The position numbers and the translations under genes were made by a program. DNA of 64,000 nt from Denitrovibrio sp. (GTDB taxonomy: Bacteria > Chrysiogenota > Deferribacteres > Deferribacterales > Geovibrionaceae): the NCBI GenBank assembly GCA_002869145.1, contig PKTM01000019.1, positions 128,486-192,485 of the forward strand, given 5' to 3'. Each line of letters opens with the position of its first letter. Within the stretch, counting starts at the first letter, position 1. The notes under the pieces were generated by a model, which was not told the DNA's origin, searched no databases, and saw nothing but the letters and a program-made list of their open reading frames with translations. Of this stretch, positions 1 to 64,000 are shown one piece after another.

Positions 1-408
1 ACGTGAGAATGAGAACCCTGTCCCGCCTCCAGATTTATGTATGAGTGCAGTGTGTTTAACAGCTTCGAAGATACCTTCCAAAGTGTCTTCCACAGGAAGA
101 ACAAAACATGCTGATAGCTGCTGAAGCTCACGCCCTGCATTCATTAATGTAGGTGAGTTAGGAAGAAACCTGAGAGTTGCCATCTGATCATAAAAGTCTT
201 TTGCAGTTGCAATTATGTCTGCATCTTTATCGTAAAGTCTATCAGCCTCTGCAATATTCAGGGCGACTCTTCTGAACATGTCTATTGGCTTTTCAGTTGT
301 TTTCCCTTTATCGTCACGCTTAAGATACCTTTTTTCAAGGACTGTGATTGCGTTTTTAGTCAGTTCTGGTGTGTGAGAGAGAGCCTTTTCAATCTCCTTG
401 ATGCTCAT
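1..408 (-). CDS. nrdJ: Class II (adenosylcobalamin-dependent) ribonucleotide reductase, N-terminal part
   Basis: This partial gene runs off the left edge; 136 codons are visible. It starts at an ATG behind a strong GGAGG site. The translation has the ribonucleotide reductase block [13 protein letters not shown], the substrate-site cysteine context SACFVLPV, and [10 protein letters not shown], which is typical of the B12-dependent class II enzyme. That enzyme reduces ribonucleotides to deoxyribonucleotides with a cobalamin radical and needs no oxygen. The short N-terminus without an ATP-cone supports class II over class I. No cobalamin riboswitch is evident in the 250 bases upstream. The class assignment rests on the N-terminal quarter only. 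Confidence 0.88.
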
Positions 409-540
409 GGTTCCTCCGAAATCTAAAAAAATTAATGTGTAATGTTATATGCTCATTAAATCTTTGTAAAGTCACTTTATTAAAAAACATAAAAAACTGT
501 AAGTTGTTGATGGAACATATAAACCATTGGTGTTAAAGAC

Positions 541-563
541 ATAAAAATAGAAACTATTTTTAT
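541..563. repeat. Perfect 10-bp inverted repeat upstream of nrdJ
   Basis: The arms ATAAAAATAG and CTATTTTTAT are perfectly complementary around a 3-base AAA spacer. The repeat lies about 130 bases upstream of the nrdJ start and 95 bases downstream of the Rrf2 stop. It could be a regulator-binding palindrome or a weak AT-rich hairpin. It does not match the NrdR box, so no regulator is assigned. Confidence 0.5.
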
Positions 564-629
564 AACAGTTGTTCTGGTATGGCGAGAGTTTAAAAAATGA
601 CCGTTTCGTCAATACCGTCAAAATGATTG

Positions 630-648
630 CTGTAAACTGATTTTACAG
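630..648 (-). terminator. Hairpin just after the Rrf2 gene, possible weak terminator
   Basis: CTGTAAA and TTTACAG form a perfect 7-bp stem with a 5-base loop, 10 bases past the stop codon of the minus-strand Rrf2 gene. Only a short broken T-run follows on the minus strand, so it is at best a weak intrinsic terminator. Confidence 0.3.
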
Positions 649-658
649 GTGAGCAAAA

Positions 659-1063
659 TCAGTATTTTTCAGTCAGTTTTGCAAGTGTATAACTTTTAAG
701 CATTTCTATAAGACCTTCCTGTATATCGGTCCACATATTATGAGCAGTACATGAATGTACGAGTGAACAGAAGTCTTCATCGAATATGCATTTGTTCAGA
801 GAGATATCTCCCTCAATTGCAGTTATGATATCATAAACAGATATATCTGAAATCTTCTGAGCTACTTTGAAGCCGCCTTTCTTACCTCTTTCTGATGAGA
901 GTATTTCTGACTTGGCAAGATTTTGCAGTATTTTTCCCAAAAAACTGTCCGGAATCTCGCACTCCTGAGCGAGCTCAGATCTCATAAACGTTGTACCTGC
1001 TGGTTTGTGTGCCATATGTATAAGTGCTCTTATAGCGTAATCGCTGGCTCTGGTTACTTTCAT
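659..1063 (-). CDS. Rrf2-family transcriptional regulator, Fe-S type
   Basis: A 134-residue protein with the Rrf2 winged-helix layout: MKVTRASDYAIRAL at the N-terminus, a recognition helix near residues 27-50, and the wing motif RGKKGGF at about 59-65. Cysteines 92, 99 and 105 are spaced C-X6-C-X5-C, in the place where IscR and NsrR bind an Fe-S cluster, so it probably senses Fe-S status, redox state or nitric oxide. The spacing matches neither IscR (X5, X5) nor Bacillus NsrR (X7, X5), so no finer name is given. The start has a GGAGG site. It is a single gene, divergent from the tRNA-proB unit. Confidence 0.9.
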   Translation of the reverse strand: MKVTRASDYAIRALIHMAHKPAGTTFMRSELAQECEIPDSFLGKILQNLAKSEILSSERGKKGGFKVAQKISDISVYDIITAIEGDISLNKCIFDEDFCSLVHSCTAHNMWTDIQEGLIEMLKSYTLAKLTEKY

Positions 1064-1214
1064 TATTGCCCTCCGGAACTAATGAGATTATTTTCGTGTA
1101 AATATAGCGTATGTAAAGATACTATTCAACTCTAAATTTGATTTTGATGATTTTAAGAATCAAACCATTCTTTTATATTTTTATAAGCAGGTTTAAAATA
1201 TTTTAAGAAATTGC

Positions 1215-1243
1215 TTGACAAGTATGGGTAAATAATTTAATAA
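1215..1243 (+). promoter_or_regulatory. Sigma-70 type promoter of tRNA-Gln
   Basis: A perfect -35 hexamer TTGACA at 1215-1220 is followed, after exactly 17 bases, by TAATAA at 1238-1243. The tRNA begins 17 bases after the -10. Because no terminator separates tRNA and proB, this promoter probably also drives the proBA-nadD operon. Confidence 0.75.
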
Positions 1244-1259
1244 TTTCACCCTGTTTTGC

Positions 1260-1335
1260 AGGGGTATAGCCAAATTGGCAAGGCATCTGGTTTTGGTCCA
1301 GTGTACTGCAGGTTCGAGTCCTGCTACCCCTGCCA
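1260..1335 (+). tRNA. tRNA-Gln (anticodon TTG), CCA encoded
   Basis: The acceptor arms AGGGGTA and TACCCCT pair over 7 bp, a GGTTCGAGTCC T-arm is present, and the gene encodes its own 3' CCA. The anticodon loop TTTTGGT gives anticodon TTG, reading CAA and, by wobble, CAG. One mismatch lies at the top of the anticodon stem (T27 against T43). It sits directly upstream of proB. Confidence 0.95.
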
Positions 1336-1376
1336 TTTATATCTATAAATAGCTGTGTTTCAGCTAAGTCAAAAAA

Positions 1377-2519
1377 ATGCGCAAACTACCTAAAATTGAA
1401 ACTCTTGTTGTTAAAGTCGGAAGCAACATCCTTACTAACTTTGATAAAGGTGTGAACCTTGACTTTATTTCAGGTTTTGTCAGCTCTTTGAGTGAAGCCA
1501 GAAAAGAAATCAAAAACATTGTAATAGTCTCCTCTGGTGCGGTTAGTGCAGGTTTTAAACTGCTAGGCTTCAGGGAACGTCCTCAGAGCATTACTGACAA
1601 ACAAGCATGCGCAGCTGTAGGTCAGTCCAGGCTTATCTGGGAATACGAAAGAGAGTTTGAAAAATTCGGTGTAACTGCCGGTCAGATTCTTATCACAAAA
1701 GATGACCTGTCAAACAGACGCAGATACCTGAACGCCAGATATACCATCAGAAGACTTCTTGAGCTTAACGTTATACCTATCATAAACGAAAACGACTCTG
1801 TTGTTATTGAAGAGCTGAAACATATAGAGAACTTCAGTGACAACGATAACCTTTCAGCACTGGTGAGCGGGCTCATCGGAGCTGATATGCTGCTCATTTT
1901 GTCCGATGTTGAAGGGCTTTACGATAAGAATCCGGCAGATTTTGATGATGCTGTACGCATTCCTGAAGTGAAATACATCAACGAAGACCTGAAGAACGTT
2001 GCAGGGGACTCTGTTTCCGGTGTTGGCACGGGCGGGATGAAATCAAAGCTTGAGGCCGCCGGAAAAGCACTCGATGCGGGTTGTTATGTGGGGATAATAA
2101 ACGGACGGAAACTTGAAAACATACAGGCTTTTTTGAATGGTGAAGATGTAGGTACTTTTTTCAGTCATATCGAAGACCCTTTTAACCGACGAAAACACTG
2201 GATTGCTTACGCTGCTGGTGTTTCAGGTGAGCTCCATGTTGACAAAGGTGCAGTTAATGCCCTTATTAATAAAAAGACGTCGCTTCTCCCTTCCGGTGTT
2301 ACAATGGTTAAGGGTATTTTCGGAATGGGCGATGTGGTAGCTGTTTACGGTCCTGACGGCAAAGAGGTTGCCAGGGGGAAGGTTCGCTACACATCTGAGG
2401 ACGCTGACAGGATAAAAGGCAAAAAATCTTCTGACATACCTGACGTTTTAGGGTATAAGTTTACAGACGAGATTATTCACCGGGATGATCTGGTTGTAAC
2501 CGTAAGCAATGGAGTCTGA
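1377..2519 (+). CDS. proB: Glutamate 5-kinase
   Basis: ProB phosphorylates L-glutamate to glutamyl 5-phosphate, the first step of proline synthesis, in the cytoplasm. At 380 residues it has the usual two-domain form: an amino-acid kinase domain (about 1-255, with VVKVGSNIL at the start, VSSGAVSAG, the substrate loop INENDSV and the GTGGMKSKL motif) and a C-terminal PUA domain (about 275-355). It starts 41 bases after tRNA-Gln; the ribosome site is weak, so the start rests on family alignment. proA follows after 2 bases. Control by proline feedback on the kinase is known for the family. Confidence 0.97.
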   Translation: MRKLPKIETLVVKVGSNILTNFDKGVNLDFISGFVSSLSEARKEIKNIVIVSSGAVSAGFKLLGFRERPQSITDKQACAAVGQSRLIWEYEREFEKFGVTAGQILITKDDLSNRRRYLNARYTIRRLLELNVIPIINENDSVVIEELKHIENFSDNDNLSALVSGLIGADMLLILSDVEGLYDKNPADFDDAVRIPEVKYINEDLKNVAGDSVSGVGTGGMKSKLEAAGKALDAGCYVGIINGRKLENIQAFLNGEDVGTFFSHIEDPFNRRKHWIAYAAGVSGELHVDKGAVNALINKKTSLLPSGVTMVKGIFGMGDVVAVYGPDGKEVARGKVRYTSEDADRIKGKKSSDIPDVLGYKFTDEIIHRDDLVVTVSNGV

Positions 2520-2521
2520 TT

Positions 2522-3757
2522 ATGCTTGATGAGATGTTTAAAAAAGCAAAAGAAGCCTCATATGTACTTATGAGCATTAATACAGATATAAAAGATAAAG
2601 CTCTGGCATCAATAGCTGAGAAGCTTGACAAGTGCCGGGATGAAATAAAAAGAGTAAACGATAAAGATATAAAATACGCGAAACAGAACAATCTGTCCGA
2701 CGCTATGATAGACAGGCTTTTGCTTGATGATAAGACTATAGACGGCATGATTAAGGCTGTTAACGACATAAAAGCTCAGGTAGATCCTGTGGGTAAAGTT
2801 GTGGACGGCTTCAAAAGACCAAACGGACTATACATCACAAAGGTGAAGGTTCCTCTTGGTGTTGTTGGCATTATATTCGAATCCAGACCCAACGTTACCA
2901 TAGACGCCGCAGCGCTCTGCTTAAAATCAGGCAATGTTTCAGTGCTCAGGGGCGGGAAGGAAGCTGTTCACTCTAACACTTATCTGGGAAAACTGATGAA
3001 AGAGGCAGTGTCCGAGGCTGGTCTGCCGGAAGCATGTGTGAATATTATTGAAGACACTGACAGGGCAGTAGTTATGGAGATGCTGAAAGCTAAAGAGCAT
3101 ATAGATATCATGGTGCCCAGGGGTGGAAAAGGTCTTATTGACTTCTGCACAGAGCATTCTCTTATACCGCTTGTTAAACATGATGATGGCATATGTCATG
3201 TATTTATAGATGAACATGCAAACATAGATATGGCAGCTGCTATAGCTGTTAATGCAAAATGTCAGCGCCCCGGAGTGTGCAACGCCATGGAGACACTCCT
3301 TGTGCATCAGTCAGTTGCACAGAAGATACTTCCGAAGCTTGTGAGCGAATATGCTAAGTATGATGTTGAGCTTCGAGGATGCGAACGGACTGCAAAAATA
3401 ATAAAATGCAAGGATGCCACAGAGGAAGACTGGAAGACAGAGTACCTTGATTACATCCTTTCAATAAAGATTGTCTCAGATATATCAGAGGCTATTGAAC
3501 ACATTAACAAATATGGCTCTAAGCACTCTGAAAGCATAGTCACAGAAAACTATACCAACAGCGAAATGTTTCTGAACATGGTTGATGCTGCTGCTGTTTA
3601 TGTAAATGCATCTACCAGATGGACCGACGGCGGTGAGTTCGGCATGGGAGCTGAGATAGGTATCAGCACACAAAAACTTCACTGCAGAGGCCCTATGGGC
3701 GCAGACGATCTGACCACTACCAAATATAGGGTTTATGGTCAGGGACAGATAAAATAA
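2522..3757 (+). CDS. proA: Glutamate-5-semialdehyde dehydrogenase (gamma-glutamyl phosphate reductase)
   Basis: ProA reduces glutamyl 5-phosphate with NADPH to glutamate semialdehyde, which cyclises towards proline. The 411-residue protein spans the aldehyde-dehydrogenase-like fold typical of ProA (usual length about 415). Recognisable blocks are PLGVVGIIFESRPNVT, the catalytic cysteine region AKCQRPGVCNAMETLL, and the C-terminal RWTDGGEFGMGAEIGIST. It is translationally close to proB (2-base gap), as the unstable intermediate is channelled between the two enzymes. nadD begins 1 base after its stop. Confidence 0.97.
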   Translation: MLDEMFKKAKEASYVLMSINTDIKDKALASIAEKLDKCRDEIKRVNDKDIKYAKQNNLSDAMIDRLLLDDKTIDGMIKAVNDIKAQVDPVGKVVDGFKRPNGLYITKVKVPLGVVGIIFESRPNVTIDAAALCLKSGNVSVLRGGKEAVHSNTYLGKLMKEAVSEAGLPEACVNIIEDTDRAVVMEMLKAKEHIDIMVPRGGKGLIDFCTEHSLIPLVKHDDGICHVFIDEHANIDMAAAIAVNAKCQRPGVCNAMETLLVHQSVAQKILPKLVSEYAKYDVELRGCERTAKIIKCKDATEEDWKTEYLDYILSIKIVSDISEAIEHINKYGSKHSESIVTENYTNSEMFLNMVDAAAVYVNASTRWTDGGEFGMGAEIGISTQKLHCRGPMGADDLTTTKYRVYGQGQIK

Positions 3758-3758
3758 G

Positions 3759-4397
3759 GTGAGAACAGCTCTTTTCGGGGGAACTTTCAACCCCATTCAC
3801 ATAGGACATCTTGCTCTGGCTGAGAAAGTGGCGGACAGTTTTAAAATTGACCGTATGCTTCTGATCCCGTCCAAGATACCTCCGCACAAAACTGGAAATG
3901 TCATACCGTCAGATATGCGTTTTGAGATGGTGCGGATGTGTGCAAAACTTCTTGGTGAGCGGTTTCACGTTTCAGATTTTGAAACAAGTAACGAAGGGGT
4001 TTCCTACACCCTTTTAACGCTTAAGCACTTCAGAGAAAAATATCCTGAAGATGAAATATTCTTTGCCTGCGGGGCGGATATTTTTGCCACAATAGAAAAA
4101 TGGCATAGATATAGCGAGCTTTTTGACTATGTTAATTTCATAGTTGTGAGGCGTTCTATGATTTCTTTTGGAAAAATGCTTGAAGCTGTGCCAGAATGGC
4201 TGCATGATAAGGTAATAACAGAAGACCAGTACAGCGGTGAAAAATCTGGAAAGATCATCCTGTATGAAATGCCCCCCGTTGATGTCTCCAGTACAGATAT
4301 TCGGGATGCATTAGAAGCGAGCTACCGTAAGGCAAATCTGCCTGATGTAGTTTATGAATATATTTCCGAAAATGGACTCTATAGGGGAGATGAATGA
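3759..4397 (+). CDS. nadD: Nicotinate-nucleotide adenylyltransferase
   Basis: NadD adenylates nicotinate mononucleotide to deamido-NAD in the NAD pathway. The 212-residue protein opens with GGTFNPIHIGHL, the (H/T)xGH nucleotidyltransferase motif, has the loop LIPSKIPPHK, and ends with the phosphate-binding SSTDIRDAL (ISSTxIR type). It starts with GTG one base after the proA stop, so its translation is probably coupled. Its TGA overlaps the rsfS ATG (ATGA). The nadD-rsfS pairing is common in bacteria. Confidence 0.95.
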   Translation: MRTALFGGTFNPIHIGHLALAEKVADSFKIDRMLLIPSKIPPHKTGNVIPSDMRFEMVRMCAKLLGERFHVSDFETSNEGVSYTLLTLKHFREKYPEDEIFFACGADIFATIEKWHRYSELFDYVNFIVVRRSMISFGKMLEAVPEWLHDKVITEDQYSGEKSGKIILYEMPPVDVSSTDIRDALEASYRKANLPDVVYEYISENGLYRGDE

Positions 4398-4738
4398 AAG
4401 ACCGAACCATGCTTGATTTAATAGTAAAAGAACTTTTGGAGCGTAAAACAGAAGATATTGCATCTTTTTATGTTGCTCCTGTCAGCAGTATGGCTGACTT
4501 TATCGTAATAGGTACTGCTACATCCGAACCGCACGTAAACGCAATTGCGGAGCATCTGCTGGAAAACATGAAAGCGAAAGAGATAAGACCCTTTGCAGTA
4601 GAAGGTAAGGGGCGTTCAAGATGGGTATGTCTTGATTTCGGTGAAGTTATGGTTCATCTCATGTGTAAATCTGAAAGGGATTATTATAATCTTGAGGCTA
4701 TATGGGGCGGATGCGAGAAAATAACGATTCAGGAATAG
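4394..4738 (+). CDS. rsfS: Ribosomal silencing factor RsfS
   Basis: RsfS (Iojap/DUF143 family) binds ribosomal protein L14 and blocks joining of the subunits when nutrients are low. The 114-residue protein is normal length. The family core is clear: the SSMADFIVIGTATS strand-loop, the GKGRSRWVCLDFG block and VMVHLMCKSERDYYNLEAIWGG. Its start overlaps the nadD stop. Its own last 37 bases overlap the next gene in another frame. Confidence 0.95.
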   Translation: MKDRTMLDLIVKELLERKTEDIASFYVAPVSSMADFIVIGTATSEPHVNAIAEHLLENMKAKEIRPFAVEGKGRSRWVCLDFGEVMVHLMCKSERDYYNLEAIWGGCEKITIQE

Positions 4739-5001
4739 TCACTGTTCGGCAAGAGATATCAGGCTTTATAAAAGAAGCTCCGGCTACGGCCAGGGACATT
4801 TCAAAGGCCGTTGGCATCACAGAAAAGGATGCATACTATCATCTTGAGCAGATTTCAAAGAAATTCGGTAAAGATTTGAAGGTGATACTTCCTGAGTGCA
4901 GAAAATGCGGATTTACCTTTAGTAAAAAATTTGGTAAGCCGTCAAAGTGCCCTGAGTGTAACGAGACATTGATAACCGAACCCGAATATTATATCAAGTG
5001 A
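4702..5001 (+). CDS. HTH and zinc-ribbon predicted transcriptional regulator (COG3357-like)
   Basis: A 99-residue protein with a winged-helix-like segment (about 12-60; ARDISKAVGITEKDAYYHLE) and a C-terminal zinc ribbon whose cysteines form CRKCGF and CPECNE. This matches the small HTH plus zinc-ribbon proteins of COG3357; the target is unknown. The start at 4702 has a TGAGG site 4 bases upstream and overlaps rsfS by 37 bases; a second ATG lies at 4711. It belongs to the proBA-nadD transcript. A 79-base gap then precedes trmL. Confidence 0.75.
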   Translation: MGRMRENNDSGIVTVRQEISGFIKEAPATARDISKAVGITEKDAYYHLEQISKKFGKDLKVILPECRKCGFTFSKKFGKPSKCPECNETLITEPEYYIK

Positions 5002-5080
5002 ATCAAAGAGGTCTGAAAAGAGCATGTGTAGAATTTCACTTACTTTAACCTATGGCTCAATCTTTGGCGTAAAATAAAGA

Positions 5081-5590
5081 ATGTTAAATATAGTTCTGTA
5101 CGAACCTGAAATCCCACAGAATACTGGCAATATCGGCCGTTTTTGTGTAGGCACAGACAGCAGGCTTATTTTAGTTGGCAAACTGGGATTTTCTCTGGAC
5201 GACAAGCATGTGAAGAGGGCTGGGCTTGACTACTGGAGCAGTGTGAATTTGCTGCATCTGCCTAGTCTGGAAACGTTTTTCGAGGAATTTCCTTGTGAGA
5301 AACACCCTTACGCATTTCTTTCAAAATTTGCATCAAAACTTTACACCGAAATCCCCCATGAGGACGAAAACCTTATGGTGATTTTCGGGCGTGAAACCTC
5401 CGGTCTGCCTGATATGATAGCGGAAAAGTATAATTAAAATCTTTACCGCATACCTTCAACAGGCAAAGTTCGAAGTTTTAATCTTTCAAACACAGTGGCG
5501 CTTGTGGGTTTTGATATAATAAGAAGGCGTGATTTTAAAGGGCTGGACATGGAGTGGAAGGGCAAACAAACAGGTGAAACATATGCTTAG
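5081..5590 (+). pseudogene. trmL: tRNA (cytidine/uridine-2'-O-)-methyltransferase TrmL, with in-frame stop
   Basis: TrmL is a SPOUT-class enzyme that 2'-O-methylates the wobble base of some leucine tRNAs. The N-terminal part has LYEPEIPQNTGNIGR and, further on, the SAM-site loop FGRETSGLP. A TAA at 5435-5437 (codon 119) interrupts it. The same frame then continues with the knot motif LYRIPSTGKVRSFNLSNTVA, which is essential for SAM binding, to a TAG at 5588-5590, giving 169 residues in all. No frameshift is needed. If the stop is real, the product lacks its C-terminal knot strand and should be inactive. The end overlaps the mqnA start by 8 bases. Confidence 0.88.
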
Positions 5591-6368
5591 GATAGGTCAG
5601 ATCGATTATGCAAATGTGTACCCAATATTTCACCATCTGGAAAAGCTGAATAGATACAAAATGGTGAAAGGTGTACCTTCCTTCCTAAACAAAGCGATCA
5701 GAGAGGGTGGTGTGGATGCTGCCTTTTGCAGCAGTATAGAATATGCCAGATACCCAGAGAAGTACTTTGTGCTTCCTAATATATCTATAAGCAGTATAGA
5801 CAAGGTCAGGTCCGTAATGCTTTTCTCAAAAAAACCTATAGAGGAACTAGCAGGAACTGAGATATTTTTAACGGGCGAATAAGGAACTTCAGTGGTGCTT
5901 TTTGAGATTCTGATGCGTGAGAAATTCGGCATCAAACACACCTTTACCACTGAAAACAATGATACTGAGGCCAAGGTTTTAATTGGTGATAAAGCACTTT
6001 TCAGCACATATAACGGTGACTGGGAATATGTATACGACCTTGGTACACTTTGGCGTGAATTTACCGGTCTGCCGTTTGTCTTTGCTTTGTGGATAGTTCG
6101 CAAAGAGACAGCACAGGAGCATTACTCAGAAGTGGCTGAGTTTACCAGAACACTTATAGATATAAAGAATGACAGCAAAAAAAATCTTGCTGCGCTGCTT
6201 GATCATTATCAGTTCAAAGGGCTCAGCTCTTATCAGATTATAGACTACTGGGAGATAATCAATTATGAGCTGTCAGAAAGTCACATACAGGGCCTGCTCA
6301 AATACTTCAGCTTTGCAGTAAAAATTGGACGATTGAAAAAGATTCCGGCACTAGAATTTTTTATCTAA
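5583..6368 (+). pseudogene. mqnA: Chorismate dehydratase MqnA (futalosine menaquinone pathway), with in-frame stop
   Basis: MqnA dehydrates chorismate to 3-[(1-carboxyvinyl)oxy]benzoate, the first step of futalosine-route menaquinone synthesis. The likely start is the ATG at 5583 (MLRIGQIDYANVYPIF). A TAA at 5880-5882 (codon 100) falls just before GTSVVLFEIL, where homologues have S-x-T-S; a serine codon TCA changed to TAA would explain it. The frame continues intact for 161 more codons (LGTLWREFTGLPFVFALW is a family hallmark) to 6368. The intact mqnE at 54478 implies that the pathway is in use, so loss of this gene would be surprising. Confidence 0.9.
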
Positions 6369-6387
6369 TTGCTGTATAGAGTTATAT

Positions 6388-6993
6388 ATGAAGGCAAAAA
6401 CAGATTTCTTATACTACATCACTGCTGCATTACTGGTAGTTACATCATATTTCTTTTTTGACCTGCCGGTCATTAATTTTTTCAAACCGTTGAAAAATAC
6501 TTTCACGTATGATTTTTTCAAAGTGGTTACTGAGTTTGGCAGAGCAGAATATCAGATAGTTCCTGCTATTTTGGTTTATATAGTCTTTCGCAAAAAACGG
6601 CCATTTGTTGCTAAGATTGGTCTTGCCGTTGCGCTCTCTTCAGCACTTGCAGGGCTTTCCACAGATGTTATCAAGTTCATAGTGGGTAGATACAGGCCAT
6701 CAATGTATTTCTCTGAAGGGCTGTACGGTTTTGCTTTTTTCGAATATAAATATGCAATGGTCTCATTTCCTTCGGGGCATTCATCAACGGCTCTAGGGGC
6801 TCTTGGACTGCTTTCACTGGTTTTCAAGAGGTTTCGATGGGTGTTTCTAAGTATTGGCGCTATGATAGCTCTTAGCAGGGTTGTGACACTGCATCATTAT
6901 TTCAGTGATATTATAGCAGGTTCAGCCATAGGTATGGCATCTGCTATTTTTATATATAATAAAATGAAACTTTACAAAGGTACAAAAGAGTGA
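6388..6993 (+). CDS. PAP2-family membrane phosphatase
   Basis: A 201-residue polytopic membrane protein with all three PAP2 signatures: KFIVGRYRP, PSGHSS and SRVVTLHHYFSD. These enzymes remove phosphate from lipid phosphates such as undecaprenyl pyrophosphate, phosphatidylglycerol phosphate or lipid A. About six hydrophobic segments are visible. Its stop overlaps the GTG start of an ArnT-like glycosyltransferase, so a role in lipid A or carrier-lipid dephosphorylation is plausible. The exact substrate cannot be read from the sequence. Confidence 0.88.
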   Translation: MKAKTDFLYYITAALLVVTSYFFFDLPVINFFKPLKNTFTYDFFKVVTEFGRAEYQIVPAILVYIVFRKKRPFVAKIGLAVALSSALAGLSTDVIKFIVGRYRPSMYFSEGLYGFAFFEYKYAMVSFPSGHSSTALGALGLLSLVFKRFRWVFLSIGAMIALSRVVTLHHYFSDIIAGSAIGMASAIFIYNKMKLYKGTKE

Positions 6994-8561
6994 AAAAGAT
7001 ATTTGACTTCCCCAGAACATGTTTTGCTTTTGTAATAGCCATGCAGACAGCCTTTCTTATAAACTCTCGTGCACTCTGGTTTTCTGACGAGATAAGATAT
7101 GCTAACGCATATTCAAACCTTACCAGTATGGGCAAATGGGTAGTTCTTTACCTGAACGGTGACCCATATCCAGACAAGCCTCCTTTTTATTTCTGGACGG
7201 TTTACATTGTACAGAGCATAAGCAATCTGGACATCCCGTCGGCAATGTTTCTTGCATCTGCTGTGACAGGGTTTCTTTACCTGCTAGCTCACTATTATTT
7301 TTCTATGACAGTCACACAAGATAAGAAGATAAGCCTTATCTCAGGAATGATACTTCTTTCAAACTTTTACTTTATGGGGCTTTTGAACTATATAAGGATG
7401 GATATTCTCTTTAGCGCGCTGATCATCCTCAGCTTCACTTTCATGTATAAGTTCATCATGTCATCTTCACCGAAATATGTGTATATATCTTATATCGTTG
7501 CATCTTTCGCAGCTCTGACAAAGGGGCCTTTGGCATGTGTATTGCCTGTAATGTTTTATTTTTTCGCAGTTATTATCTTTCGACAATACAGAATGCTGCT
7601 GAACAAGCATTTTTACATAGGGATGGCTGTGACGATGGTGCCCATTCTGGGTTGGCTGTTAGCAATAATCGCTATAGAGGGGTACGATTTCCTGGCGGAT
7701 CTTATATATACACAAGTGTACAAACGTGCTGTGGACACATGGCATCACGCTGAGCCTTTTTATTACTACACATACGCTCTTTCACTTGCATGGCTACCCT
7801 GGGTTCTTATTATATTTACCTCCGGTTTCAGAGAGCTTAAAGACTTGTCCGCTGGCTTTTTCAAAAGAGGCAGGGGTGAGAAATATGTCATTATAGCAAT
7901 AGTTTCAACGTTTGTTCTGCTCTCTATGCTCAGTGGAAAGATCGCCATATACACTCTGCCTATCTTTTCGCCGATAGCTATATATTTTGCCTGGCTTTTT
8001 TTAAGAACAAACCGCAGAAGAGTTTTCTGGAAGGCGGTCAGTATACTTTTTGTTTTACTGGCAGTTGTAATATTATTTATAAATTTTGTTCCAGAGGTTC
8101 CCCCTGAGGTATCAGGAAACATCATTACAGGCTTTGCCTCACTTATTGCTGCGGGTTTTATATGGCGGATATCAGAAAAGGAGGCTCTTAGCTCTCTTTT
8201 GAGTTTTGTGCTGATTATAACTCTCTTTTTCAATGTAATGGGGCTTAAGCTGATCCCAAGTCTGGATATAATTATGAGCCCTAAAAAACAGGCGACACTT
8301 ATGAAAGAATACATTGCCGAAGGTTATAAACCTGTTGCCTATAAAGTTTACTCAGGACTTTACACATTCTATGCCGGCAGTAATGTCTATGAAACAAAAG
8401 ACCTTAATGAAGTGGGCGAGATGCTGGTTTCAGACAAAAAGATAGTTGTGGGTATGGCTGAGAAGCACTGGAGACGCTGGGAAGAACGCCCTGAAGGTAT
8501 GAAGATTGTGGACAGCCAGTGGGTTGCAGGCAGGGAATATTTACTGTTGCTGAATAAATAA
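6990..8561 (+). CDS. ArnT/PMT-family membrane glycosyltransferase
   Basis: A 523-residue integral membrane protein of the GT83/PMT type. Near the N-terminus the first periplasmic loop carries the acidic motif WFSDEIRYA and the PDKPPFYFW block seen in ArnT-like enzymes, followed by about ten hydrophobic segments and a soluble C-terminal domain from about residue 430. Such enzymes move a sugar from undecaprenyl phosphate to lipid A or another periplasmic acceptor. It starts with GTG, overlapping the PAP2 stop, and ends before a strong bidirectional terminator. A second relative lies at 11491. The transferred sugar is unknown. Confidence 0.82.
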   Translation: MKKIFDFPRTCFAFVIAMQTAFLINSRALWFSDEIRYANAYSNLTSMGKWVVLYLNGDPYPDKPPFYFWTVYIVQSISNLDIPSAMFLASAVTGFLYLLAHYYFSMTVTQDKKISLISGMILLSNFYFMGLLNYIRMDILFSALIILSFTFMYKFIMSSSPKYVYISYIVASFAALTKGPLACVLPVMFYFFAVIIFRQYRMLLNKHFYIGMAVTMVPILGWLLAIIAIEGYDFLADLIYTQVYKRAVDTWHHAEPFYYYTYALSLAWLPWVLIIFTSGFRELKDLSAGFFKRGRGEKYVIIAIVSTFVLLSMLSGKIAIYTLPIFSPIAIYFAWLFLRTNRRRVFWKAVSILFVLLAVVILFINFVPEVPPEVSGNIITGFASLIAAGFIWRISEKEALSSLLSFVLIITLFFNVMGLKLIPSLDIIMSPKKQATLMKEYIAEGYKPVAYKVYSGLYTFYAGSNVYETKDLNEVGEMLVSDKKIVVGMAEKHWRRWEERPEGMKIVDSQWVAGREYLLLLNK

Positions 8562-8601
8562 ACCTTTAAAGGCACAGACGAAATAATTATACAAATAAAA
8601 A

Positions 8602-8627
8602 GGGGAGCCGGATGGCTCCCCTTTTTT
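8602..8627. terminator. Bidirectional intrinsic terminator
   Basis: GGGGAGCC and GGCTCCCC form a perfect 8-bp stem with a 4-base loop. Six T follow on the plus strand, and an A-run precedes the stem, so it also works on the minus strand. It serves the converging ArnT-like gene and amt. Confidence 0.92.
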
Positions 8628-8646
8628 AGTATGAACTGTTTATATC

Positions 8647-9903
8647 TTAGAAAAAGTTATATGCTTTTTCACCATGCTGGTTAACGTCAGTTCCTTCAGT
8701 CTCTTGTTCAGGAGTTATTCTGAGGCCTATTATAGCTTTTATAACATATGCTATGATTAGAGTTACGACAAATGAGTATACACCACAGGCTAAAGCGTCT
8801 ACGAACTGTATCCATACCTGTTTTGCATTCCCAGCTATAAGTCCTTCAGCTCACACTGTAGCGAAAACACCTGTAGCGATGGCACCGAAAAGTCCGCCAA
8901 GACCGTGGATACCGAAAACATCCAGAGAATCGTCAAGTTTGAATTTGAATTTAAGTGTAACGCCCCAGTAACATATTGCCCCTGCAAGACCGCCTATCAC
9001 CAGTGCAGCCCATGGCTCAACAAAGCCGGCCGCAGGTGTAATACCAACAAGACCTGCTACAATACCGGAAGCCATACCAAGTGCGGAAGGCTTGTTGGCT
9101 TTCATCTCTATGAGCATCCAAACCATACCGCCCGCAGCAGCAGCTATCATAGTGTTAACAAATGCAAGTGATGCAAGCTGATCGGCTGCAAGAGCTGATC
9201 CTGCGTTGAATCCGAACCATCCTAACCAGAGGATACCAGCACCAATAACAGTGTATGTTACATTGTGCGGAAGTATCTTAGCCTTTTGGAAGTCTTTTCT
9301 GTTGCCAAGTACAAGAGCTATGGCAAGAGCCGCCATACCGGAGGAGAAGTGTAAAACAGTACCGCCGGCGAAATCGAGTGCTCCCATAGAGCCCAGCCAG
9401 CCGCCGCCCCAAACCCAGTAAGCTATAGGTGAGTATACGAGTATTATCCAAAGAGGCATGAAAAGTATCCATGCTGAAAATTTGATACGTTCAACAACAG
9501 CACCGCTAATAAGTGCAACAGTTATGATTGCAAACATACCCTGAAACATTGCAAATACACCAAGTGGAATAGTTCCGGACATAGCCTCCATAAAGTCGCC
9601 GCCGAGCATGAAGTATTTCATACTTCCCACGACAGGTGAGCTGGACTCACCGAAAGCTATAGTAAAGCCGATAACAGCCCATGTAACTCCGCCCACACAA
9701 AGAGCAGAAAAGCTGTAAAGTAATGCAGAAAGAACACTTTTGGCTCTAACCATACCACCGTAAAAAAGTGCAAGACCTGGCAGCATGAGAAGCACAAGTG
9801 CAGCAGATACTATTATCCAGGCAGTGTCTCCAGCATTCAATTCATCTGCGAAAGCAGTTGAAGCTGTGAGTGTAAGAAAAAGGATAGTTAATAGTCGTGT
9901 CAT
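8647..9903 (-). pseudogene. amt: Ammonium transporter Amt, with in-frame TGA
   Basis: Amt is an inner-membrane ammonium channel with 11 transmembrane segments. The protein starts with a signal-like stretch (MTRLLTILFLTLTASTAFA), then LALFYGGMVRAKSV, the pore region and DDSLDVFGIHGLGGLFGAIATG. A TGA at 8851-8853 (codon 351) interrupts the gene. The frame continues for 67 codons through AEGLIAGNAKQVWIQF and the last membrane segment to TAA at 8647. The ATG at 9903 is preferred over a GTG at 9912, which lies within the likely ribosome site. Without its tail the channel would lack the final helix and the cytoplasmic C-terminus. No glnK is adjacent, unusual for amt. A sigma-54 promoter is upstream. 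Confidence 0.9.
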
Positions 9904-9939
9904 TTTGGTCACCCCGTCATTTTTGTTCTGGCATTTAGA

Positions 9940-9955
9940 TGCAATAGATGTGCCA
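9940..9955 (-). promoter_or_regulatory. Sigma-54 promoter of amt
   Basis: Read on the minus strand, TGGCAC, 5 bases, then TTGCA gives the canonical -24/-12 pair with ten bases between the invariant GG and GC. The predicted transcription start lies about 25 bases upstream of the amt ATG. Sigma-54 with NtrC control of ammonium transporters is well established, so amt is probably induced by nitrogen limitation. A 13-base palindrome (ATGAA, ACG, TTCAT) lies just upstream at 9959-9971. Confidence 0.85.
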
Positions 9956-10144
9956 AAAATGAAACGTTCATTTATAAGAGTTTTTAATCATAATATAATT
10001 CTTCTGGTTAAATATGAGTCAATGTGTGGTTAAATAATAATCATCTTTGCGAAGGAAGTCATTTTATTGCAATATATGTTGTTTTGTCTGCTGAGATATG
10101 TTAGTTATTTTTGTTCAGAAAAAGTAAGTTTCGGTGGTTTAATT

Positions 10145-10864
10145 TTGGAAAAAATATCTTACGTAATACCAGTTTTTGATGAAGAGGAAAATATTGTTAC
10201 TCTGTATAATGAAATTGAAAAGGTCTCTTCCGTTATAGGTGCTGACCACGAAATATTGTTCGTAGATGACTGCAGCAGGGATAAAAGCCTTTCAATAATA
10301 AAGGAACTGTCCGAAAAAGACCCAAAGGTAAAGTTTATAGCCTTCGAAAAAAACACTGGACAGTCTGCGGCTCTTTTTGCTGGTTTTCAGGCTGCATGTG
10401 GTGATGTAATAATCACTATGGATGCTGATCTGCAGAACGATCCAGGTGACCTTCCTGAAATGTTTAAATTCTACGGTGAATATGACATGGTCAACGGATG
10501 GCGTTTCGAGCGCAAAGATACCTTTGCTAAAAGATTTGCCAGTAAGTTTGGTAACAAGATAAGGAATGCAGTAATTAATGAGGATATACACGACACAGGC
10601 TGCTCACTTAAGATAATGCGCGCCAGTATGCTCAAGAGAATTAAGATATATAAAGGACTTCACCGCTTTTTACCTGCCATGATGCGTATCGAAGGGGCAA
10701 AAGTAAAAGAGGTAAAGGTAAACCACAGACCCCGCATACATGGTGTTTCAAAATATACTAACCTTAAAAGAGCGAAAGAGGCTTTTTACGATCTTATATG
10801 TGTAAGGTGGATGCAGAAGAGACACCTTGAAATAAAAATAAGAGAAACCAATGTCAACAGCTGA
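10145..10864 (+). CDS. GT2-family glycosyltransferase, polyprenyl-phosphate sugar synthase type
   Basis: A family 2 glycosyltransferase of the DPM1/ArnC type. It has YVIPVFDEEENI at the N-terminus, the VDDCSRD nucleotide site, and the metal site DADLQNDPGDLP near residue 98. These enzymes load a sugar on polyprenyl phosphate at the inner face of the membrane. About 239 residues from a TTG start that follows a GGTGG site; an upstream in-frame ATG at 10067 would add an unconserved 26 residues. No C-terminal membrane helices are seen, unlike ArnC. It overlaps the LAB_N gene by 14 bases and forms a cassette with the ArnT-like gene downstream. Confidence 0.85.
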   Translation: MEKISYVIPVFDEEENIVTLYNEIEKVSSVIGADHEILFVDDCSRDKSLSIIKELSEKDPKVKFIAFEKNTGQSAALFAGFQAACGDVIITMDADLQNDPGDLPEMFKFYGEYDMVNGWRFERKDTFAKRFASKFGNKIRNAVINEDIHDTGCSLKIMRASMLKRIKIYKGLHRFLPAMMRIEGAKVKEVKVNHRPRIHGVSKYTNLKRAKEAFYDLICVRWMQKRHLEIKIRETNVNS

Positions 10865-11498
10865 GTTAGCTCTTTTAGTTTTCGGTTTTGCAGGTCAGTT
10901 TCTGTTTTTCATGCGCTTTATAATCCAGTGGCTCTACACTGAAAAGCATAAAAAGAGCGCAGTTCCCATAACTTTCTGGTACTTCAGCATAGTCGGCAGT
11001 TTCATGCTTCTTACTTATTCCGTTCTTATAAAAGACCCCATATTTATTTTAGGCCAGTCAACCGGGGCAATAATATACCTTAGAAATATATCTCTGATAT
11101 ATAAAGAGAAAGGGATCAGAAGTCACAATTTTGGCTTTAAAATGGTAATAATGCTTATAGTATATTTTGCTTTTGTAGCTGTTGCTGCATATTTCTACCC
11201 TGAAGTGCCCAGAAAAGCGAAAGTTTCATATTCTGGTGTTATTTTTGCCATAGGGCTTCTTGCTCAGTGCATGTTTTTTCTTCGGTTTCTTGTGCAGTGG
11301 CTTACATCTGAGAGAGCGAAAAAGAGCACATTCCCTGTGCTGTTCTGGTATTTCAGCATGGCGGGGAGCATACTCCTTCTGGTATACTCTGTTATGGTGA
11401 ACGATGCTGTATTTATTGCCGGACAAAGTGTGGGGATACTGATATATTTCAGAAATCTGTATTTTATCAGACTTGAAAAACAGGCTTCTGATGCTTAA
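10851..11498 (+). CDS. Membrane protein with two LAB_N (lipid A biosynthesis N-terminal) domains
   Basis: A 215-residue membrane protein made of two similar halves. Each carries the LAB_N signature: FMRFIIQWLYTEK then PITFWYFSIVGS in the first, and FLRFLVQWLTSER then PVLFWYFSMAGS in the second. Each half ends with a GQS...IYFRNL-type block. Several hydrophobic segments are visible. Proteins of this kind are found between GT2 and ArnT-like genes and may help flip or present the polyprenyl-linked sugar; that role is inference. It overlaps both neighbours, so it belongs to the same operon. Confidence 0.85.
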   Translation: MSTAELALLVFGFAGQFLFFMRFIIQWLYTEKHKKSAVPITFWYFSIVGSFMLLTYSVLIKDPIFILGQSTGAIIYLRNISLIYKEKGIRSHNFGFKMVIMLIVYFAFVAVAAYFYPEVPRKAKVSYSGVIFAIGLLAQCMFFLRFLVQWLTSERAKKSTFPVLFWYFSMAGSILLLVYSVMVNDAVFIAGQSVGILIYFRNLYFIRLEKQASDA

Positions 11499-13095
11499 CA
11501 GCAAACAATTCAATATATTTCTTTTAATATATTTCATATTTCTCCTTATACCCGCTTACTGGCTTCCCCTTTTTGAATCCACTGATGCCAGATATGGCGA
11601 GATAGCCCGCGAAATGCTTTCCAGCGGAAACTTCATGGAGCCATATTACAACGGGATTAAACATTTTCATAAACCGCCTTTTACATACTGGGCAAACGCT
11701 TTAGGGATGGCTATTTTTGGTGTAAACGGTTTAGGTGCACGTTTTTTTGGCGCAGTAGCTTCTATATTTATACTTATTTACACCAGAAAAACTGCTTATG
11801 TACTCACTAAAGATGACGAAACAGCAGACAGAGCAGCCTTTGTTCTGGCATCATCGATACTTTTTCTTATAGTCTCAAGAATAGTGGCAACGGATATATA
11901 CCTTGTACTCTTCACTATAATGACCCTTTATCACCTTTTCAGTCAGATGTATGTCAGACATAAAACCTCAAATGCGGTTTTAGCAGGACTCTTTCTTGGC
12001 CTTGGATTTATGACAAAGGGACCGGTTGTGTTCCTCTTCACTCTGCTGCCTTTTTTTACTGCTAAATTTTTCGACCATTCTCACAGGCGGGTTTTTACTT
12101 ATCCTCAGGTGTTTTATGGCTTGCTTGTCTTTTTGCTGGTTAGTCTTCCATGGTATGGCTATATAATAAGTATTAATGACGGTTTGCTCAGCTATTTTCT
12201 TAAAGACCAGACGGTTGAAAGAGTGACTACCGACAGGTTTGACAGATCAAAACCGTTTTATTATTTTTTTATGGTCTTTTTTGTTACCTTCCTGCCTTGG
12301 ATATTTTACTTTCTGCGAAACTACAGGTTTTCAGATAAGCTTCAGCCGGGCAGAGCTCTTTATCTTTACATATTGATGCCGTTTATTGTCTTCCAGATAG
12401 CCACCAGCAAACTTGGTACATATATTCTGCCTTTTTTCCCTGCGGCCGCTGTAATAGTGGCATTGAATGTCGATTCAAGGCTGATAAAAAAGATATCGGT
12501 GCTGATTTTTTTAACACTGGGAGCAGGGGTTTGTGCTGCACCTTTTCTGATAGAATTTCTTAACCCGCTAAAATATTTTCTGGTAACTTTCGGCATTCTT
12601 TTCTTCACAACAGCTTTATTTATCTTTTTAAAAGGCTGGTACGACAAATATTATGTCAGAAGCACCGTTTGCCTGATGCTAGTTTTTGCAATGACAGCCT
12701 TTTGTGTTCTTCCTTTTATTGCTCCTTATGTGAAAGGTTACAGATTACTCACCGGAGACATAAAGAGGTATGACCCTGAAGGTAAATATGAGGTTTTGGT
12801 TTATAAAACATTTCTTCCGGTTATATCATTCTATATGAATGACGTTAAGCCTATAGCTTTTTCCAAAGAACGTGAGACGCAATTCCAGTCTGAGAGTGAG
12901 TACAGCGATATACTTATAGAAACAGATGAACAGCTTAAAAACTTTCTGAAAAAGCATAAAGAACTCATCATAGTGGTGCGTAACAACACTCACGAGACAT
13001 TTGAAAAGCAGACCGGCTACAAATGTGAAGTGATATCCGTAAGAGGCGGTGATAAACGTGCTGCTCACTGCAAATCCCCTGAAATCGCTGACTAA
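11491..13095 (+). CDS. Second ArnT/PMT-family membrane glycosyltransferase
   Basis: A 534-residue polytopic membrane protein with the ArnT hallmarks: the acidic first loop FESTDARYGEIAREML, HKPPFTYWANAL, and many hydrophobic segments followed by a soluble tail. It should transfer the sugar made by the GT2 enzyme upstream from polyprenyl phosphate to lipid A or another periplasmic acceptor. The ATG at 11491 overlaps the LAB_N stop; a TTG at 11473 is also in frame. The three-gene order GT2, LAB_N, ArnT resembles lipid A sugar-addition loci such as the Francisella flm genes. It is a distant paralogue of the gene at 6990. Confidence 0.87.
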   Translation: MLNSKQFNIFLLIYFIFLLIPAYWLPLFESTDARYGEIAREMLSSGNFMEPYYNGIKHFHKPPFTYWANALGMAIFGVNGLGARFFGAVASIFILIYTRKTAYVLTKDDETADRAAFVLASSILFLIVSRIVATDIYLVLFTIMTLYHLFSQMYVRHKTSNAVLAGLFLGLGFMTKGPVVFLFTLLPFFTAKFFDHSHRRVFTYPQVFYGLLVFLLVSLPWYGYIISINDGLLSYFLKDQTVERVTTDRFDRSKPFYYFFMVFFVTFLPWIFYFLRNYRFSDKLQPGRALYLYILMPFIVFQIATSKLGTYILPFFPAAAVIVALNVDSRLIKKISVLIFLTLGAGVCAAPFLIEFLNPLKYFLVTFGILFFTTALFIFLKGWYDKYYVRSTVCLMLVFAMTAFCVLPFIAPYVKGYRLLTGDIKRYDPEGKYEVLVYKTFLPVISFYMNDVKPIAFSKERETQFQSESEYSDILIETDEQLKNFLKKHKELIIVVRNNTHETFEKQTGYKCEVISVRGGDKRAAHCKSPEIAD

Positions 13096-13149
13096 TCTTA
13101 AAGCATTTATATATAAAATATAATCACACTAAACTTTGTTAAATACAGT

Positions 13150-13178
13150 TTGACTTTTATAACTCAAATTGTTAAATT
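13150..13178 (+). promoter_or_regulatory. Candidate promoter of the paaK-liv operon
   Basis: TTGACT at 13150-13155 is followed after 17 bases by TAAATT at 13173-13178. It overlaps two direct copies of TTGTTAAAT (13136-13144 and 13169-13177) that lie 33 bp apart, about three helical turns, and could bind a regulator. The paaK ATG is 36 bases further on. Confidence 0.5.
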
Positions 13179-13213
13179 TTTAAGATGCTGTAATATTTAT
13201 CGGAGTTTTTATC

Positions 13214-14518
13214 ATGATCTGGAACGAGCACTACGAAACACTCCCCAGAGAGTATCTGGAAGAGCTTCAATTAAGAAGGCTCAGGCAGCTTTTGAACAAT
13301 GTTTATGCCAGAGTCGAGTTCTACAGAAAAAAAATGGATGAAGCTGGTATTTTGCCTGACGACATAAAGTCTCTTGCGGATATTTCAAAGCTGCCGTTCA
13401 CATATAAGCAGGACATGCGAGACAACTACCCTTTTGGACTTTTTGCTGTTCCGCAGGAACAGGTGGTAAGACTTCATGCATCCAGCGGAACCACTGGCAA
13501 ACCCACTGTAGTGGGCTATACAAGAAGAGATATCGAAACATGGACTGAGCTTATGGCGAGAACTTTTTCTGCCGCAGGTGTAGGTGCAGGTGATATCCTT
13601 CAAAACGCTTATGGTTATGGTCTTTTCACTGGCGGTCTTGGGGCGCACTATGGTGCTGAAAAAATTGGAGCATCCGTTATCCCCATATCCGGTGGAAACT
13701 CAAAGAAACAGCTCATGCTCATGAAAGACTTTGGTTCAACAGCATTTTCATGCACTCCTTCATATGCTTTGTCGCTTTATGAGGCGGCTCTGGATGAAGG
13801 TATCGACCCTAAAAAAGACCTGAAACTAAAAGTTGGTATCTTTGGTGCAGAACCGTGGACTAATGCCATGAGACAGGACATAGAAGAGAAGTGGGGGATT
13901 GCCGCCTGCGATATCTACGGACTTTCCGAGATAATAGGCCCCGGTGTAGCGTACGAATGTGTGGAAGCCAGAAACGGCATGCACGTGAACGAAGATCACT
14001 TCATAGTAGAAACTATTAACCCTGAAACTGGCGAGGTAGTACCAAATGGTGAAGTGGGCGAACTTGTCTTTACCACCATTACCAAAGAGGCTATACCTCT
14101 CATCAGATACCGTACAAGAGATGTAACCAGTCTTATTGTTGAACCATGTAAATGCGGCAGATCTTTCGTCCGTATGAATAAAGTGACAGGCAGAAGCGAC
14201 GATATGCTCATCATCCGAGGTGTAAATGTTTACCCTTCACAGGTGGAAGGCATACTTGTTCAGCGCCCTGAACTTTCTCCTTATTATCTTCTTGTTGTTG
14301 ACAGAGACGGAACTATGGACACTCTGGAGGTTCAGGTGGAGCTTGCCGAAGGTCAGTTTATGGACAGAATCAGACGTCTTCAGGACTTGTCAAGAGGGAT
14401 AGAAAAGGATATTAAAGATATAATAGGCGTAACCTGTAAGGTTCGCATCGTGGAACATAAAACCATCGCCAGAAGCGAAGGTAAAGCTAAACGAGTTCAG
14501 GACAACCGTAAAATTTAG
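13214..14518 (+). CDS. paaK: Phenylacetate-CoA ligase family protein (first copy)
   Basis: An AMP-forming aryl-acid CoA ligase of 434 residues, the usual PaaK length. It contains the P-loop [19 protein letters not shown], the [10 protein letters not shown] motif, and the hinge region [16 protein letters not shown] with the PaaK-type C-terminal lid. It activates phenylacetate or a related aryl acid to the CoA thioester. It opens a transcript with an ACT-domain gene, the liv transporter and a second ligase. In anaerobes such loci handle phenylacetate from aromatic amino acids through indolepyruvate ferredoxin oxidoreductase; no iorAB gene is in this window. Confidence 0.93.
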
Positions 14519-14529
14519 AGGGTAAGATA

Positions 14530-14964
14530 ATGAAACTTCAGCAGATATCAGTATTTATCGAAAACCAGTCAGGACGGCTTCACGAGGTCACAAAGCTACT
14601 TGGGGAAAATTCTATAAACATTAGAGCTCTTTCTCTGGCAGATACGTCAGATTTCGGAATTTTAAGACTGATAGTAAACACTCCTGAAAAAGCATATGAC
14701 CTTTTGAAAACCAACGAATTTACCGTAGGCAGAACAGAGGTTTTAGCCGTTGTGGTTTCCGACCAGCCGGGTGGGCTTGCGGCAATTCTGGGCTGTTTGG
14801 ATGAAAACAGCATAAACGTCTAATACATGTACGCCTTTGTGGATCATTTACAAAAGGGGCGTGCCATTATGATTTTCAGGTTTGACGAAACAGATATGGC
14901 GGCTGAAAAGCTAACCGAAGCAGGTTTTAGCTTTGTGAAACAGGCTGACATAGCAGATTTGTAA
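14530..14964 (+). pseudogene. ACT-domain amino-acid-binding protein (COG4747-like), with in-frame stop
   Basis: A stand-alone double ACT protein of 144 residues, if read through. The first ACT repeat starts [16 protein letters not shown], the second at [18 protein letters not shown] at 14821-14823 (codon 98) follows ENSINV and precedes YMYAFV; homologous ACT proteins have ENSINVEYMY here, so GAA changed to TAA is the simplest explanation. The frame then runs 46 codons to TAA at 14962. Genes of this family often sit beside paaK in anaerobes and probably bind an amino or aryl acid as regulators. The second ACT domain would be cut in half by the stop. Confidence 0.88.
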
Positions 14965-15020
14965 CTATTCATTTATTCACCTTTGCTACAGGTGTGTAAA
15001 ATACATTTAAGGATTATTAA

Positions 15021-15884
15021 ATGCAGTTTTTATATTCGGGGCTGACCAGCGGCAGCATATACGGGCTGGTTGCTCTGGGTTTTAATATCATCTATAACAC
15101 TACCGGAATAATAAATTTCGCTCAGGGCGAATTTGTTATGATTGGCGGTATGCTTATATACACTCTCTTCTCTGTGATGGGACTCCCTTTTCCTATAGCA
15201 TTTTTTGGGGCTGTGGGGTGTGCTTTCCTTGTAGGGATTGTCTTTGAAAGGGTGTTTATCAGACTCACCAGAATAAAGAACGAACTTAACCTTATTACAG
15301 TGACCATAGCCGCATCCATAATTATCCGAGACGTAGCTATGCACGTCTGGGGGCGGGATTCCCTGCCGGTAAAAGAATTTATCCCGGTATTTAACATAAA
15401 AATGCCCGGGGGAGTTATCTCCAGCCAGTCTGTTCTGGTTATTTTAGTGTCTCTTGCGGTTGCTTTCGGGCTGAATCTTTTCCTTAAAAAATCAAGATAT
15501 GGTAAAGCTATGCGGGCAAGTTTCGATGACCCTGTGGCAGCTGAAACCTGCGGAATAAGTGTAAGCACCATACGTGTTATGTCTTTTGCTGTTGCATCGC
15601 TTCTTGGCGCTGTTGCGGGTGTTATAATCGCACCTATAATGTTTGTTACCTATGACGACGGAATAATGACCGGCCTGAAGGGATTTTCTGCGGCTATTTT
15701 GGGTGGTCTGGGGAATTTTGGAGCAGCAATCGCAGGTGGACTGATGCTTGGTATTTTTGAGTCATTTTCCGCCAGTGTCATCCCGTCCGGTCTAAAAGAT
15801 GCTGTAGCGTTTCTTGTTATACTCCTGATACTTTTTGTTAAGCCTGACGGACTCTTTGGTAAAAAGAAGGTGCACAGAGTATGA
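15021..15884 (+). CDS. livH: Branched-chain/aryl-acid ABC transporter permease LivH
   Basis: A 287-residue inner-membrane permease of the LivH class: GLTSGSIYGLVALGFN at the start, INFAQGEFVMIG, and the EAA-like loop RYGKAMRASFDDPVAAETCGI, with about eight hydrophobic segments. It forms the channel with LivM and is powered by LivG and LivF. Its stop overlaps the livM ATG. Because the operon is framed by two aryl-CoA ligases, the substrate may be an aryl acid rather than leucine. No periplasmic binding protein gene is present in the cluster. Confidence 0.93.
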   Translation: MQFLYSGLTSGSIYGLVALGFNIIYNTTGIINFAQGEFVMIGGMLIYTLFSVMGLPFPIAFFGAVGCAFLVGIVFERVFIRLTRIKNELNLITVTIAASIIIRDVAMHVWGRDSLPVKEFIPVFNIKMPGGVISSQSVLVILVSLAVAFGLNLFLKKSRYGKAMRASFDDPVAAETCGISVSTIRVMSFAVASLLGAVAGVIIAPIMFVTYDDGIMTGLKGFSAAILGGLGNFGAAIAGGLMLGIFESFSASVIPSGLKDAVAFLVILLILFVKPDGLFGKKKVHRV

Positions 15885-16816
15885 GAAAGCTTAATCCAAC
15901 CTTCTTTATTATTTGCACACTAGCTGTTGTAGGAATCGGTTTTGGTGTGTACAACGAGTATTATATCGGCGTTGCATCGCTGATGATGATAAACGCTCTG
16001 AACACCGCCGCATTAAACGTTTTACTAGGTTACACAGGGATTATCTCAATAGGTCAGGCTGCATTTTTCGGAATAGGAGCTTATGTCGCTGCTTATTTTT
16101 CAGTAAATCTGGGAGTGCCACCGGTTCTGACACTTATAATAGCACCTGTAGTCGCTTTTGCTGTTGCTTGGGTTATAGGCTACCCTGTGCTTAAACTTCA
16201 CGGGCACTATCTGGCTATGGCCACTCTCGGCTTTGGAATGATTGTTTATATATTTATGAATGAGTTTTACGATATAACAGGCGGCCCTTCAGGTTTTATG
16301 GGTATTGGCAGTTTCCATATTTTCGGACTGAATTTCGGAACAGAAAAATCTTTTTATATTCTGATGAGCGGATTCTTTCTATTATCTGTGTTTTTATACG
16401 AAGTTTTTGATAAGTCATTTCTGCATTATAAGCTGAAGTTTATAAAAAGCTCAGAATCAGCATGCAGAAGTTATGGTATAGATGTCGCCCGGACGAAGCT
16501 TCTTGTTTTTTCTTCTATGGCTGCAATAACAGCTTTGAACGGTGTTTTTTACACATACTACACTCACTTTATTTCACCAGTTTCATTCAGCTTTAAGTAC
16601 TCCATTAGCCTTATATGCATGGCTATTGTTGGTGGTTTGGGACATATTACCGGTGGAATAATAGGTGCTGTTTTTCTCGGTTTCATACCTGAGGTCTTTG
16701 CGACTTTTGATGATTTCGAAATGATAATATACGGCGGGCTTTTGGCTGTTGTTATCATGTTTTTCCCTGGCGGTATAGCGGGGACATTAAAAAAACTGGT
16801 AAAGAAAAATGCTTGA
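15881..16816 (+). CDS. livM: Branched-chain/aryl-acid ABC transporter permease LivM
   Basis: A 311-residue polytopic permease with LivM landmarks: NVLLGYTGIISIGQAAFFGIGAY, LKLHGHYLAMATLGFG and TGGPSGFMGI. It pairs with LivH to make the transmembrane channel. It overlaps livH by 4 bases and livG by 8, which indicates translational coupling. It is of normal length with no disruption. Confidence 0.93.
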   Translation: MRKLNPTFFIICTLAVVGIGFGVYNEYYIGVASLMMINALNTAALNVLLGYTGIISIGQAAFFGIGAYVAAYFSVNLGVPPVLTLIIAPVVAFAVAWVIGYPVLKLHGHYLAMATLGFGMIVYIFMNEFYDITGGPSGFMGIGSFHIFGLNFGTEKSFYILMSGFFLLSVFLYEVFDKSFLHYKLKFIKSSESACRSYGIDVARTKLLVFSSMAAITALNGVFYTYYTHFISPVSFSFKYSISLICMAIVGGLGHITGGIIGAVFLGFIPEVFATFDDFEMIIYGGLLAVVIMFFPGGIAGTLKKLVKKNA

Positions 16817-17561
16817 TATAAATAATATAGGTGTAAGCTTCGGCGGTGTGCGTGCACTGAATGAGGTGTCCTTCACCACTCCCGACAAAGGTATTACAGC
16901 CTTGATAGGCCCAAACGGTGCGGGCAAAACTACACTCTTTAACGCCATCACAGGCTTTGTGACACCCACAGACGGTACAGTCAGTTTCAGTGGCGAGAAC
17001 ATTACAGGGAAAGTTCCTGAGGATGTTTTTATGTATGGAATATCCCGTACTTTCCAGAACCTGAACATCATCCCGGAACTGAACCTCAGACAGAATATGT
17101 ACCTAGGGTTCATAGGGAAAGAAAAACCTTCCCCACTGAAGAGCATCGCAGGTCTTAACAGAAGCTACTGGAAAGATGCTGAAAAAAGGATAGACGAGTG
17201 CATGGATTTTGTGAATGTTACGGAATACGCTGAGATGACACCAGACAGCATACCTTATGGTGTGCTTAAAAATTTCGAACTGGCACGTGCGATATTGTCA
17301 AATCCTAAAATGCTTCTTCTGGATGAACCGGCAGCAGGGCTGAACCTGAACGAGAAAGAGAATCTGGCTGCAATGGTGAAGAAGATAGTCGGACAGGGCG
17401 TTAATATTCTTATGGTGGAGCATGACATGCAGTTCATCTCGTCTCTGGCTGACTATGTGATTTGCCTGAACTTTGGCGAGGTTATCGGAAAGGGGACTTA
17501 TAAAGAAGTTCGTGAAAACAAAGAAGTGCTCAGAGCTTACTTAGGCGATGATGAAGTATGA
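16809..17561 (+). CDS. livG: ABC transporter ATP-binding protein LivG
   Basis: A 250-residue cytoplasmic ATPase of the Liv type. Walker A is GPNGAGKTT, Walker B is LLLDEPAAGLN, and the H-loop is VEHDM. The signature region reads SIPYGVLKNFELARAI, a more divergent form than the usual LivG PYGQQRRLEIARAL. The long insert after the Q-loop (SRTFQNLNIIPEL) is typical of LivG. It overlaps livM by 8 bases and is 53 bases from livF. Confidence 0.93.
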   Translation: MLDINNIGVSFGGVRALNEVSFTTPDKGITALIGPNGAGKTTLFNAITGFVTPTDGTVSFSGENITGKVPEDVFMYGISRTFQNLNIIPELNLRQNMYLGFIGKEKPSPLKSIAGLNRSYWKDAEKRIDECMDFVNVTEYAEMTPDSIPYGVLKNFELARAILSNPKMLLLDEPAAGLNLNEKENLAAMVKKIVGQGVNILMVEHDMQFISSLADYVICLNFGEVIGKGTYKEVRENKEVLRAYLGDDEV

Positions 17562-17614
17562 TACAATGTATTGTCCTCCACTTTAAAAAAATGTGAGGGA
17601 TATAGAGGAAATGA

Positions 17615-18340
17615 ATGTTAGAAGTTAAATCTCTGTACGTATCCTATGGCGGTGTTCAGGCACTTACAAACGTGTCTGTCCATGTGAAAAAGGGTGAGTT
17701 TGTCTCTCTCATAGGGAGTAACGGAGCAGGGAAAACAACACTGCTTAACAGCATTATGAATATAGTTTCAAAACAGAAAGGGAGTGCCCTTTTTGACGGT
17801 AAAGATGTAACTAAAAAAACTACATCAAATATCGTAGCTGATGGGATGGCTCTAGTTCCTGAGGGGAGACGGGTTTTTGCCAATATGTCTGTTCATGAAA
17901 ATCTAGAGATGGGCGGTTTTAAAAGACCTGCATCAGAAGTAAAGCAGAAGCTGGCAGAAGTCACCGAGATGTTTCCGGTGCTTGGCGAGCGTGCTTCACA
18001 GATGGCGGGTATGCTTTCGGGGGGCGAGCAGCAGATGCTTGCCATAGCTCGCGCACTTATGACAAACCCTAGAATACTATTAATGGATGAGCCCTCCATG
18101 GGGCTTGCTCCGCTGGTTATTAAGGAAGTTTACGAAAAACTTAAAGTTCTGGCATCTACAGGACTTACAATACTGCTGGTGGAACAAAATGCCAGCGTAG
18201 CGCTTAAATATGCTCAGAGAGGATATGTACTGGAGAACGGGCGTATCATTATGCAGGGCAAGGCGAGCGAGCTGCTCGGCGACAACGAGGTTAAAAGAGC
18301 TTATCTGGGCAAGGAGTATAAGGAAAAATGGGAGAGATAG
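17615..18340 (+). CDS. livF: ABC transporter ATP-binding protein LivF
   Basis: A 241-residue ATPase with Walker [10 protein letters not shown], a canonical signature [15 protein letters not shown], Walker [13 protein letters not shown] and switch histidine replaced in the usual LivF way (VEQNAS). [17 protein letters not shown] is a LivF hallmark. It works with LivG to drive uptake through LivHM. Its last 13 bases overlap the second paaK. Confidence 0.94.
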
Positions 18341-19644
18341 AAGTTAAATACTGGCACGAAGAAGAAGAGAGGATGGACCCTGCAGAGCGTAAGGTCTTTC
18401 AGCTTGAGAGGCTTCAGACAACAGTTAACAGGGCATACCGCAAAGTGGACTTCTACAGGAGAACCTTTGACAAACTGGGGCTGAAACCTGATGTGATAAG
18501 TGAACTCGCAGATATTTCCAAACTCCCTTTTACCAATAAGCAGGATTTAAGGGACAACTATCCTTACGGCATGTTTGCTGTCCCTCTTCGGGATATTGTA
18601 AGGATACATTCTTCCAGCGGTACAACAGGCAAGCCTACCGTAGTAGGCTATACCAGAAACGATCTGGAAAACTGGAACAACCTTGTAGCTAGACTTATGA
18701 CAGCCGGTGGTGTTTCCAAAGACGATATCGTCCATGTCTCTTTCACATACGGACTTTTCACAGGCGGCTTCGGTCTGCACTATGGTGCAGAGACCATTGG
18801 CGCATCTGTTATACCTTTTTCAAGCGGCAATACCTCCCGCCAGCTTGCTATCATGCAGGACTATAAAAGCACAACACTGGTATCCACCCCTTCATACGCC
18901 CTGCATATAGCAGAGACGATGGAGAAGATGGGGATAAACAGAAACGATCTTAGTCTCAAATATGCCCTGCTCGGTTCAGAGCCATGGGGTGACAAAATAC
19001 GTGAGGAAGTTCAGGATAAGCTGGGCGTTATAGCCACTGACAACTACGGACTCTCCGAACTGATAGGCCCTGGGATATCCGGCGAATGTATCTACCAGAA
19101 AGGACTTCATATAAACGAGGACTTCTTTTATCCTGAGATAATAGATCCGCTAACTCTTAAACCTTTACCTGAAGGTGAGTGGGGGGAGCTGGTGCTAACC
19201 ACTTTGAAGCGTGAGGCAATGCCTCTGCTCAGGTACCGCACCAGAGATGTCACCAGGTTATACAGGGAAGAATGCCCATGCGGCAGAACCCTTATTAAAA
19301 TGGATAAACCGCAGGGGCGTACAGATGATATGCTCATAGTCAACGGTGTGAATGTATTCCCGTCACAGGTAGAAGAAGCACTTGCACAAGTTCAGGGTGT
19401 TTCTCCGCATTACATAATATTCGTACGTAAAAAAGGTGCTCTTGATTCTATTGAGATAAAGGTTGAAGTGAATGAGGACATCTTCTTTGACGAAATGAAG
19501 AAACAGAGGGAGCTCGTTGAAAACCTTACAGTTCAGTTTCAAAAGATACTGCTTTTGAAACCGAAAGTGACATTAGTTACTTCACAGACACTTGAAAGAT
19601 TTGAAGGTAAAGCAAAGCGGGTTGTTGATGAGCGAAATTCCTAA
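18328..19644 (+). CDS. paaK: Phenylacetate-CoA ligase family protein (second copy)
   Basis: A 438-residue paralogue of the ligase at 13214. It has [19 protein letters not shown], the motif [10 protein letters not shown] and the hinge [16 protein letters not shown]. The two copies differ throughout, so this is an old duplication, and they may prefer different aryl acids. Its overlap with livF (13 bases) ties uptake and activation to one mRNA. The last 17 bases overlap the HD-domain gene. Confidence 0.93.
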
Positions 19645-20263
19645 AGAAAACGAAGGCAAAGATGCTGCTGATGCTGAAATGAAACAGAATGACAGGGTTG
19701 CTGATTTCTTTTACGAGATAGGAATCATTCAGGTAATGAAGCGCAGCGGACAGGATTTTCTGGGGAGCGGAACCCAGTCTGTGGCAGACCATTCATTTCG
19801 TGTTGCCATGATGGGCTACACTTTGGCGAAAATGTCCGGTGCGGACGCAGACAAGGTGATGAAGATGTGCATGTTCCATGATCTGGAAGAATCCAGAACA
19901 GGTGACCTCAACTACCTTCAGCAGGCATATGTTGAGTCTGATGACGACAAGGCTTTGAAAGAATCTGTGGAAGGGCTTCCGATAGAAGATGAAGTGCACA
20001 GCATAATAGATGAGTATAAAGCGCAGGAGAGTGCAGAGGCTAAGTTGGCTAAAGATGCGGACGTGCTCGAATTGCTTTTTTTCCTTAAAGAGCAAAAAGA
20101 TAAAGGAAACCATCAGGCGAGTAACTGGATAAGTGGAGTAGTAAAAAGACTTCAGACAGAGCTTGCTAAAGAGATTTTCCGGTCTGCCAGCGAGAAAATG
20201 TATTACGAATGGTGGTACAATAGAAAAGATGAAAGCTGGAAACATGGAAATAAAAACTGGTAA
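19628..20263 (+). CDS. HD-domain hydrolase (YfbR/5'-nucleotidase-like)
   Basis: A 211-residue protein with the HD phosphohydrolase ligands spread as in the YfbR group: [12 protein letters not shown] (first His), [12 protein letters not shown] (His-Asp plus Glu) and [16 protein letters not shown] (last Asp). YfbR-type enzymes dephosphorylate deoxynucleoside monophosphates, but the exact substrate is unknown here. The ATG at 19628 overlaps the paaK end by 17 bases. Its own end overlaps the next gene by 20 bases. Confidence 0.82.
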
Positions 20264-20762
20264 AGGACCACTTCCAACACCACTTGATACACTAAGCAAG
20301 TCATTAAGACTTATATTTTTCAGCGAGAAGGCAATGCTCGCTCTCATGCTGAACCGTAAACATACACTTAATATCTTTTTTATATACGCAGTTTCACTTT
20401 TTATCCCTTTCAGAGGCCTTCAGGGCGATTTGAATCCTGAGCATTTCGGACAAATGGTCGAAAGCGCACTGCTGACTTTTATATTTATCGGCTTCATCTT
20501 TCTTTATCTGCCGAAAAAGAAAGGGGTGTTTATGGCCACCACCCGTGTGATACTCAGCTTTGATGCTATGTCTGTTTTTTTACCGCTCACTTTGTTGCTA
20601 AACCCCGAACAGCTTCATTATTTTCATCCAATGTACCTGGCTTGGTATCTTAGCCTTGCTGTTTTTGCTGTAAGCAAGATAAAAGGTTACGGTTATTTTC
20701 TTTCTGCTATGGTCGTCTTTGCTTCTTTCATGGTCACTATTTTATTCCCTGCCTTATTCTGA
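20244..20762 (+). CDS. Hypothetical membrane protein
   Basis: A 172-residue protein of unknown function. An N-terminal soluble stretch (about 1-40) is followed by roughly five hydrophobic segments (near 43-58, 72-90, 100-120, 128-145 and 152-170), in a layout somewhat like the Yip1 family, although no clear motif is seen. The ATG at 20244 lies within the HD gene and overlaps its stop by 20 bases, so it is the last gene of the paaK-liv transcript. Confidence 0.7.
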   Translation: MEIKTGKGPLPTPLDTLSKSLRLIFFSEKAMLALMLNRKHTLNIFFIYAVSLFIPFRGLQGDLNPEHFGQMVESALLTFIFIGFIFLYLPKKKGVFMATTRVILSFDAMSVFLPLTLLLNPEQLHYFHPMYLAWYLSLAVFAVSKIKGYGYFLSAMVVFASFMVTILFPALF

Positions 20763-20772
20763 CAAAATTTCC

Positions 20773-20801
20773 TTGCTAATCATTTTTTTTAGGTCTATAA
20801 A
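20773..20801 (+). promoter_or_regulatory. Candidate promoter of the MATE leader
   Basis: TTGCTA at 20773-20778, a spacer of exactly 17 bases, then TATAAA at 20796-20801. Transcription would start near 20808, giving a leader of about 145 bases before the MATE start codon. Confidence 0.55.
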
Positions 20802-20828
20802 GCTAGAATCAATTTACGGGGTGGTTTA

Positions 20829-20852
20829 ATGATTTCAGCAGTTGTTTGTTAA
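20829..20852 (+). CDS. Possible 7-residue leader peptide upstream of the MATE gene
   Basis: ATG at 20829 opens a very short frame, MISAVVC then TAA. A purine-rich GGGGTGG site lies 4 bases upstream. The stop codon overlaps the first base of the terminator-like stem. Length and position fit a regulatory leader, but a frame this short can arise by chance. Confidence 0.4.
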   Translation: MISAVVC

Positions 20853-20916
20853 GAGTGATCTAGAATCAAAAAAGCTTCTCTCTTCTTTTACTCCAGATCA
20901 CATCTCAGGTTTTTTT
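20852..20916 (+). terminator. Terminator-like hairpin in the MATE leader, possible attenuator
   Basis: AGAGTGATCT (20852-20861) pairs with AGATCAC-A-TCT (20895-20905) over 10 bp with one bulged A and a 33-base loop. Four bases later come seven T (20910-20916). A ribosome held on the leader frame would cover the first arm and stop the hairpin forming. The copies of CTAGAATCAA at 20803 and 20860 may give an alternative pairing partner. Confidence 0.45.
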
Positions 20917-20951
20917 AGTTATTAACAGCTTAATCTTTTTCAGGTGAAATT

Positions 20952-22313
20952 TTGAAATCAAATATCGAATATTCCGGAAGCATCAGAGAGATGATCTCTA
21001 TTGCATTGCCTATGGTTGTCTCAAACGCTTGTGAGACGGTCATGACATTCACTGACAGGCTTTTCCTGTCGAAACTCGGTATGCCCCAGATGAGTGCTGC
21101 TATGGGCGGCGGGCTCAGCGTGTTTTTTATTACTACATTTTTTATAGGGATGCTCGGCTATGGTACGGCTTTGACAGCCCAGTATTATGGCGCTGGTGAA
21201 AAATGGAAATGTCCAAAGGTGCTCACCAACGCACTTATCATAGCTGTGTTAGCATATCCTCTTTTGCTCTGGTGTAAACCTCTTATGCATACGCTTTTTA
21301 TAAAGCAGGGGATAAGCGAGGGGCAGCTTTATTATCAGTTGATATATTTTGACATACTCCTTTATGCGTCTATCCTCAGCCTTGCCAGAGGTGTTTTCAG
21401 CAACTTTTTCAGCGGTATCGGAAAGACCAGAGTTGTTATGATAGCCTCTTTCAGTGCTATGTTTGTGAATGTGATAGTCAGCTATGTACTGATTTTCGGA
21501 CACTACGGCTTTCCTCAGCTCGGGATGAAAGGCGCAGCCATAGGAACCATTTCTGGGACAGTTTTTGCGCTTTCTGTGCTCATATTTACATACTTCAGAT
21601 CATCTCTTATGAAAGATTATTCTATTAAGGATTCTTTTACTTTTGACTTTGAGATTATAAAGAAGCTGTTCCGGTTTGGCACACCTTCAGGCATAGAGTT
21701 TTTTATGGTTCTTTTTTCTTTTACAATGGTCATTGCACTCTTTCATGCACAAGGACCTGTCACGGCTGCTGCCACTACAATAATGTTTAACTGGGATCAT
21801 GTGTCGTTTGTGCCTCTTATCGGAGTGGAGATAGGCGTTACAAGTCTTGTGGGCAGGTATGTTGGGGCAGGCAGGCACGATATAGCTGAAAAGGCTGTGA
21901 AGTCCGGCATAAAGCTGGGGTGGATGTTTTCTGCTATAATTCTTTTCCTGTTCATCTTCTTCCCGGGAGCACTTAGCGATGTTTTTAGGCCTGATGGTGG
22001 AAGCGAGATTTATACTCAGGCAAGACCCCTTTCAGTGTTTATGCTTCGTATAGCTTCTGTTTACATTATGCTTGAGGCTGTAATGGTAGTTTATATGTGT
22101 GCACTAAAGGGTGCAGGGGATACATTCTGGTCTATGATAATCAACGTCTCTTACCACTGGAGTATACTGGCACTTCTTTATGTGGTGCTTAATGTTATCA
22201 ATGCCGGGCCGGAAGCTGCATGGATTTTTGTTGTTGCTGTTTTTACATTACTGCCGTTTATTCTCAGGTTTCGATTCAATAGCGGTAAGTGGAAATCTAT
22301 CAGCACTGTGTAA
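20952..22313 (+). CDS. MATE-family multidrug efflux protein
   Basis: A 453-residue inner-membrane exporter with twelve hydrophobic segments in two halves, as in NorM/DinF proteins. Landmarks are ALPMVVSNACETVMTFTDRLF at the N-terminus, TALTAQYYGAGE in the first half and VGRYVGAGRHDIAEKAV in the second. MATE proteins expel cationic drugs in exchange for sodium ions or protons. It starts with TTG, 5 bases after an AGGTGA site. A single-gene unit with its own promoter and terminator; the leader suggests drug-dependent control (inference). Confidence 0.9.
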   Translation: MKSNIEYSGSIREMISIALPMVVSNACETVMTFTDRLFLSKLGMPQMSAAMGGGLSVFFITTFFIGMLGYGTALTAQYYGAGEKWKCPKVLTNALIIAVLAYPLLLWCKPLMHTLFIKQGISEGQLYYQLIYFDILLYASILSLARGVFSNFFSGIGKTRVVMIASFSAMFVNVIVSYVLIFGHYGFPQLGMKGAAIGTISGTVFALSVLIFTYFRSSLMKDYSIKDSFTFDFEIIKKLFRFGTPSGIEFFMVLFSFTMVIALFHAQGPVTAAATTIMFNWDHVSFVPLIGVEIGVTSLVGRYVGAGRHDIAEKAVKSGIKLGWMFSAIILFLFIFFPGALSDVFRPDGGSEIYTQARPLSVFMLRIASVYIMLEAVMVVYMCALKGAGDTFWSMIINVSYHWSILALLYVVLNVINAGPEAAWIFVVAVFTLLPFILRFRFNSGKWKSISTV

Positions 22314-22334
22314 GGGAATGCGGTAATAAAAAAT

Positions 22335-22358
22335 GGGGAGCCGGAAAGCTCCCCTTTT
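22335..22358. terminator. Bidirectional intrinsic terminator
   Basis: GGGGAGC and GCTCCCC form a 7-bp stem with a 6-base loop. TTTT follows and an A-run precedes it, so it can end both the MATE transcript and the converging fprA transcript. The stem closely resembles the terminator at 8602. Confidence 0.88.
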
Positions 22359-22378
22359 GTGATTTATCTAAGTGATAT

Positions 22379-23587
22379 CTAGTTTTCTAAGACTGCCATA
22401 CCGAAATCGCGCCCCCACTGATATGCATCAGCGAGATCCTCTTCGGAAGGAGTCATTTTCACTTTAAAAGATTCCAGCGGAAGTTTCATACGCATGGACT
22501 TCATTATGTCTTCTGAAACCCTTACGCCTTCACCGCTCCATCCAAAAGAACCGAAGCATCCGCCCAGTCTGTTCACCACGTTCAGCACCACAAAGAATGA
22601 GAACATGTCTAAAATAGGGTGGGGGGCTTTTGCGTTAAGAGTTGGTGTTCCGATAAGTACGCCGTGTGATATCTCTATGGAGTCTATGATGGTCATGACA
22701 TCCGTTGTTGCACAGTCAAACATCTCAACCTTAACACCCACTTCTTCGATACCTCTGGTGATGGCATCAGCAAGTTTTTTAGTGTTTCCATATGCAGAGG
22801 CATAGACCAGAGTTGCCTGCCTGTTCACCATGTTTTTGTAAAACCTGCCGGCTGATATTTCATAAAAGTTCATATAGCTTCTGATGTCTTCGTCTATGAT
22901 AGGTCCGTGGGAAGGGCATACCATATCGATATCGACACCTTTGATCTTCTCAAGAGCTTTGTTTATGTGCTCTTTGTATGGGCGCATTATCATAGAATAG
23001 TAAAATTCGAAAGCTTTTCTTGCTTCTGGCTTGTTTTTCAGTTCGCTATTTAAAAGAACATCACCATGAGGACAGTAATGCGCACCCAGAAAATCGCAAG
23101 GGAAGAGTATTTTCTCTTCAACCAGATAGGTGAACATAGTATCTGGCCAGTGCAGAAATGGTGTGTGAAAGAATCTGAGAGTTTTTCCGCCAAGGTCAAT
23201 AACGTCATCGTCGCCCACTGCACGGCCGTTAAATTCGTGGTTTACAATATTTTCCACAAATGTTTTAGCTGTTTTAGAGTAGATAACCTCCATTTCGGGG
23301 TTTATCTCAAGCAAAGCAGGAAGCGCTCCTGAGTGGTCTGGTTCGTTGTGGTTAAGTATTATATAATCAATATCCTTGATAGGCATAACCTGCTCTACAC
23401 GCTGGATATATTCGTCTTTAAAGTTAAGTTTGCAAGCCTCAATAAGTGCACATTTTTCAGTACCTTTCACAAGATAACTGTTATATGTTGTCCCGTGTTT
23501 AGTAGGTATAACTATATCAAAAATCTCAAGTTCAGGATCTTTTACCCCTACCCAGTAGATATCCTTTTTTAAAAGAGTCGCCTCCAT
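22379..23587 (-). CDS. fprA: Flavodiiron protein (oxygen/nitric oxide reductase)
   Basis: A 402-residue A-type flavodiiron protein. The N-terminal lactamase-like domain carries the iron ligands in HNEPDHSG, a later His and Asp (FHTPFLHWPD, CDFLGAH) and CPSHGPI; the C-terminal flavodoxin domain starts at YASAYGNTKK. These enzymes reduce oxygen to water or nitric oxide to nitrous oxide, taking electrons from rubredoxin, and protect anaerobes from air or nitrosative stress. The ATG at 23587 has a GGAGGT site; an upstream in-frame start would add 14 unconserved residues. The rubredoxin gene lies directly upstream. Confidence 0.94.
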   Translation of the reverse strand: MEATLLKKDIYWVGVKDPELEIFDIVIPTKHGTTYNSYLVKGTEKCALIEACKLNFKDEYIQRVEQVMPIKDIDYIILNHNEPDHSGALPALLEINPEMEVIYSKTAKTFVENIVNHEFNGRAVGDDDVIDLGGKTLRFFHTPFLHWPDTMFTYLVEEKILFPCDFLGAHYCPHGDVLLNSELKNKPEARKAFEFYYSMIMRPYKEHINKALEKIKGVDIDMVCPSHGPIIDEDIRSYMNFYEISAGRFYKNMVNRQATLVYASAYGNTKKLADAITRGIEEVGVKVEMFDCATTDVMTIIDSIEISHGVLIGTPTLNAKAPHPILDMFSFFVVLNVVNRLGGCFGSFGWSGEGVRVSEDIMKSMRMKLPLESFKVKMTPSEEDLADAYQWGRDFGMAVLEN

Positions 23588-23618
23588 TTTACCTCCAATT
23601 CTATGATAAACGGATTTG

Positions 23619-23643
23619 AAAAAAGCCACCCGGAAGGTGGCTT
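23619..23643 (-). terminator. Intrinsic terminator between rubredoxin and fprA
   Basis: On the minus strand AAGCCACC and GGTGGCTT form an 8-bp stem with a 5-base loop, followed by a T-run. It lies just after the rubredoxin stop and before fprA, so fprA depends on readthrough or its own start of transcription. Confidence 0.85.
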
Positions 23644-23650
23644 AATTTAT

Positions 23651-23812
23651 TTAGTCTTCGTATGCTTCAAATTGGTCTTTACCGACTCCGCACTCAGGGC
23701 AAACCCAGTCATCAGGAATGTCTTCAAATGCTGTACCCGCTTTTACTCCGTTGTCAGGATCGCCTACTTCAGGGTCATAAATCCAACCGCATATTGTGCA
23801 AATATATTTCAT
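23651..23812 (-). CDS. Rubredoxin
   Basis: A 53-residue protein with the classical rubredoxin pattern: [14 protein letters not shown] supplies the first CxxC pair and [14 protein letters not shown] the second, with [15 protein letters not shown] between them. One iron is bound by the four cysteines. It is the likely electron donor of the flavodiiron protein encoded downstream. It starts behind a strong GGAGGAAC site, with a near-consensus promoter upstream. Confidence 0.97.
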
Positions 23813-23838
23813 TTGTTCCTCCTTTTGATATTTTTAAT

Positions 23839-23867
23839 AGTATAATTATCTGTTTTTGATAAGTCAA
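23839..23867 (-). promoter_or_regulatory. Promoter of rubredoxin-fprA
   Basis: On the minus strand, TTGACT (23862-23867), 17 bases, then TATACT (23839-23844) closely match the sigma-70 consensus. The -35 box overlaps the stop codon of the upstream DHH phosphoesterase gene. Strong constitutive expression is likely. Confidence 0.8.
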
Positions 23868-24853
23868 ACTTTTTTAATATCCTCACCTTTAAATCCCGCA
23901 CGTTTCAGCAGCCTGAGTTTTATTATCTCTGCCACTTCATCGTAATTCTTACTTTCCAGATTTATCTGTCCACCTGCGGACTTCATATGTCCACCGCCAG
24001 TTCCGAGTCCTTTCACCAAGGACATTGCAATGCGTCCTACTTTCATCCGGGCAGATTTTGACCTGAGTGAAAAATAGCCGTGATTATCAATTTTGCCAAC
24101 CACAAAAGTCCATTTTATGTCTCTCATCCGCAGTAGAAAATCACTTGTTTCAGCTATCAGATCAGCGTTTCTAACTTCGCCCAAATTGCAGAAAATAATG
24201 TTGTCTAATATCTCTGCATAATCCAGAGCTTTTCTCATGTTCTTATAATAATACCTCGGAAGTTCCGGACTTTCTATTTTAGTTAGTTTGGTTAGCGAAA
24301 TTTGCGGAAAAATATAAGACATCATCTCAAGATCCTGGCTATTGCTTGACCTTCCTGAGCCTACAGTGTCGGTTTTTATACCGTAATAAAGTGCTGTTGC
24401 CGTTTTTGTATCCGGGACAATACCCAGATGTTTCATGTATTCAACAATGATGGTGCTGGTGCTTCCCGCTTTGGGGCGAACATCGTGAAGTTTTATTTGG
24501 TTTGTGGTGGCTCTGAAGTTGTGGTGGTCTATTACAACATCAGCTTTGAACCCGTCAGGAATATATACGTTGCCTGCCTTCGGCTGTGTATCCACAACAA
24601 TAAGGTAGTCGTATCTGTTGAAATTAAGCTTTGTTGATGGATGCATGTCAATGACACATGTTTTAATCAGTTCTCTGTTTTCTGCTCTTCCCACAAGCCC
24701 CTGATATGCTATAGTGCAGCGTTTTTTTAGAGTTTTGCTTAGGATGAATTTCATGCCTAATGCCGCCGCCATCGTGTCTGGGTCGGGGTTATTGTGTGTG
24801 AGTATGAGGACTTTCCTCTTAGGTTTTATGTCCTCTAAAATCTGATCTATCAT
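23864..24853 (-). CDS. DHH-family phosphoesterase (nanoRNase/pAp phosphatase-like)
   Basis: A 329-residue protein with the DHH motifs in order: THNNPDPDTMAAA (about 20-32), VDTQP, VVIDHHNF (about 108-115), and a C-terminal DHHA1 domain with GTGGGHMKSAGG. NrnA-like enzymes degrade short RNA oligonucleotides, and dephosphorylate pAp or cut cyclic-di-AMP in some bacteria. The exact substrate is not decided by sequence. It sits after the lptD unit, separated by 18 bases, and its stop overlaps the rubredoxin promoter. Confidence 0.87.
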   Translation of the reverse strand: MIDQILEDIKPKRKVLILTHNNPDPDTMAAALGMKFILSKTLKKRCTIAYQGLVGRAENRELIKTCVIDMHPSTKLNFNRYDYLIVVDTQPKAGNVYIPDGFKADVVIDHHNFRATTNQIKLHDVRPKAGSTSTIIVEYMKHLGIVPDTKTATALYYGIKTDTVGSGRSSNSQDLEMMSYIFPQISLTKLTKIESPELPRYYYKNMRKALDYAEILDNIIFCNLGEVRNADLIAETSDFLLRMRDIKWTFVVGKIDNHGYFSLRSKSARMKVGRIAMSLVKGLGTGGGHMKSAGGQINLESKNYDEVAEIIKLRLLKRAGFKGEDIKKV

Positions 24854-24871
24854 GTGAAAAGATTAAGCCTG

Positions 24872-25897
24872 TTAAAAAGTAAAATCAAGTAAAATGTTAG
24901 AACTGTCATCCTTGACGGCGCTAAAACCATATTCAGGTTCAATGCTTTGCAGCTTTTTAAGAAGGATGTTTATGTCTACGTATGTCTGAACTTCTATCAC
25001 CAGTTTATTACCAGCAAAACTTTTTATTTTATATGATTCTATAAAAGATCTGGTTTTCAGCTCTTCCATCAGCTTTTTTGGGGTGGCAAAGTTATCGTAA
25101 TTCTCTGCTGCTAAAGTGAAAGTATTCAGAACCTTTATAGCCTCAGGCAGAGGGATGAAGTTTCCGCGCACATAACCAAGTGTTTTCAGAAGCGAAAGTG
25201 TCACAGCAGATTTTACACATTCATCCTCAGTCTCAGCATCTGATTCACTCTTAGTTTTAAGCGTTTTGAATTCTTTTGTTTTGGAAAAGGTTTTGGTGGT
25301 CAAAGTGACAACGCATGACCCCTCGGGTGCTGGCTGGAGAACAACGTCCATCTCCATAAAATATTGTGCAGAACTTTCCATGAAAACATCTTCTCGTTCC
25401 TGAGCTGTGGAGTCAGCTTTTAAATTAGCCTGAAAATCTGACTGGTGTCTCGTGTCAAACTTATAGTCTTTAAAAGCCCCAGCGATATTGCCATCCATCT
25501 CAAAGTCCTGCCCGACACCGGTTATGTTGTATACAGCAGTATTTACAGCGTTTTTTACAAAATACATAATGTCATTCAGCGCAACATCGTCCACATCTGC
25601 CAAAACAGTGTAGTTAACACTATCTTCTAGATAAGACCTTTCCGCTATCTTGTAACTCTTTATGAACTTATAGAATTCTTCGGTAACATCAGGTATCTCT
25701 TTGTCAGGCTGATTAATCTTTAATCTGCTGAAGTAGTTGTTTAGTGCATTCAAAAGAGCTTTCTCCCGTGCACTTGTATCTGCTGCGGCTATGTTTCCGT
25801 CGAACACAGGAACAGTAGCGCTCCCCTGAATAACATAAGCGTAACCTGAAAAATTTATTAGCAAAGCAATTATTAGTACTGTAGTTTTAAATTTCAT
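24872..25897 (-). CDS. Secreted periplasmic protein of unknown function
   Basis: A 341-residue protein with a clear signal peptide (MKFKTTVLIIALLINFSGYA, cut near residue 20). The mature part has an alternating alpha/beta composition and an N-terminal segment DTSAREKALLNALNNYF that recalls the start of FlgT-like and LPP20-like envelope proteins; I do not recognise the family. Only two cysteines lie in the mature part. It overlaps the lptD stop by 11 bases, so an outer-membrane or LPS-related role is suggested by context only. Confidence 0.7.
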   Translation of the reverse strand: MKFKTTVLIIALLINFSGYAYVIQGSATVPVFDGNIAAADTSAREKALLNALNNYFSRLKINQPDKEIPDVTEEFYKFIKSYKIAERSYLEDSVNYTVLADVDDVALNDIMYFVKNAVNTAVYNITGVGQDFEMDGNIAGAFKDYKFDTRHQSDFQANLKADSTAQEREDVFMESSAQYFMEMDVVLQPAPEGSCVVTLTTKTFSKTKEFKTLKTKSESDAETEDECVKSAVTLSLLKTLGYVRGNFIPLPEAIKVLNTFTLAAENYDNFATPKKLMEELKTRSFIESYKIKSFAGNKLVIEVQTYVDINILLKKLQSIEPEYGFSAVKDDSSNILLDFTF

Positions 25898-28049
25898 TTG
25901 GGTCTTCCTCTTCGGTGTCTATATTAAAAGAAGACTGATAGTCGCCAAGTCCTCTTAAAGATATCGTAAACATTACTGTATGCTCTACCTTATCTCTGGC
26001 ATTGATGTCAACACTTTCAGTCTCTTTGTCTCTTATATAGCTTAGTCCGAACGCCCAGCAGTCGCTTTTATACCTTATAGAAACGACATCCTGAGAGTCG
26101 GAAAAGTTTTTCCATGCAAGATTTTTATTTTTTCCGGATATGCTTCTGGATAATGCCAAGTCGTATTTTTTTCCTATATACTCAGCTGTCAGCTCGGCTA
26201 TTGTGTTGTCTTCGGAGTAGTAATCGTCTATGTAGAATGTGTAGCTAGCTTTTAGCCTGAAAGGTTCAGTCTTTATAAGTAAAGATGTGTTCATGTGTGC
26301 AGCATCTTTTTCATACCTGTCATATTCGTGATTTAATCTGAAAGTCACATTTTCTGAGTTGATTACAAGGTCTGTACCAAGAAGGTCATACCTGTGGTCT
26401 TCAGAGTTTATAAGATATTTTTGCGAATTTATCAGCCTTGCATTCCATCTGTCTGCTGTTAAGAAGTTAGTAAGTGAATATTCATATTCGTGTATCCACT
26501 CAAGCCTGTCTTCATATATGTGGTCTAGGCTATACACGTAGTCAAGCTTAGGAGTTTGTCTATAGGTGATAGTGTTGTATATCGAGTGGTTGAAACTCTC
26601 GTAATTTTTATATATCTTATTTAGTTCAAAGGTATGTTCCTGCATGTATGTTCTTCTTGTTAAAGTGTTATCATCAGCATTTAGTTTCGCAAAGGCGGAG
26701 ATGTTCTTCTCTGTAAAAACAGGAACCTCGCCGCTGAAGTTATGCCACTTGGTGTAAAAAAGCTTTAACGATGGAGTGAATGTCCCTACATATAAATCAA
26801 AAGGCTTATATAGGTTGAAAGTTATATGTTCTCTGTCGTACTTGAGGTCAGTAGACGTTTCTTTTTTAGCTCCGTAGTTATAAGCGTATCTTGTATGCCT
26901 TACCTTGTCATAAGAGAGGTAATATTTAAGAAACACAGGCAGTTCAGTTATATTTTTCTGTACTGAAAAGTGTGGTTCTGAGTATGTATGTGTTTTTGAG
27001 TACACTGATGCGACACTGTACTGAATGTTGTCTGAGTACCTCAGTTCGGTATTAGCGTATCGCGAGTAATAATAGAGTGCAATGTCTGCATTGTAAGTGT
27101 CTGTGTTATTGGTATAATTTTCAAGCAATGTATATTTGCCAAAATCATCAATGTATTCGTAGTCTGAGACAGTGTCGATATATGTTTTCAGATAAAGACT
27201 ATCTGTAATTTTAAAATTTGATGTATTGTAAATAAAGAAACGTCCGTCTTCTTTTGAAAGATTTCCGCTTTCCTCTGATGGGTAGCGTTTCTCATCTCTA
27301 GTGTATTCCAGATAGGTGTAAATATTACTCGTGCTGTTTGGTATGAATCTGTGTTCTGTGCTGTATATTGGTGATTTTTCTGATGCTAGTAAGGCTGAAA
27401 ATGTTGCATCCTGATCAACGTCTATGTCCCAGAAGTATGTAGGCTGCACAAAGGAACCAATGCTGCTGCCAAAGCCTATTCTTGGGACTAAAAAACCGGA
27501 TTGACGATCTTCCCGAACAGGGTAAAAGAAGTAAGGAGCATAAAGCACCGGGATGTCTTTTATCCTTGCTGTGGTATGCTTTGATGTGAGATAACCGCCA
27601 ACAGTAATGTCTGCTTTTGCCGATTTGAAAGACCAGTCAGGTCTTGCGCCGTCGCAGGTGGAGAAGCTGACGTTTTCCATGCTGTATTTATATTCGCTGA
27701 ACCTGTCTATCCTGTCTGCTTTTATCCAGTGGTAAGGAGGGAGGAACGCATCAACATTAATAAATTGACCGCTCTTGTCCTCTGTGTCGAATTCGAGGGA
27801 GCTGCACTTCATAATGTTTCCGTTGTCGTTCATCACAACATTGCCGGAAGCTTTTATTCGGTTTTTATCTTTGTAATAGAAAATTTCATCTGCAATAAGG
27901 GTTCTGTCCGCCTGAAAAACTTTTACATTACCTACGGCGTGGTAAACAGATTCTTCAGGGGTATCAACAGAGTCTGCTTCTATAGTTACTTTTTCAGCAG
28001 CAAAAAGTGTAGATGTTGTTAGTAAAAAAAGCAGAAGAAATCTTAACAC
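25887..28049 (-). CDS. lptD: LPS-assembly protein LptD (OstA/Imp)
   Basis: LptD is the outer-membrane barrel that inserts LPS into the outer leaflet. The protein has about 720 residues from a GTG at 28049 that overlaps the folC stop by 7 bases; the first residues form a signal peptide ([16 protein letters not shown]). An OstA domain follows (about 20-150; ADSVDTPEESVYHAVGNVKV), then the LptD motif region (PVLYAPYFFYPVREDRQSGFLVPRIGFG type, about 170-210) and many short aromatic beta strands to a C-terminal end typical of barrels. An ATG 19 codons further upstream lies inside folC and is less likely. Confidence 0.92.
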   Translation of the reverse strand: MLRFLLLFLLTTSTLFAAEKVTIEADSVDTPEESVYHAVGNVKVFQADRTLIADEIFYYKDKNRIKASGNVVMNDNGNIMKCSSLEFDTEDKSGQFINVDAFLPPYHWIKADRIDRFSEYKYSMENVSFSTCDGARPDWSFKSAKADITVGGYLTSKHTTARIKDIPVLYAPYFFYPVREDRQSGFLVPRIGFGSSIGSFVQPTYFWDIDVDQDATFSALLASEKSPIYSTEHRFIPNSTSNIYTYLEYTRDEKRYPSEESGNLSKEDGRFFIYNTSNFKITDSLYLKTYIDTVSDYEYIDDFGKYTLLENYTNNTDTYNADIALYYYSRYANTELRYSDNIQYSVASVYSKTHTYSEPHFSVQKNITELPVFLKYYLSYDKVRHTRYAYNYGAKKETSTDLKYDREHITFNLYKPFDLYVGTFTPSLKLFYTKWHNFSGEVPVFTEKNISAFAKLNADDNTLTRRTYMQEHTFELNKIYKNYESFNHSIYNTITYRQTPKLDYVYSLDHIYEDRLEWIHEYEYSLTNFLTADRWNARLINSQKYLINSEDHRYDLLGTDLVINSENVTFRLNHEYDRYEKDAAHMNTSLLIKTEPFRLKASYTFYIDDYYSEDNTIAELTAEYIGKKYDLALSRSISGKNKNLAWKNFSDSQDVVSIRYKSDCWAFGLSYIRDKETESVDINARDKVEHTVMFTISLRGLGDYQSSFNIDTEEEDPNEI

Positions 28050-29185
28050 AGCAAACCTTTGGTCAATATTTCCCTGACATGGGCGCAGAGATAAAGGGAA
28101 CCGCATACGAGTATATCAGTATTTTTGTTAAGTTCAACGGCTATTTTAAGAGCTTTCAGCGGGTCTTTCTCTTTTATGTGACTGGTAGATAGAAGGTTTG
28201 GGTCTAGACTTCTTTCAAAATCCGGTATAGTCGTTATGATTATTTTGTCTGCGAAAGTTTCAATAACCTTTAAAAGCAAAGCGGAATCTCTGTCAGATGT
28301 GGAGGAGAAGACCACTACAGGTTTTTTACCTGCAAATCGTTCAGCTATCTTTAAAAGAGCAGCTTCGTTATGCCCTCCGTCCAGAACGAAGCCATTTATC
28401 TTTTCCCCCCGGCATTTTGGAAGCTTCAGGATTTGGGGCATTTCACCTTTCATTATGAAGTCAGACACTGATTTTGCCAAACGAAGATTGTTAGCAAAAG
28501 GGGAACCAAATCCCATATAATTCTCATCAGAGTAATTTCCACGTACTATTGTTTTATCATGAAGCTTGTCATTTAAATAAGTGTTCATGTGTTCACTGTT
28601 ATCGCCGATAAATACTACTGGGTTATTTTTGATTATTGCCAGCTTTTCATCAGCTATCTTAAAAACATCATCTCCAAGGTATTCTACGTGATCTTTCGAA
28701 ATGGCTGTGATTACCGGGATCTTTTTGTCTAAAATATTTGTAGAATCAAGCCTTCCGCCCAGTCCGGTTTCTATAATGGCAACATTAGGCATATTGTTTT
28801 TGAAATGCTTGTAGGCTATCAGAGTAAGCCCTTCGAAATAGCTAAGGTTATGTTTTATTATTAGTGGTTTAAGATGGTTAAATGTCTGATCGAATTTTTC
28901 AGATGTTATGTCGTAACAGTTCAGCCTGATTCTTTCTCTAATGTTTGAGATGTGCGGTGAAGTGAAGCATGCAGTGGAGAGTGCTCTGTGAGCGAGTATC
29001 TGCTCTATAAAAAAAGCAGTGCTCCCTTTTCCGTTTGTTCCGGCTATATGTACTACATTGTCTGCAATGCAATCATCTATGCAAGCCTCTGATGCCGCAT
29101 TTTTTATCCTGTTTAGAGTGAATTCAAGATTATTGAATTCACCCCTGTTTTTGTAAAATAATTCAAAGTCAGAGACGGTTTTCAA
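28043..29185 (-). CDS. folC: Bifunctional dihydrofolate synthase/folylpolyglutamate synthase
   Basis: FolC joins glutamate to dihydropteroate and extends folate polyglutamate chains. The 380-residue protein, slightly shorter than the usual 420, has the P-loop [24 protein letters not shown], the [12 protein letters not shown] motif and VLDGGHN in the C-terminal ligase domain. Its ATG overlaps the accD stop (ATGA), a widely conserved gene pair, and its stop overlaps the lptD start. Confidence 0.94.
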
Positions 29186-30027
29186 CCGAAGAAGTCAAGT
29201 AGATTTGAGAGTGTGCCTTTCCACTCACTCCTTGGAAGCACCATGTCAACCATGCCATGTTCAAGCAGGAATTCAGCTCTCTGGAAACCTTCAGGCAGAG
29301 TTTGTCTGATGGTCTGCTCTATAACTCTAGGGCCTGCAAAACATATAAGCGAGCCTGGTTCTGCAATATTTACATCGCCAAGCATAGCATAACTTGCTGT
29401 AACGCCACCAGTTGTGGGGTCTGTAAGCATGGATATGTGAGCAAGTCCGGCTTTTCGCAGCTTAACAAGGGCTGCGGATGTTTTGGCCATCTGCATCAGT
29501 GAGAGAATACTCTCCTGCATTCTGGCACCACCGGAACAGCTGAGTGTAATAACGTGCTGATTATTATCAATGGCACTTTCGATAAGTCTCACTATCTTTT
29601 CACCCACAACACTACCCATGCTGCCGCCGAGAAAAGAGAATTCATAAGCACCTATATGAACAGGCCTGCCGTTTATGCGGCCAATCCCCGAAAGAAATGC
29701 GTCGTTCATTTTAGTTTTTTTTATCGCAGCTTTTACTCTGTCTGGGTACTTTTTGCTGTCTCTGAACTTCAGCGGATCCAGTGAGCGCAGGTTGGAATCT
29801 ATCTCCTGAAAAGAACCTTTATCTACAATGATATTTATTTTTTCCATGGCGGAAATGATGAAATGTTTTCCGCATTTTGGGCATGTGTTAAGGCTTTTTG
29901 CTACTTCACGATGGTAATTAACCTCTCCACATGAAGTACACTTCATCCATAGGTTCTCATCTATCTCTTTCTTGCCTATAACATTTACTTTCTGTATTTT
30001 TTCACTTAAAAAATCTCTAATACCCAT
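29182..30027 (-). CDS. accD: Acetyl-CoA carboxylase carboxyltransferase, beta subunit
   Basis: AccD with AccA transfers the carboxyl group to acetyl-CoA to make malonyl-CoA for fatty acid synthesis. The 281-residue protein has the N-terminal zinc finger [12 protein letters not shown]...CPKCG (about 32-54), and the crotonase-like core with [13 protein letters not shown] and [12 protein letters not shown], where the oxyanion hole lies, then [12 protein letters not shown]. It is of normal length and translationally coupled to folC. The next gene upstream is 98 bases away. Confidence 0.96.
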
Positions 30028-30125
30028 TTAAAACTCCAATATGTTGGTTTATTGGTATGACAAATACCTACATAACATAGTTCAATTCTAAAACTGTTCA
30101 TATGCAATTGCAAGATTTTTCTGGA

Positions 30126-30743
30126 TCAGTTCCAATGATAAATGGGAGATTTTTTTAGTTTAGACAAGTGACGGAGTGTACATATGTTCTCAGATGAGAG
30201 TTTTTTCAGGCATATTGTCAGCAACAGGGCAGTATGGGCTGCATCGTAAAGAGCTCTGTGTCTGTATGTATCCGGGAGCGGTATTTTCATTTCAAAATGA
30301 TTAATAAGATTTCCTAAAGAATAGCTTTGCAGGCCTTTGTGCGCATTTTTTGCCAATTTGACAGTGTCTAAAATCTTTCTGAGCGGGTAATCAAGGCTGC
30401 ACATGGCTGAATGGTGTTTTACAAAGGAGCAGTCAAATCTGGCATTGTGGGCAGCCACTATACTGTCCCCTGCAAACTCATAAAAACCTGGCAGAACATC
30501 TGCTATCTCAGGTTTGTCTGCTACCATCGTTGAGTTTATACCGTGTATTGCGAATGCCTGATAAGGTATGTTTATCTTAGGGTTTATGAGTGTGTCGAAT
30601 GTGTCTGAAAGATCAAGGATCAGTCCAGGTTTTACCTTTACAGCGGCTATCTCCACCAGTCTCGCACCCTTGTCTGGAGACATGCCTGTGGTTTCGGTGT
30701 CAAAAACGGTGAATGTTAATTCTTCGAATCTGGAATCAAACAT
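30126..30743 (-). CDS. 3'-5' exonuclease, DNA polymerase III epsilon-like
   Basis: A 205-residue DEDDh exonuclease: FTVFDTETTGMSPD gives the first acidic pair (ExoI), VAAHNARFDCSFV the second (ExoII) and YRHRALYDAAHTA the third with its histidine (ExoIII). It resembles DnaQ-like proofreading nucleases and the RNase T group. The short size and lack of a C-terminal clamp motif leave its partner open. It overlaps rsmA by 8 bases, so it shares a transcript with rsmA and pdxA. Confidence 0.88.
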   Translation of the reverse strand: MFDSRFEELTFTVFDTETTGMSPDKGARLVEIAAVKVKPGLILDLSDTFDTLINPKINIPYQAFAIHGINSTMVADKPEIADVLPGFYEFAGDSIVAAHNARFDCSFVKHHSAMCSLDYPLRKILDTVKLAKNAHKGLQSYSLGNLINHFEMKIPLPDTYRHRALYDAAHTALLLTICLKKLSSENICTLRHLSKLKKSPIYHWN

Positions 30744-31539
30744 TCATTTCCTCAAAAAGCCTTATGAAATCGCTGAGCTCCATCTGTTCTCCACGTATGT
30801 TTGAAGCTAGGCCTGCTCGTTCCATAGCTGCTTCATGAGTTTCGTATGCTTTAAGGTTGTTATGAAGAGTTTTACGCTTCAGCATAAACGAGCTTTTCAC
30901 CATGGTTAAGAAAAGTTTCTCTTTTTCAGCCTCAAAATGCCTCTCTTTAGGGTAAAACTCAAGCACAGTTGAGCGGACTTTTGTATTTGGCCAGAACTGG
31001 CCCCCTGATATATCTCTTAGCTTTTTCTTAGTAAAAAAATAATCTGTAATAACCGAGAGCGACGTGTATTCCTTGCAGTTTGGTTTTGCATTTATCCTGT
31101 CAGCAACTTCCTTTTGAAACATAAATGTCATTTTTTCAATTTTATGAAAAAAATTGGTGCAGTGCATTAAAATATCCACTGACACGTTGTAAGGAAGATT
31201 ACCTGCAAATGCTATCTTACCTTCTGGAAGATCATTCTCAGTTATTTTCATAAAATCCGAATGAATAATCTTAAAGCCTTTATATATAAAGAGATATCTG
31301 GGTAGAAAATCTGCTAATTCCTCATCTATCTCAACGGCAGTCACTTTAGCGCCTTTTTCAAGCATAGCATGAGTCAAAACACCGCATCCAGGACCTATCT
31401 CCACAACCTGACCGCATTTTGCAGATACCAGTGAATCAGCTATCATATCTATGAATTGTTTGCTTGTAAGGAAATGCTGACCGAACTTCTTTTTAGTAAA
31501 GCCAATTTCCCTTTTGTATATCTCAAGAAGATTGAGCAT
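30736..31539 (-). CDS. rsmA: 16S rRNA (A1518/A1519-N6) dimethyltransferase RsmA/KsgA
   Basis: RsmA dimethylates two adjacent adenines near the 3' end of 16S rRNA during 30S maturation. The 267-residue protein has KKFGQHFLTSKQFID, the SAM-binding loop VVEIGPGCGVLTHAM and the catalytic motif FAGNLPYNVS (NLPY). It is full length. Its start overlaps the pdxA end by 17 bases, a common pairing with pdxA. Confidence 0.96.
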   Translation of the reverse strand: MLNLLEIYKREIGFTKKKFGQHFLTSKQFIDMIADSLVSAKCGQVVEIGPGCGVLTHAMLEKGAKVTAVEIDEELADFLPRYLFIYKGFKIIHSDFMKITENDLPEGKIAFAGNLPYNVSVDILMHCTNFFHKIEKMTFMFQKEVADRINAKPNCKEYTSLSVITDYFFTKKKLRDISGGQFWPNTKVRSTVLEFYPKERHFEAEKEKLFLTMVKSSFMLKRKTLHNNLKAYETHEAAMERAGLASNIRGEQMELSDFIRLFEEMNV

Positions 31540-32485
31540 TTTTCACCATTTCCACAGCAACATCAACAGCCCTTACAAGGCTTTTATGCTCTGCTATCCC
31601 TTTTCCGGCTATGTCAAATGCCGTTCCGTGATCCACAGAGGTTCTTATTATAGGCAGATTCAGCGTAACATTAACAGCGTTGCCGAATGCCTCCAGTTTC
31701 ACAGGTATAAGTACCTGATCGTGATACATTACAACTACAAAGTCAAATTCCCCTTTTGCGACTCTAGGGAATAAAGAATCAGCAGGATATGGCCCAGAAA
31801 CGTCCATTCCGCCGGCTTTGGCTATCTCTATCACAGGTTCTATAAGCGTAATCTCTTCTTCACCCAGTGCACCTTTGTCTCCCGCGTGAGGATTTAAACC
31901 ACAAACGGCTATTTTCGTCTCACGTTTACCACAAAAAAACTGACCTGCTGAGTGAGCGTTCAAAATAGCATTCATTATGCAGTTTTCATTGAGCGATTCT
32001 GTTAGCTTTTCCATTGGGAGGTGAGTAGTAGCAAGCACGCAGCGTATCTTGTTTCCAACCATAAGCATAGAAAAATTTCTTGTTTTTGTAAGGTGTCCTA
32101 AAAACTCTGTGTGTCCTGGGAAGTCATAGCCGCCGGCTTTTATGGAGGCTTTGTTTATAGGACAAGTAACTATTGCGTCCACTTCTTTGTCCAGAGCCAT
32201 CTGTACAGCTTTTTCAACATACAGCATGGAAGCTTTTCCGTATTCTGGTTTGATTTTTCCATGTTCCACAGGGAAATCCATCTTTTCTGCTGGCTCTACT
32301 ATTTTCATAGCAGGGGGTTCAGAATTAAATATTGAGTGGATGTTACGCATGAACATTTCTTCATGCGATATAAATATTATCTCATAATCCTCATTTCCTG
32401 TAAGCTCTCGTGCGAATTTACAAGATATCTCGGGACCAACCCCTGCTGGGTCACCTGTTGTCACTGCAATTTTTATCTTTTTCAT
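31523..32485 (-). CDS. pdxA: 4-hydroxythreonine-4-phosphate dehydrogenase
   Basis: PdxA oxidises 4-phosphohydroxy-L-threonine in the pyridoxal phosphate pathway. The 320-residue protein starts KIKIAVTTGDPAGVGPEI and has the metal ligands in FPGHTEFLGH, GLNPHAGDKGALG and VVVMYHDQVLIPVK, then the SVDHGTAFDIAGKG block. The ATG at 32485 is chosen since the alignment begins there; an upstream in-frame ATG at 32521 adds 12 unconserved residues. First gene of the minus-strand block, divergent from the FAD oxidoreductase. Confidence 0.95.
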   Translation of the reverse strand: MKKIKIAVTTGDPAGVGPEISCKFARELTGNEDYEIIFISHEEMFMRNIHSIFNSEPPAMKIVEPAEKMDFPVEHGKIKPEYGKASMLYVEKAVQMALDKEVDAIVTCPINKASIKAGGYDFPGHTEFLGHLTKTRNFSMLMVGNKIRCVLATTHLPMEKLTESLNENCIMNAILNAHSAGQFFCGKRETKIAVCGLNPHAGDKGALGEEEITLIEPVIEIAKAGGMDVSGPYPADSLFPRVAKGEFDFVVVMYHDQVLIPVKLEAFGNAVNVTLNLPIIRTSVDHGTAFDIAGKGIAEHKSLVRAVDVAVEMVKNAQSS

Positions 32486-32569
32486 GAAAATGAGAATATC
32501 CCATTGTCTCCGGTCTTTCAATAGCTAAAATCTTGCGCAAAAAATTGACAGGAATATTATATTAAGCAT

Positions 32570-32598
32570 TTGAAATGAAATATAAAAGAGGGTAGACT
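32570..32598 (+). promoter_or_regulatory. Candidate promoter of the FAD/Fe-S dehydrogenase operon
   Basis: TTGAAA at 32570-32575, 17 bases, TAGACT at 32593-32598. Each box differs from consensus in one or two positions. It lies 53 bases upstream of the start codon. Confidence 0.4.
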
Positions 32599-32650
32599 AT
32601 TGAAATATTTAACCGGATTTCCAGTTTAAAATATACCATCATGAGTTATA

Positions 32651-35485
32651 ATGCCTCAACTTACAAAGAATATATTTGAAGAACTTTCCGAAAACATAAA
32701 AGGTGATGTTTATACCGATACAGTAAGACGCTACCTTCACTCAACAGACGGATCATACTTCAGAGTAGAGCCTGCCTGTGTTGTTTATCCTCAACATGTC
32801 GATGACATAGTTACAGCAGTCAAATTTGCATCCCGATATGGACTTTCTGTTCACAGCAGGGGAGCAGGGAGTGGACTTTGCGGTTCTGCTGTCGGAAATG
32901 GGATAATACTTGATTTCGCAAAATACATGAACAACTTAATAGAACTGGACACTGATGCAAAAACCTTTACATGTCAGCCTGGTTACAGGCTTGGCGAGCT
33001 TGAGGTTGCTATTAAAGGGAAAGGGCTTTTCTTTCCTCCCGACCCTTCCAGTGGCGAATATGCAACTTTTGGAGGCATGTACGGTACAAACGCATCCGGT
33101 GCCCATTCTGTAAAATACGGCAATGTCGCTGACTATGTTGAAGATGCTGAGTTTGTGACTACAGAGGGGAAAGTATATACATTTTCTGAGATATTAAAAA
33201 CTGATCTGGATAAGCTGGATGAGCCTTTTAAAAGATTGGTGAAACTTTACTACGATAATAATGAAAAGATAGAAAACGGATATCCTGACATTAGGTTTAA
33301 TGTTTCAGGCTATAATCTGAAAAGCCTAATCAATGACAACGGCAGATTATTTCTTGGGCGCCTGCTGGGTGGTTCAGAAGGTACATTGGCTGTTGTCACT
33401 AAGCTTAAGTTCAGGCTTTTGGAAAAACCTACACATGATAGTCTTGTAGTGGCATATTTTGATAATATTATCAATTCTGCAAAGGCTGTTCAGGCAATAC
33501 TCCCGCTGAATCCTGCGGGGATAGAGATAATGGATAAATCACTGCTGGGGCTTGCCAAAGACTCTGATGATAAACTGAGAGAGGCTATCCCTGACGGATA
33601 CGATAATGTTTGCATGATTGAGTTCGACGGCTACAGCGAAGAGGAAACTTTAAGGCTTGCAGAAGAGGCAAAAACCATACTCGCTGACAAAAAGCTCTCA
33701 TCTGAGATGCACTTAGCTGCTTCAGCCGATGAGAAAGCTAAATTCTGGGCCATAAGAAAGGCTGCTGTGCCTATACTTTATAAGCTGAAAAGCAGGAAGA
33801 AGATACTGGCGCTTATAGAAGATGCCGCTGTTCCTACTGACAAACTCGTGGACTATTTTGAAGGGCTTTATGCTCTGCTCAGCGAGCATGGTGCTGATTT
33901 TGTAATTTATGGTCACATTGCAAAAGGTCTTCTGCACACAAGACCTATGCTTTATCTGAAAGATCCTCATGACATAGAGCTTCTGAAAAAACTAGACGAT
34001 GCTCTTTTTACTCTAGTTAACTCTTTAGGTGGCACTGTAAGCGGTGAACACGGAGATGGACGTCTTCGGTCATGCTATATCAAAAAACAGTACGGCGATC
34101 TTTACGATGTGTTTCTGGATGTGAAATCTATTCTTGACCCTGAGCGCAGGCTTAACCCTGAGATAAAGACACATCACGATGAATATCAGATGACTAAATA
34201 TCTGCGTTTTGGTAAAGATTACCGCAGCAGAGATATGAATGATAAATTACTAGTATGGCAGGAAGGTTTTGCCACTGAGGCTGAAAAATGCCACGGGTGT
34301 TCAAAATGCACTACTGTAACAACCGCCACTAGAATGTGCCCTGTCTACAAAGTTACAAGAGACGAACTCTCTGCTCCCAAAGCAAAGGCTAATATTCTTC
34401 GTGCACTTATCAGCGGAGCTGTTGATGAAAAAGCAATATATGAAAAGTCACTACAGGAAGTTATAAGTCATTGTGTGGCATGCGGAAGCTGTCATATAGA
34501 ATGTCCTTCCAACGTAAATATACCAAAGCTCTCCATGGAGGCAAAATCTCAGTATGTGAAGAGATTTGGTGCAAAGTTTTCTGACAAAATCCCTACACAG
34601 CTAGAGACTATGGGAAGGAAACTGCGGAAAGTTACGTGGGCTATGGAGCCTTTTATGCGCTTTAAGGCTTCCAGAAAACTTATGGAGATGGCGTCAGGTA
34701 TATCCGCGGAACGAGAGTTTATGCCGCTGGAGAGAGAATCATTTTTCGAACTAATGAAAGGCCACAAATCGCCCGAAAGTGATACAAAAGTACTGTTTTT
34801 CTCAGGCTGTTATGCTGGCTATGTAAGACCTTCAATCGGAACTTCCGCTGTTGAGGTTTTAGAGGCTGCCGGCATAGAGGTTATAGTGCCTGAGCAGCAC
34901 TGCTGCGGTCTTCCTCACCTTTCCAAAGGTATGCGTGACGGCGCACTGAAAAAGATAGAGCAGAATCTTGACGAATGGGGAAAGATGATAGATGAGGTTG
35001 ATCATATTGTAGTCACTTGTACATCATGCGGGCTTTCTCTTTATAATGAGTGGTCTTATGTGAAAAATGATGAAATAGTTCAAAAAGTTAAAGATAAACT
35101 AATACACATAAGCTCCCTTTTGAACGGACGAAGAGACAAACTGAACTTTGAAACTTGCGACAAGAAACTTGCATATCATAAATCTTGTCATTTTAAGGGT
35201 ATGAAAGACAACGACAGCTCAATAAACTTACTGAAAAGTATAGAAGGTGTGGAGCTTGAAGATCTTGCCAGCAACTGCTGCGGTATGGCTGGAAGCTGGG
35301 GTATGAAAGCGGACAACTACGACCTTTCAACTAAAATAGGCAACCCTATGACGTCAAAGCTTAACAGCTCAGAAGCACCTACTGGTGTGACAGACTGCCC
35401 AACATGCACCATACAGATGGAGCACATGAGCAAGAAACCTATCAAGCACCCTATAGAGGTGGTGGCTGAATGCCTGAAAAAATGA
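32651..35485 (+). CDS. Fused FAD-linked dehydrogenase and Fe-S/CCG protein (D-lactate/2-hydroxyacid type)
   Basis: A 944-residue fusion. The first half is a GlcD-like flavoprotein: a FAD_binding_4 domain (about 35-180; VHSRGAGSGLCGSAVG) and a FAD-oxidase C domain ending in GTVSGEHGDGRLR. It is followed by a two-cluster ferredoxin part (CHGCSKC and CVACGSCHIECP, about 545-625) and two CCG domains (EQHCCGLPHLSKG and SNCCGMAGSWG). This is GlcD plus GlcF in one chain, suggesting oxidation of D-lactate, glycolate or D-2-hydroxyglutarate with electrons passed to the quinone pool or another carrier. The substrate cannot be fixed. The next gene overlaps by 16 bases. Confidence 0.9.
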   Translation: MPQLTKNIFEELSENIKGDVYTDTVRRYLHSTDGSYFRVEPACVVYPQHVDDIVTAVKFASRYGLSVHSRGAGSGLCGSAVGNGIILDFAKYMNNLIELDTDAKTFTCQPGYRLGELEVAIKGKGLFFPPDPSSGEYATFGGMYGTNASGAHSVKYGNVADYVEDAEFVTTEGKVYTFSEILKTDLDKLDEPFKRLVKLYYDNNEKIENGYPDIRFNVSGYNLKSLINDNGRLFLGRLLGGSEGTLAVVTKLKFRLLEKPTHDSLVVAYFDNIINSAKAVQAILPLNPAGIEIMDKSLLGLAKDSDDKLREAIPDGYDNVCMIEFDGYSEEETLRLAEEAKTILADKKLSSEMHLAASADEKAKFWAIRKAAVPILYKLKSRKKILALIEDAAVPTDKLVDYFEGLYALLSEHGADFVIYGHIAKGLLHTRPMLYLKDPHDIELLKKLDDALFTLVNSLGGTVSGEHGDGRLRSCYIKKQYGDLYDVFLDVKSILDPERRLNPEIKTHHDEYQMTKYLRFGKDYRSRDMNDKLLVWQEGFATEAEKCHGCSKCTTVTTATRMCPVYKVTRDELSAPKAKANILRALISGAVDEKAIYEKSLQEVISHCVACGSCHIECPSNVNIPKLSMEAKSQYVKRFGAKFSDKIPTQLETMGRKLRKVTWAMEPFMRFKASRKLMEMASGISAEREFMPLERESFFELMKGHKSPESDTKVLFFSGCYAGYVRPSIGTSAVEVLEAAGIEVIVPEQHCCGLPHLSKGMRDGALKKIEQNLDEWGKMIDEVDHIVVTCTSCGLSLYNEWSYVKNDEIVQKVKDKLIHISSLLNGRRDKLNFETCDKKLAYHKSCHFKGMKDNDSSINLLKSIEGVELEDLASNCCGMAGSWGMKADNYDLSTKIGNPMTSKLNSSEAPTGVTDCPTCTIQMEHMSKKPIKHPIEVVAECLKK

Positions 35486-36699
35486 TGGGTTTTTTTCAAT
35501 CAATAATAGTAATTACGATATTCTTTGCAGGATCCTTGCAGTCTTTTGCCCATGAAGATGACTATATAGTCGGGCTGAGTGCCTTTCGAGATGGACTTTA
35601 TGAAATATCAGCACCTTCACTTGAGACTTATCTTCAGGGTGAGACTGAAAAAAGAAAAGCTAATTATTCCCACTATCTACTCTACCGGATATACATGCAG
35701 GCAGAAAATTCTCAGAAGGCTCTTGAGCATCTTGACACTATAGACAATGTTTCGGACAGGCGTTTTGACAGAGAAATAATGAGCAGAGACAAAATGCAGC
35801 TGCTTGCAGAAACGAGCTGCAGCAGAGCCAGCAACTACTTGAAGCAGTCCTCTGATGAAGTTGTGATAAACTATTTTCTGGATTCCAAATGCGAACCTGA
35901 TAAATCAGATGCAGAGCACATACTGAAAAACACATCAAAAGACGATATAAAGCTTAAACTGGTTTCAAAATTCTCGAAAGACACTACTTTAACAGCTTCT
36001 GTGTTTGACGGTATGGAGCTTGAGAAGCTTGATGATAACAGCAAAAAGTATTTCGCACTCTATTTTTACAAAAACGGTGATCTGGAAAGGTTTGCAAAAG
36101 TTCGTGAGGTCTACGAGGACAGCGATGTTATCGGTCTTGAGCTTGACAGCATGTGGCAAAATGGTGATAAAGACGCATTTATCAGCGGTTTTACTAAGTA
36201 TAATGACAAATATGAACTGGCTGGTGCTAACGCCTGTCGCGCTATTGATGTTTATAAAAACAAAGGTATCGAGTTTGATTGTGATCTTGTAAATGAATGC
36301 ATGCAGGGCTATTCAGTTGAGTTTGTTAAGGTGAAAGGTGCTTGCCTTGTGAAGCAGGGGAACAAAAAGCAAATTACAGAGTTTATCGATTCGCTAAAGT
36401 CTACTATTTTTCCTGGGATGTGTGGATACGGTGAATATGTTTTCTATAATGAGCTTTATGCAGGTGTGTCTCAGGACAAATTCTACCAGTGCGATGAGAA
36501 GTATAAGTTCGCAGATATTCTTATGTCTAAAAAACAGTATCAAAGCGTGGTTAACATGTTCTTTAAAAAACCTAAGGATATGGATAAATATTACACAGCA
36601 TCAGCTTTGAGGGGGCTTGGTAAAACAAAAGCCGCAAACAACATAGCCGATGCGATAAGCGACGAAGAACTTAAAGCAAAATATAAAGGGGGAGTCTAG
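35470..36699 (+). CDS. Secreted repeat-type (TPR-like) protein of unknown function
   Basis: A 409-residue protein with a probable signal peptide (hydrophobic residues 7-24, ending SLQSFA). The mature part consists of paired helices like a divergent TPR or Sel1-type solenoid (for example KANYSHYLLYRIYMQAENSQ and ALEHLDTIDNV) and has several cysteines, unusual in this region. The ATG at 35470 follows a GAGGTGGTGG site and overlaps the dehydrogenase stop; ATG codons at 35482 and 35485 are alternatives. It forms a pair with the next, membrane-anchored TPR protein. Function unknown. Confidence 0.7.
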   Translation: MPEKMMGFFQSIIVITIFFAGSLQSFAHEDDYIVGLSAFRDGLYEISAPSLETYLQGETEKRKANYSHYLLYRIYMQAENSQKALEHLDTIDNVSDRRFDREIMSRDKMQLLAETSCSRASNYLKQSSDEVVINYFLDSKCEPDKSDAEHILKNTSKDDIKLKLVSKFSKDTTLTASVFDGMELEKLDDNSKKYFALYFYKNGDLERFAKVREVYEDSDVIGLELDSMWQNGDKDAFISGFTKYNDKYELAGANACRAIDVYKNKGIEFDCDLVNECMQGYSVEFVKVKGACLVKQGNKKQITEFIDSLKSTIFPGMCGYGEYVFYNELYAGVSQDKFYQCDEKYKFADILMSKKQYQSVVNMFFKKPKDMDKYYTASALRGLGKTKAANNIADAISDEELKAKYKGGV

Positions 36700-37428
36700 A
36701 TGAAGAAGAGACATTTTATTGTAATTTTCGTCATCGTTGCAGTTTTTGCAGGCGGACTCTACTACACGTTTACCGATGCAAGCTACGATCATTATAATCG
36801 AGCCCTTGAGCTATACAATGAAGGGAAATACAGAGAAGCAAATGAGCAGCTTGAAATTGGACTCAGAAAGAACAATTTAAACAGAAAGATAATTGCCCTT
36901 AAAGGGAAGGTTTATCCTATTGTACAGGGTGAACAGGACTATGAAGAGGCAGAAAAACTTTATCAGGAATCCATAAACCTTGCTCTGGAAGGAAAAATCC
37001 CTGCTGCTAAGCTAGCAATGAGCAGAGCTTACGAACTTGTTTCAAAAGTAACCACATCTTCACTTGTTTACGAGGAAGCTCAGGAGCTTATCAGAAAGAT
37101 TGAGAGGGATTCTTCTCTGGTTCTGGAAGGAGCTACAGAGTCTCTGATAAAAAGAGCCACGAAGCATGAGGCTCAGGGTGATCTTATAAGAGCTTTTGAA
37201 ACACTGAACAACATAGAAATCAAGAACGAAAAAGTAAAAAGAAAGATGAGCGATATTGCTTTCAGGCTTGGAGAGCGCAGATACAGAAGTTTTAAAGGTC
37301 AGTCTGTGGTTGAAGAAACCTATGTTCAAGATGCCATCTACTGGTTTTCTCAGGTACAGCCGTTTGATGATAAATATTTGGCTGCAAACAACCGCATTTC
37401 AGAACTTAAACTTATTACAACTAAATAG
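36700..37428 (+). CDS. Membrane-anchored TPR protein of unknown function
   Basis: A 242-residue protein with one N-terminal membrane anchor (about 5-23, HFIVIFVIVAVFAGGLYYTF) and a periplasmic helical part. A TPR unit is clear at DHYNRALELYNEGKYREANE; more degenerate repeats follow. It begins right after the stop of the preceding repeat protein and ends 9 bases before hldE, so the pair may serve envelope assembly. No enzymatic motif is seen. Confidence 0.72.
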   Translation: MKKRHFIVIFVIVAVFAGGLYYTFTDASYDHYNRALELYNEGKYREANEQLEIGLRKNNLNRKIIALKGKVYPIVQGEQDYEEAEKLYQESINLALEGKIPAAKLAMSRAYELVSKVTTSSLVYEEAQELIRKIERDSSLVLEGATESLIKRATKHEAQGDLIRAFETLNNIEIKNEKVKRKMSDIAFRLGERRYRSFKGQSVVEETYVQDAIYWFSQVQPFDDKYLAANNRISELKLITTK

Positions 37429-37437
37429 AGGATATAG

Positions 37438-38844
37438 ATGTCAGGATATAATTTCAGCAAAGCGAAGGTGCTAATTATCGGAGATGTTATGCTCGACAGG
37501 TACCATTACGGTACAGTATCACGTATCTCTCCGGAAGCTCCTGTTCCTGTGGTTAGTGTGAAAAAGATGGATCAGACTCTTGGTGGAGCAGGTAATGTGG
37601 CAAATAATATTGCACACCTTCAGTCGAGCGCTGTGATTATTGGCTCTTGTGGAAAGGATACTGATGGAAATACTGTTAAGCAGATGCTTGATGATATTAA
37701 TACCAGATATAATTTTGTAGAAACCAAAAACCCCACCACAAAGAAAATGAGAGTTATAGGCGACAAACAGCAGATAGTCAGGCTTGATTTTGAAGAGATT
37801 ACACACATGTCAGGAAAATATGCTGAGAAAGCTATTAAATATATTAAGGCAGAGATAGACTCCTGCAATGCCGTTGTTATATCTGACTATGGAAAAGGTT
37901 TCTGTACACTAGAGGTTTGTGAAGAAAAAATAAGGCTTGCCAAAAAGAGAAATATTCCGGTTATTGTGGACCCGAAAGGGGGCGATTGGCGCAAGTATGC
38001 AGGAGCTACAACCATAACACAAAACGTTAAAGAGCTGGCAGAGGCTGTGGGCAGGCCTGTCGAAAACCTAGACGAAGAGGTAGTTTTAGCCGCCAGAGAG
38101 ATTATTGGGCGCACCAGAGTCGAGTATTTAGTTGTTACCAGAAGCGAAAAGGGCATAAGCATTGTTCGCCAGAACGATCATATGCACATACCGACAGAGG
38201 CCAGAGAGGTTTTTGATGTTTCCGGTGCAGGAGACACTGTTGTGGCATCATTGGCACTTTGTCTGGGTATAGGCTATGAGATAAGCGAGACTGTAAAGGT
38301 AGCAAATAAGGCCGCCGGTATAGTTGTTAGTAAAATGGGCACCGCACCTATAATGCTTAGTGAACTTAATAACGCTTTCAACAATGTTTCGAAGATTGTA
38401 GAGATACAGCAGCTGAAAGCTCATCTTGCAAAGGTTAAAATGATGAGACGCAAGGTTGTTTTTACCAACGGATGTTTTGATATACTCCACAAAGGACATA
38501 TATCCTATATGCGAAAGGCAGCTTCATTAGGAGACTTACTGGTTCTAGGTTTAAATAGTGATGCATCTGTGAAAAGACTTAAAGGTGACAGCAGGCCTAT
38601 AAATAATGAGATGGATAGGGCAGAGGTTTTGTCTGCACTTGAATTTGTGGATTTTATAATTATTTTTGATGAAGATACTCCGTATGAACTTATAAAAGCT
38701 GTACAGCCGGATGTGCTTGTGAAAGGCGGGGACTACACCATAGAAGAAGTTGTCGGAGCTGATATAGCTAAAAAGACAGTTTTAATAGATTTTGTGGATG
38801 GATATTCCACTTCCAAGATAATTGAAGCAATGAAAGAGGAATGA
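37438..38844 (+). CDS. hldE: Bifunctional D-glycero-beta-D-manno-heptose kinase/adenylyltransferase
   Basis: HldE (RfaE) phosphorylates heptose 7-phosphate and then forms ADP-heptose for LPS core. The 468-residue protein is the full fusion: a ribokinase-like domain (about 1-310; GDVMLDRYHYG at the start, catalytic loop VSGAGDTVVASLAL) and a nucleotidyltransferase domain (about 335-468; TNGCFDILHKGHISYM). hldD lies 108 bases downstream. It is in line with the other envelope genes here. Confidence 0.96.
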   Translation: MSGYNFSKAKVLIIGDVMLDRYHYGTVSRISPEAPVPVVSVKKMDQTLGGAGNVANNIAHLQSSAVIIGSCGKDTDGNTVKQMLDDINTRYNFVETKNPTTKKMRVIGDKQQIVRLDFEEITHMSGKYAEKAIKYIKAEIDSCNAVVISDYGKGFCTLEVCEEKIRLAKKRNIPVIVDPKGGDWRKYAGATTITQNVKELAEAVGRPVENLDEEVVLAAREIIGRTRVEYLVVTRSEKGISIVRQNDHMHIPTEAREVFDVSGAGDTVVASLALCLGIGYEISETVKVANKAAGIVVSKMGTAPIMLSELNNAFNNVSKIVEIQQLKAHLAKVKMMRRKVVFTNGCFDILHKGHISYMRKAASLGDLLVLGLNSDASVKRLKGDSRPINNEMDRAEVLSALEFVDFIIIFDEDTPYELIKAVQPDVLVKGGDYTIEEVVGADIAKKTVLIDFVDGYSTSKIIEAMKEE

Positions 38845-38952
38845 AAACTCTGAGCTTCACAGGTAAAACTATGCTTTGCCAATAGAAACCGGAAATATTT
38901 AATGTGAGCGAGAGCTGTTTTACTTATGGATAACAGAAAATGATAGGAGATT

Positions 38953-39897
38953 ATGATGATAATAGTAACAGGTGGTGCCGGATTTATAGGCAGCAACCTT
39001 ATAAAAGGACTTAACGACAAAGGTATAAGAGACATACTCATTGTAGATAACATGAAGAACAGCAGTAAGCACCTTAATTTGAACAGGCTTGAGTTTACTG
39101 ATTACATAGACAAATCCAGCTTTTTTGATATTTTTGAAGAGATAGCGTCAGAAGTGGAGATAGTGTTCCATCAGGGAGCTTGTTCTGACACTATGGAGTC
39201 AGACGGTAAATACATGATGGAGAACAACTACGACTATTCCTGCGCACTTTTTAATAGCTGTGTTCAGCACGGGATACGTTTTATATATGCTTCATCAGCT
39301 TCAGTTTACGGCGATGGCGATGACGGATTTATTGAAAAACGGGAATGCGAATACCCTCTGAATGTATATGCTTTTTCTAAGTTTATGTTTGACAATTACG
39401 TCAGAAAATTCCCTCAGGTAGTGAAGTCTCAGGTGGTTGGGCTCAGATACTTCAATGTATATGGTCAGCAGGAAAACCACAAAGGGCGCATGGCATCTGT
39501 CATAAGGCACTTTTTCAACCAGTACCGTGAAAACAAAGAGATCAGCGTTTTTGAAGGTAGCGATCAGTTCCAGAGAGATTTTATATATGTAGATGATGTT
39601 GTAAAGGTTAACATGCACTTTATGGAGAACTCTTTCCTGAACGGTATTTATAATTGCGGAACAGGTAAATGCAGAAGTTTTGCCGATATCGCAGATATTT
39701 TCAGAGCGAGATATTCAGATGCAGTTATCAAGGAGATTCCATTCCCACAGTCCCTCGTTGGCAAGTACCAGAAATATACACAGGCAGATATCGAAAAGCT
39801 TAGTTCGGCTGCTTATGAAGGGAGTTTTACATCCCTTGAAGACGGCGTTAACGCCTATCTGGACATTCTGGAGAGGACAGACGGCTATATAAAATGA
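38953..39897 (+). CDS. hldD: ADP-L-glycero-D-manno-heptose 6-epimerase
   Basis: HldD (RfaD) epimerises ADP-heptose to the form used in LPS. The 314-residue short-chain dehydrogenase-like protein has the NAD-binding start IIVTGGAGFIGSNLI, HQGACSDTMESDGKYM and the catalytic YAFSKFMFD (YxxxK), plus GLRYFNVYGQQENHKGRMAS. An AGGAG site precedes two adjacent ATG codons (38953, 38956). The end overlaps the heptosyltransferase start by 4 bases. Confidence 0.96.
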   Translation: MMIIVTGGAGFIGSNLIKGLNDKGIRDILIVDNMKNSSKHLNLNRLEFTDYIDKSSFFDIFEEIASEVEIVFHQGACSDTMESDGKYMMENNYDYSCALFNSCVQHGIRFIYASSASVYGDGDDGFIEKRECEYPLNVYAFSKFMFDNYVRKFPQVVKSQVVGLRYFNVYGQQENHKGRMASVIRHFFNQYRENKEISVFEGSDQFQRDFIYVDDVVKVNMHFMENSFLNGIYNCGTGKCRSFADIADIFRARYSDAVIKEIPFPQSLVGKYQKYTQADIEKLSSAAYEGSFTSLEDGVNAYLDILERTDGYIK

Positions 39898-40970
39898 AAT
39901 TTACCCGGCGCACATCTAAACTGCACAGGTTTGTAGACAGATATGCCGGTATTCCACTCATCTTTCTTCCGTCCTTATATAGAAAAGCACGGGAGATCCC
40001 GTCTGATATAAAAAGAATATGCATTATTAAGACCTCTGGTATTGGTGATACGGTGCTTTTAAGTGCTGTTGTGAAAGACATTCTAAAGCACTATCACGGT
40101 TGCAGTATTACAGTTTTAACAGGTGTAGACAATCATCTGGCAGGGAAATTCCTTCTTGGCAGACTGTCGGACAAAATTGAGCTCCGAGTGGCTGATTTCA
40201 GAGATTTCGATTCCATAGCAGAGCTCAGACATATGAAGGAGTTTGATCTTACTATAGACTTTGGACAGTGGCCCAGATTTGATGCATTTCTGAGTATACT
40301 AACCAAAAGCAGATTTCGTGTGGGATTTAGCAGAGGCGGACAGCATAGGCACTATGGCTATGACTTGAGCGTTGTTCACAGAAGCGACAGGCACGAGCTG
40401 AACAACTTTCGTGCACTTGCAGAATCACTAGGCGTTGTGTGTCTTTATGACACAGGCATAGATGATGTTTATTCTCTGGAGGATGTTCCTGAAAACACTG
40501 TTACTATCCATATGTGCCCATCAGGCACCACTGCTATGCACCGTATGTGGCCTATGGAGAAATGGGCGGAGCTTGTGAGAAAACTGGACGAGAAAGGCTA
40601 CGAGGTGATATTCTCCGGCCGGTATATTGAGCGTGACTACATAGACGCTGTGGCTGGATTTGCAGGACTGCCATATTGCAGAATGATGCTGGACAGACAT
40701 TTTGAGGAGCTTATTCCGGTTTTAAAAGGGAGCAGGTTCGTTATCAGTGTGGATACAGGTATAGCGCATTTGGCTTCTGCTTGCGGAGCAAGACTTATTG
40801 AGCTGCTTGGACCTACAAATCCTGACAGATGGGGCGCACTGGGGGATAATGTAACCTATGTCAGACCAGAAAATGTTGGCAAAATGCTTGACCTTGGAAA
40901 CGAAAAAGATGTAGATAAAGATGCAATGAAGAGGATTACAGTTAATCAGATCTTACAGTATATCATTTAG
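39894..40970 (+). CDS. GT9-family heptosyltransferase
   Basis: A 358-residue glycosyltransferase of the WaaC/WaaF class (GT9), which adds L-glycero-D-manno-heptose to the LPS core from ADP-heptose. Family features are IKTSGIGDTVLLSAVVKDI near the N-terminus, HMCPSGTTAMHRMWPMEKWA, and the C-terminal donor site SVDTGIAHLASACGARLIELLGPTNPDRWG. Coupled to hldD by an ATGA overlap, so precursor and transferase are made together. Which heptose is added cannot be told. Confidence 0.88.
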   Translation: MKFTRRTSKLHRFVDRYAGIPLIFLPSLYRKAREIPSDIKRICIIKTSGIGDTVLLSAVVKDILKHYHGCSITVLTGVDNHLAGKFLLGRLSDKIELRVADFRDFDSIAELRHMKEFDLTIDFGQWPRFDAFLSILTKSRFRVGFSRGGQHRHYGYDLSVVHRSDRHELNNFRALAESLGVVCLYDTGIDDVYSLEDVPENTVTIHMCPSGTTAMHRMWPMEKWAELVRKLDEKGYEVIFSGRYIERDYIDAVAGFAGLPYCRMMLDRHFEELIPVLKGSRFVISVDTGIAHLASACGARLIELLGPTNPDRWGALGDNVTYVRPENVGKMLDLGNEKDVDKDAMKRITVNQILQYII

Positions 40971-41008
40971 AAATTATATATTTTCACACAAATTTAAGGA
41001 GACAGGTT

Positions 41009-42316
41009 TTGCGAAAGTTTTTTATACATACTATGGGCTGTCAAATGAATGAGTACGACTCACTTCGTATAGCTTCTGTGCTTGAAAAAATGGGATTTAC
41101 TGAGGCAGAGAGCATGGAGGACGGTGACTACCTTATTGTAAATACATGCAGTGTAAGGGAAAAACCGCAGCACAAGGCAGAATCAGCCATAGGTCGTTTC
41201 AGACAGATAAAGCGCAAAAGACCTGAGGTTAAGATAGGTTTCTGCGGATGTGTGGCTCAGCAGGAGGGGACAGATCTGCTAAAAAACAACAAAGATATTG
41301 ATTTTGTTGTGGGGACAGACGGTCTGCACAGGCTGGAAGAGGTTATAGCCCATGTGGAAGCGGGCGAGAGACTCAGCGATACACAGGTGAATGAAGGCGG
41401 ACTGGAGATAGATATTTTCAGCAGAACAGTTTCCGTATCATCTTTTGTTACCATTATGAAGGGGTGCGATAATTTTTGCAGTTACTGTATTGTGCCATAT
41501 GTGCGTGGACGTGAAAGAAGCAGGACAGAAACCGAAATATTAGATGAAGTGAAGTATCTGGCGGATGGCGGAGCAAAAGAGATTACCCTTCTGGGGCAAA
41601 ATGTTAACTCATATGGCACTACACTGGAAAGTTCCCCTAGCTTCCCTGAGCTTTTAAACAGGGTGGGGGAGGTAAACGGTATCAGAAGGATCCGTTTTGT
41701 AACATCTCATCCGAAAGATTTCTCTGATGGTCTTATAGAAGTGATGCGCGATAACGAAAAAGTGTGCGAATACCTGCACCTGCCTCTTCAGGCGGGAAGT
41801 GATTCTGTATTAAAAAGAATGAACCGCAAATATACTTATGCGCACTACCTTGAAAGGGTTATGAGAGCCAAAGAGATGATACCGTCTCTCGCTCTTTCAT
41901 CAGATTTCATCGTTGGATTTCCGGGCGAGACAGACGAGGATTTTGAAGCAACCATGAAGGCTATAAATGATATTCAGTATGATATGATATTTGCTTTCAA
42001 TTACTCCACAAGACCGGGCACAAAGGCGGAGAACTTCGAGGATGATGTTCCGCTGGAAGTTAAGAAGATGCGTCTTTCCAGACTTCTGGATATGCAAAAA
42101 AAGATTATAAGCGACAAAACAGCAGAATATAAAGATAAAGTAGTGGAAGTGATGGTGGAAGGTTCATCGAAAAGAGGCTCTGGTCAATTCTATGGAAGGA
42201 ATCGACAAAATAGGGTGGTAAATTTTACAAGTGATACTATATTAGATTCTGGTGAGTTTGTTAACGTGAAAATAACTGACCCAAAGGCTAACAGTCTTAC
42301 AGGCATAAAATTGTAG
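41009..42316 (+). CDS. miaB: tRNA-2-methylthio-N6-dimethylallyladenosine synthase MiaB
   Basis: MiaB is a radical SAM enzyme that methylthiolates i6A37 in tRNA. The 435-residue protein has the N-terminal cluster region (TMGCQMNEYDS, NTCSVREKP, GCVAQQEG), the radical SAM triad CDNFCSYC at about 152-159, and a C-terminal TRAM domain (VMVEGSSKRGSGQFYGR). It starts with TTG at 41009, behind an AAGGAG site at about 8 bases. Its gene neighbour is the BFN domain protein, 13 bases downstream. Confidence 0.95.
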   Translation: MRKFFIHTMGCQMNEYDSLRIASVLEKMGFTEAESMEDGDYLIVNTCSVREKPQHKAESAIGRFRQIKRKRPEVKIGFCGCVAQQEGTDLLKNNKDIDFVVGTDGLHRLEEVIAHVEAGERLSDTQVNEGGLEIDIFSRTVSVSSFVTIMKGCDNFCSYCIVPYVRGRERSRTETEILDEVKYLADGGAKEITLLGQNVNSYGTTLESSPSFPELLNRVGEVNGIRRIRFVTSHPKDFSDGLIEVMRDNEKVCEYLHLPLQAGSDSVLKRMNRKYTYAHYLERVMRAKEMIPSLALSSDFIVGFPGETDEDFEATMKAINDIQYDMIFAFNYSTRPGTKAENFEDDVPLEVKKMRLSRLLDMQKKIISDKTAEYKDKVVEVMVEGSSKRGSGQFYGRNRQNRVVNFTSDTILDSGEFVNVKITDPKANSLTGIKL

Positions 42317-42329
42317 AGGTGAGATACAT

Positions 42330-42716
42330 ATGTTTCAGGTAAATGTTGCAGGTGTTATTAGAGAACCGCTTACTTCCAGATATATGATGATGCTGGAAAG
42401 CTTAGAAGAGAGTGGAAACGACATTTTGATCCCTGTGGGAAAATTTGAAGCACAAAATATTTCATCCAGAAAATGCCCGGACGGCAATTGCCCCCAATCA
42501 CCTTACGATATACTTTCACCAATGTTAGACAGTTCAGGTTCCATTGAGTTTAGCAAACTGGTAATAGATGACTGCTGCGGTGGTATATTTACTGCGAAAC
42601 TCTACCTTAAAACAAAAGATGAGGACATTGTAATGGATTGCCGCCCATCTGATGGTGTAGTGCTTGCCCTGGACAGGTCTATCCCCGTATATGTTTCAAA
42701 GGTTCTTACCTGCTAG
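42330..42716 (+). CDS. Bifunctional nuclease family (BFN/DUF151) protein
   Basis: A 128-residue protein with the BFN/DUF151 layout: VAGVIREPLTSRYMMMLES with conserved residues near the N-terminus, and DCRPSDGVVLALDRSIPVYVS at the C-terminus, where the family has the RPSDAIALA motif. Plant members act as nucleases and regulators; the bacterial role is uncertain. Cysteines at 49, 54, 80, 81 and 103 are notable. The gene follows miaB after 13 bases. The 176 bases after it hold no gene. Confidence 0.85.
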   Translation: MFQVNVAGVIREPLTSRYMMMLESLEESGNDILIPVGKFEAQNISSRKCPDGNCPQSPYDILSPMLDSSGSIEFSKLVIDDCCGGIFTAKLYLKTKDEDIVMDCRPSDGVVLALDRSIPVYVSKVLTC

Positions 42717-42892
42717 CATATGTACATTTTTTCAGTTTAAACATTTTATCCTGAAGTTTAAAAGCTAGCTGTTGCCTGTAAAATCTTTTCCAAATTATCT
42801 GCGTTTAACCCTTTTCAGATTATAGACATTAATAAACCTCTACTATATAATATTAAACATATTCTAGTATTTATGCGATGGAGCTTGGTTAT

Positions 42893-43912
42893 ATGAAAAA
42901 GGTAACAGTGGAAGAGGCGATAGGTAAGATCCTCGCCTATGACATAACAGAAGTTAATAAAGAAAAAGGTACAAAAGGTCGCGCATACAAACGCGGACAC
43001 ATTATTCAGGAAACCGAGATAGAACACCTGAAAAGCCTTGGTCGTAAAACTATTTTTATAGAAGACGGTGATGACAGCGGAATCCACGAAGAGGATGCTG
43101 CTAAAATGACCGCTCCGCTTGCTGCAGGTGCTAACATTCTTTTTGACAAAGAGACTGTAGAGGGGAAAGTATCATTTTACGCAGAGATTGACGGACTTTT
43201 CAAAGTTGATGAGGAGAGGCTTTATGAGCTGAACCTTTTAGGCACAACATCCCTTCCTACTATACATAACAATCTCGGGGTGAAAAGAGGTAAGCAGGTC
43301 GCAGCTTTTCGTATTATCCCGCTGGTTTGCGAGAAAGAGGTAATGGACAGAGTGAAAGAGATACTCCATGTGCCTCTGCTTAGTGTTAAGCCGTATTTAC
43401 TGAAAACAGCTGCGATTCTTGTAACTGGGAGCGAGGTTTACGAAGGCATCATCAAAGACGGTTTCGGCCCAATGCTTCGGGCTAAAATGGAGAGTTACGG
43501 CATAGATGTTGTTGACTACCGGATAGTACCAGACGATCTGGATATTGTTCGTGATGCTGTTAAAGAACTTGCTGGAAAATCCGACCTTGTTATCACCACC
43601 GGAGGCACATCTGTTGACCCTGACGATATAACTGCTCAGGCTATGTATGATGCCGGTGTAAGGTACGAAATGAAAGGGACACCAATCCAGCCGGGCAATA
43701 ACTTTACACTCGGATACATTGACAGCACTCCTGTATGCGCTGTACCGGCTGCTGCACTTCACTTTTCCGCTACATCACTTGATATACTTCTGCCCAGAAT
43801 GCTTGCAGGGGAGAAGGTGACCAAAGTTGACCTGGCAAAGCTTGCTCACGGCGGACTTTGTCACTTCTGTAAAAAATGCGTATATCCTATATGTCCTTTC
43901 GGGAGGGGTTAA
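42893..43912 (+). CDS. Molybdopterin-binding protein (MoaB/MogA-like domain)
   Basis: A 339-residue protein with an N-terminal domain of about 170 residues of the kind seen in MoeA-like or CinA-like proteins, and then a MoCF_biosynth domain (about 180-300) with ILVTGSEVYEG, VITTGGTSVDPDD and the GTPIQPGNNFTLGY block. The end carries CHFCKKCVYPICPFGRG, a cysteine cluster unusual for this family. The start at 42893 follows a GATGGAG site; an in-frame ATG 15 bases upstream is less likely. It directly precedes moeA (5-base gap), so it probably acts in molybdenum cofactor synthesis or its regulation. Confidence 0.87.
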   Translation: MKKVTVEEAIGKILAYDITEVNKEKGTKGRAYKRGHIIQETEIEHLKSLGRKTIFIEDGDDSGIHEEDAAKMTAPLAAGANILFDKETVEGKVSFYAEIDGLFKVDEERLYELNLLGTTSLPTIHNNLGVKRGKQVAAFRIIPLVCEKEVMDRVKEILHVPLLSVKPYLLKTAAILVTGSEVYEGIIKDGFGPMLRAKMESYGIDVVDYRIVPDDLDIVRDAVKELAGKSDLVITTGGTSVDPDDITAQAMYDAGVRYEMKGTPIQPGNNFTLGYIDSTPVCAVPAAALHFSATSLDILLPRMLAGEKVTKVDLAKLAHGGLCHFCKKCVYPICPFGRG

Positions 43913-43916
43913 AATT

Positions 43917-45104
43917 ATGATAAAAGACAGACATCAGGCAAGAGATATCCTTTATAATACATTTGAAACACCACAGACGGAAATCGTCTCTGTTAGGGAA
44001 AGCTTTGGACGGGTTTTGGCTGAAGACATATTTACCGACAGAGACTTTCCTGACACAAGAAAATCAGCTGTGGATGGTTATGCGCATATCCCAGGACACT
44101 CACAATACGAGCTTAAAGGGGAGACAGGCGCCGGGCGAAAAGGCCCATCTGCTATAAACGGAAAAGAGACTGTTTTTGTTATGACCGGAGCGAGTGTTCC
44201 TGAGGGTACGCTTTCAGTTGCACGTGTTGAGGACTGCACTGACAATGACGGCACAGTGACCATCCCAGAGATGGCTGCTGGGGAGAACGTGAATAATATC
44301 GGCGAAGAGTGCTTCAAAGATACTATTGTAGCAGAAAAGGGGAGTGTGATTAAAGACAACCTTTACCCGGTACTGTTTTATCTGGGTCGCAGCGAGGTAA
44401 AGGTTTTTAAAAGACCAAAGATAGGGATATTTGTCACAGGTGATGAGATACTCGAAGTAGAGGATGATTATCAGAAGGGACTTGTTTTTAATACAAACAG
44501 ATACATACTCGAATCTTTCTTTACTCGTTTTGGGTTCGATTTTGAATACTACGGTCATGTAAAAGACAGCCGTGAAGAGGTAGCCGGCGCTTTCGAAGAG
44601 ATGAGCAGTAAATATGACATAATCATCTCTTCCGGCGGAATATCCATGGGTAAGTATGATTTTGTTAAAGACGTTTTCCGTAATTACGGCTACGAAATAC
44701 TTTTCGAAAGAACAAGGATTAAACCGGGCAGCCCGCTGATGCTAGCTAAAAGGAGCGGATGCACATTCATAGGTATGCCGGGATATCCTGCGGCGTTTAC
44801 CACTAACCTTCTTTTTTATGTTCTTCCAGCTCTAAGAAAAGCCTATGGTCACAAGGATAACGAGTTTGCCGTTGTGGATGCTGTTATGACAACTGATACC
44901 AGAGCAAAGGAGGGCCGCTTCGAACTGAACAGGGCAGTGGTTAGCGTTGAAGAAGGCCGTTTTTATGCATCAGATGCAGGTACACAGAAAACTTCACACT
45001 ATAACAGCTTCGCCAGTGTAAACGGACTTATCCTTCTGGACGAAGAGACAGGCTCTCTTTCAGAAGGCGACATGGCAAAAGTTCTTATCTTAGACGTTAA
45101 GTAA
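43917..45104 (+). CDS. moeA: Molybdopterin molybdenumtransferase MoeA
   Basis: MoeA inserts molybdate into adenylated molybdopterin. The 395-residue protein has the MoeA domain order: the N-terminal DFPDTRKSAVDGYA, MTGASVPEG, the GENVNNIGEE block, the MPT-binding motif ISSGGISMGKYDFVKDVF, GMPGYPAAFTTNLL, and a C-terminal domain. An in-frame upstream start would add 30 residues and overlap the previous gene, but the ATG at 43917 has a GGGAGGGG site. It fits the molybdenum oxidoreductase at 63665. Confidence 0.94.
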   Translation: MIKDRHQARDILYNTFETPQTEIVSVRESFGRVLAEDIFTDRDFPDTRKSAVDGYAHIPGHSQYELKGETGAGRKGPSAINGKETVFVMTGASVPEGTLSVARVEDCTDNDGTVTIPEMAAGENVNNIGEECFKDTIVAEKGSVIKDNLYPVLFYLGRSEVKVFKRPKIGIFVTGDEILEVEDDYQKGLVFNTNRYILESFFTRFGFDFEYYGHVKDSREEVAGAFEEMSSKYDIIISSGGISMGKYDFVKDVFRNYGYEILFERTRIKPGSPLMLAKRSGCTFIGMPGYPAAFTTNLLFYVLPALRKAYGHKDNEFAVVDAVMTTDTRAKEGRFELNRAVVSVEEGRFYASDAGTQKTSHYNSFASVNGLILLDEETGSLSEGDMAKVLILDVK

Positions 45105-45305
45105 CCTATAAATTGCCTGATAAACCTGCGTTTGAGAAAAACTTTTAACATAAGCAGATTGCTTTTTACTGCTAAATATTTTATTGCCGAAGTTTTTATA
45201 ATATAAATTTAGGAAATACTTGACCGAAAAATGTTGATTTTTGGGAAAATACATCTAAGATGATATAGCGTTATATATTTAAAAATTCAACAAAGAAGAG
45301 AGACT

Positions 45306-45785
45306 ATGAGTTTTATAATTACTTTTCTTTCGGTCTTGATATTCTGGATTCTGCTGTCGGGTGAATTTTCCGGTTTACTGCTAGGATTTGCTGTGCTGTA
45401 CAGCCTTCTTGTTGCTTATTTCACACATGACCTATTTGTGGAGAAATTTCGCGGTTACAAAATCAGACAGTTTGTTAAGTTTCTCCTTTATATACCATGG
45501 CTTCTCTGGCAGATTATCATTGCTAATGTCCAGATTGTGCGTATTGTGATCGACCCTAAAATGCCTATAGACCCTGAAATGGTATATTGCAAAACCTCAC
45601 TCAAAACAGACCTAGGACTTACCTTACTTGGTAACTCCATAACTCTTACTCCGGGAACAGTTACCGTTGACATAGGTGATGGGGAAATTCTTGTTCATGG
45701 AATAGGCGAAGACCACAAACTTGCTATTATTGATCAGGAAATTGAGAAGAAGATAATTGAGATAGAAGGGACTGACAATGTTTAA
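45306..45785 (+). CDS. mnhE: Mrp-type cation/proton antiporter subunit E
   Basis: A 159-residue membrane protein of the MnhE/MrpE family: two hydrophobic segments near the N-terminus (FLSVLIFWILLSGEFSG), then the soluble part with VIDPKMPIDPEMVYCKTSLK and LLGNSITLTPGTVTVDI, which is the family signature. It opens an eleven-gene membrane complex. 200 bases upstream contain no gene and no clear promoter. It overlaps mnhF by 8 bases. Confidence 0.93.
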   Translation: MSFIITFLSVLIFWILLSGEFSGLLLGFAVLYSLLVAYFTHDLFVEKFRGYKIRQFVKFLLYIPWLLWQIIIANVQIVRIVIDPKMPIDPEMVYCKTSLKTDLGLTLLGNSITLTPGTVTVDIGDGEILVHGIGEDHKLAIIDQEIEKKIIEIEGTDNV

Positions 45786-46032
45786 TACTGCTGCGATAAT
45801 AATTATTCTTGCTTCTGCAATTGTGCTTTTCCGAGCTATTAAGGGGCCTACTGTATTTGACCGTATTTTATCTGTTAACCTTTTGGGTACAAAAACAGTA
45901 GTTATTCTTGCATTGATAGGCTATATCTTCGAGCGTCCGCATTTTATGGACCTTGCACTCGTGTACGCTCTCATAAACTTCATTGGAACAGTTGCGTTGC
46001 TTAGATACGTTGACAAAGGACGGTTGGACTAA
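45778..46032 (+). CDS. mnhF: Mrp-type antiporter subunit F
   Basis: An 84-residue protein with three hydrophobic segments and the MnhF core FRAIKGPTVFDRILSVNLLGTK (first residues of the motif near 19). Small Mrp subunits F and G are needed for complex assembly. It overlaps mnhE, and mnhG follows after 31 bases. Confidence 0.92.
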   Translation: MFNTAAIIIILASAIVLFRAIKGPTVFDRILSVNLLGTKTVVILALIGYIFERPHFMDLALVYALINFIGTVALLRYVDKGRLD

Positions 46033-46063
46033 TGACTATTTGTAACAGATGTCGGGGTAAGCT

Positions 46064-46375
46064 GTGGATATTATAACAATTATTAGCGGTATATTTATAT
46101 TTGCCGGATGCTTTTTCATCGTAATAGCATCTATAGGTGTTTTGCGTCTTCCTGACTTTTATACCAGACTTCATGCAGCTGGCAAAGCGGATACTCTTGG
46201 ACAGGGCTTAATATTCCTTGGACTGATTATCTATGAAGGTTTTAATCTTATCTCTTTAAAAATGCTTTTTATCGTGATTTTTATATTTATTGCTAACCCA
46301 ACAGCCACACATGCTGCTGCAAAGGCTGCTTTTATATCCGGACTGAAACCTTGGAGGAAAAAAGATGATAATTGA
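46064..46375 (+). CDS. mnhG: Mrp-type antiporter subunit G
   Basis: A 103-residue protein with the MnhG/PhaG signature IGVLRLPDFYTRLHAAGKADTLG and three hydrophobic segments. It starts with GTG behind a CGGGGT site. The stop overlaps the next start by 11 bases. It is of normal length for MnhG. Confidence 0.93.
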   Translation: MDIITIISGIFIFAGCFFIVIASIGVLRLPDFYTRLHAAGKADTLGQGLIFLGLIIYEGFNLISLKMLFIVIFIFIANPTATHAAAKAAFISGLKPWRKKDDN

Positions 46376-46910
46376 TTTTCTTCTCCTCATGTTTCTTATC
46401 GTAATTGCAATTGCAGCACTTCAGATGAAAGACATACTGAATTCTATAATGCTGCTTGGAGCCTACAGCTTATATATGGCTCTTGTCTGGACTTATCTGG
46501 ATGCTGTTGATGTGGCGTTCACCGAGGCATCTGTAGGCGCCGGTATTACCACAGTTCTTATGATAGCTGCGCTGACGCATACTACCAGATTAGAAGTTAA
46601 AGCAAAGAACGGCCCTTATAAAAGACCTCTTTTTTCTAAAATACTGCCCCTCGCAGTGGTTCTGGCTACAGGAGCACTTCTTTTTTACGGTTCTATGGAT
46701 ATGCCTGTTTTCGGCGATCCGACTGCGCCGGCTCATACGCATGTTGCACCTGAGTACATAGAACGGGCGCATCACGAAACAGGATCATATAATATCGTTA
46801 CTTCAATACTCGCAAGCTATAGAGGCTTTGATACACTTGGCGAGACCACTGTTGTTTTCACCGCCGGAATATGTCTTATTCTGCTTCTCAGAAGGGGGGC
46901 TAAAAAATGA
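46365..46910 (+). CDS. MbhD/MbhE-like subunit (DUF4040), MrpA C-terminal equivalent
   Basis: A 181-residue membrane protein. Residues 1-70 fit the DUF4040/MbhD domain (MKDILNSIMLLGAYSL and VAFTEASVGAGI), and the C-terminal part, with a periplasmic loop rich in His, resembles MbhE. In Mrp complexes of many bacteria these domains are the end of the large subunit A; here, as in archaeal Mbh, they are a separate gene. A long soluble loop (about 115-155) and a last hydrophobic segment are visible. It overlaps its neighbours on both sides. Confidence 0.85.
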   Translation: MIIDFLLLMFLIVIAIAALQMKDILNSIMLLGAYSLYMALVWTYLDAVDVAFTEASVGAGITTVLMIAALTHTTRLEVKAKNGPYKRPLFSKILPLAVVLATGALLFYGSMDMPVFGDPTAPAHTHVAPEYIERAHHETGSYNIVTSILASYRGFDTLGETTVVFTAGICLILLLRRGAKK

Positions 46911-47329
46911 ATGAAAATGTTATTATCCGTACAGTAACCCAGATAATGCTGCCGTTTATCCAAATATTCGGGCTTTATGTTATAGCACACGGCGAAGTTG
47001 GCCCCGGTGGCGGTTTTCAGGGCGGAGTTATCTTAGGCGCCAGTGTGATCCTTATTTCTTTAGTACTGGGTAAAAAGGAAGCCAGAAAGCGGCTCAGCAT
47101 GAAGTGGAATGATGTTTTCAATTCTACTGGTGTGCTTGTCTACGCAGGAATAGGTTTTATCTGCCTTTTTTTAGGCGGGAGTTTTCTGGAATATGGAGTT
47201 CTCCCTTTCGGAAGCGCAGAAAAAGGCAATCATCTCGGTATGGTCGGTATTGAGATAGGAGTCGGTATTACTGTTGCCGCTGTTATGACAACTATATTCT
47301 TTGAAGCATCGGAGAAAGATGATGATTGA
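46907..47329 (+). CDS. mnhB: Mrp-type antiporter subunit B
   Basis: A 140-residue protein with four hydrophobic segments and the MnhB signature HGEVGPGGGFQGGVILGA near residue 30. It interacts with the MbhD/E-type subunit upstream. It overlaps both neighbours by a few bases, so the cluster is a single translationally coupled operon. Confidence 0.94.
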   Translation: MNENVIIRTVTQIMLPFIQIFGLYVIAHGEVGPGGGFQGGVILGASVILISLVLGKKEARKRLSMKWNDVFNSTGVLVYAGIGFICLFLGGSFLEYGVLPFGSAEKGNHLGMVGIEIGVGITVAAVMTTIFFEASEKDDD

Positions 47330-47711
47330 GTTTATAGCAGGAAAATATAATTTCTGGATAGCCATTATCCTTATGATGATAGGTTTTTACGGCGTTATCG
47401 CAAAAGGCAATCTGGTTAAAAAAATTATTAGTATGAATATATTTCAGACAGCGGTCTTTCTGTTTTATATTTCAATAGCAGTTGTTGACGGTGGGACAGC
47501 GCCTGTTTTGTGGGACAAAAATGTACCTTTTGACAACCCGCTGCCTCATGTTCTGATACTTACTGCCATTGTGGTTTCTGTAGCTACAACAGCTGTTGCG
47601 CTTGCACTTATTATCAGGATTTACAAAGACTACGGCACGATAGAAGAAGACCATATCCGTGAAATACATACTAAACGTGTCACAGAGGCGAGAAAAAATG
47701 AACTTTGTTGA
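47322..47711 (+). CDS. mnhC: Mrp-type antiporter subunit C (NuoK-like)
   Basis: A 129-residue protein homologous to NuoK: NFWIAIILMMIGFYGVIAKG, then KKIISMNIFQTAVFLFYI and PHVLILTAIVVSVATTAVALAL. Three hydrophobic segments carry the acidic and polar residues of the NuoK type. The ATG at 47322 overlaps the mnhB stop and has a GGAG site at 7 bases; the ATG at 47319 is an alternative. Confidence 0.93.
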   Translation: MIEFIAGKYNFWIAIILMMIGFYGVIAKGNLVKKIISMNIFQTAVFLFYISIAVVDGGTAPVLWDKNVPFDNPLPHVLILTAIVVSVATTAVALALIIRIYKDYGTIEEDHIREIHTKRVTEARKNELC

Positions 47712-49197
47712 ACATTTACATGTACTTATTGTAGCCATCCCATTGCTAGCTGTTCCCATAATCCCTCTGGTAGGACGCCTGCGTTTGGATTTTAGCTGGT
47801 ATTTTACTTTTTTAGCATTATCATTGTCTTTTTTTATGTCTTTGAATCTTTTAATGAATGTCTGGGGATCGGGGCCTGTTTCCTATTTTCTCGGTGGCTG
47901 GCGTCCACCATGGGGCATAGAGTTCCATTTCGATCTGCTGAATTCATTCGTTATGGTGGTGACAACTTTTATAGCTTTTGTCTCTGTTATCTACGCAAAG
48001 CAGAGTGTTGCCAACGAAATCAGTTATGATAAGATCCCAGCTTTTTATGCAGTTTTTGTTCTCTTTTTTGTAGGTCTTTTCGGAATGATAGCAACAGGGG
48101 ATATATTCAACCTGTATGTATTTCTTGAGATCACCTCTCTGGCTGGTTATGCTTTAATTGCCGCCGGAAAACGCCGCTATGCTAAAATGGCCAGTTTTAA
48201 CTACCTTATTTTAGGAACTATAGCCGCAACATTCATTGTTCTTGGTATAGGCTATCTTTACATGGCTACCGGAACACTTAATATGAAAGACCTTGCAGAA
48301 CGTCTTCCAGAGGTTTACGAATCTAGGGTGGTTTTCACAGGGCTTGCTTTTATCATAGTTGGTCTGCTTATCAAAATGGCGGTTTTCCCTCTTCATCTAT
48401 GGCTGCCTGATGCATATAAATATTCCCCTTCTGTGGTAAGTGCGGCTATGGCTGCTACCTCTACAAAGGTTGCTGCATATGTTATGATGCGCATACTCTT
48501 TTCTATATTTAAAATCGAATTTAACGTGATCGGAATACCGATTACAGAGCTTTTCATATATATTTCATCTATTGGAATCATTGTAGGTTCTGTATTGGCT
48601 ATTTCTCAAACCAACATAAAACTTATGCTTGCTTACTCCAGTATAGGACAGATTGGCTATATTGTTCTTGCCGCTGCTATGATGAATCCTGTGGCTCTTT
48701 CCGGTGGAATTATCCATATTCTTAATCACGCACTTATGAAAGGCGGTCTGTTTTTCGTTGTTGGCGCCGTTGCCTATAAACTTGGGACTGAGAAAATCTC
48801 AGATTTTCGAGGTCTAGGCAAACGCATGCCTCTTTCAGCATTTGCCTTTACGATTTTTTCAATGTCTATAGTAGGTGTTCCTCTTACAGTTGGGTTCGTG
48901 AGTAAGTGGTATCTTGTCACTGGGGCTGTTGCTTCAGCGCACTGGTATGTCATCCCTGTTATCCTTTTAAGCTCCCTGCTTACAGCGATATATTTTGGAC
49001 GGATAATCAACTTGATGTATTTCAGCAAAAAACCTGACGAAGGTGAAATTATAAGAAATGAAGCTCCTTTCGGGCTTGTGGCTCCAACACTTGCTGTTGC
49101 CGGCCTTTGCATCTTTTTTGGAATAGCGGCAAGCGTTCCTATTGAGATAGCTGCCAAGGCGGCAGATGCGCTTATCGGAGGTGGGCTGTGGAAATAA
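47698..49197 (+). CDS. mnhD: Mrp-type antiporter large subunit D (first NuoN/MrpD-like)
   Basis: A 499-residue member of the antiporter-like family shared with NuoL/M/N. It has 14 hydrophobic segments. The conserved glutamate lies in FNLYVFLEITSLAGY, and the key lysine and motif PLHLWLPDAY in KMAVFPLHLWLPDAYKYSPS, followed by AATSTKVAAYVMMR. It should carry protons or sodium ions. Two further homologues follow in the same cluster. The start at 47698 overlaps the mnhC end. Confidence 0.93.
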   Translation: MNFVEHLHVLIVAIPLLAVPIIPLVGRLRLDFSWYFTFLALSLSFFMSLNLLMNVWGSGPVSYFLGGWRPPWGIEFHFDLLNSFVMVVTTFIAFVSVIYAKQSVANEISYDKIPAFYAVFVLFFVGLFGMIATGDIFNLYVFLEITSLAGYALIAAGKRRYAKMASFNYLILGTIAATFIVLGIGYLYMATGTLNMKDLAERLPEVYESRVVFTGLAFIIVGLLIKMAVFPLHLWLPDAYKYSPSVVSAAMAATSTKVAAYVMMRILFSIFKIEFNVIGIPITELFIYISSIGIIVGSVLAISQTNIKLMLAYSSIGQIGYIVLAAAMMNPVALSGGIIHILNHALMKGGLFFVVGAVAYKLGTEKISDFRGLGKRMPLSAFAFTIFSMSIVGVPLTVGFVSKWYLVTGAVASAHWYVIPVILLSSLLTAIYFGRIINLMYFSKKPDEGEIIRNEAPFGLVAPTLAVAGLCIFFGIAASVPIEIAAKAADALIGGGLWK

Positions 49198-50678
49198 TCT
49201 ATTCGCCTATACCCCTTTATGCGATGTTGGTTTCTCTTGTAGCTATCATCCCTATATACTTTTCAAAAAACCAGCCTAACGTTCGAGAGTTTTGGACAAT
49301 AGCGGCTGCGGTAATAAAATTCCTTCTTGTTCTTTCTATGGTTCCTGCTGTTTTGAGCGGTCAGGAGATAGTTTTCAAGTTTCTGACGGCATTTCCGGGG
49401 CTTGACATCAAGTTCCGTGTTGATGCGTTGGGGCTCTTCTTTGCTCTTATGGCGTCGTCGCTCTGGATAATAACTTCATTTTACTCTATAAGCTATGTGC
49501 GAGCCATGGACGAACATGCACAGACAAGATATTTTATATGTTTTGCAGGTTCTTTGTCAGCCACAATGGGGGCTGCTTTTGCATCTAACCTTTTTACAAT
49601 GTATATTTTCTATGAAGCTCTGACACTTTTTACATATCCTCTTATTTTACACGAGGAGACAAAAGATGCTTTCAGAGGGGCAAAGATTTATCTTACATAT
49701 CTGCTGGGTACATCCATAGCCTTTTTGCTTCCTGCAATTGTAATTACATATTTTACAACAGGAACTTTGGAGTTTACACCGGGCGGAGTTTTTGGTGCTT
49801 CCCTGAACGGAGGCGCAAGCACAGCTTTAATCACTTTTACATTTTTCCTGTTTATAGCAGGTATTGGAAAAGCGGGAATAATGCCGTTTCACTCATGGCT
49901 GCCTAACGCTATGGTAGCTCCCACACCTGTAAGTTCTCTTCTGCACGCCGTTGCAGTTGTTAAAATGGGTGTGTTTGTAGTTCTGAGAGTTGTGCTTTAC
50001 GTTTTTGGGGTAGATCTGCTGAAAGACATTGGCCTAGGTACGTTTCTGGCATGTTTTGCTTCTATCACCATCATATTTTCTTCACTGATTGCTATGCGTC
50101 AGGACAATATAAAAGCTAGACTGGCATACTCAACCATAAGCCAGCTTTCATATATAGTTGTCGGAGTCTCTCTGCTTAGTCCCGGAGGTATCACAGGCAG
50201 TATAATGCATATGGTTATACATGCTTTTTCAAAAATTACACTTTTCTTCTGGGCTGGCGCGGTGTACGTAGCTCTCCATAAAAAGTATATTAGCGAGATT
50301 GCCGGCATAGGTAAAAAAATGCCTGTCTCGATGGCAGTTTTTACTCTTGGTGCGCTATCATTAATAGGAGTTCCGCCTTTTGCAGGATTTATAAGCAAAT
50401 GGTATCTTGTGAACGGTGCAATACAGTCTGAACTTCTCCCTATTGCAATAGTTTTTGCTACCAGTTCTCTGCTGAATGCCTGCTATTTTATACCTATTAT
50501 CTACATAGCATACTTTAAACCTCTGCCTGAGGGTGTATCTGATGAAGTGCAGGAAGCTCCGCTTATGATTCTCATACCTATGATCATAACTGCAGCGATG
50601 ACTCTGATTCTGTTTTTCGCACCTTCCATTTTTATGGATATGGCGGAGATAGCGGTACAGAGTGTAACTGGAAATTAA
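49188..50678 (+). CDS. mnhD: Mrp-type antiporter large subunit D (second copy)
   Basis: A 496-residue homologue of the antiporter subunits. The conserved glutamate is in FYEALTLFTYPLI, the lysine in GKAGIMPFHSWLPNAM, and a further lysine in HAVAVVKMGVFVVLRV. It has about 14 hydrophobic segments. It starts with GTG behind a GGAGGTGG site and overlaps its neighbour by 10 bases. It probably forms a second ion channel unit beside the first. Confidence 0.92.
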   Translation: MEIIYSPIPLYAMLVSLVAIIPIYFSKNQPNVREFWTIAAAVIKFLLVLSMVPAVLSGQEIVFKFLTAFPGLDIKFRVDALGLFFALMASSLWIITSFYSISYVRAMDEHAQTRYFICFAGSLSATMGAAFASNLFTMYIFYEALTLFTYPLILHEETKDAFRGAKIYLTYLLGTSIAFLLPAIVITYFTTGTLEFTPGGVFGASLNGGASTALITFTFFLFIAGIGKAGIMPFHSWLPNAMVAPTPVSSLLHAVAVVKMGVFVVLRVVLYVFGVDLLKDIGLGTFLACFASITIIFSSLIAMRQDNIKARLAYSTISQLSYIVVGVSLLSPGGITGSIMHMVIHAFSKITLFFWAGAVYVALHKKYISEIAGIGKKMPVSMAVFTLGALSLIGVPPFAGFISKWYLVNGAIQSELLPIAIVFATSSLLNACYFIPIIYIAYFKPLPEGVSDEVQEAPLMILIPMIITAAMTLILFFAPSIFMDMAEIAVQSVTGN

Positions 50679-50690
50679 AGGTGAATAATT

Positions 50691-50834
50691 ATGGATAAAC
50701 AGCCTCATGAAGAGCTTTATGAATTAAAACACGACCCTATTCCGGGGTATAGAAAAATTTTCAATGTGGTATTTGCTGCTTTCAGTGTGTACCTTCTGAT
50801 AATACTTTTCTTAACTTTTGGTGGAGCTAAGTGA
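50691..50834 (+). CDS. Small single-helix membrane protein of the antiporter cluster
   Basis: A 47-residue protein with a charged N-terminal part (DKQPHEELYELKHDP) and one transmembrane helix (about 23-42). It starts at ATG 50691, behind an AAAGGTG site, and its TGA overlaps the next ATG (ATGA). The strict packing of the cluster supports it as a real gene. I know no family for it. Confidence 0.72.
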   Translation: MDKQPHEELYELKHDPIPGYRKIFNVVFAAFSVYLLIILFLTFGGAK

Positions 50835-51097
50835 TGAGTAACAATACAAATCAGGAAGAGAAAAAATATATATTTGATAATCCTAAAAACCTTAAACGGC
50901 TGTTGACAGTCTTCTACAGTCTTTGTGTGGTATTTTTTGCCTTAGATATTTTTGTGTATAAACACATATATTTTGACAGTGAAAAATGGCCAGGCTTTTA
51001 CTCTGTGTATGGCTTTGTTGCATGTGTTGTGTTGGTGTTAGTATCAAAATATATACTTCGCCCTTTAGTTATGAGAAAGGAAGACTACTATGAATAA
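50834..51097 (+). CDS. Small two-helix membrane protein of the antiporter cluster
   Basis: An 87-residue protein with a polar start (SNNTNQEEKKYIFDNPKNL) and two hydrophobic segments (about 22-40 and 54-72). The ATG at 50834 overlaps the stop of the gene before it, and its end overlaps the third large subunit by 8 bases. It is probably a small accessory subunit; no motif gives its function. Confidence 0.75.
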   Translation: MSNNTNQEEKKYIFDNPKNLKRLLTVFYSLCVVFFALDIFVYKHIYFDSEKWPGFYSVYGFVACVVLVLVSKYILRPLVMRKEDYYE

Positions 51098-52871
51098 TTT
51101 TTTTATTCCGCCCGCATTTGTTTTTATAATTGCTGCTGCATTTCTGCCGCTTTTTTCTGGCAAAGTGCGTAGTGTATATCTTCTTTTAATTCCGGTAGTA
51201 GGATTTGCTAATCTTATCAACATTCCTCATGGAAATTTTTGGGCATACAGTTTTCTGGATTATGGACTGCATCTTATAAGGGTTGACAAGGTTAGCCTTC
51301 TTTTTGGCTATGCGTTCCATCTCATCACTTTTGTCACACTTATCTACGCACTTAATTTTAAAAGAAACATGGAGTATGTTGCAGGTCTGATATATGCTGG
51401 CGGTGCTCTGGGTGCTGTTTTTGCAGGTGATTTGATTACTCTTTTTATATTCTGGGAACTTATGACCATCAGCTCTACATTTCTTGTTTGGGCTAGAGGG
51501 ACAGAAAGCTCAATAGGTTCCGGTTATCGATATATGCTTGTTCACCTTTTGGGTGGTCTTGTTCTGCTGATAGGCATCATTCTGCACGGGCAGGAAACAG
51601 GGTCTATGGCATTTAACCACATAGGTCTGGGCACTGTCGGAAGTTATTTTATCTTTTTCGGGTTCGGAGTTAACTGTGCGTGGCCTTTTCTACACTCCTG
51701 GCTCACTGATGCATATCCCGAAGCTAGTATAGCCGGCACAGTATTTTTGAGTGCTTTCACTACTAAGACAGCTGTCTATGCACTTGCTAGAGGCTACGCA
51801 GGCACAGATGCACTCATATGGATCGGCGTTGGCATGGCTGCTTTCCCGATTTTTTATGCTGTTATCGAAAACGATCTAAGGCGCGTTCTTGCTTACAGTC
51901 TTATCAACCAGGTCGGCTTTATGGTTGTTGGGATAGGTATAGGTACAGAACTGGCTGTTAACGGAGCTCTGGCTCACGTTTTTACAGACATTATGTTCAA
52001 AGCTCTTCTTTTCATGGGTATGGGCGCTGTTTTGTATCGCACAGGAAAAATCAAAGCAACAGAACTTGGCGGTCTTTACAAATACATGCCTTATACCACC
52101 ATATTTACAATTGTAGGAGCGGCTTCAATATCGGCATTTCCTCTATTCAGCGCATTTGCAAGTAAGTCTATGGTGATGTCTGCTGCCGTACACGAGAGCC
52201 TTTATTTTGTTTGGCTGGTTCTTCTGTTTGCTTCTGCTGGTGTTTTTCACCATGCCGGTATAAAGATCCCGTTTTTCGCATTTTTCGGGCACGACAGCGG
52301 CCTTAAACCGAAAGAAGCCCCTATGAATATGCTTATAGCGATGGGTATTCTTGCTTTTTTAAACATTTTTATAGGTACGTTCCCATCGTTTTTATACAAT
52401 CTGCTCCCTTATCCTGTTGAATATAAGCCCTACACAGCAGATCATGTTATTTTCCAGCTTCAGATACTGCTATTTTCAGCTCTTGCGTTCACACTGCTAC
52501 TGCGTGCGGGGATATATCCGGCAGAAATACGTTCTACCAATATCGACTCTGACTGGACCTACAGAAGAGGCTACCGTGCTTTTCTCTGGCTTATCGATAA
52601 GCCGGTACTCGGTTTTATGAACTATATGAAAAAACTCTTCTTTGAGTCTATTCCCGGAAAACTGAAGCATTTCAGCAAAAACCCAATGGCGATCATAATG
52701 CTTACATTTTCTAATTCAGAGTCACGTAAGCATATTACTGATTGTATTATTAATGAAGAAGATGCATATCTTGAGAGTATGAATATACATTGGTCAATAG
52801 GACTTTCAGTAATACTGATAATTGCATTTCTGGTAATATACCTGCTTGTTTTCATGATATCACTGCTGTAG
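51090..52871 (+). CDS. Mrp-type antiporter large subunit D-like (third, 593 residues)
   Basis: The longest of the three antiporter-like subunits, with a C-terminal extension (about 500-593) bearing a lateral charged stretch and a last hydrophobic helix, in the style of NuoL. The conserved glutamate is in FIFWELMTISSTFLVW, and FLHSWLTDAYPEASIAGTVF and SAFTTKTAVYALARG are clear. At the place where homologues have lysine before PxxHxWL, this protein has GFGVNCAWPFLHSWL, that is asparagine/cysteine. That might change ion transport through this unit. Confidence 0.9.
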   Translation: MNNFFIPPAFVFIIAAAFLPLFSGKVRSVYLLLIPVVGFANLINIPHGNFWAYSFLDYGLHLIRVDKVSLLFGYAFHLITFVTLIYALNFKRNMEYVAGLIYAGGALGAVFAGDLITLFIFWELMTISSTFLVWARGTESSIGSGYRYMLVHLLGGLVLLIGIILHGQETGSMAFNHIGLGTVGSYFIFFGFGVNCAWPFLHSWLTDAYPEASIAGTVFLSAFTTKTAVYALARGYAGTDALIWIGVGMAAFPIFYAVIENDLRRVLAYSLINQVGFMVVGIGIGTELAVNGALAHVFTDIMFKALLFMGMGAVLYRTGKIKATELGGLYKYMPYTTIFTIVGAASISAFPLFSAFASKSMVMSAAVHESLYFVWLVLLFASAGVFHHAGIKIPFFAFFGHDSGLKPKEAPMNMLIAMGILAFLNIFIGTFPSFLYNLLPYPVEYKPYTADHVIFQLQILLFSALAFTLLLRAGIYPAEIRSTNIDSDWTYRRGYRAFLWLIDKPVLGFMNYMKKLFFESIPGKLKHFSKNPMAIIMLTFSNSESRKHITDCIINEEDAYLESMNIHWSIGLSVILIIAFLVIYLLVFMISLL

Positions 52872-52917
52872 GCGAATTTAATAGCCGACAGATGATAAAA
52901 AACACATATGAACATCC

Positions 52918-52945
52918 AAAGCCTCGTTTCAAGTAACGGGGCTTT
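52918..52945 (+). terminator. Possible terminator of the antiporter operon
   Basis: AAAGCCTCGTT and AACGGGGCTTT form an 11-bp stem with one T-G wobble and a 6-base loop. Only three T and then TACGTTATT follow, so termination strength is uncertain. Confidence 0.6.
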
Positions 52946-53031
52946 ACGTTATTAAGAAACATACTTTTTATTAAGGTGTATAAACCTGAACAATGTAAAA
53001 TCATTTTGTAATCGCAGCATTTTTAAATTAT

Positions 53032-53060
53032 ATAAATATTAATAATATGATAATATTTAT
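53032..53060. repeat. Perfect 10-bp inverted repeat upstream of the GGDEF regulator
   Basis: ATAAATATTA and TAATATTTAT surround a 9-base spacer, 21 to 49 bases upstream of the start codon. It lies where a repressor or the transcription start would be. AT-rich palindromes can arise by chance in such leaders. Confidence 0.4.
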
Positions 53061-53080
53061 TTATAATAAGTCGGTGAATA

Positions 53081-54385
53081 ATGAAAGATGAATTAATTTC
53101 TGAAATCTGTATCTTTTATGTAGAAGATGAACCTATGATCCGTGAGGGCTTTGTCCGTTTTCTGCGCAGAAGAACCGATAATATCCATGTTTTCGAGAAC
53201 GGAAAACTAGCTCTGGATTCATTTGATGAACTTTGTCCAGACCTCATCATAACAGACATCCGTATGCCTGTTATGGACGGACTTGAGATGGCGTATAATA
53301 TCAAAAAGAAAAATCCTAACATCCCTATTATCGTGACTACAGGGCACAACGACGAAGATCTTTTCCTGAAATCTATCGACATAGGCATAGACAAATATAT
53401 AAAAAAACCTGTTAATTTTTCTGAGCTTATTGAAACTATTAAGAAGATATCCTCATCGATAGCCCATGAAAAAGAGTTGGAGCAGCAGCGTAACTTTCTT
53501 AAAGAGGTTATGGACCTGAATCCAAACCTTGTGATAACTACTAACGGTATAAGATGTACTTACTTAAATGAGTCCTTTAAGCAATATTTGGGCGTAAATG
53601 ATGTTGAGGAGTATATTGCGAAATATGACAATATCAATAACGTTCTTGTGCATAAAGAGGGCATGTTTTACTACGGGAAGCTACCCAGAGAGTGGATAGC
53701 TGACACTCTTTCGGAACATTTAGAAAACAGAGTGGTTGTTATGAAACCAAAATGCGACAATGAGCAGGAGGAATCCACATATCTGCTGAATGTTAAAACC
53801 GTGCCTGGGAAAGACGAATGGCTGCTCTCTTTTACTGATGTGACTACATTAGAGAACGAGAAACAGATATATCGAATGCTTTCTCAGCAGGATCCTTTGA
53901 CAAAAATATATAATAGAAAGAAGTTTTTTGAAGAAGTTGACAAAGAGCTTGAAAGGGTAAACAGGTACGGCCAGTCTCTTTCTATTCTTATGTTTGATGT
54001 TGACCATTTCAAATCTGTAAATGATAAGCACGGGCACGTTGTGGGCGACAGGGTTCTCATAAAGCTGACAGAAATTGTCCGCAAGAACATACGTAAAACA
54101 GACGTCTTTGCAAGGTACGGCGGTGAAGAATTCGCACTGCTTATGCCTGGGACAGACATAAAAGGTGCAGTGGAGAAAGCCGAAAGCATAAGAGAGGCTA
54201 TCAGTTCGTTTACTTTTGAGAAATGCGGAGTTGTTACATGCAGTTTTGGTGCAGCGGTATATTTTAAAGAGGACACAGTTGACAGTTTTGTTCAAAAAGC
54301 CGATATAGCTCTCTACAAAGCGAAAGATTGCGGCCGTAACAACGTTCAGATTTTCGACAAAGGTTCGTTTGAGTGCACCACGTGA
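53081..54385 (+). CDS. Response regulator with GGDEF (diguanylate cyclase) output
   Basis: A 434-residue protein: receiver domain (about 1-125; phospho-acceptor Asp59 in DLIITDIRMPVMDG and the conserved Lys in IDKYIKKPV), a linker with a PAS-like part (about 135-255), then a GGDEF domain (about 270-430). The active loop is RYGGEEFALL, and RKTD before it matches the RxxD inhibitory site for product feedback. It makes cyclic-di-GMP when phosphorylated. No sensor kinase is adjacent, so its partner lies elsewhere. Confidence 0.93.
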   Translation: MKDELISEICIFYVEDEPMIREGFVRFLRRRTDNIHVFENGKLALDSFDELCPDLIITDIRMPVMDGLEMAYNIKKKNPNIPIIVTTGHNDEDLFLKSIDIGIDKYIKKPVNFSELIETIKKISSSIAHEKELEQQRNFLKEVMDLNPNLVITTNGIRCTYLNESFKQYLGVNDVEEYIAKYDNINNVLVHKEGMFYYGKLPREWIADTLSEHLENRVVVMKPKCDNEQEESTYLLNVKTVPGKDEWLLSFTDVTTLENEKQIYRMLSQQDPLTKIYNRKKFFEEVDKELERVNRYGQSLSILMFDVDHFKSVNDKHGHVVGDRVLIKLTEIVRKNIRKTDVFARYGGEEFALLMPGTDIKGAVEKAESIREAISSFTFEKCGVVTCSFGAAVYFKEDTVDSFVQKADIALYKAKDCGRNNVQIFDKGSFECTT

Positions 54386-54477
54386 CAAGCTAGTTATATA
54401 TTGATAAATAACACCTTATATGTTACCTTTTCTACACTTCAAAAATATGCCGTTTCATAACAGGAGCAGCTTTAATA

Positions 54478-55488
54478 GTGAAAGATCTTTTTAATATAGA
54501 TTTCCTCGAATTGGGGATACAGGCAGATAAAATACGACATCAGAAATGGGGCAGAAAGACGTTCTTTGTTAAGAACATCCATCTTAACTATACTAATATC
54601 TGCGTGAGTAAGTGCAGTTTCTGTGCTTTTGCGAAAGATGTCGGTGACACAGGCGCATACATCTTTGAGATAGATGAAATGCTGAAATATATTGCTGAAA
54701 AAGGTGCAGAGGCGAGAGAGATCCATGTTGTAGGCGGACTGCACCCGGACAAGCCCTTCAGTTTCTATACGGAATCACTTTCTGCCCTGAAAAGTGCTTA
54801 TCCTGAAAAGGTTATAAAAGCGTTCAGCGCTGTTGAAATAGAGTACTTTGCTGGTATATCGGGCCTTTCGGCCTCAGAAGTGCTTCAGGCACTTCAGAAA
54901 TCAGGACTGGAGATGATGCCAGGGGGCGGTGCTGAGATATTTGACCCTGAGGTCAGAAATATTATCTGCCCTGAAAAAATACCTGCAGAAAAATGGCTAG
55001 AGATACACGAAATGGCTCATGGACTAGGTATTAAAACCAACGCCACAATGCTCTACGGTCACATAGAAAATTCAGAACAAAAGATGAAGCATCTGGAGAC
55101 TATAAGGGAGCTTCAGGAGAAGACAAGCGGTTTTCTAGCATTCATTCCTCTTGCTTTTCATCCGGAAAATACTTTTTTAAATGAAATTTATCCATCCACA
55201 GGTGTGGAGGATCTTCGTACTATAGCTGTTTCCAGAATAGTGCTGGATAATATCCCGCACATTAAAGCTTACTGGGTTATGTTAGGAGAAAAAACCGCAC
55301 AGATCGCACTTCGCTTTGGTGCAGATGATCTTGATGGTACAATTATAAAAGAGAACATATCACATGCAGCAGGAGCCACCAGCAGTGAAGGTCTCACTGT
55401 TGAGAACCTCGTGGACTTCGTCAGCTCTGCAGGACTTATCGCTGTGGAAAGGGATGCTTTCTACAACGAAATAAAAACTTATGGTTAA
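54478..55488 (+). CDS. mqnE: Aminodeoxyfutalosine synthase MqnE
   Basis: MqnE is a radical SAM enzyme that couples the MqnA product with SAM to form aminofutalosine in menaquinone synthesis. The 336-residue protein has NICVSKCSFCAFAK (CxxxCxxC), IHVVGGLHPDKPFSFY and the C-terminal LDGTIIKENISHAAGA, typical of MqnE and not MqnC. It starts at GTG 54478 with an AGGAG site. A complete pathway would need mqnA, whose copy at 5583 is interrupted. It heads a group with two envelope or metabolic genes downstream. Confidence 0.9.
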   Translation: MKDLFNIDFLELGIQADKIRHQKWGRKTFFVKNIHLNYTNICVSKCSFCAFAKDVGDTGAYIFEIDEMLKYIAEKGAEAREIHVVGGLHPDKPFSFYTESLSALKSAYPEKVIKAFSAVEIEYFAGISGLSASEVLQALQKSGLEMMPGGGAEIFDPEVRNIICPEKIPAEKWLEIHEMAHGLGIKTNATMLYGHIENSEQKMKHLETIRELQEKTSGFLAFIPLAFHPENTFLNEIYPSTGVEDLRTIAVSRIVLDNIPHIKAYWVMLGEKTAQIALRFGADDLDGTIIKENISHAAGATSSEGLTVENLVDFVSSAGLIAVERDAFYNEIKTYG

Positions 55489-55497
55489 CCACTACTG

Positions 55498-56313
55498 ATG
55501 GCAGAATACATTTTTTTGAACCCTTCTCCTAACATGTTGAAGATAGCTGAGACAGTACGCAGTTTTGGGCGTAACGTTGTTCTTGTGCGAAATGACCAGT
55601 TCCCAGAGATAGATGCTGTAAATGTACATATGTTTTATGATGACAGCTACAGAACCATCTTTCCTGGTGAAGCTTTAAATAATGATGTGAAAGCATTCAG
55701 CAGAATGAAGAAGAACTTTCTGGCGAGTATGTCCGTTTCAAAGATAAAGTCCGACCTCGCTGCAGAATCTAAAAATCTTAAAACCGGTGATATTGTTGAT
55801 TACTGCCTCTTGAAAAGAGGCGTCTTGAGCACAAAAGATGTGGCTACATCCACAGTTAGCAATGCAACCAGTTTTGCAAAAATATCAGAAGACAACGAAC
55901 ATGCCACCATCGTTACTGGGTATATGGAGTTTCTGGGCGGAAGCGAAAAGCTTATTATGTACGATACAGATTTTGATATAAAAGAAGCGCTTGGAAGAGA
56001 CTATTTCATCTTTTTTCTGGAAAACGAACGGATAGAGATGTGCTCTTCAGGAAACAGACTTGTTACCATAGGAACCAAAACAAAAGATCACATTGAATTA
56101 TTAAGCAAACGGTTTAAATTTTTCAATAAGTTCAACTTTAAAAAAGTGAAAGAGCTGGTGATCTCCAGAAATAGAATGCCTTGGGTTGTGAACAATCTTG
56201 ACAAGCACCTTATTCTGGTGAACGACTTCAGCTTTTTCAACATATCGATCAGAATGACCGATAGCTGGTTTGAAAAGGTAGGGAGATATATATGCACAGA
56301 CAGTCAGCGGTAG
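55498..56313 (+). CDS. Hypothetical protein, 271 residues
   Basis: I do not recognise this protein. It has no signal peptide or membrane segment, and an alpha/beta composition with mixed basic stretches (for example ELLSKRFKFFNKFNFKKVKE, about 200-219) and a final segment LILVNDFSFFNISIRMTDSW. It starts 9 bases after the mqnE stop, and its end overlaps the MEMO gene by 22 bases. The neighbourhood links it to mqnE and the MEMO protein. No catalytic motif is evident. Confidence 0.68.
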   Translation: MAEYIFLNPSPNMLKIAETVRSFGRNVVLVRNDQFPEIDAVNVHMFYDDSYRTIFPGEALNNDVKAFSRMKKNFLASMSVSKIKSDLAAESKNLKTGDIVDYCLLKRGVLSTKDVATSTVSNATSFAKISEDNEHATIVTGYMEFLGGSEKLIMYDTDFDIKEALGRDYFIFFLENERIEMCSSGNRLVTIGTKTKDHIELLSKRFKFFNKFNFKKVKELVISRNRMPWVVNNLDKHLILVNDFSFFNISIRMTDSWFEKVGRYICTDSQR

Positions 56314-57074
56314 CAGGTGTTTTTTATCCGGCTGATGCAGAATCTGTCAAAAACTTTATAAAAAAACACTCTGTTGAAAATGAAAAACAGCAGGCATCAG
56401 CAGTTCTTGTCCCACATGCCGGTTATGTTTATTCCGGTGCAACAGCTGTAAGAACCCTATCCAGAATAACCATCCCAAACACAGTGATACTTGCAGGACC
56501 TAACCACACAGGGGCGGGACCTATGATTTCAGTATATACGGCAGGAAGCTGGCATACTCCGCTGGGTGAAGTGAGTATGAATGAAGAACTCATAGAAAAA
56601 CTGACAGAACATGAGCTTTTTTCCAAAGATGTCAGAGCTCATGTGAATGAACATTCTCTAGAGGTTATTCTGCCAATTCTAAAATATTTTAATCCGGATG
56701 TAAAAGTTGTTTGTATTACACTAAAATATCTGGATATTGAAGATATAAAAAAAGCGGCAGATCACATTTCTGAATGTACTGATGGACTTTTTGTTATCAG
56801 TTCTGATTTTAACCATTTTGAAGATTCAGAAACCACTGAGCTGAAGGATAAGGCTGCAATAGACAAACTTCTGAAGATGGATGCCGAGGGGCTGTACAGT
56901 ATAGTCTCAGATATGCGCATATCTATGTGTGGGGTTGTACCCTCATGCACAGGGATATTGTACGCTTTGTCAAAAGGTGCTGATGAATCTGTTTTTATAG
57001 AACATACACACAGCGGCAAGGTAAATGGTGACAATAACAAAGTGGTCGGCTATGCTGGCCTGTATTATAAATGA
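56292..57074 (+). CDS. MEMO1-family protein (AmmeMemoRadiSam system protein B)
   Basis: A 260-residue protein of the MEMO/LigB-like dioxygenase fold. The N-terminus reads RQSAVAGVFYPADAESVKNF, then VLVPHAGYVYSGATA, LAGPNHTGAGP, EHSLEVILPILKYF and SSDFNHFED. Metal-binding histidines are in these motifs. In bacteria it is often found with AMMECR1 and radical SAM partners, which are not present here. Its start overlaps the unknown gene before it. The biochemical role is uncertain. Confidence 0.9.
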   Translation: MHRQSAVAGVFYPADAESVKNFIKKHSVENEKQQASAVLVPHAGYVYSGATAVRTLSRITIPNTVILAGPNHTGAGPMISVYTAGSWHTPLGEVSMNEELIEKLTEHELFSKDVRAHVNEHSLEVILPILKYFNPDVKVVCITLKYLDIEDIKKAADHISECTDGLFVISSDFNHFEDSETTELKDKAAIDKLLKMDAEGLYSIVSDMRISMCGVVPSCTGILYALSKGADESVFIEHTHSGKVNGDNNKVVGYAGLYYK

Positions 57075-57086
57075 GAGGATAAGACT

Positions 57087-57956
57087 ATGAAAGTAAGGAC
57101 AGCAGTATTTCCAGTTGCAGGGCTCGGCACTAGACTCTTGCCGGCAACAAAGGCAATGCCCAAAGAGATGATAACCCTTATAGACAGACCGCTTATACAG
57201 TACGCTGTACAGGAAGTAATAGATGCAGGTGTCGAGCGTGTAGTTTTTATCTCTGCAAGGAGCAAAAGAGCCTTGGAAGATCATTTTGACAGGACACCAG
57301 AGCTGGAGTATCAGCTTGAGGAATCCGGAAAAGATGAAGTGCTGGAAGATATGCGCAGACTGTCTTTTATGTGTGATATAACCTATGTACGACAGAAAGA
57401 GCCGCTTGGTCTTGGCCATGCTGTGCTGTGTGCTAAGGATGTTATTGGGAAAGAGCCTTTTGCGGTTATTTTGCCTGACGATATAATCATGAGCAAGAAG
57501 CCGGTTACTCAGCAGCTTATTGAAAACTATAATAAAACCGGAAGGTCTGTTGTTTCCCTGATGGAAGTTCCAGCAGAGGATACCTCAAAGTATGGCATAG
57601 TGGAGCTTGGGGAACAGGCGGATAAAGGCCTCTTCAGGTTGGATGGAATGGTGGAAAAACCAAAGTCTAACCCGCCATCAAACATGGCGATAATAGGAAG
57701 ATATATCCTTACTCCTGAGATTATGGAATCTCTGGAGAAAACACAAGCCGGCTCAGGTGGAGAGATACAGCTTACCGATGCAATTCTTGAAGTTGCAAAA
57801 AAAGATGGCGTTTACGGTTATCTTTTTGAAGGTCAAAGGTTCGACTGCGGAAATATGTATGGACTTTTTGAAGCAGTTGTCCATTTTGCTCTAGAGAGAG
57901 ATGACATGAGAGATTTTGCTGTAGAAGTTTTAAAGAATGCGTCATCGAAGTATTGA
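57087..57956 (+). CDS. galU: UTP-glucose-1-phosphate uridylyltransferase
   Basis: GalU forms UDP-glucose from UTP and glucose 1-phosphate for envelope sugars. The 289-residue protein has AVFPVAGLGTRLLPATKAMP, the conserved lysine KEM and the IDRPLIQYAVQEVIDAG block, a LPDDII active site, and GMVEKP with GQRFDCGN near the end. It is full length. A 12-base gap separates it from the MEMO gene and a 16-base gap from hsp20. Confidence 0.95.
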   Translation: MKVRTAVFPVAGLGTRLLPATKAMPKEMITLIDRPLIQYAVQEVIDAGVERVVFISARSKRALEDHFDRTPELEYQLEESGKDEVLEDMRRLSFMCDITYVRQKEPLGLGHAVLCAKDVIGKEPFAVILPDDIIMSKKPVTQQLIENYNKTGRSVVSLMEVPAEDTSKYGIVELGEQADKGLFRLDGMVEKPKSNPPSNMAIIGRYILTPEIMESLEKTQAGSGGEIQLTDAILEVAKKDGVYGYLFEGQRFDCGNMYGLFEAVVHFALERDDMRDFAVEVLKNASSKY

Positions 57957-57972
57957 CCACATGAGGTAACAC

Positions 57973-58392
57973 ATGCGGGATAATTTTGACTCCATAGAAA
58001 AGCTACGCTTTATACACGGTCTTATGAAGAAAGAGGTTGAGGAGCTTATTAAATTCGTAAGTTCTTGCAAGCTTAACGTGTCAGAGACCAGTACCCCTCC
58101 TATGGATGTTGTTATAAACGATGACGAGGTCATTATTTTTGTAGAGCTTGCTGGGCTCACAACAAAAGACTTCACTGTTTATCAATACGACGATCTTGTT
58201 ATTATAGAGGGTGTTCGGCCGAAAGTTGATATACCAAACATCAGTTTTGTAAGGGTGGAGAGAGAGCATGTTCGTTTTAAACGTGTTCTTCGTCTGCCAT
58301 TTATCGTAAATGATTTTGAAACAAAAGCAAAACTGAAAGACGGTGTTCTGGAGATACGTATACTCAGAGACTCTAACGGCTGTGATTTTTAG
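57973..58392 (+). CDS. Small heat-shock protein (Hsp20/alpha-crystallin family)
   Basis: A 139-residue protein with an alpha-crystallin domain (about 38-130): DEVIIFVELAGLTTKDFTV, VIIEGVRPKV, RFKRVLRLPF and the C-terminal LKDGVLEIRIL (the AxxxxGVLxxxP-like end). These are ATP-independent holdases for unfolded protein. It sits just before lon, also a heat-shock function, so co-regulation is likely. No CIRCE element was found. Confidence 0.93.
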   Translation: MRDNFDSIEKLRFIHGLMKKEVEELIKFVSSCKLNVSETSTPPMDVVINDDEVIIFVELAGLTTKDFTVYQYDDLVIIEGVRPKVDIPNISFVRVEREHVRFKRVLRLPFIVNDFETKAKLKDGVLEIRILRDSNGCDF

Positions 58393-58408
58393 TGAGAAGG
58401 AGAAGAAG

Positions 58409-60745
58409 ATGGAACAATTTGAAACAGAGATAGCTATACCCGAGACGCTTCCGCTGCTTCCTGTTAGGGATATTGTAGTTTTCCCATATATGGTTCTCCC
58501 GCTTTATGTTGGCAGAGACCAGAGTGTAGAGTCTGTGAACGAAGCTCTGGCTGAGGACAGACTTATTTTTCTGGCATGCCAGAAAGACCCGACGGACGAA
58601 GAACCTGACCCGGAAGACATTTTTGTAGTAGGGACTGTGGCTGTTATACTTCGGATGCTTAAAATGCCAGACGGCAGAATAAAACTTCTGGTGCAAGGAG
58701 TTAAAAGAGGAAAGATCAAAAGTCACCTCGATTCTGACACCGGATACAGAGTAAATATAGAAGAGATCAATGACATTGAAGAGCAGGAAAACCCTGAGCT
58801 GGAAGCTCTGCTGCGTCATATAAAAGAACAGCTAACGAAGGCTGTTTCCCTTGGTAAACCAATGCTCCCTGACCTGCTAGCTGTGATAGAAAGCATAGAA
58901 GAGGCGGGCAAGCTTGCAGATATAATAGTTTCCAACCTTGGTCTGAAAGTTGAAGAAGCTCAGGAGGTTCTGGAGCTTGAAGATTCTATGGACAGACTGA
59001 AAAAGGTAGGGGAATTTCTCACAAGAGAGATATCTATTCTGGAAGTACAGCAGAAGATAATGAACGATGCCAGAGGGGAGATAGATAAAAGCCAGAAGGA
59101 GTATTTTCTTCGTGAACAGCTTAAAGCGATACGCAAAGAGCTGGGTGAAGAAGACGACTTTATGGTGGAGATGGACGAGTACCGGAAGAAGATAAAGAAA
59201 TGCAAAATGCCTAAAAAAGTGAACGAAGAGGCCATGAAGCAGCTCGACAGGCTGACGAAGATGCATGGGGATTCCGCTGAGGCTACAGTAGCAAGAACGT
59301 ATCTGGACTGGATGATAGATGTTCCATGGAGCAAATCCACCAAAGATGAGCTAAACATCAAAGAAGCAAAGAAAATTCTTGATGAAGACCACTATGGCTT
59401 GGACGAGGTTAAGGATAGGATTCTGGACTTTCTTGCTCTGCGCAAACTGAAGAAAGATATTAAAAGCCCTATACTTTGCTTTTCAGGACCTCCGGGAGTT
59501 GGTAAAACATCTCTTGGGATGTCTATAGCCAGAGCGATGGGGCGAAAATATGTCCGTATGTCTCTTGGCGGTGTTCGTGATGAGGCTGAGATAAGAGGGC
59601 ACAGAAGAACTTACATAGGTGCACTCCCCGGAAAGATAATCCAGGGGATGAAGACTGCTGGCTCAAACAACCCAGTTTTCATGCTTGATGAAATAGATAA
59701 GCTTGGTTCAGATTTCAGGGGAGACCCGTCAAGTGCACTTCTTGAAGTGCTTGACCCGGTGCAGAACGTAAACTATGTGGATCATTATCTGGGTGTGCCA
59801 CTTGATCTGACAAATGTTATGTTTATCACTACTGCAAATTACTTAGATCCTATCCCGCCTGCTCTTAAAGACAGGATGGAGATAATAAATATTCCCGGAT
59901 ATACGGAGGAAGAGAAGGTTCAGATATCTGAGAAATATCTCATCCCCAGACAGAAATCAGATAATGGTCTGGATGACTACACTGTTAAGTTTTCCAGGAA
60001 GACTATTTCTTCACTTATATCAGGATACACAATGGAAAGCGGTCTTCGTAACCTTGAGCGAACAATAGGGACTGTTTGCAGGAAAATTGGGCGTAAAATT
60101 GCAGAAGGCGAAAAGAAAAAAACATTTCTTGTGACTGAGAAATCCTTAGAGAAATACCTTGGCCCTGAGAAGTTTATAAGCGATGAGGAACTGAAGGATA
60201 ACGAAGTGGGGACTGCTACTGGACTCGCATGGACACCTTCTGGTGGTGATGTGCTTTACATTGAATGCGCAAAATTTAAAGGCAAAGGTGTTTTGAACGT
60301 TACCGGACAGCTTGGGGATGTTATGAAGTAGTCATCAAGAGCCGCATTAACATATGTTCGAGCACTTGGTGATAGATACAAGATAGACCCGGATGATTTT
60401 GAAAAATTTGACATACATATACATGTTCCTGCAGGAGCAATACCTAAGGATGGTCCAAGTGCAGGCATAACAATGGCAGTAGCACTTATGTCGTGCTTTA
60501 CCGGACGCAAGATTAACAAAAAAGTAGCCATGACCGGAGAAATCACTATAACCGGCAAGGTTTTGCCTATAGGCGGACTGAAAGAAAAGCTGCTGGCAGC
60601 CAAGCGGCATGGCATAGAAAAAGTTCTTGTTCCTGCAAAGAACGAGAAGGATCTCAGAAACCTGCCGAAATATGTGAAAAACGCTTTAGAGATTGTTTAT
60701 GTATCCCAATTTGAAGAAGTTATAGACCACACATTGCTCGACTAG
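58409..60745 (+). pseudogene. lon: ATP-dependent protease Lon, with in-frame stop in the protease domain
   Basis: Lon degrades misfolded and regulatory proteins. The 778-codon frame has the N-terminal LON domain (about 10-205; LPLLPVRDIVVFPYM), the AAA module (Walker A SGPPGVGKTSLG, Walker B NPVFMLDEIDKLG) and the C-terminal protease domain. A TAG at 60329-60331 (codon 641) interrupts the sequence after GQLGDVMK. Downstream the frame continues with SSRAALTYVRA, then GPSAG with catalytic Ser684 and GGLKEK with catalytic Lys727. Homologues have GDVMKES or GDVMQES, so GAG changed to TAG fits. As written, the product lacks the catalytic dyad. Confidence 0.92.
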
Positions 60746-60772
60746 CTTTTTCAAAACATATTGACTTTTACA

Positions 60773-60805
60773 AAAGCCCCCTTGCTTATAAGGGGGCTTT
60801 TTATT
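60773..60805 (+). terminator. Intrinsic terminator of the lon transcript
   Basis: AAAGCCCCCTT and AAGGGGGCTTT form a perfect 11-bp stem with a 6-base loop, followed by TTATTATATT. It lies 28 bases after the lon end and before copA. The strong stem separates the two units. Confidence 0.9.
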
Positions 60806-60833
60806 ATATTTAACAGCTCAAGGAGCATAGAAA

Positions 60834-63011
60834 ATGTCTGATAAAAATATAGAGAAAAGCATCAATATAGGCGGAATGACTTGTGCTGCATGTGTGCGGC
60901 GTGTTGAAAAGAAACTCGGCAAAGTAGAAGGGGTAGATTCTGTTATAGTGAACCTAGCTACCAACACAGCGTCTGTCAGCTATGATCCTCAGGTTTTGGA
61001 TGTGGAAGACATCGGAAATGAGGTGGAAAAGATAGGCTACGTCTTCAAAGGCGTGGATCAAGGACTTATGGAAGACGAGACAAGTACGTACTATTCCTCT
61101 CGTTTGATGATCGCAGCTCCTTTGTCTGTTGTAGTTTTTACTCTTTCCATGACAAACATACCGGCAATTGAAAGTTTTAAGTACTGGATACTTATGGTGC
61201 TTACTCTTATTGTTATAGTTTTCGGCGGCGGAATATTTTATAAGATCGCCTGGAAAAACCTGAAAAACAGAACATCAGACATGAACACTCTCCTTGCAGT
61301 TGGGACACTTTCCGCTTTTATATATTCTGCGGCGGTTACAATATTTTCTGATTATTTTATCAGCAAAGACAACTATCACGTCTATTATGACGCAGCCTGT
61401 GTCATCATAACTTTCATTCTTTTAGGAAGACTTATGGAGACAAGAGCTAAAAAGAAAGCAAAAAGCGCTATAGAGGCACTGCTTAATCTTGCGCCGAAGA
61501 CAGCCTTTCTTGTAGAGGAAGACGGTGTTAAAGAAGTCTCCGCCAGCCAGCTTAAGATAAACGACCTGATACGTGTTAAGCCGGGCGGCTCTATCGCTGT
61601 GGACGGCGAAGTTGAGAGTGGTCAAGCCCGTGCGGACGAGTCGATGCTCACAGGGGAATCTGTACCCGTTGCAAAACGTCAGGGGGATAAGGTTTACGCT
61701 GGCACAGTGCTTACTTCAGGCTCTATCTTATTCAGAGCGAAGTCATTGGGTAACGATACAGTTTTAGCGGGTATCATCAAAACAGTTAAAGGAGCCACCG
61801 CCTCTAAGCCGAAAGTTCAGCGCATGGCCGATCAGGTGTCCTCTGTTTTTGTTCCCATCGTGCTTGTGATAGCTTGTGTAACTTTCCTCGTTTGGTTCTT
61901 TGTAGGTCCAGAGCCTGCTCTGACCAACAGTCTGCTTGCTTTTGTTTCCGTGCTTATTGTCGCTTGTCCTTGCGCTATGGGGCTTGCAACACCTACTGCT
62001 GTTATGGTTTCAACAGGAAGAGGCGCAACAGAAGGGATACTGGTCAAAAACGGTGAAACCTTAGAAAAAGCTTGTAAAGTCAACAAAATAATCTTTGACA
62101 AAACAGGCACACTTACAACAGGTGATCTCCAGGTTGAGCTTTTTGAGCTTATGGGCGGACTTGATAAACTGAGAATGCTGTCATATGCGGCATCTGTAGA
62201 AGCATCTTCCGAGCATCCTTTAGCAGATGCAATAGTTTCTTATGCAAAAGAAAAAGGTGCTGAAGTCTCTGATGTTGAAGATTTCGAGAATCATGATGGA
62301 GAGGGTGTGACAGGGCTCTTAGGAGGCAGACGTGTGTTTGCCGGAAAGAGAGAGTACCTTGAGCGTAACGGTATAAAAGTAAAGCCGTCCTCGTTCAGCG
62401 GCTCACATGTTTACTTGGGGATAGATAAAGAATTTGCCGGAGTTTTCGGTATTACAGATTCAGTGAAAAAAGATGCTGAAGAAACTGTTAGAAAGTTGAA
62501 AAAACGCGGGGTTATTCCGGTTATAGTATCTGGCGACAATGAAAAGTCTGTCCGTATTGTAGCAGAAAAAATTGGTATTAATGAATATTACTCAGGCATA
62601 TCTCCAAAAGGTAAACTGGATATTCTTCATAAATACAGAGATAAAGGCGAAATAGTTGCAATGGTTGGTGACGGAATAAATGATGCTGCGGCTCTGGCAG
62701 CGAGTGATGTCGGCTTTGCTATGAGCACCGGGACAGATGCCGCCATGCAGTCGGGGGATATAACCATCCTAAGTGATTCCACAGATAGAATCATAAAGGC
62801 GATAAATTTATCTTGTTCAACACTTACTATTATTAAACAAAATCTTTTTTGGGCATTCTTTTATAATATCGGGCTTATACCTGTAGCGGCAGGAGTCTTT
62901 TATCCGTTTTTCGGAATTCAGCTTTCCCCAATGTTTGCAGGGGCAGCTATGGCATTTTCTTCTGTAAGCGTGGTTACCAACTCACTCAGGCTGAAAATTA
63001 AGAAGATTTAA
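60834..63011 (+). CDS. copA: Copper-translocating P1B-type ATPase
   Basis: A 725-residue inner-membrane pump that exports Cu(I) from the cytoplasm. It has one heavy-metal domain (GGMTCAACVRRV, about 13-24), TGES in the actuator domain, the transmembrane metal site VACPCAMGLATP, the phosphorylation motif DKTGTLTTG and GDGINDAAAL. FYNIGLIPVAAG and MAFSSVSVVTNSLRL (MxxSS) fit the Cu(I) subgroup. It starts at ATG 60834 with an AAGGAG site. No metal-responsive operator is evident. Its end overlaps a small gene on the other strand by 14 bases. Confidence 0.94.
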   Translation: MSDKNIEKSINIGGMTCAACVRRVEKKLGKVEGVDSVIVNLATNTASVSYDPQVLDVEDIGNEVEKIGYVFKGVDQGLMEDETSTYYSSRLMIAAPLSVVVFTLSMTNIPAIESFKYWILMVLTLIVIVFGGGIFYKIAWKNLKNRTSDMNTLLAVGTLSAFIYSAAVTIFSDYFISKDNYHVYYDAACVIITFILLGRLMETRAKKKAKSAIEALLNLAPKTAFLVEEDGVKEVSASQLKINDLIRVKPGGSIAVDGEVESGQARADESMLTGESVPVAKRQGDKVYAGTVLTSGSILFRAKSLGNDTVLAGIIKTVKGATASKPKVQRMADQVSSVFVPIVLVIACVTFLVWFFVGPEPALTNSLLAFVSVLIVACPCAMGLATPTAVMVSTGRGATEGILVKNGETLEKACKVNKIIFDKTGTLTTGDLQVELFELMGGLDKLRMLSYAASVEASSEHPLADAIVSYAKEKGAEVSDVEDFENHDGEGVTGLLGGRRVFAGKREYLERNGIKVKPSSFSGSHVYLGIDKEFAGVFGITDSVKKDAEETVRKLKKRGVIPVIVSGDNEKSVRIVAEKIGINEYYSGISPKGKLDILHKYRDKGEIVAMVGDGINDAAALAASDVGFAMSTGTDAAMQSGDITILSDSTDRIIKAINLSCSTLTIIKQNLFWAFFYNIGLIPVAAGVFYPFFGIQLSPMFAGAAMAFSSVSVVTNSLRLKIKKI

Positions 63012-63252
63012 ATTTTGCTTTTAATTTAGCACCTAAAATCTGCCCGCCTATGGAAAATATAAGAAATAAAGGGATATATATCCATTTTGTATCAGTATAA
63101 ATCCTTATCAGTGCTACAATAGGTATTGGCGCATGAATACATGCTATCCATGCCAGAGAAAATTTTCTGGTATAAGTTCTAAGCCAACCGAAAGGTAGGT
63201 TTAATATAAGAGCAATAATACATATAGCAAAAACGCCTTGAGGATAATTCAT
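62998..63252 (-). CDS. Small hydrophobic membrane protein of unknown function
   Basis: An 84-residue protein with about three hydrophobic segments (about 6-22, 30-48 and 55-75) and a basic C-terminus (AKLKAKFKSS). It starts at ATG 63252 and converges with copA, whose last 14 bases it overlaps. No good ribosome site precedes it, and a much longer upstream in-frame start would run antisense to fluC and is rejected. The arrangement and composition support a real gene, but no family was recognised. Confidence 0.6.
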   Translation of the reverse strand: MNYPQGVFAICIIALILNLPFGWLRTYTRKFSLAWIACIHAPIPIVALIRIYTDTKWIYIPLFLIFSIGGQILGAKLKAKFKSS

Positions 63253-63286
63253 CTTTTTTATATAAGGTTTAAATGAAGGTATGTAA

Positions 63287-63664
63287 ATGAAAATTTTGTT
63301 AATTGGTGTAGGTGGATTTCTAGGTGCTATATCAAGATATTTGGTTTCAGAGGGTGCAGTGCGCTTTTTCGGGGACAAACTTCCTTTTGGAACATTCATT
63401 GTAAACGTAACTGGTTCGTTCATCTTAGGCGCTCTTTTGGTACTTTCTCTGGAAAAAGAAGTTGTAGGTGAAAACATGCGTTTTCTATTAGCCGTAGGTT
63501 TTCTAGGAGCATTTACAACATTTTCCACATTCTCAGTTGAATAAATTCATCTTTTCCGTTCAGGCGAATATTTTTCAGCGCTTTCATATATCACAGCCAG
63601 TGTGGTGGTAAGTCTTTGTGCAGCTTTCGGCGGTTTTACAGTTGCAAGGCTGTGGGGGGCTTAA
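63287..63664 (+). pseudogene. fluC: Fluoride channel FluC/CrcB, with in-frame stop
   Basis: FluC exports fluoride as a dual-topology dimer in the membrane. The start is ATG 63287 (KILLIGVGGFLGAISRYLVS), and FGTFIVNVTGSFILGALL and TFSTFSVE form the family core. A TAA at 63542-63544 (codon 86) follows that motif. The frame then continues IHLFRSGEYFSALSYI to a last membrane segment ending VARLWGA and TAA at 63662-63664, for 125 residues in all. The cut product would lack the last helix. The simplest single change would be from a lysine (AAA) or glutamate (GAA) codon; homologues often have threonine here. Confidence 0.88.
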
Positions 63665-64000
63665 ATGGGCTTTTTGAGAAGTGTGAAATGCCCGGTGTTT
63701 AATATCGAGAACACCACAGAAGTTCCTGAAAGGTCTGAATATAAAATAGAGATAGGCGGCGAGACAGACAAGGCAGGAACATATCAGATAGACGAGTTTT
63801 TGTCTAATTTCAAAAATGTAACACTGAACAGCAGGCTGACTTCAGTATCCAGATGGTCTGTGCGCGCAGACTGGCAGGGGGTTAGCTGGTCAGACTTTAT
63901 AAAATGGGCAAACCCATCCGAGCATTCCCATATATACACTGAGAGTTACGGCGGATACAATACATCTGTCTGGACAGAGGATATGGATAACCCTAGAATA
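63665..64000 (+). CDS. Molybdopterin-dependent oxidoreductase (sulfite oxidase/MsrP-like), N-terminal part
   Basis: A partial gene of 112 codons, running off the right edge. Residues near 55-95 read TSVSRWSVRADWQGVSWSDF and the YGGYNTSVW segment follows, matching the Oxidored_molyb fold of the sulfite oxidase group. No Tat signal is visible at the N-terminus, so it may be cytoplasmic. The ATG follows the fluC stop directly (TAA-ATG). The substrate cannot be named from this fragment; moeA at 43917 would supply its cofactor. Confidence 0.75.
   Translation, partial: MGFLRSVKCPVFNIENTTEVPERSEYKIEIGGETDKAGTYQIDEFLSNFKNVTLNSRLTSVSRWSVRADWQGVSWSDFIKWANPSEHSHIYTESYGGYNTSVWTEDMDNPRI

Follow-up and report, generated by a model that had tools for sequence, protein, structure and literature searches.

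How is the gene for a MATE family efflux transporter controlled when the DNA between its promoter and its start codon holds both a short reading frame and a hairpin? The question arises from a 64,000-nucleotide stretch of Denitrovibrio DNA (the window), for which a sequence-only reading had proposed ribosome-mediated attenuation: a ribosome stalled on the short frame would block a terminator hairpin and allow transcription of the exporter gene. Each part named in that proposal can be read directly in the DNA, that is, a promoter, an open reading frame (ORF) encoding MISAVVC with its own ribosome site, a bulged 10-bp hairpin, a run of seven T, and the MATE start. The stop codon of the leader also touches the first arm of the hairpin as described, with TAA at 20850-20852 and the arm starting at 20852. 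The parts are as follows.

20773..20801, + strand: promoter, TTGCTA, 17-base spacer, TATAAA; the same 17-base spacing in all seven leader-bearing genomes
20818..20824, + strand: ribosome site of the leader ORF, GGGGTGG; a purine-rich site here in 7 of 7 genomes, with differing letters
20829..20852, + strand: leader ORF (uORF), MISAVVC, 7 codons, ATG at 20829; position conserved
20852..20861, + strand: hairpin 5' arm, core GTGATCT at 20855-20861; supported by covariation over seven genomes and by z-scores
20862..20894, + strand: hairpin interior, weak inner pairs and a pyrimidine-rich apical loop
20895..20905, + strand: hairpin 3' arm, core AGATCAC at 20895-20901, A20902 bulged
20910..20916, + strand: run of seven T, present only in the window's species
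20942..20946, + strand: ribosome site of the MATE gene, AGGTG; AGGT(G/A) before the MATE start is conserved
20952..22313, + strand: MATE family efflux transporter, 453 aa, TTG start

The -35 element lies at 20773-20778 and the -10 element at 20796-20801, placing the predicted transcription start near 20808. The stem, 10 bp with one bulged base, pairs 20852-20861 with 20895-20905 around a weakly folding interior of 33 bases. The product of the downstream gene exceeds the cut-offs of both PF01554 (107.2 bits) and TIGR00797 (180.6 bits against a curated cut-off of 147.4), and Aq128, which has a solved structure, and NorM are among its sequence relatives. The decamer CTAGAATCAA is present in two copies within the leader, at 20803-20812 just after the -10 element and at 20860-20869 in the first arm of the hairpin.

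In the window alone, these parts are near chance level, with chance rates taken from the window and from shuffles. The promoter site falls below the cut-off of the promoter scan, and the terminator scan of the window does not call the hairpin as a terminator. The 108-nt leader RNA folds no better than its shuffles (z +1.3), the hairpin segment by itself reaches z -1.6 (p 0.07), and in 28% of window shuffles a short ORF preceded by a ribosome site stops at the same place. Promoter, ORF, and hairpin rise above chance because they are conserved in relatives.

Conservation of the leader among relatives

In the NCBI taxonomy, Denitrovibrio and Seleniivibrio belong to the Geovibrionaceae (Deferribacterota), which form a small family of anaerobes. 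Among the 12 genomes of this family that were compared, 11 contain an ortholog of the window's MATE gene together with a second, distant MATE; the twelfth (G003) has only a distant MATE. The leader is found in 7 of the 11: the window genome, a second Denitrovibrio (G001), and five genomes of a Seleniivibrio-type genus (G005, G007, G009, G010, and G011). In all seven the order is the same, that is, a promoter with a 17-base spacer, a ribosome site, an ORF of 6-11 codons, the hairpin, and MATE. The promoters combine TTGCTA, TTGCTT, TTGATA, or TTGTCT with TATAAA, TATAAG, or TATATT. Failure of the frame or stem to be conserved in relatives had been named as grounds for abandoning the sequence-only reading; frame and stem alike recur in six more genomes, where the stem shows compensatory changes and the leader stop codon lies at or in the first arm every time.

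Conservation of the hairpin was followed with two covariance models. The first, built from three near-identical Seleniivibrio-type sequences, matches G005 (E 4.5e-6) and, weakly, G009 (E 0.58). When the model was rebuilt with the five Seleniivibrio-type sequences, its best matches outside the training set in 30 kb were the hairpins of the window (E 0.089) and of G001 (E 0.34), each at the homologous place. In the seven-sequence alignment, 89.9% of cells pair, and sliding the partner by one to three columns reduces pairing to 33-49%. Both partners are replaced at nine of the 21 pairs, as where U-A becomes C-G at the second core pair of G001; shuffles give 4.3 on average, and 0 of 500 reach nine. 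The count comes from seven sequences, three of them very close, in a structure-fitted alignment with segment ends chosen from pairing. No other measure of pairing or covariation was reached in these 500 shuffles either. The covariance-model alignment was required, as RNAalifold on a plain MAFFT alignment, in which the arms are misaligned, gives no structure. All seven hairpins fold more stably than their own shuffles do on average (z -1.6 to -4.4). By this comparison of sequences, the hairpin is real and evolutionarily conserved.

The leader ORF is conserved in another manner. The encoded peptides are MISAVVC (the window), MITSRN, MIVFSCSYLRD, MIESVIYNLCD, MIVSRINNLCD (in two genomes), and MKFVINQN. 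By position, a short leader ORF with a ribosome site stands upstream of the gene in all seven genomes, and its translation is predicted. In the six leaders used for the position test (the seventh encodes a peptide already represented among them), the ORF starts 23-28 bases before the first arm of the hairpin and stops between 5 bases before the arm and 5 bases into it. For a given genome, such an ORF arises in 3-35% of shuffles; support for the ORF therefore comes from its recurrence in several lineages and not from any single genome. Inspection of the peptides by eye reveals no conserved stalling motif, and they vary in sequence and length. Consequently, no drug-specific stalling motif can be named. 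It is the position of the uORF that is conserved rather than its peptide, as expected of a sensor of ribosome position.

Could the ORF and the hairpin simply happen to fall together in an AT-rich intergenic region? Every part is near chance in the window by itself, and the element is absent from G002 and from the Geovibrio-like genomes. However, the covariation, the detection of hairpins outside the training set, and the conserved spacing all speak against coincidence, which is disfavoured by the conservation and is very unlikely.

The apical loop is CCCTCTC in six of the seven genomes and differs in the window (CTTCTCTCTTC). This suggests another explanation, in which the hairpin with its CCCUCUC loop would be where a trans-acting factor (an RNA-binding protein, an RNase, or a small RNA) binds or processes the RNA, and the uORF would be secondary. 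Such a site would fit the identity of the loop in 6 of 7 genomes and the stronger conservation of the hairpin than of the peptide. It would not account for the different loop of the window, nor would it need the distance from uORF start to hairpin to be kept; it is considered unlikely. A riboswitch or other Rfam family was rejected, since the leader has no Rfam match at the gathering threshold or at E values up to 5.

The absences of the leader are distributed as follows. G002, which is of the same genus as the window and whose MATE is 67% identical to that of the window, has neither uORF nor hairpin in its 111-base intergenic region, although its promoter, TTGTCA-17-TAGATT, is similar to those of the leader genomes. 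This relative (L002, L039) has the most similar MATE and represents a natural deletion of uORF and hairpin with the promoter kept. Three Geovibrio-like genomes (genus g3, a putative label) lack the leader and have a different gene neighbourhood; in the window genome, G001, G002, and the Seleniivibrio-type genomes, a gene for an HD-domain protein and one for a small membrane protein lie upstream of MATE. The Geovibrio-like orthologs (L003, L004, and L005) have a palindrome, CTGAAAANTNTTTTCAG, in the spacer of a TTGCTG-17-TATAWT promoter, some 30-60 bases before the MATE start codon. Since the palindrome resembles a repressor operator, a protein may regulate the same exporter in these genomes.

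The MATE tree groups the window with G002 in one clade, and places G001 in a second clade together with the Seleniivibrio-type genomes. Given these clades, the leader either predates their split, with at least one loss, or moved with the locus. By eye, no such leader precedes the second MATE of these genomes, and in other phyla (Omnitrophota, Planctomycetota, Bacteroidota, and others) none was detected before MATE homologs of about 50% identity. Searching with the leader DNA by blastn gives only noise outside its own genome. A covariance-model search of the genomes for further copies, run with strict filters, gives a convincing score to the MATE copy alone; this search itself missed the Denitrovibrio copies and G009, and diverged copies could likewise escape it. 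In G011 (L060:2795-2940), a repeat of about 150 bases is inserted between the leader and the MATE gene. With 43 matches in G011 and some in G010, G007, G008, G005, and G006, it is a REP- or MITE-like element.

Possible outputs of the hairpin

The original proposal relied on the hairpin and the T run as an intrinsic terminator, which a ribosome stalled on the uORF would prevent from forming. In the window, the stem is indeed followed by seven T, and the leader stop touches the first arm. However, the run begins four bases past the stem, behind CAGG, so that the U run does not directly follow the hairpin; the hairpin interior is as long as 33 bases; and the terminator scan passes the structure over. 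In addition, the sequences after the core stem, ATCTCAGGTTTTTTTAG (window), ATCCGGCATTTTAG, TTTTCAAGGCGATCTTAG, TTCAAGGCAAATTTAG, TTCAAGGCAAACCAG (two genomes), and ATTTTGGCGTACCAG, contain a run of six or more T only in the window. In the six relatives with the hairpin, T runs do not exceed 4-5, and two of these genomes lack any run of three or more. An intrinsic terminator is thus rejected as the conserved output, and classical attenuation is decidedly unlikely as the general explanation; it could operate in the window's species alone. Since the hairpin has been selected without a conserved U run, it does something other than intrinsic termination in most species. What stands of the earlier proposal is a conserved uORF-hairpin leader, and what falls is the hairpin and T run as a conserved intrinsic terminator. 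A downstream promoter in the AACAATTT..TATTAT tract was also considered and was rejected, as it has no convincing -35 partner at a conserved position.

The preferred reading, to which a probability of roughly 55% is assigned from the sequence comparison, is that a cis-acting uORF-hairpin leader couples expression of the MATE exporter to the ribosome on the 6-11-codon uORF. A ribosome lingering near the end of the uORF, because of slow elongation, slow termination, or arrest by a drug, would cover the first arm and prevent the hairpin from closing. With the uORF idle or quickly cleared, the hairpin would close and MATE expression would be low. Because the peptide sequence varies, the signal would be translation stress in general, not a single drug recognised through the peptide. 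The lack of a conserved stalling peptide and the absence of the leader from G002 count against this reading. Nothing in the comparison points to an antibiotic as inducer, the regulation being read from sequence. In a simple model, a ribosome on the leader stop codon removes the basal stem in 6 of 6 complete leaders, an outcome that holds by construction, as the footprint covers the arm; with a ribosome on the start codon, the basal stem stays.

How the state of the hairpin would be passed on to MATE is a weaker part of this reading. The leader might control translation by hiding or exposing the MATE ribosome site, in the manner of erm or toiL-type leaders. The general layout of uORF, structure, and gene is the same, and in the window the tail of the 3' arm has some short complementarity with AGGTG. 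However, access to the MATE ribosome site is predicted at 0.16-0.56 for the ribosome-free RNA and at 0.14-0.60 when a ribosome occupies the leader stop, and across the six species ribosome position changes it in no consistent direction. Sequestration of the site is therefore not predicted and was rejected, and translation attenuation of this kind is quite unlikely.

For the cis-acting leader, the read-out may instead be early termination by Rho in the leader, which is rich in C and poor in G, or the translation or stability of the MATE mRNA may be affected by a route other than an intrinsic terminator. As an output, Rho or translation coupling would be more plausible than a conserved intrinsic terminator. 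From the loop onward, the RNA is C-rich and G-poor in all seven genomes (C/G 2.2-2.8), and rho is present. A C-minus-G excess of the size seen in the leader is reached by 11-24% of random 150-base stretches, however, and since such an excess is not rare, Rho remains a guess.

The apical CCCTCTC might also base-pair with the ribosome site of the leader ORF, a pairing predicted to be best in G007, G010, and G011 and, in G010, to compete with the basal stem. As candidates for a competing antiterminator, alternative pairings of this type exist, but none is common to all genomes. One fuller scheme would make the leader a translation-stress sensor for a MATE gene in a Gram-negative phylum, with a hairpin at the uORF stop, a read-out that is neither an intrinsic terminator nor site sequestration, and feedback of CCCUCUC on the uORF ribosome site. 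With all of these features together, the scheme is improbable.

Known leaders and neighbouring features

Leader ORFs for drug pumps are known mostly from Gram-positive bacteria, and mostly upstream of ABC, ABC-F, and MFS genes. In the tna operon leader (tnaC), a ribosome at the leader stop codon controls the access of Rho to the RNA just downstream, a process that requires a conserved TnaC peptide and tryptophan. The MATE leader differs in that its peptide is unconserved and Rho is a guess.

The toiL uORF of the E. coli topAI-yjhQP operon is an established case in which antibiotics stall ribosomes on a uORF and Rho provides the output (PMC12121999). Like the MATE leader, it is a Gram-negative example with a short uORF, in which ribosome position controls RNA structure and an intrinsic terminator is not needed (PMC12121999). 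However, toiL base-pairs along its whole length with the ribosome site of the downstream gene, whereas the hairpin of the MATE leader follows the uORF and has no visible sequestering role; moreover, toiL controls a toxin-antitoxin pair rather than an exporter (PMC12121999). The leaders of Bacillus subtilis bmrCD (PMC4191407), vmlR (PMC9226507), and mef/mel (PMC4335068) also place a uORF and an adjacent hairpin before a gene for a drug pump or resistance. These systems are Gram-positive, their genes are not MATE genes, and they use an intrinsic terminator (vmlR together with other layers), unlike the leader described here, in which the T run is unconserved. The uORFC-6-1 motif before hflX in Bacillales resembles the MATE leader in that a uORF and structured RNA, identified by comparison, are conserved ahead of a translation-stress gene; it differs in phylum and gene (PMC8632094).

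Searches of the open-access literature found no uORF leader described for a MATE gene, nor any in Deferribacterota. A conserved example without a conserved terminator would extend such control to a further taxon and pump class, and perhaps to a further read-out. The prediction is that translation inhibitors induce the exporter and that the relative without the leader has lost this response.

MATE proteins 45-54% identical to that of the window (L040-L118) are scattered among genomes of Omnitrophota, Planctomycetota, Elusimicrobiota, and Bacteroidota. This scatter suggests either horizontal spread or a widely conserved subfamily. At the other end of the MATE gene, a strong hairpin at 22335-22354, GGGGAGCCGGAAAGCTCCCC, with T-rich tails on both strands, separates MATE from the convergent flavodoxin/metallo-beta-lactamase gene (22379-23629, minus strand). 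This hairpin is an ordinary bidirectional terminator.
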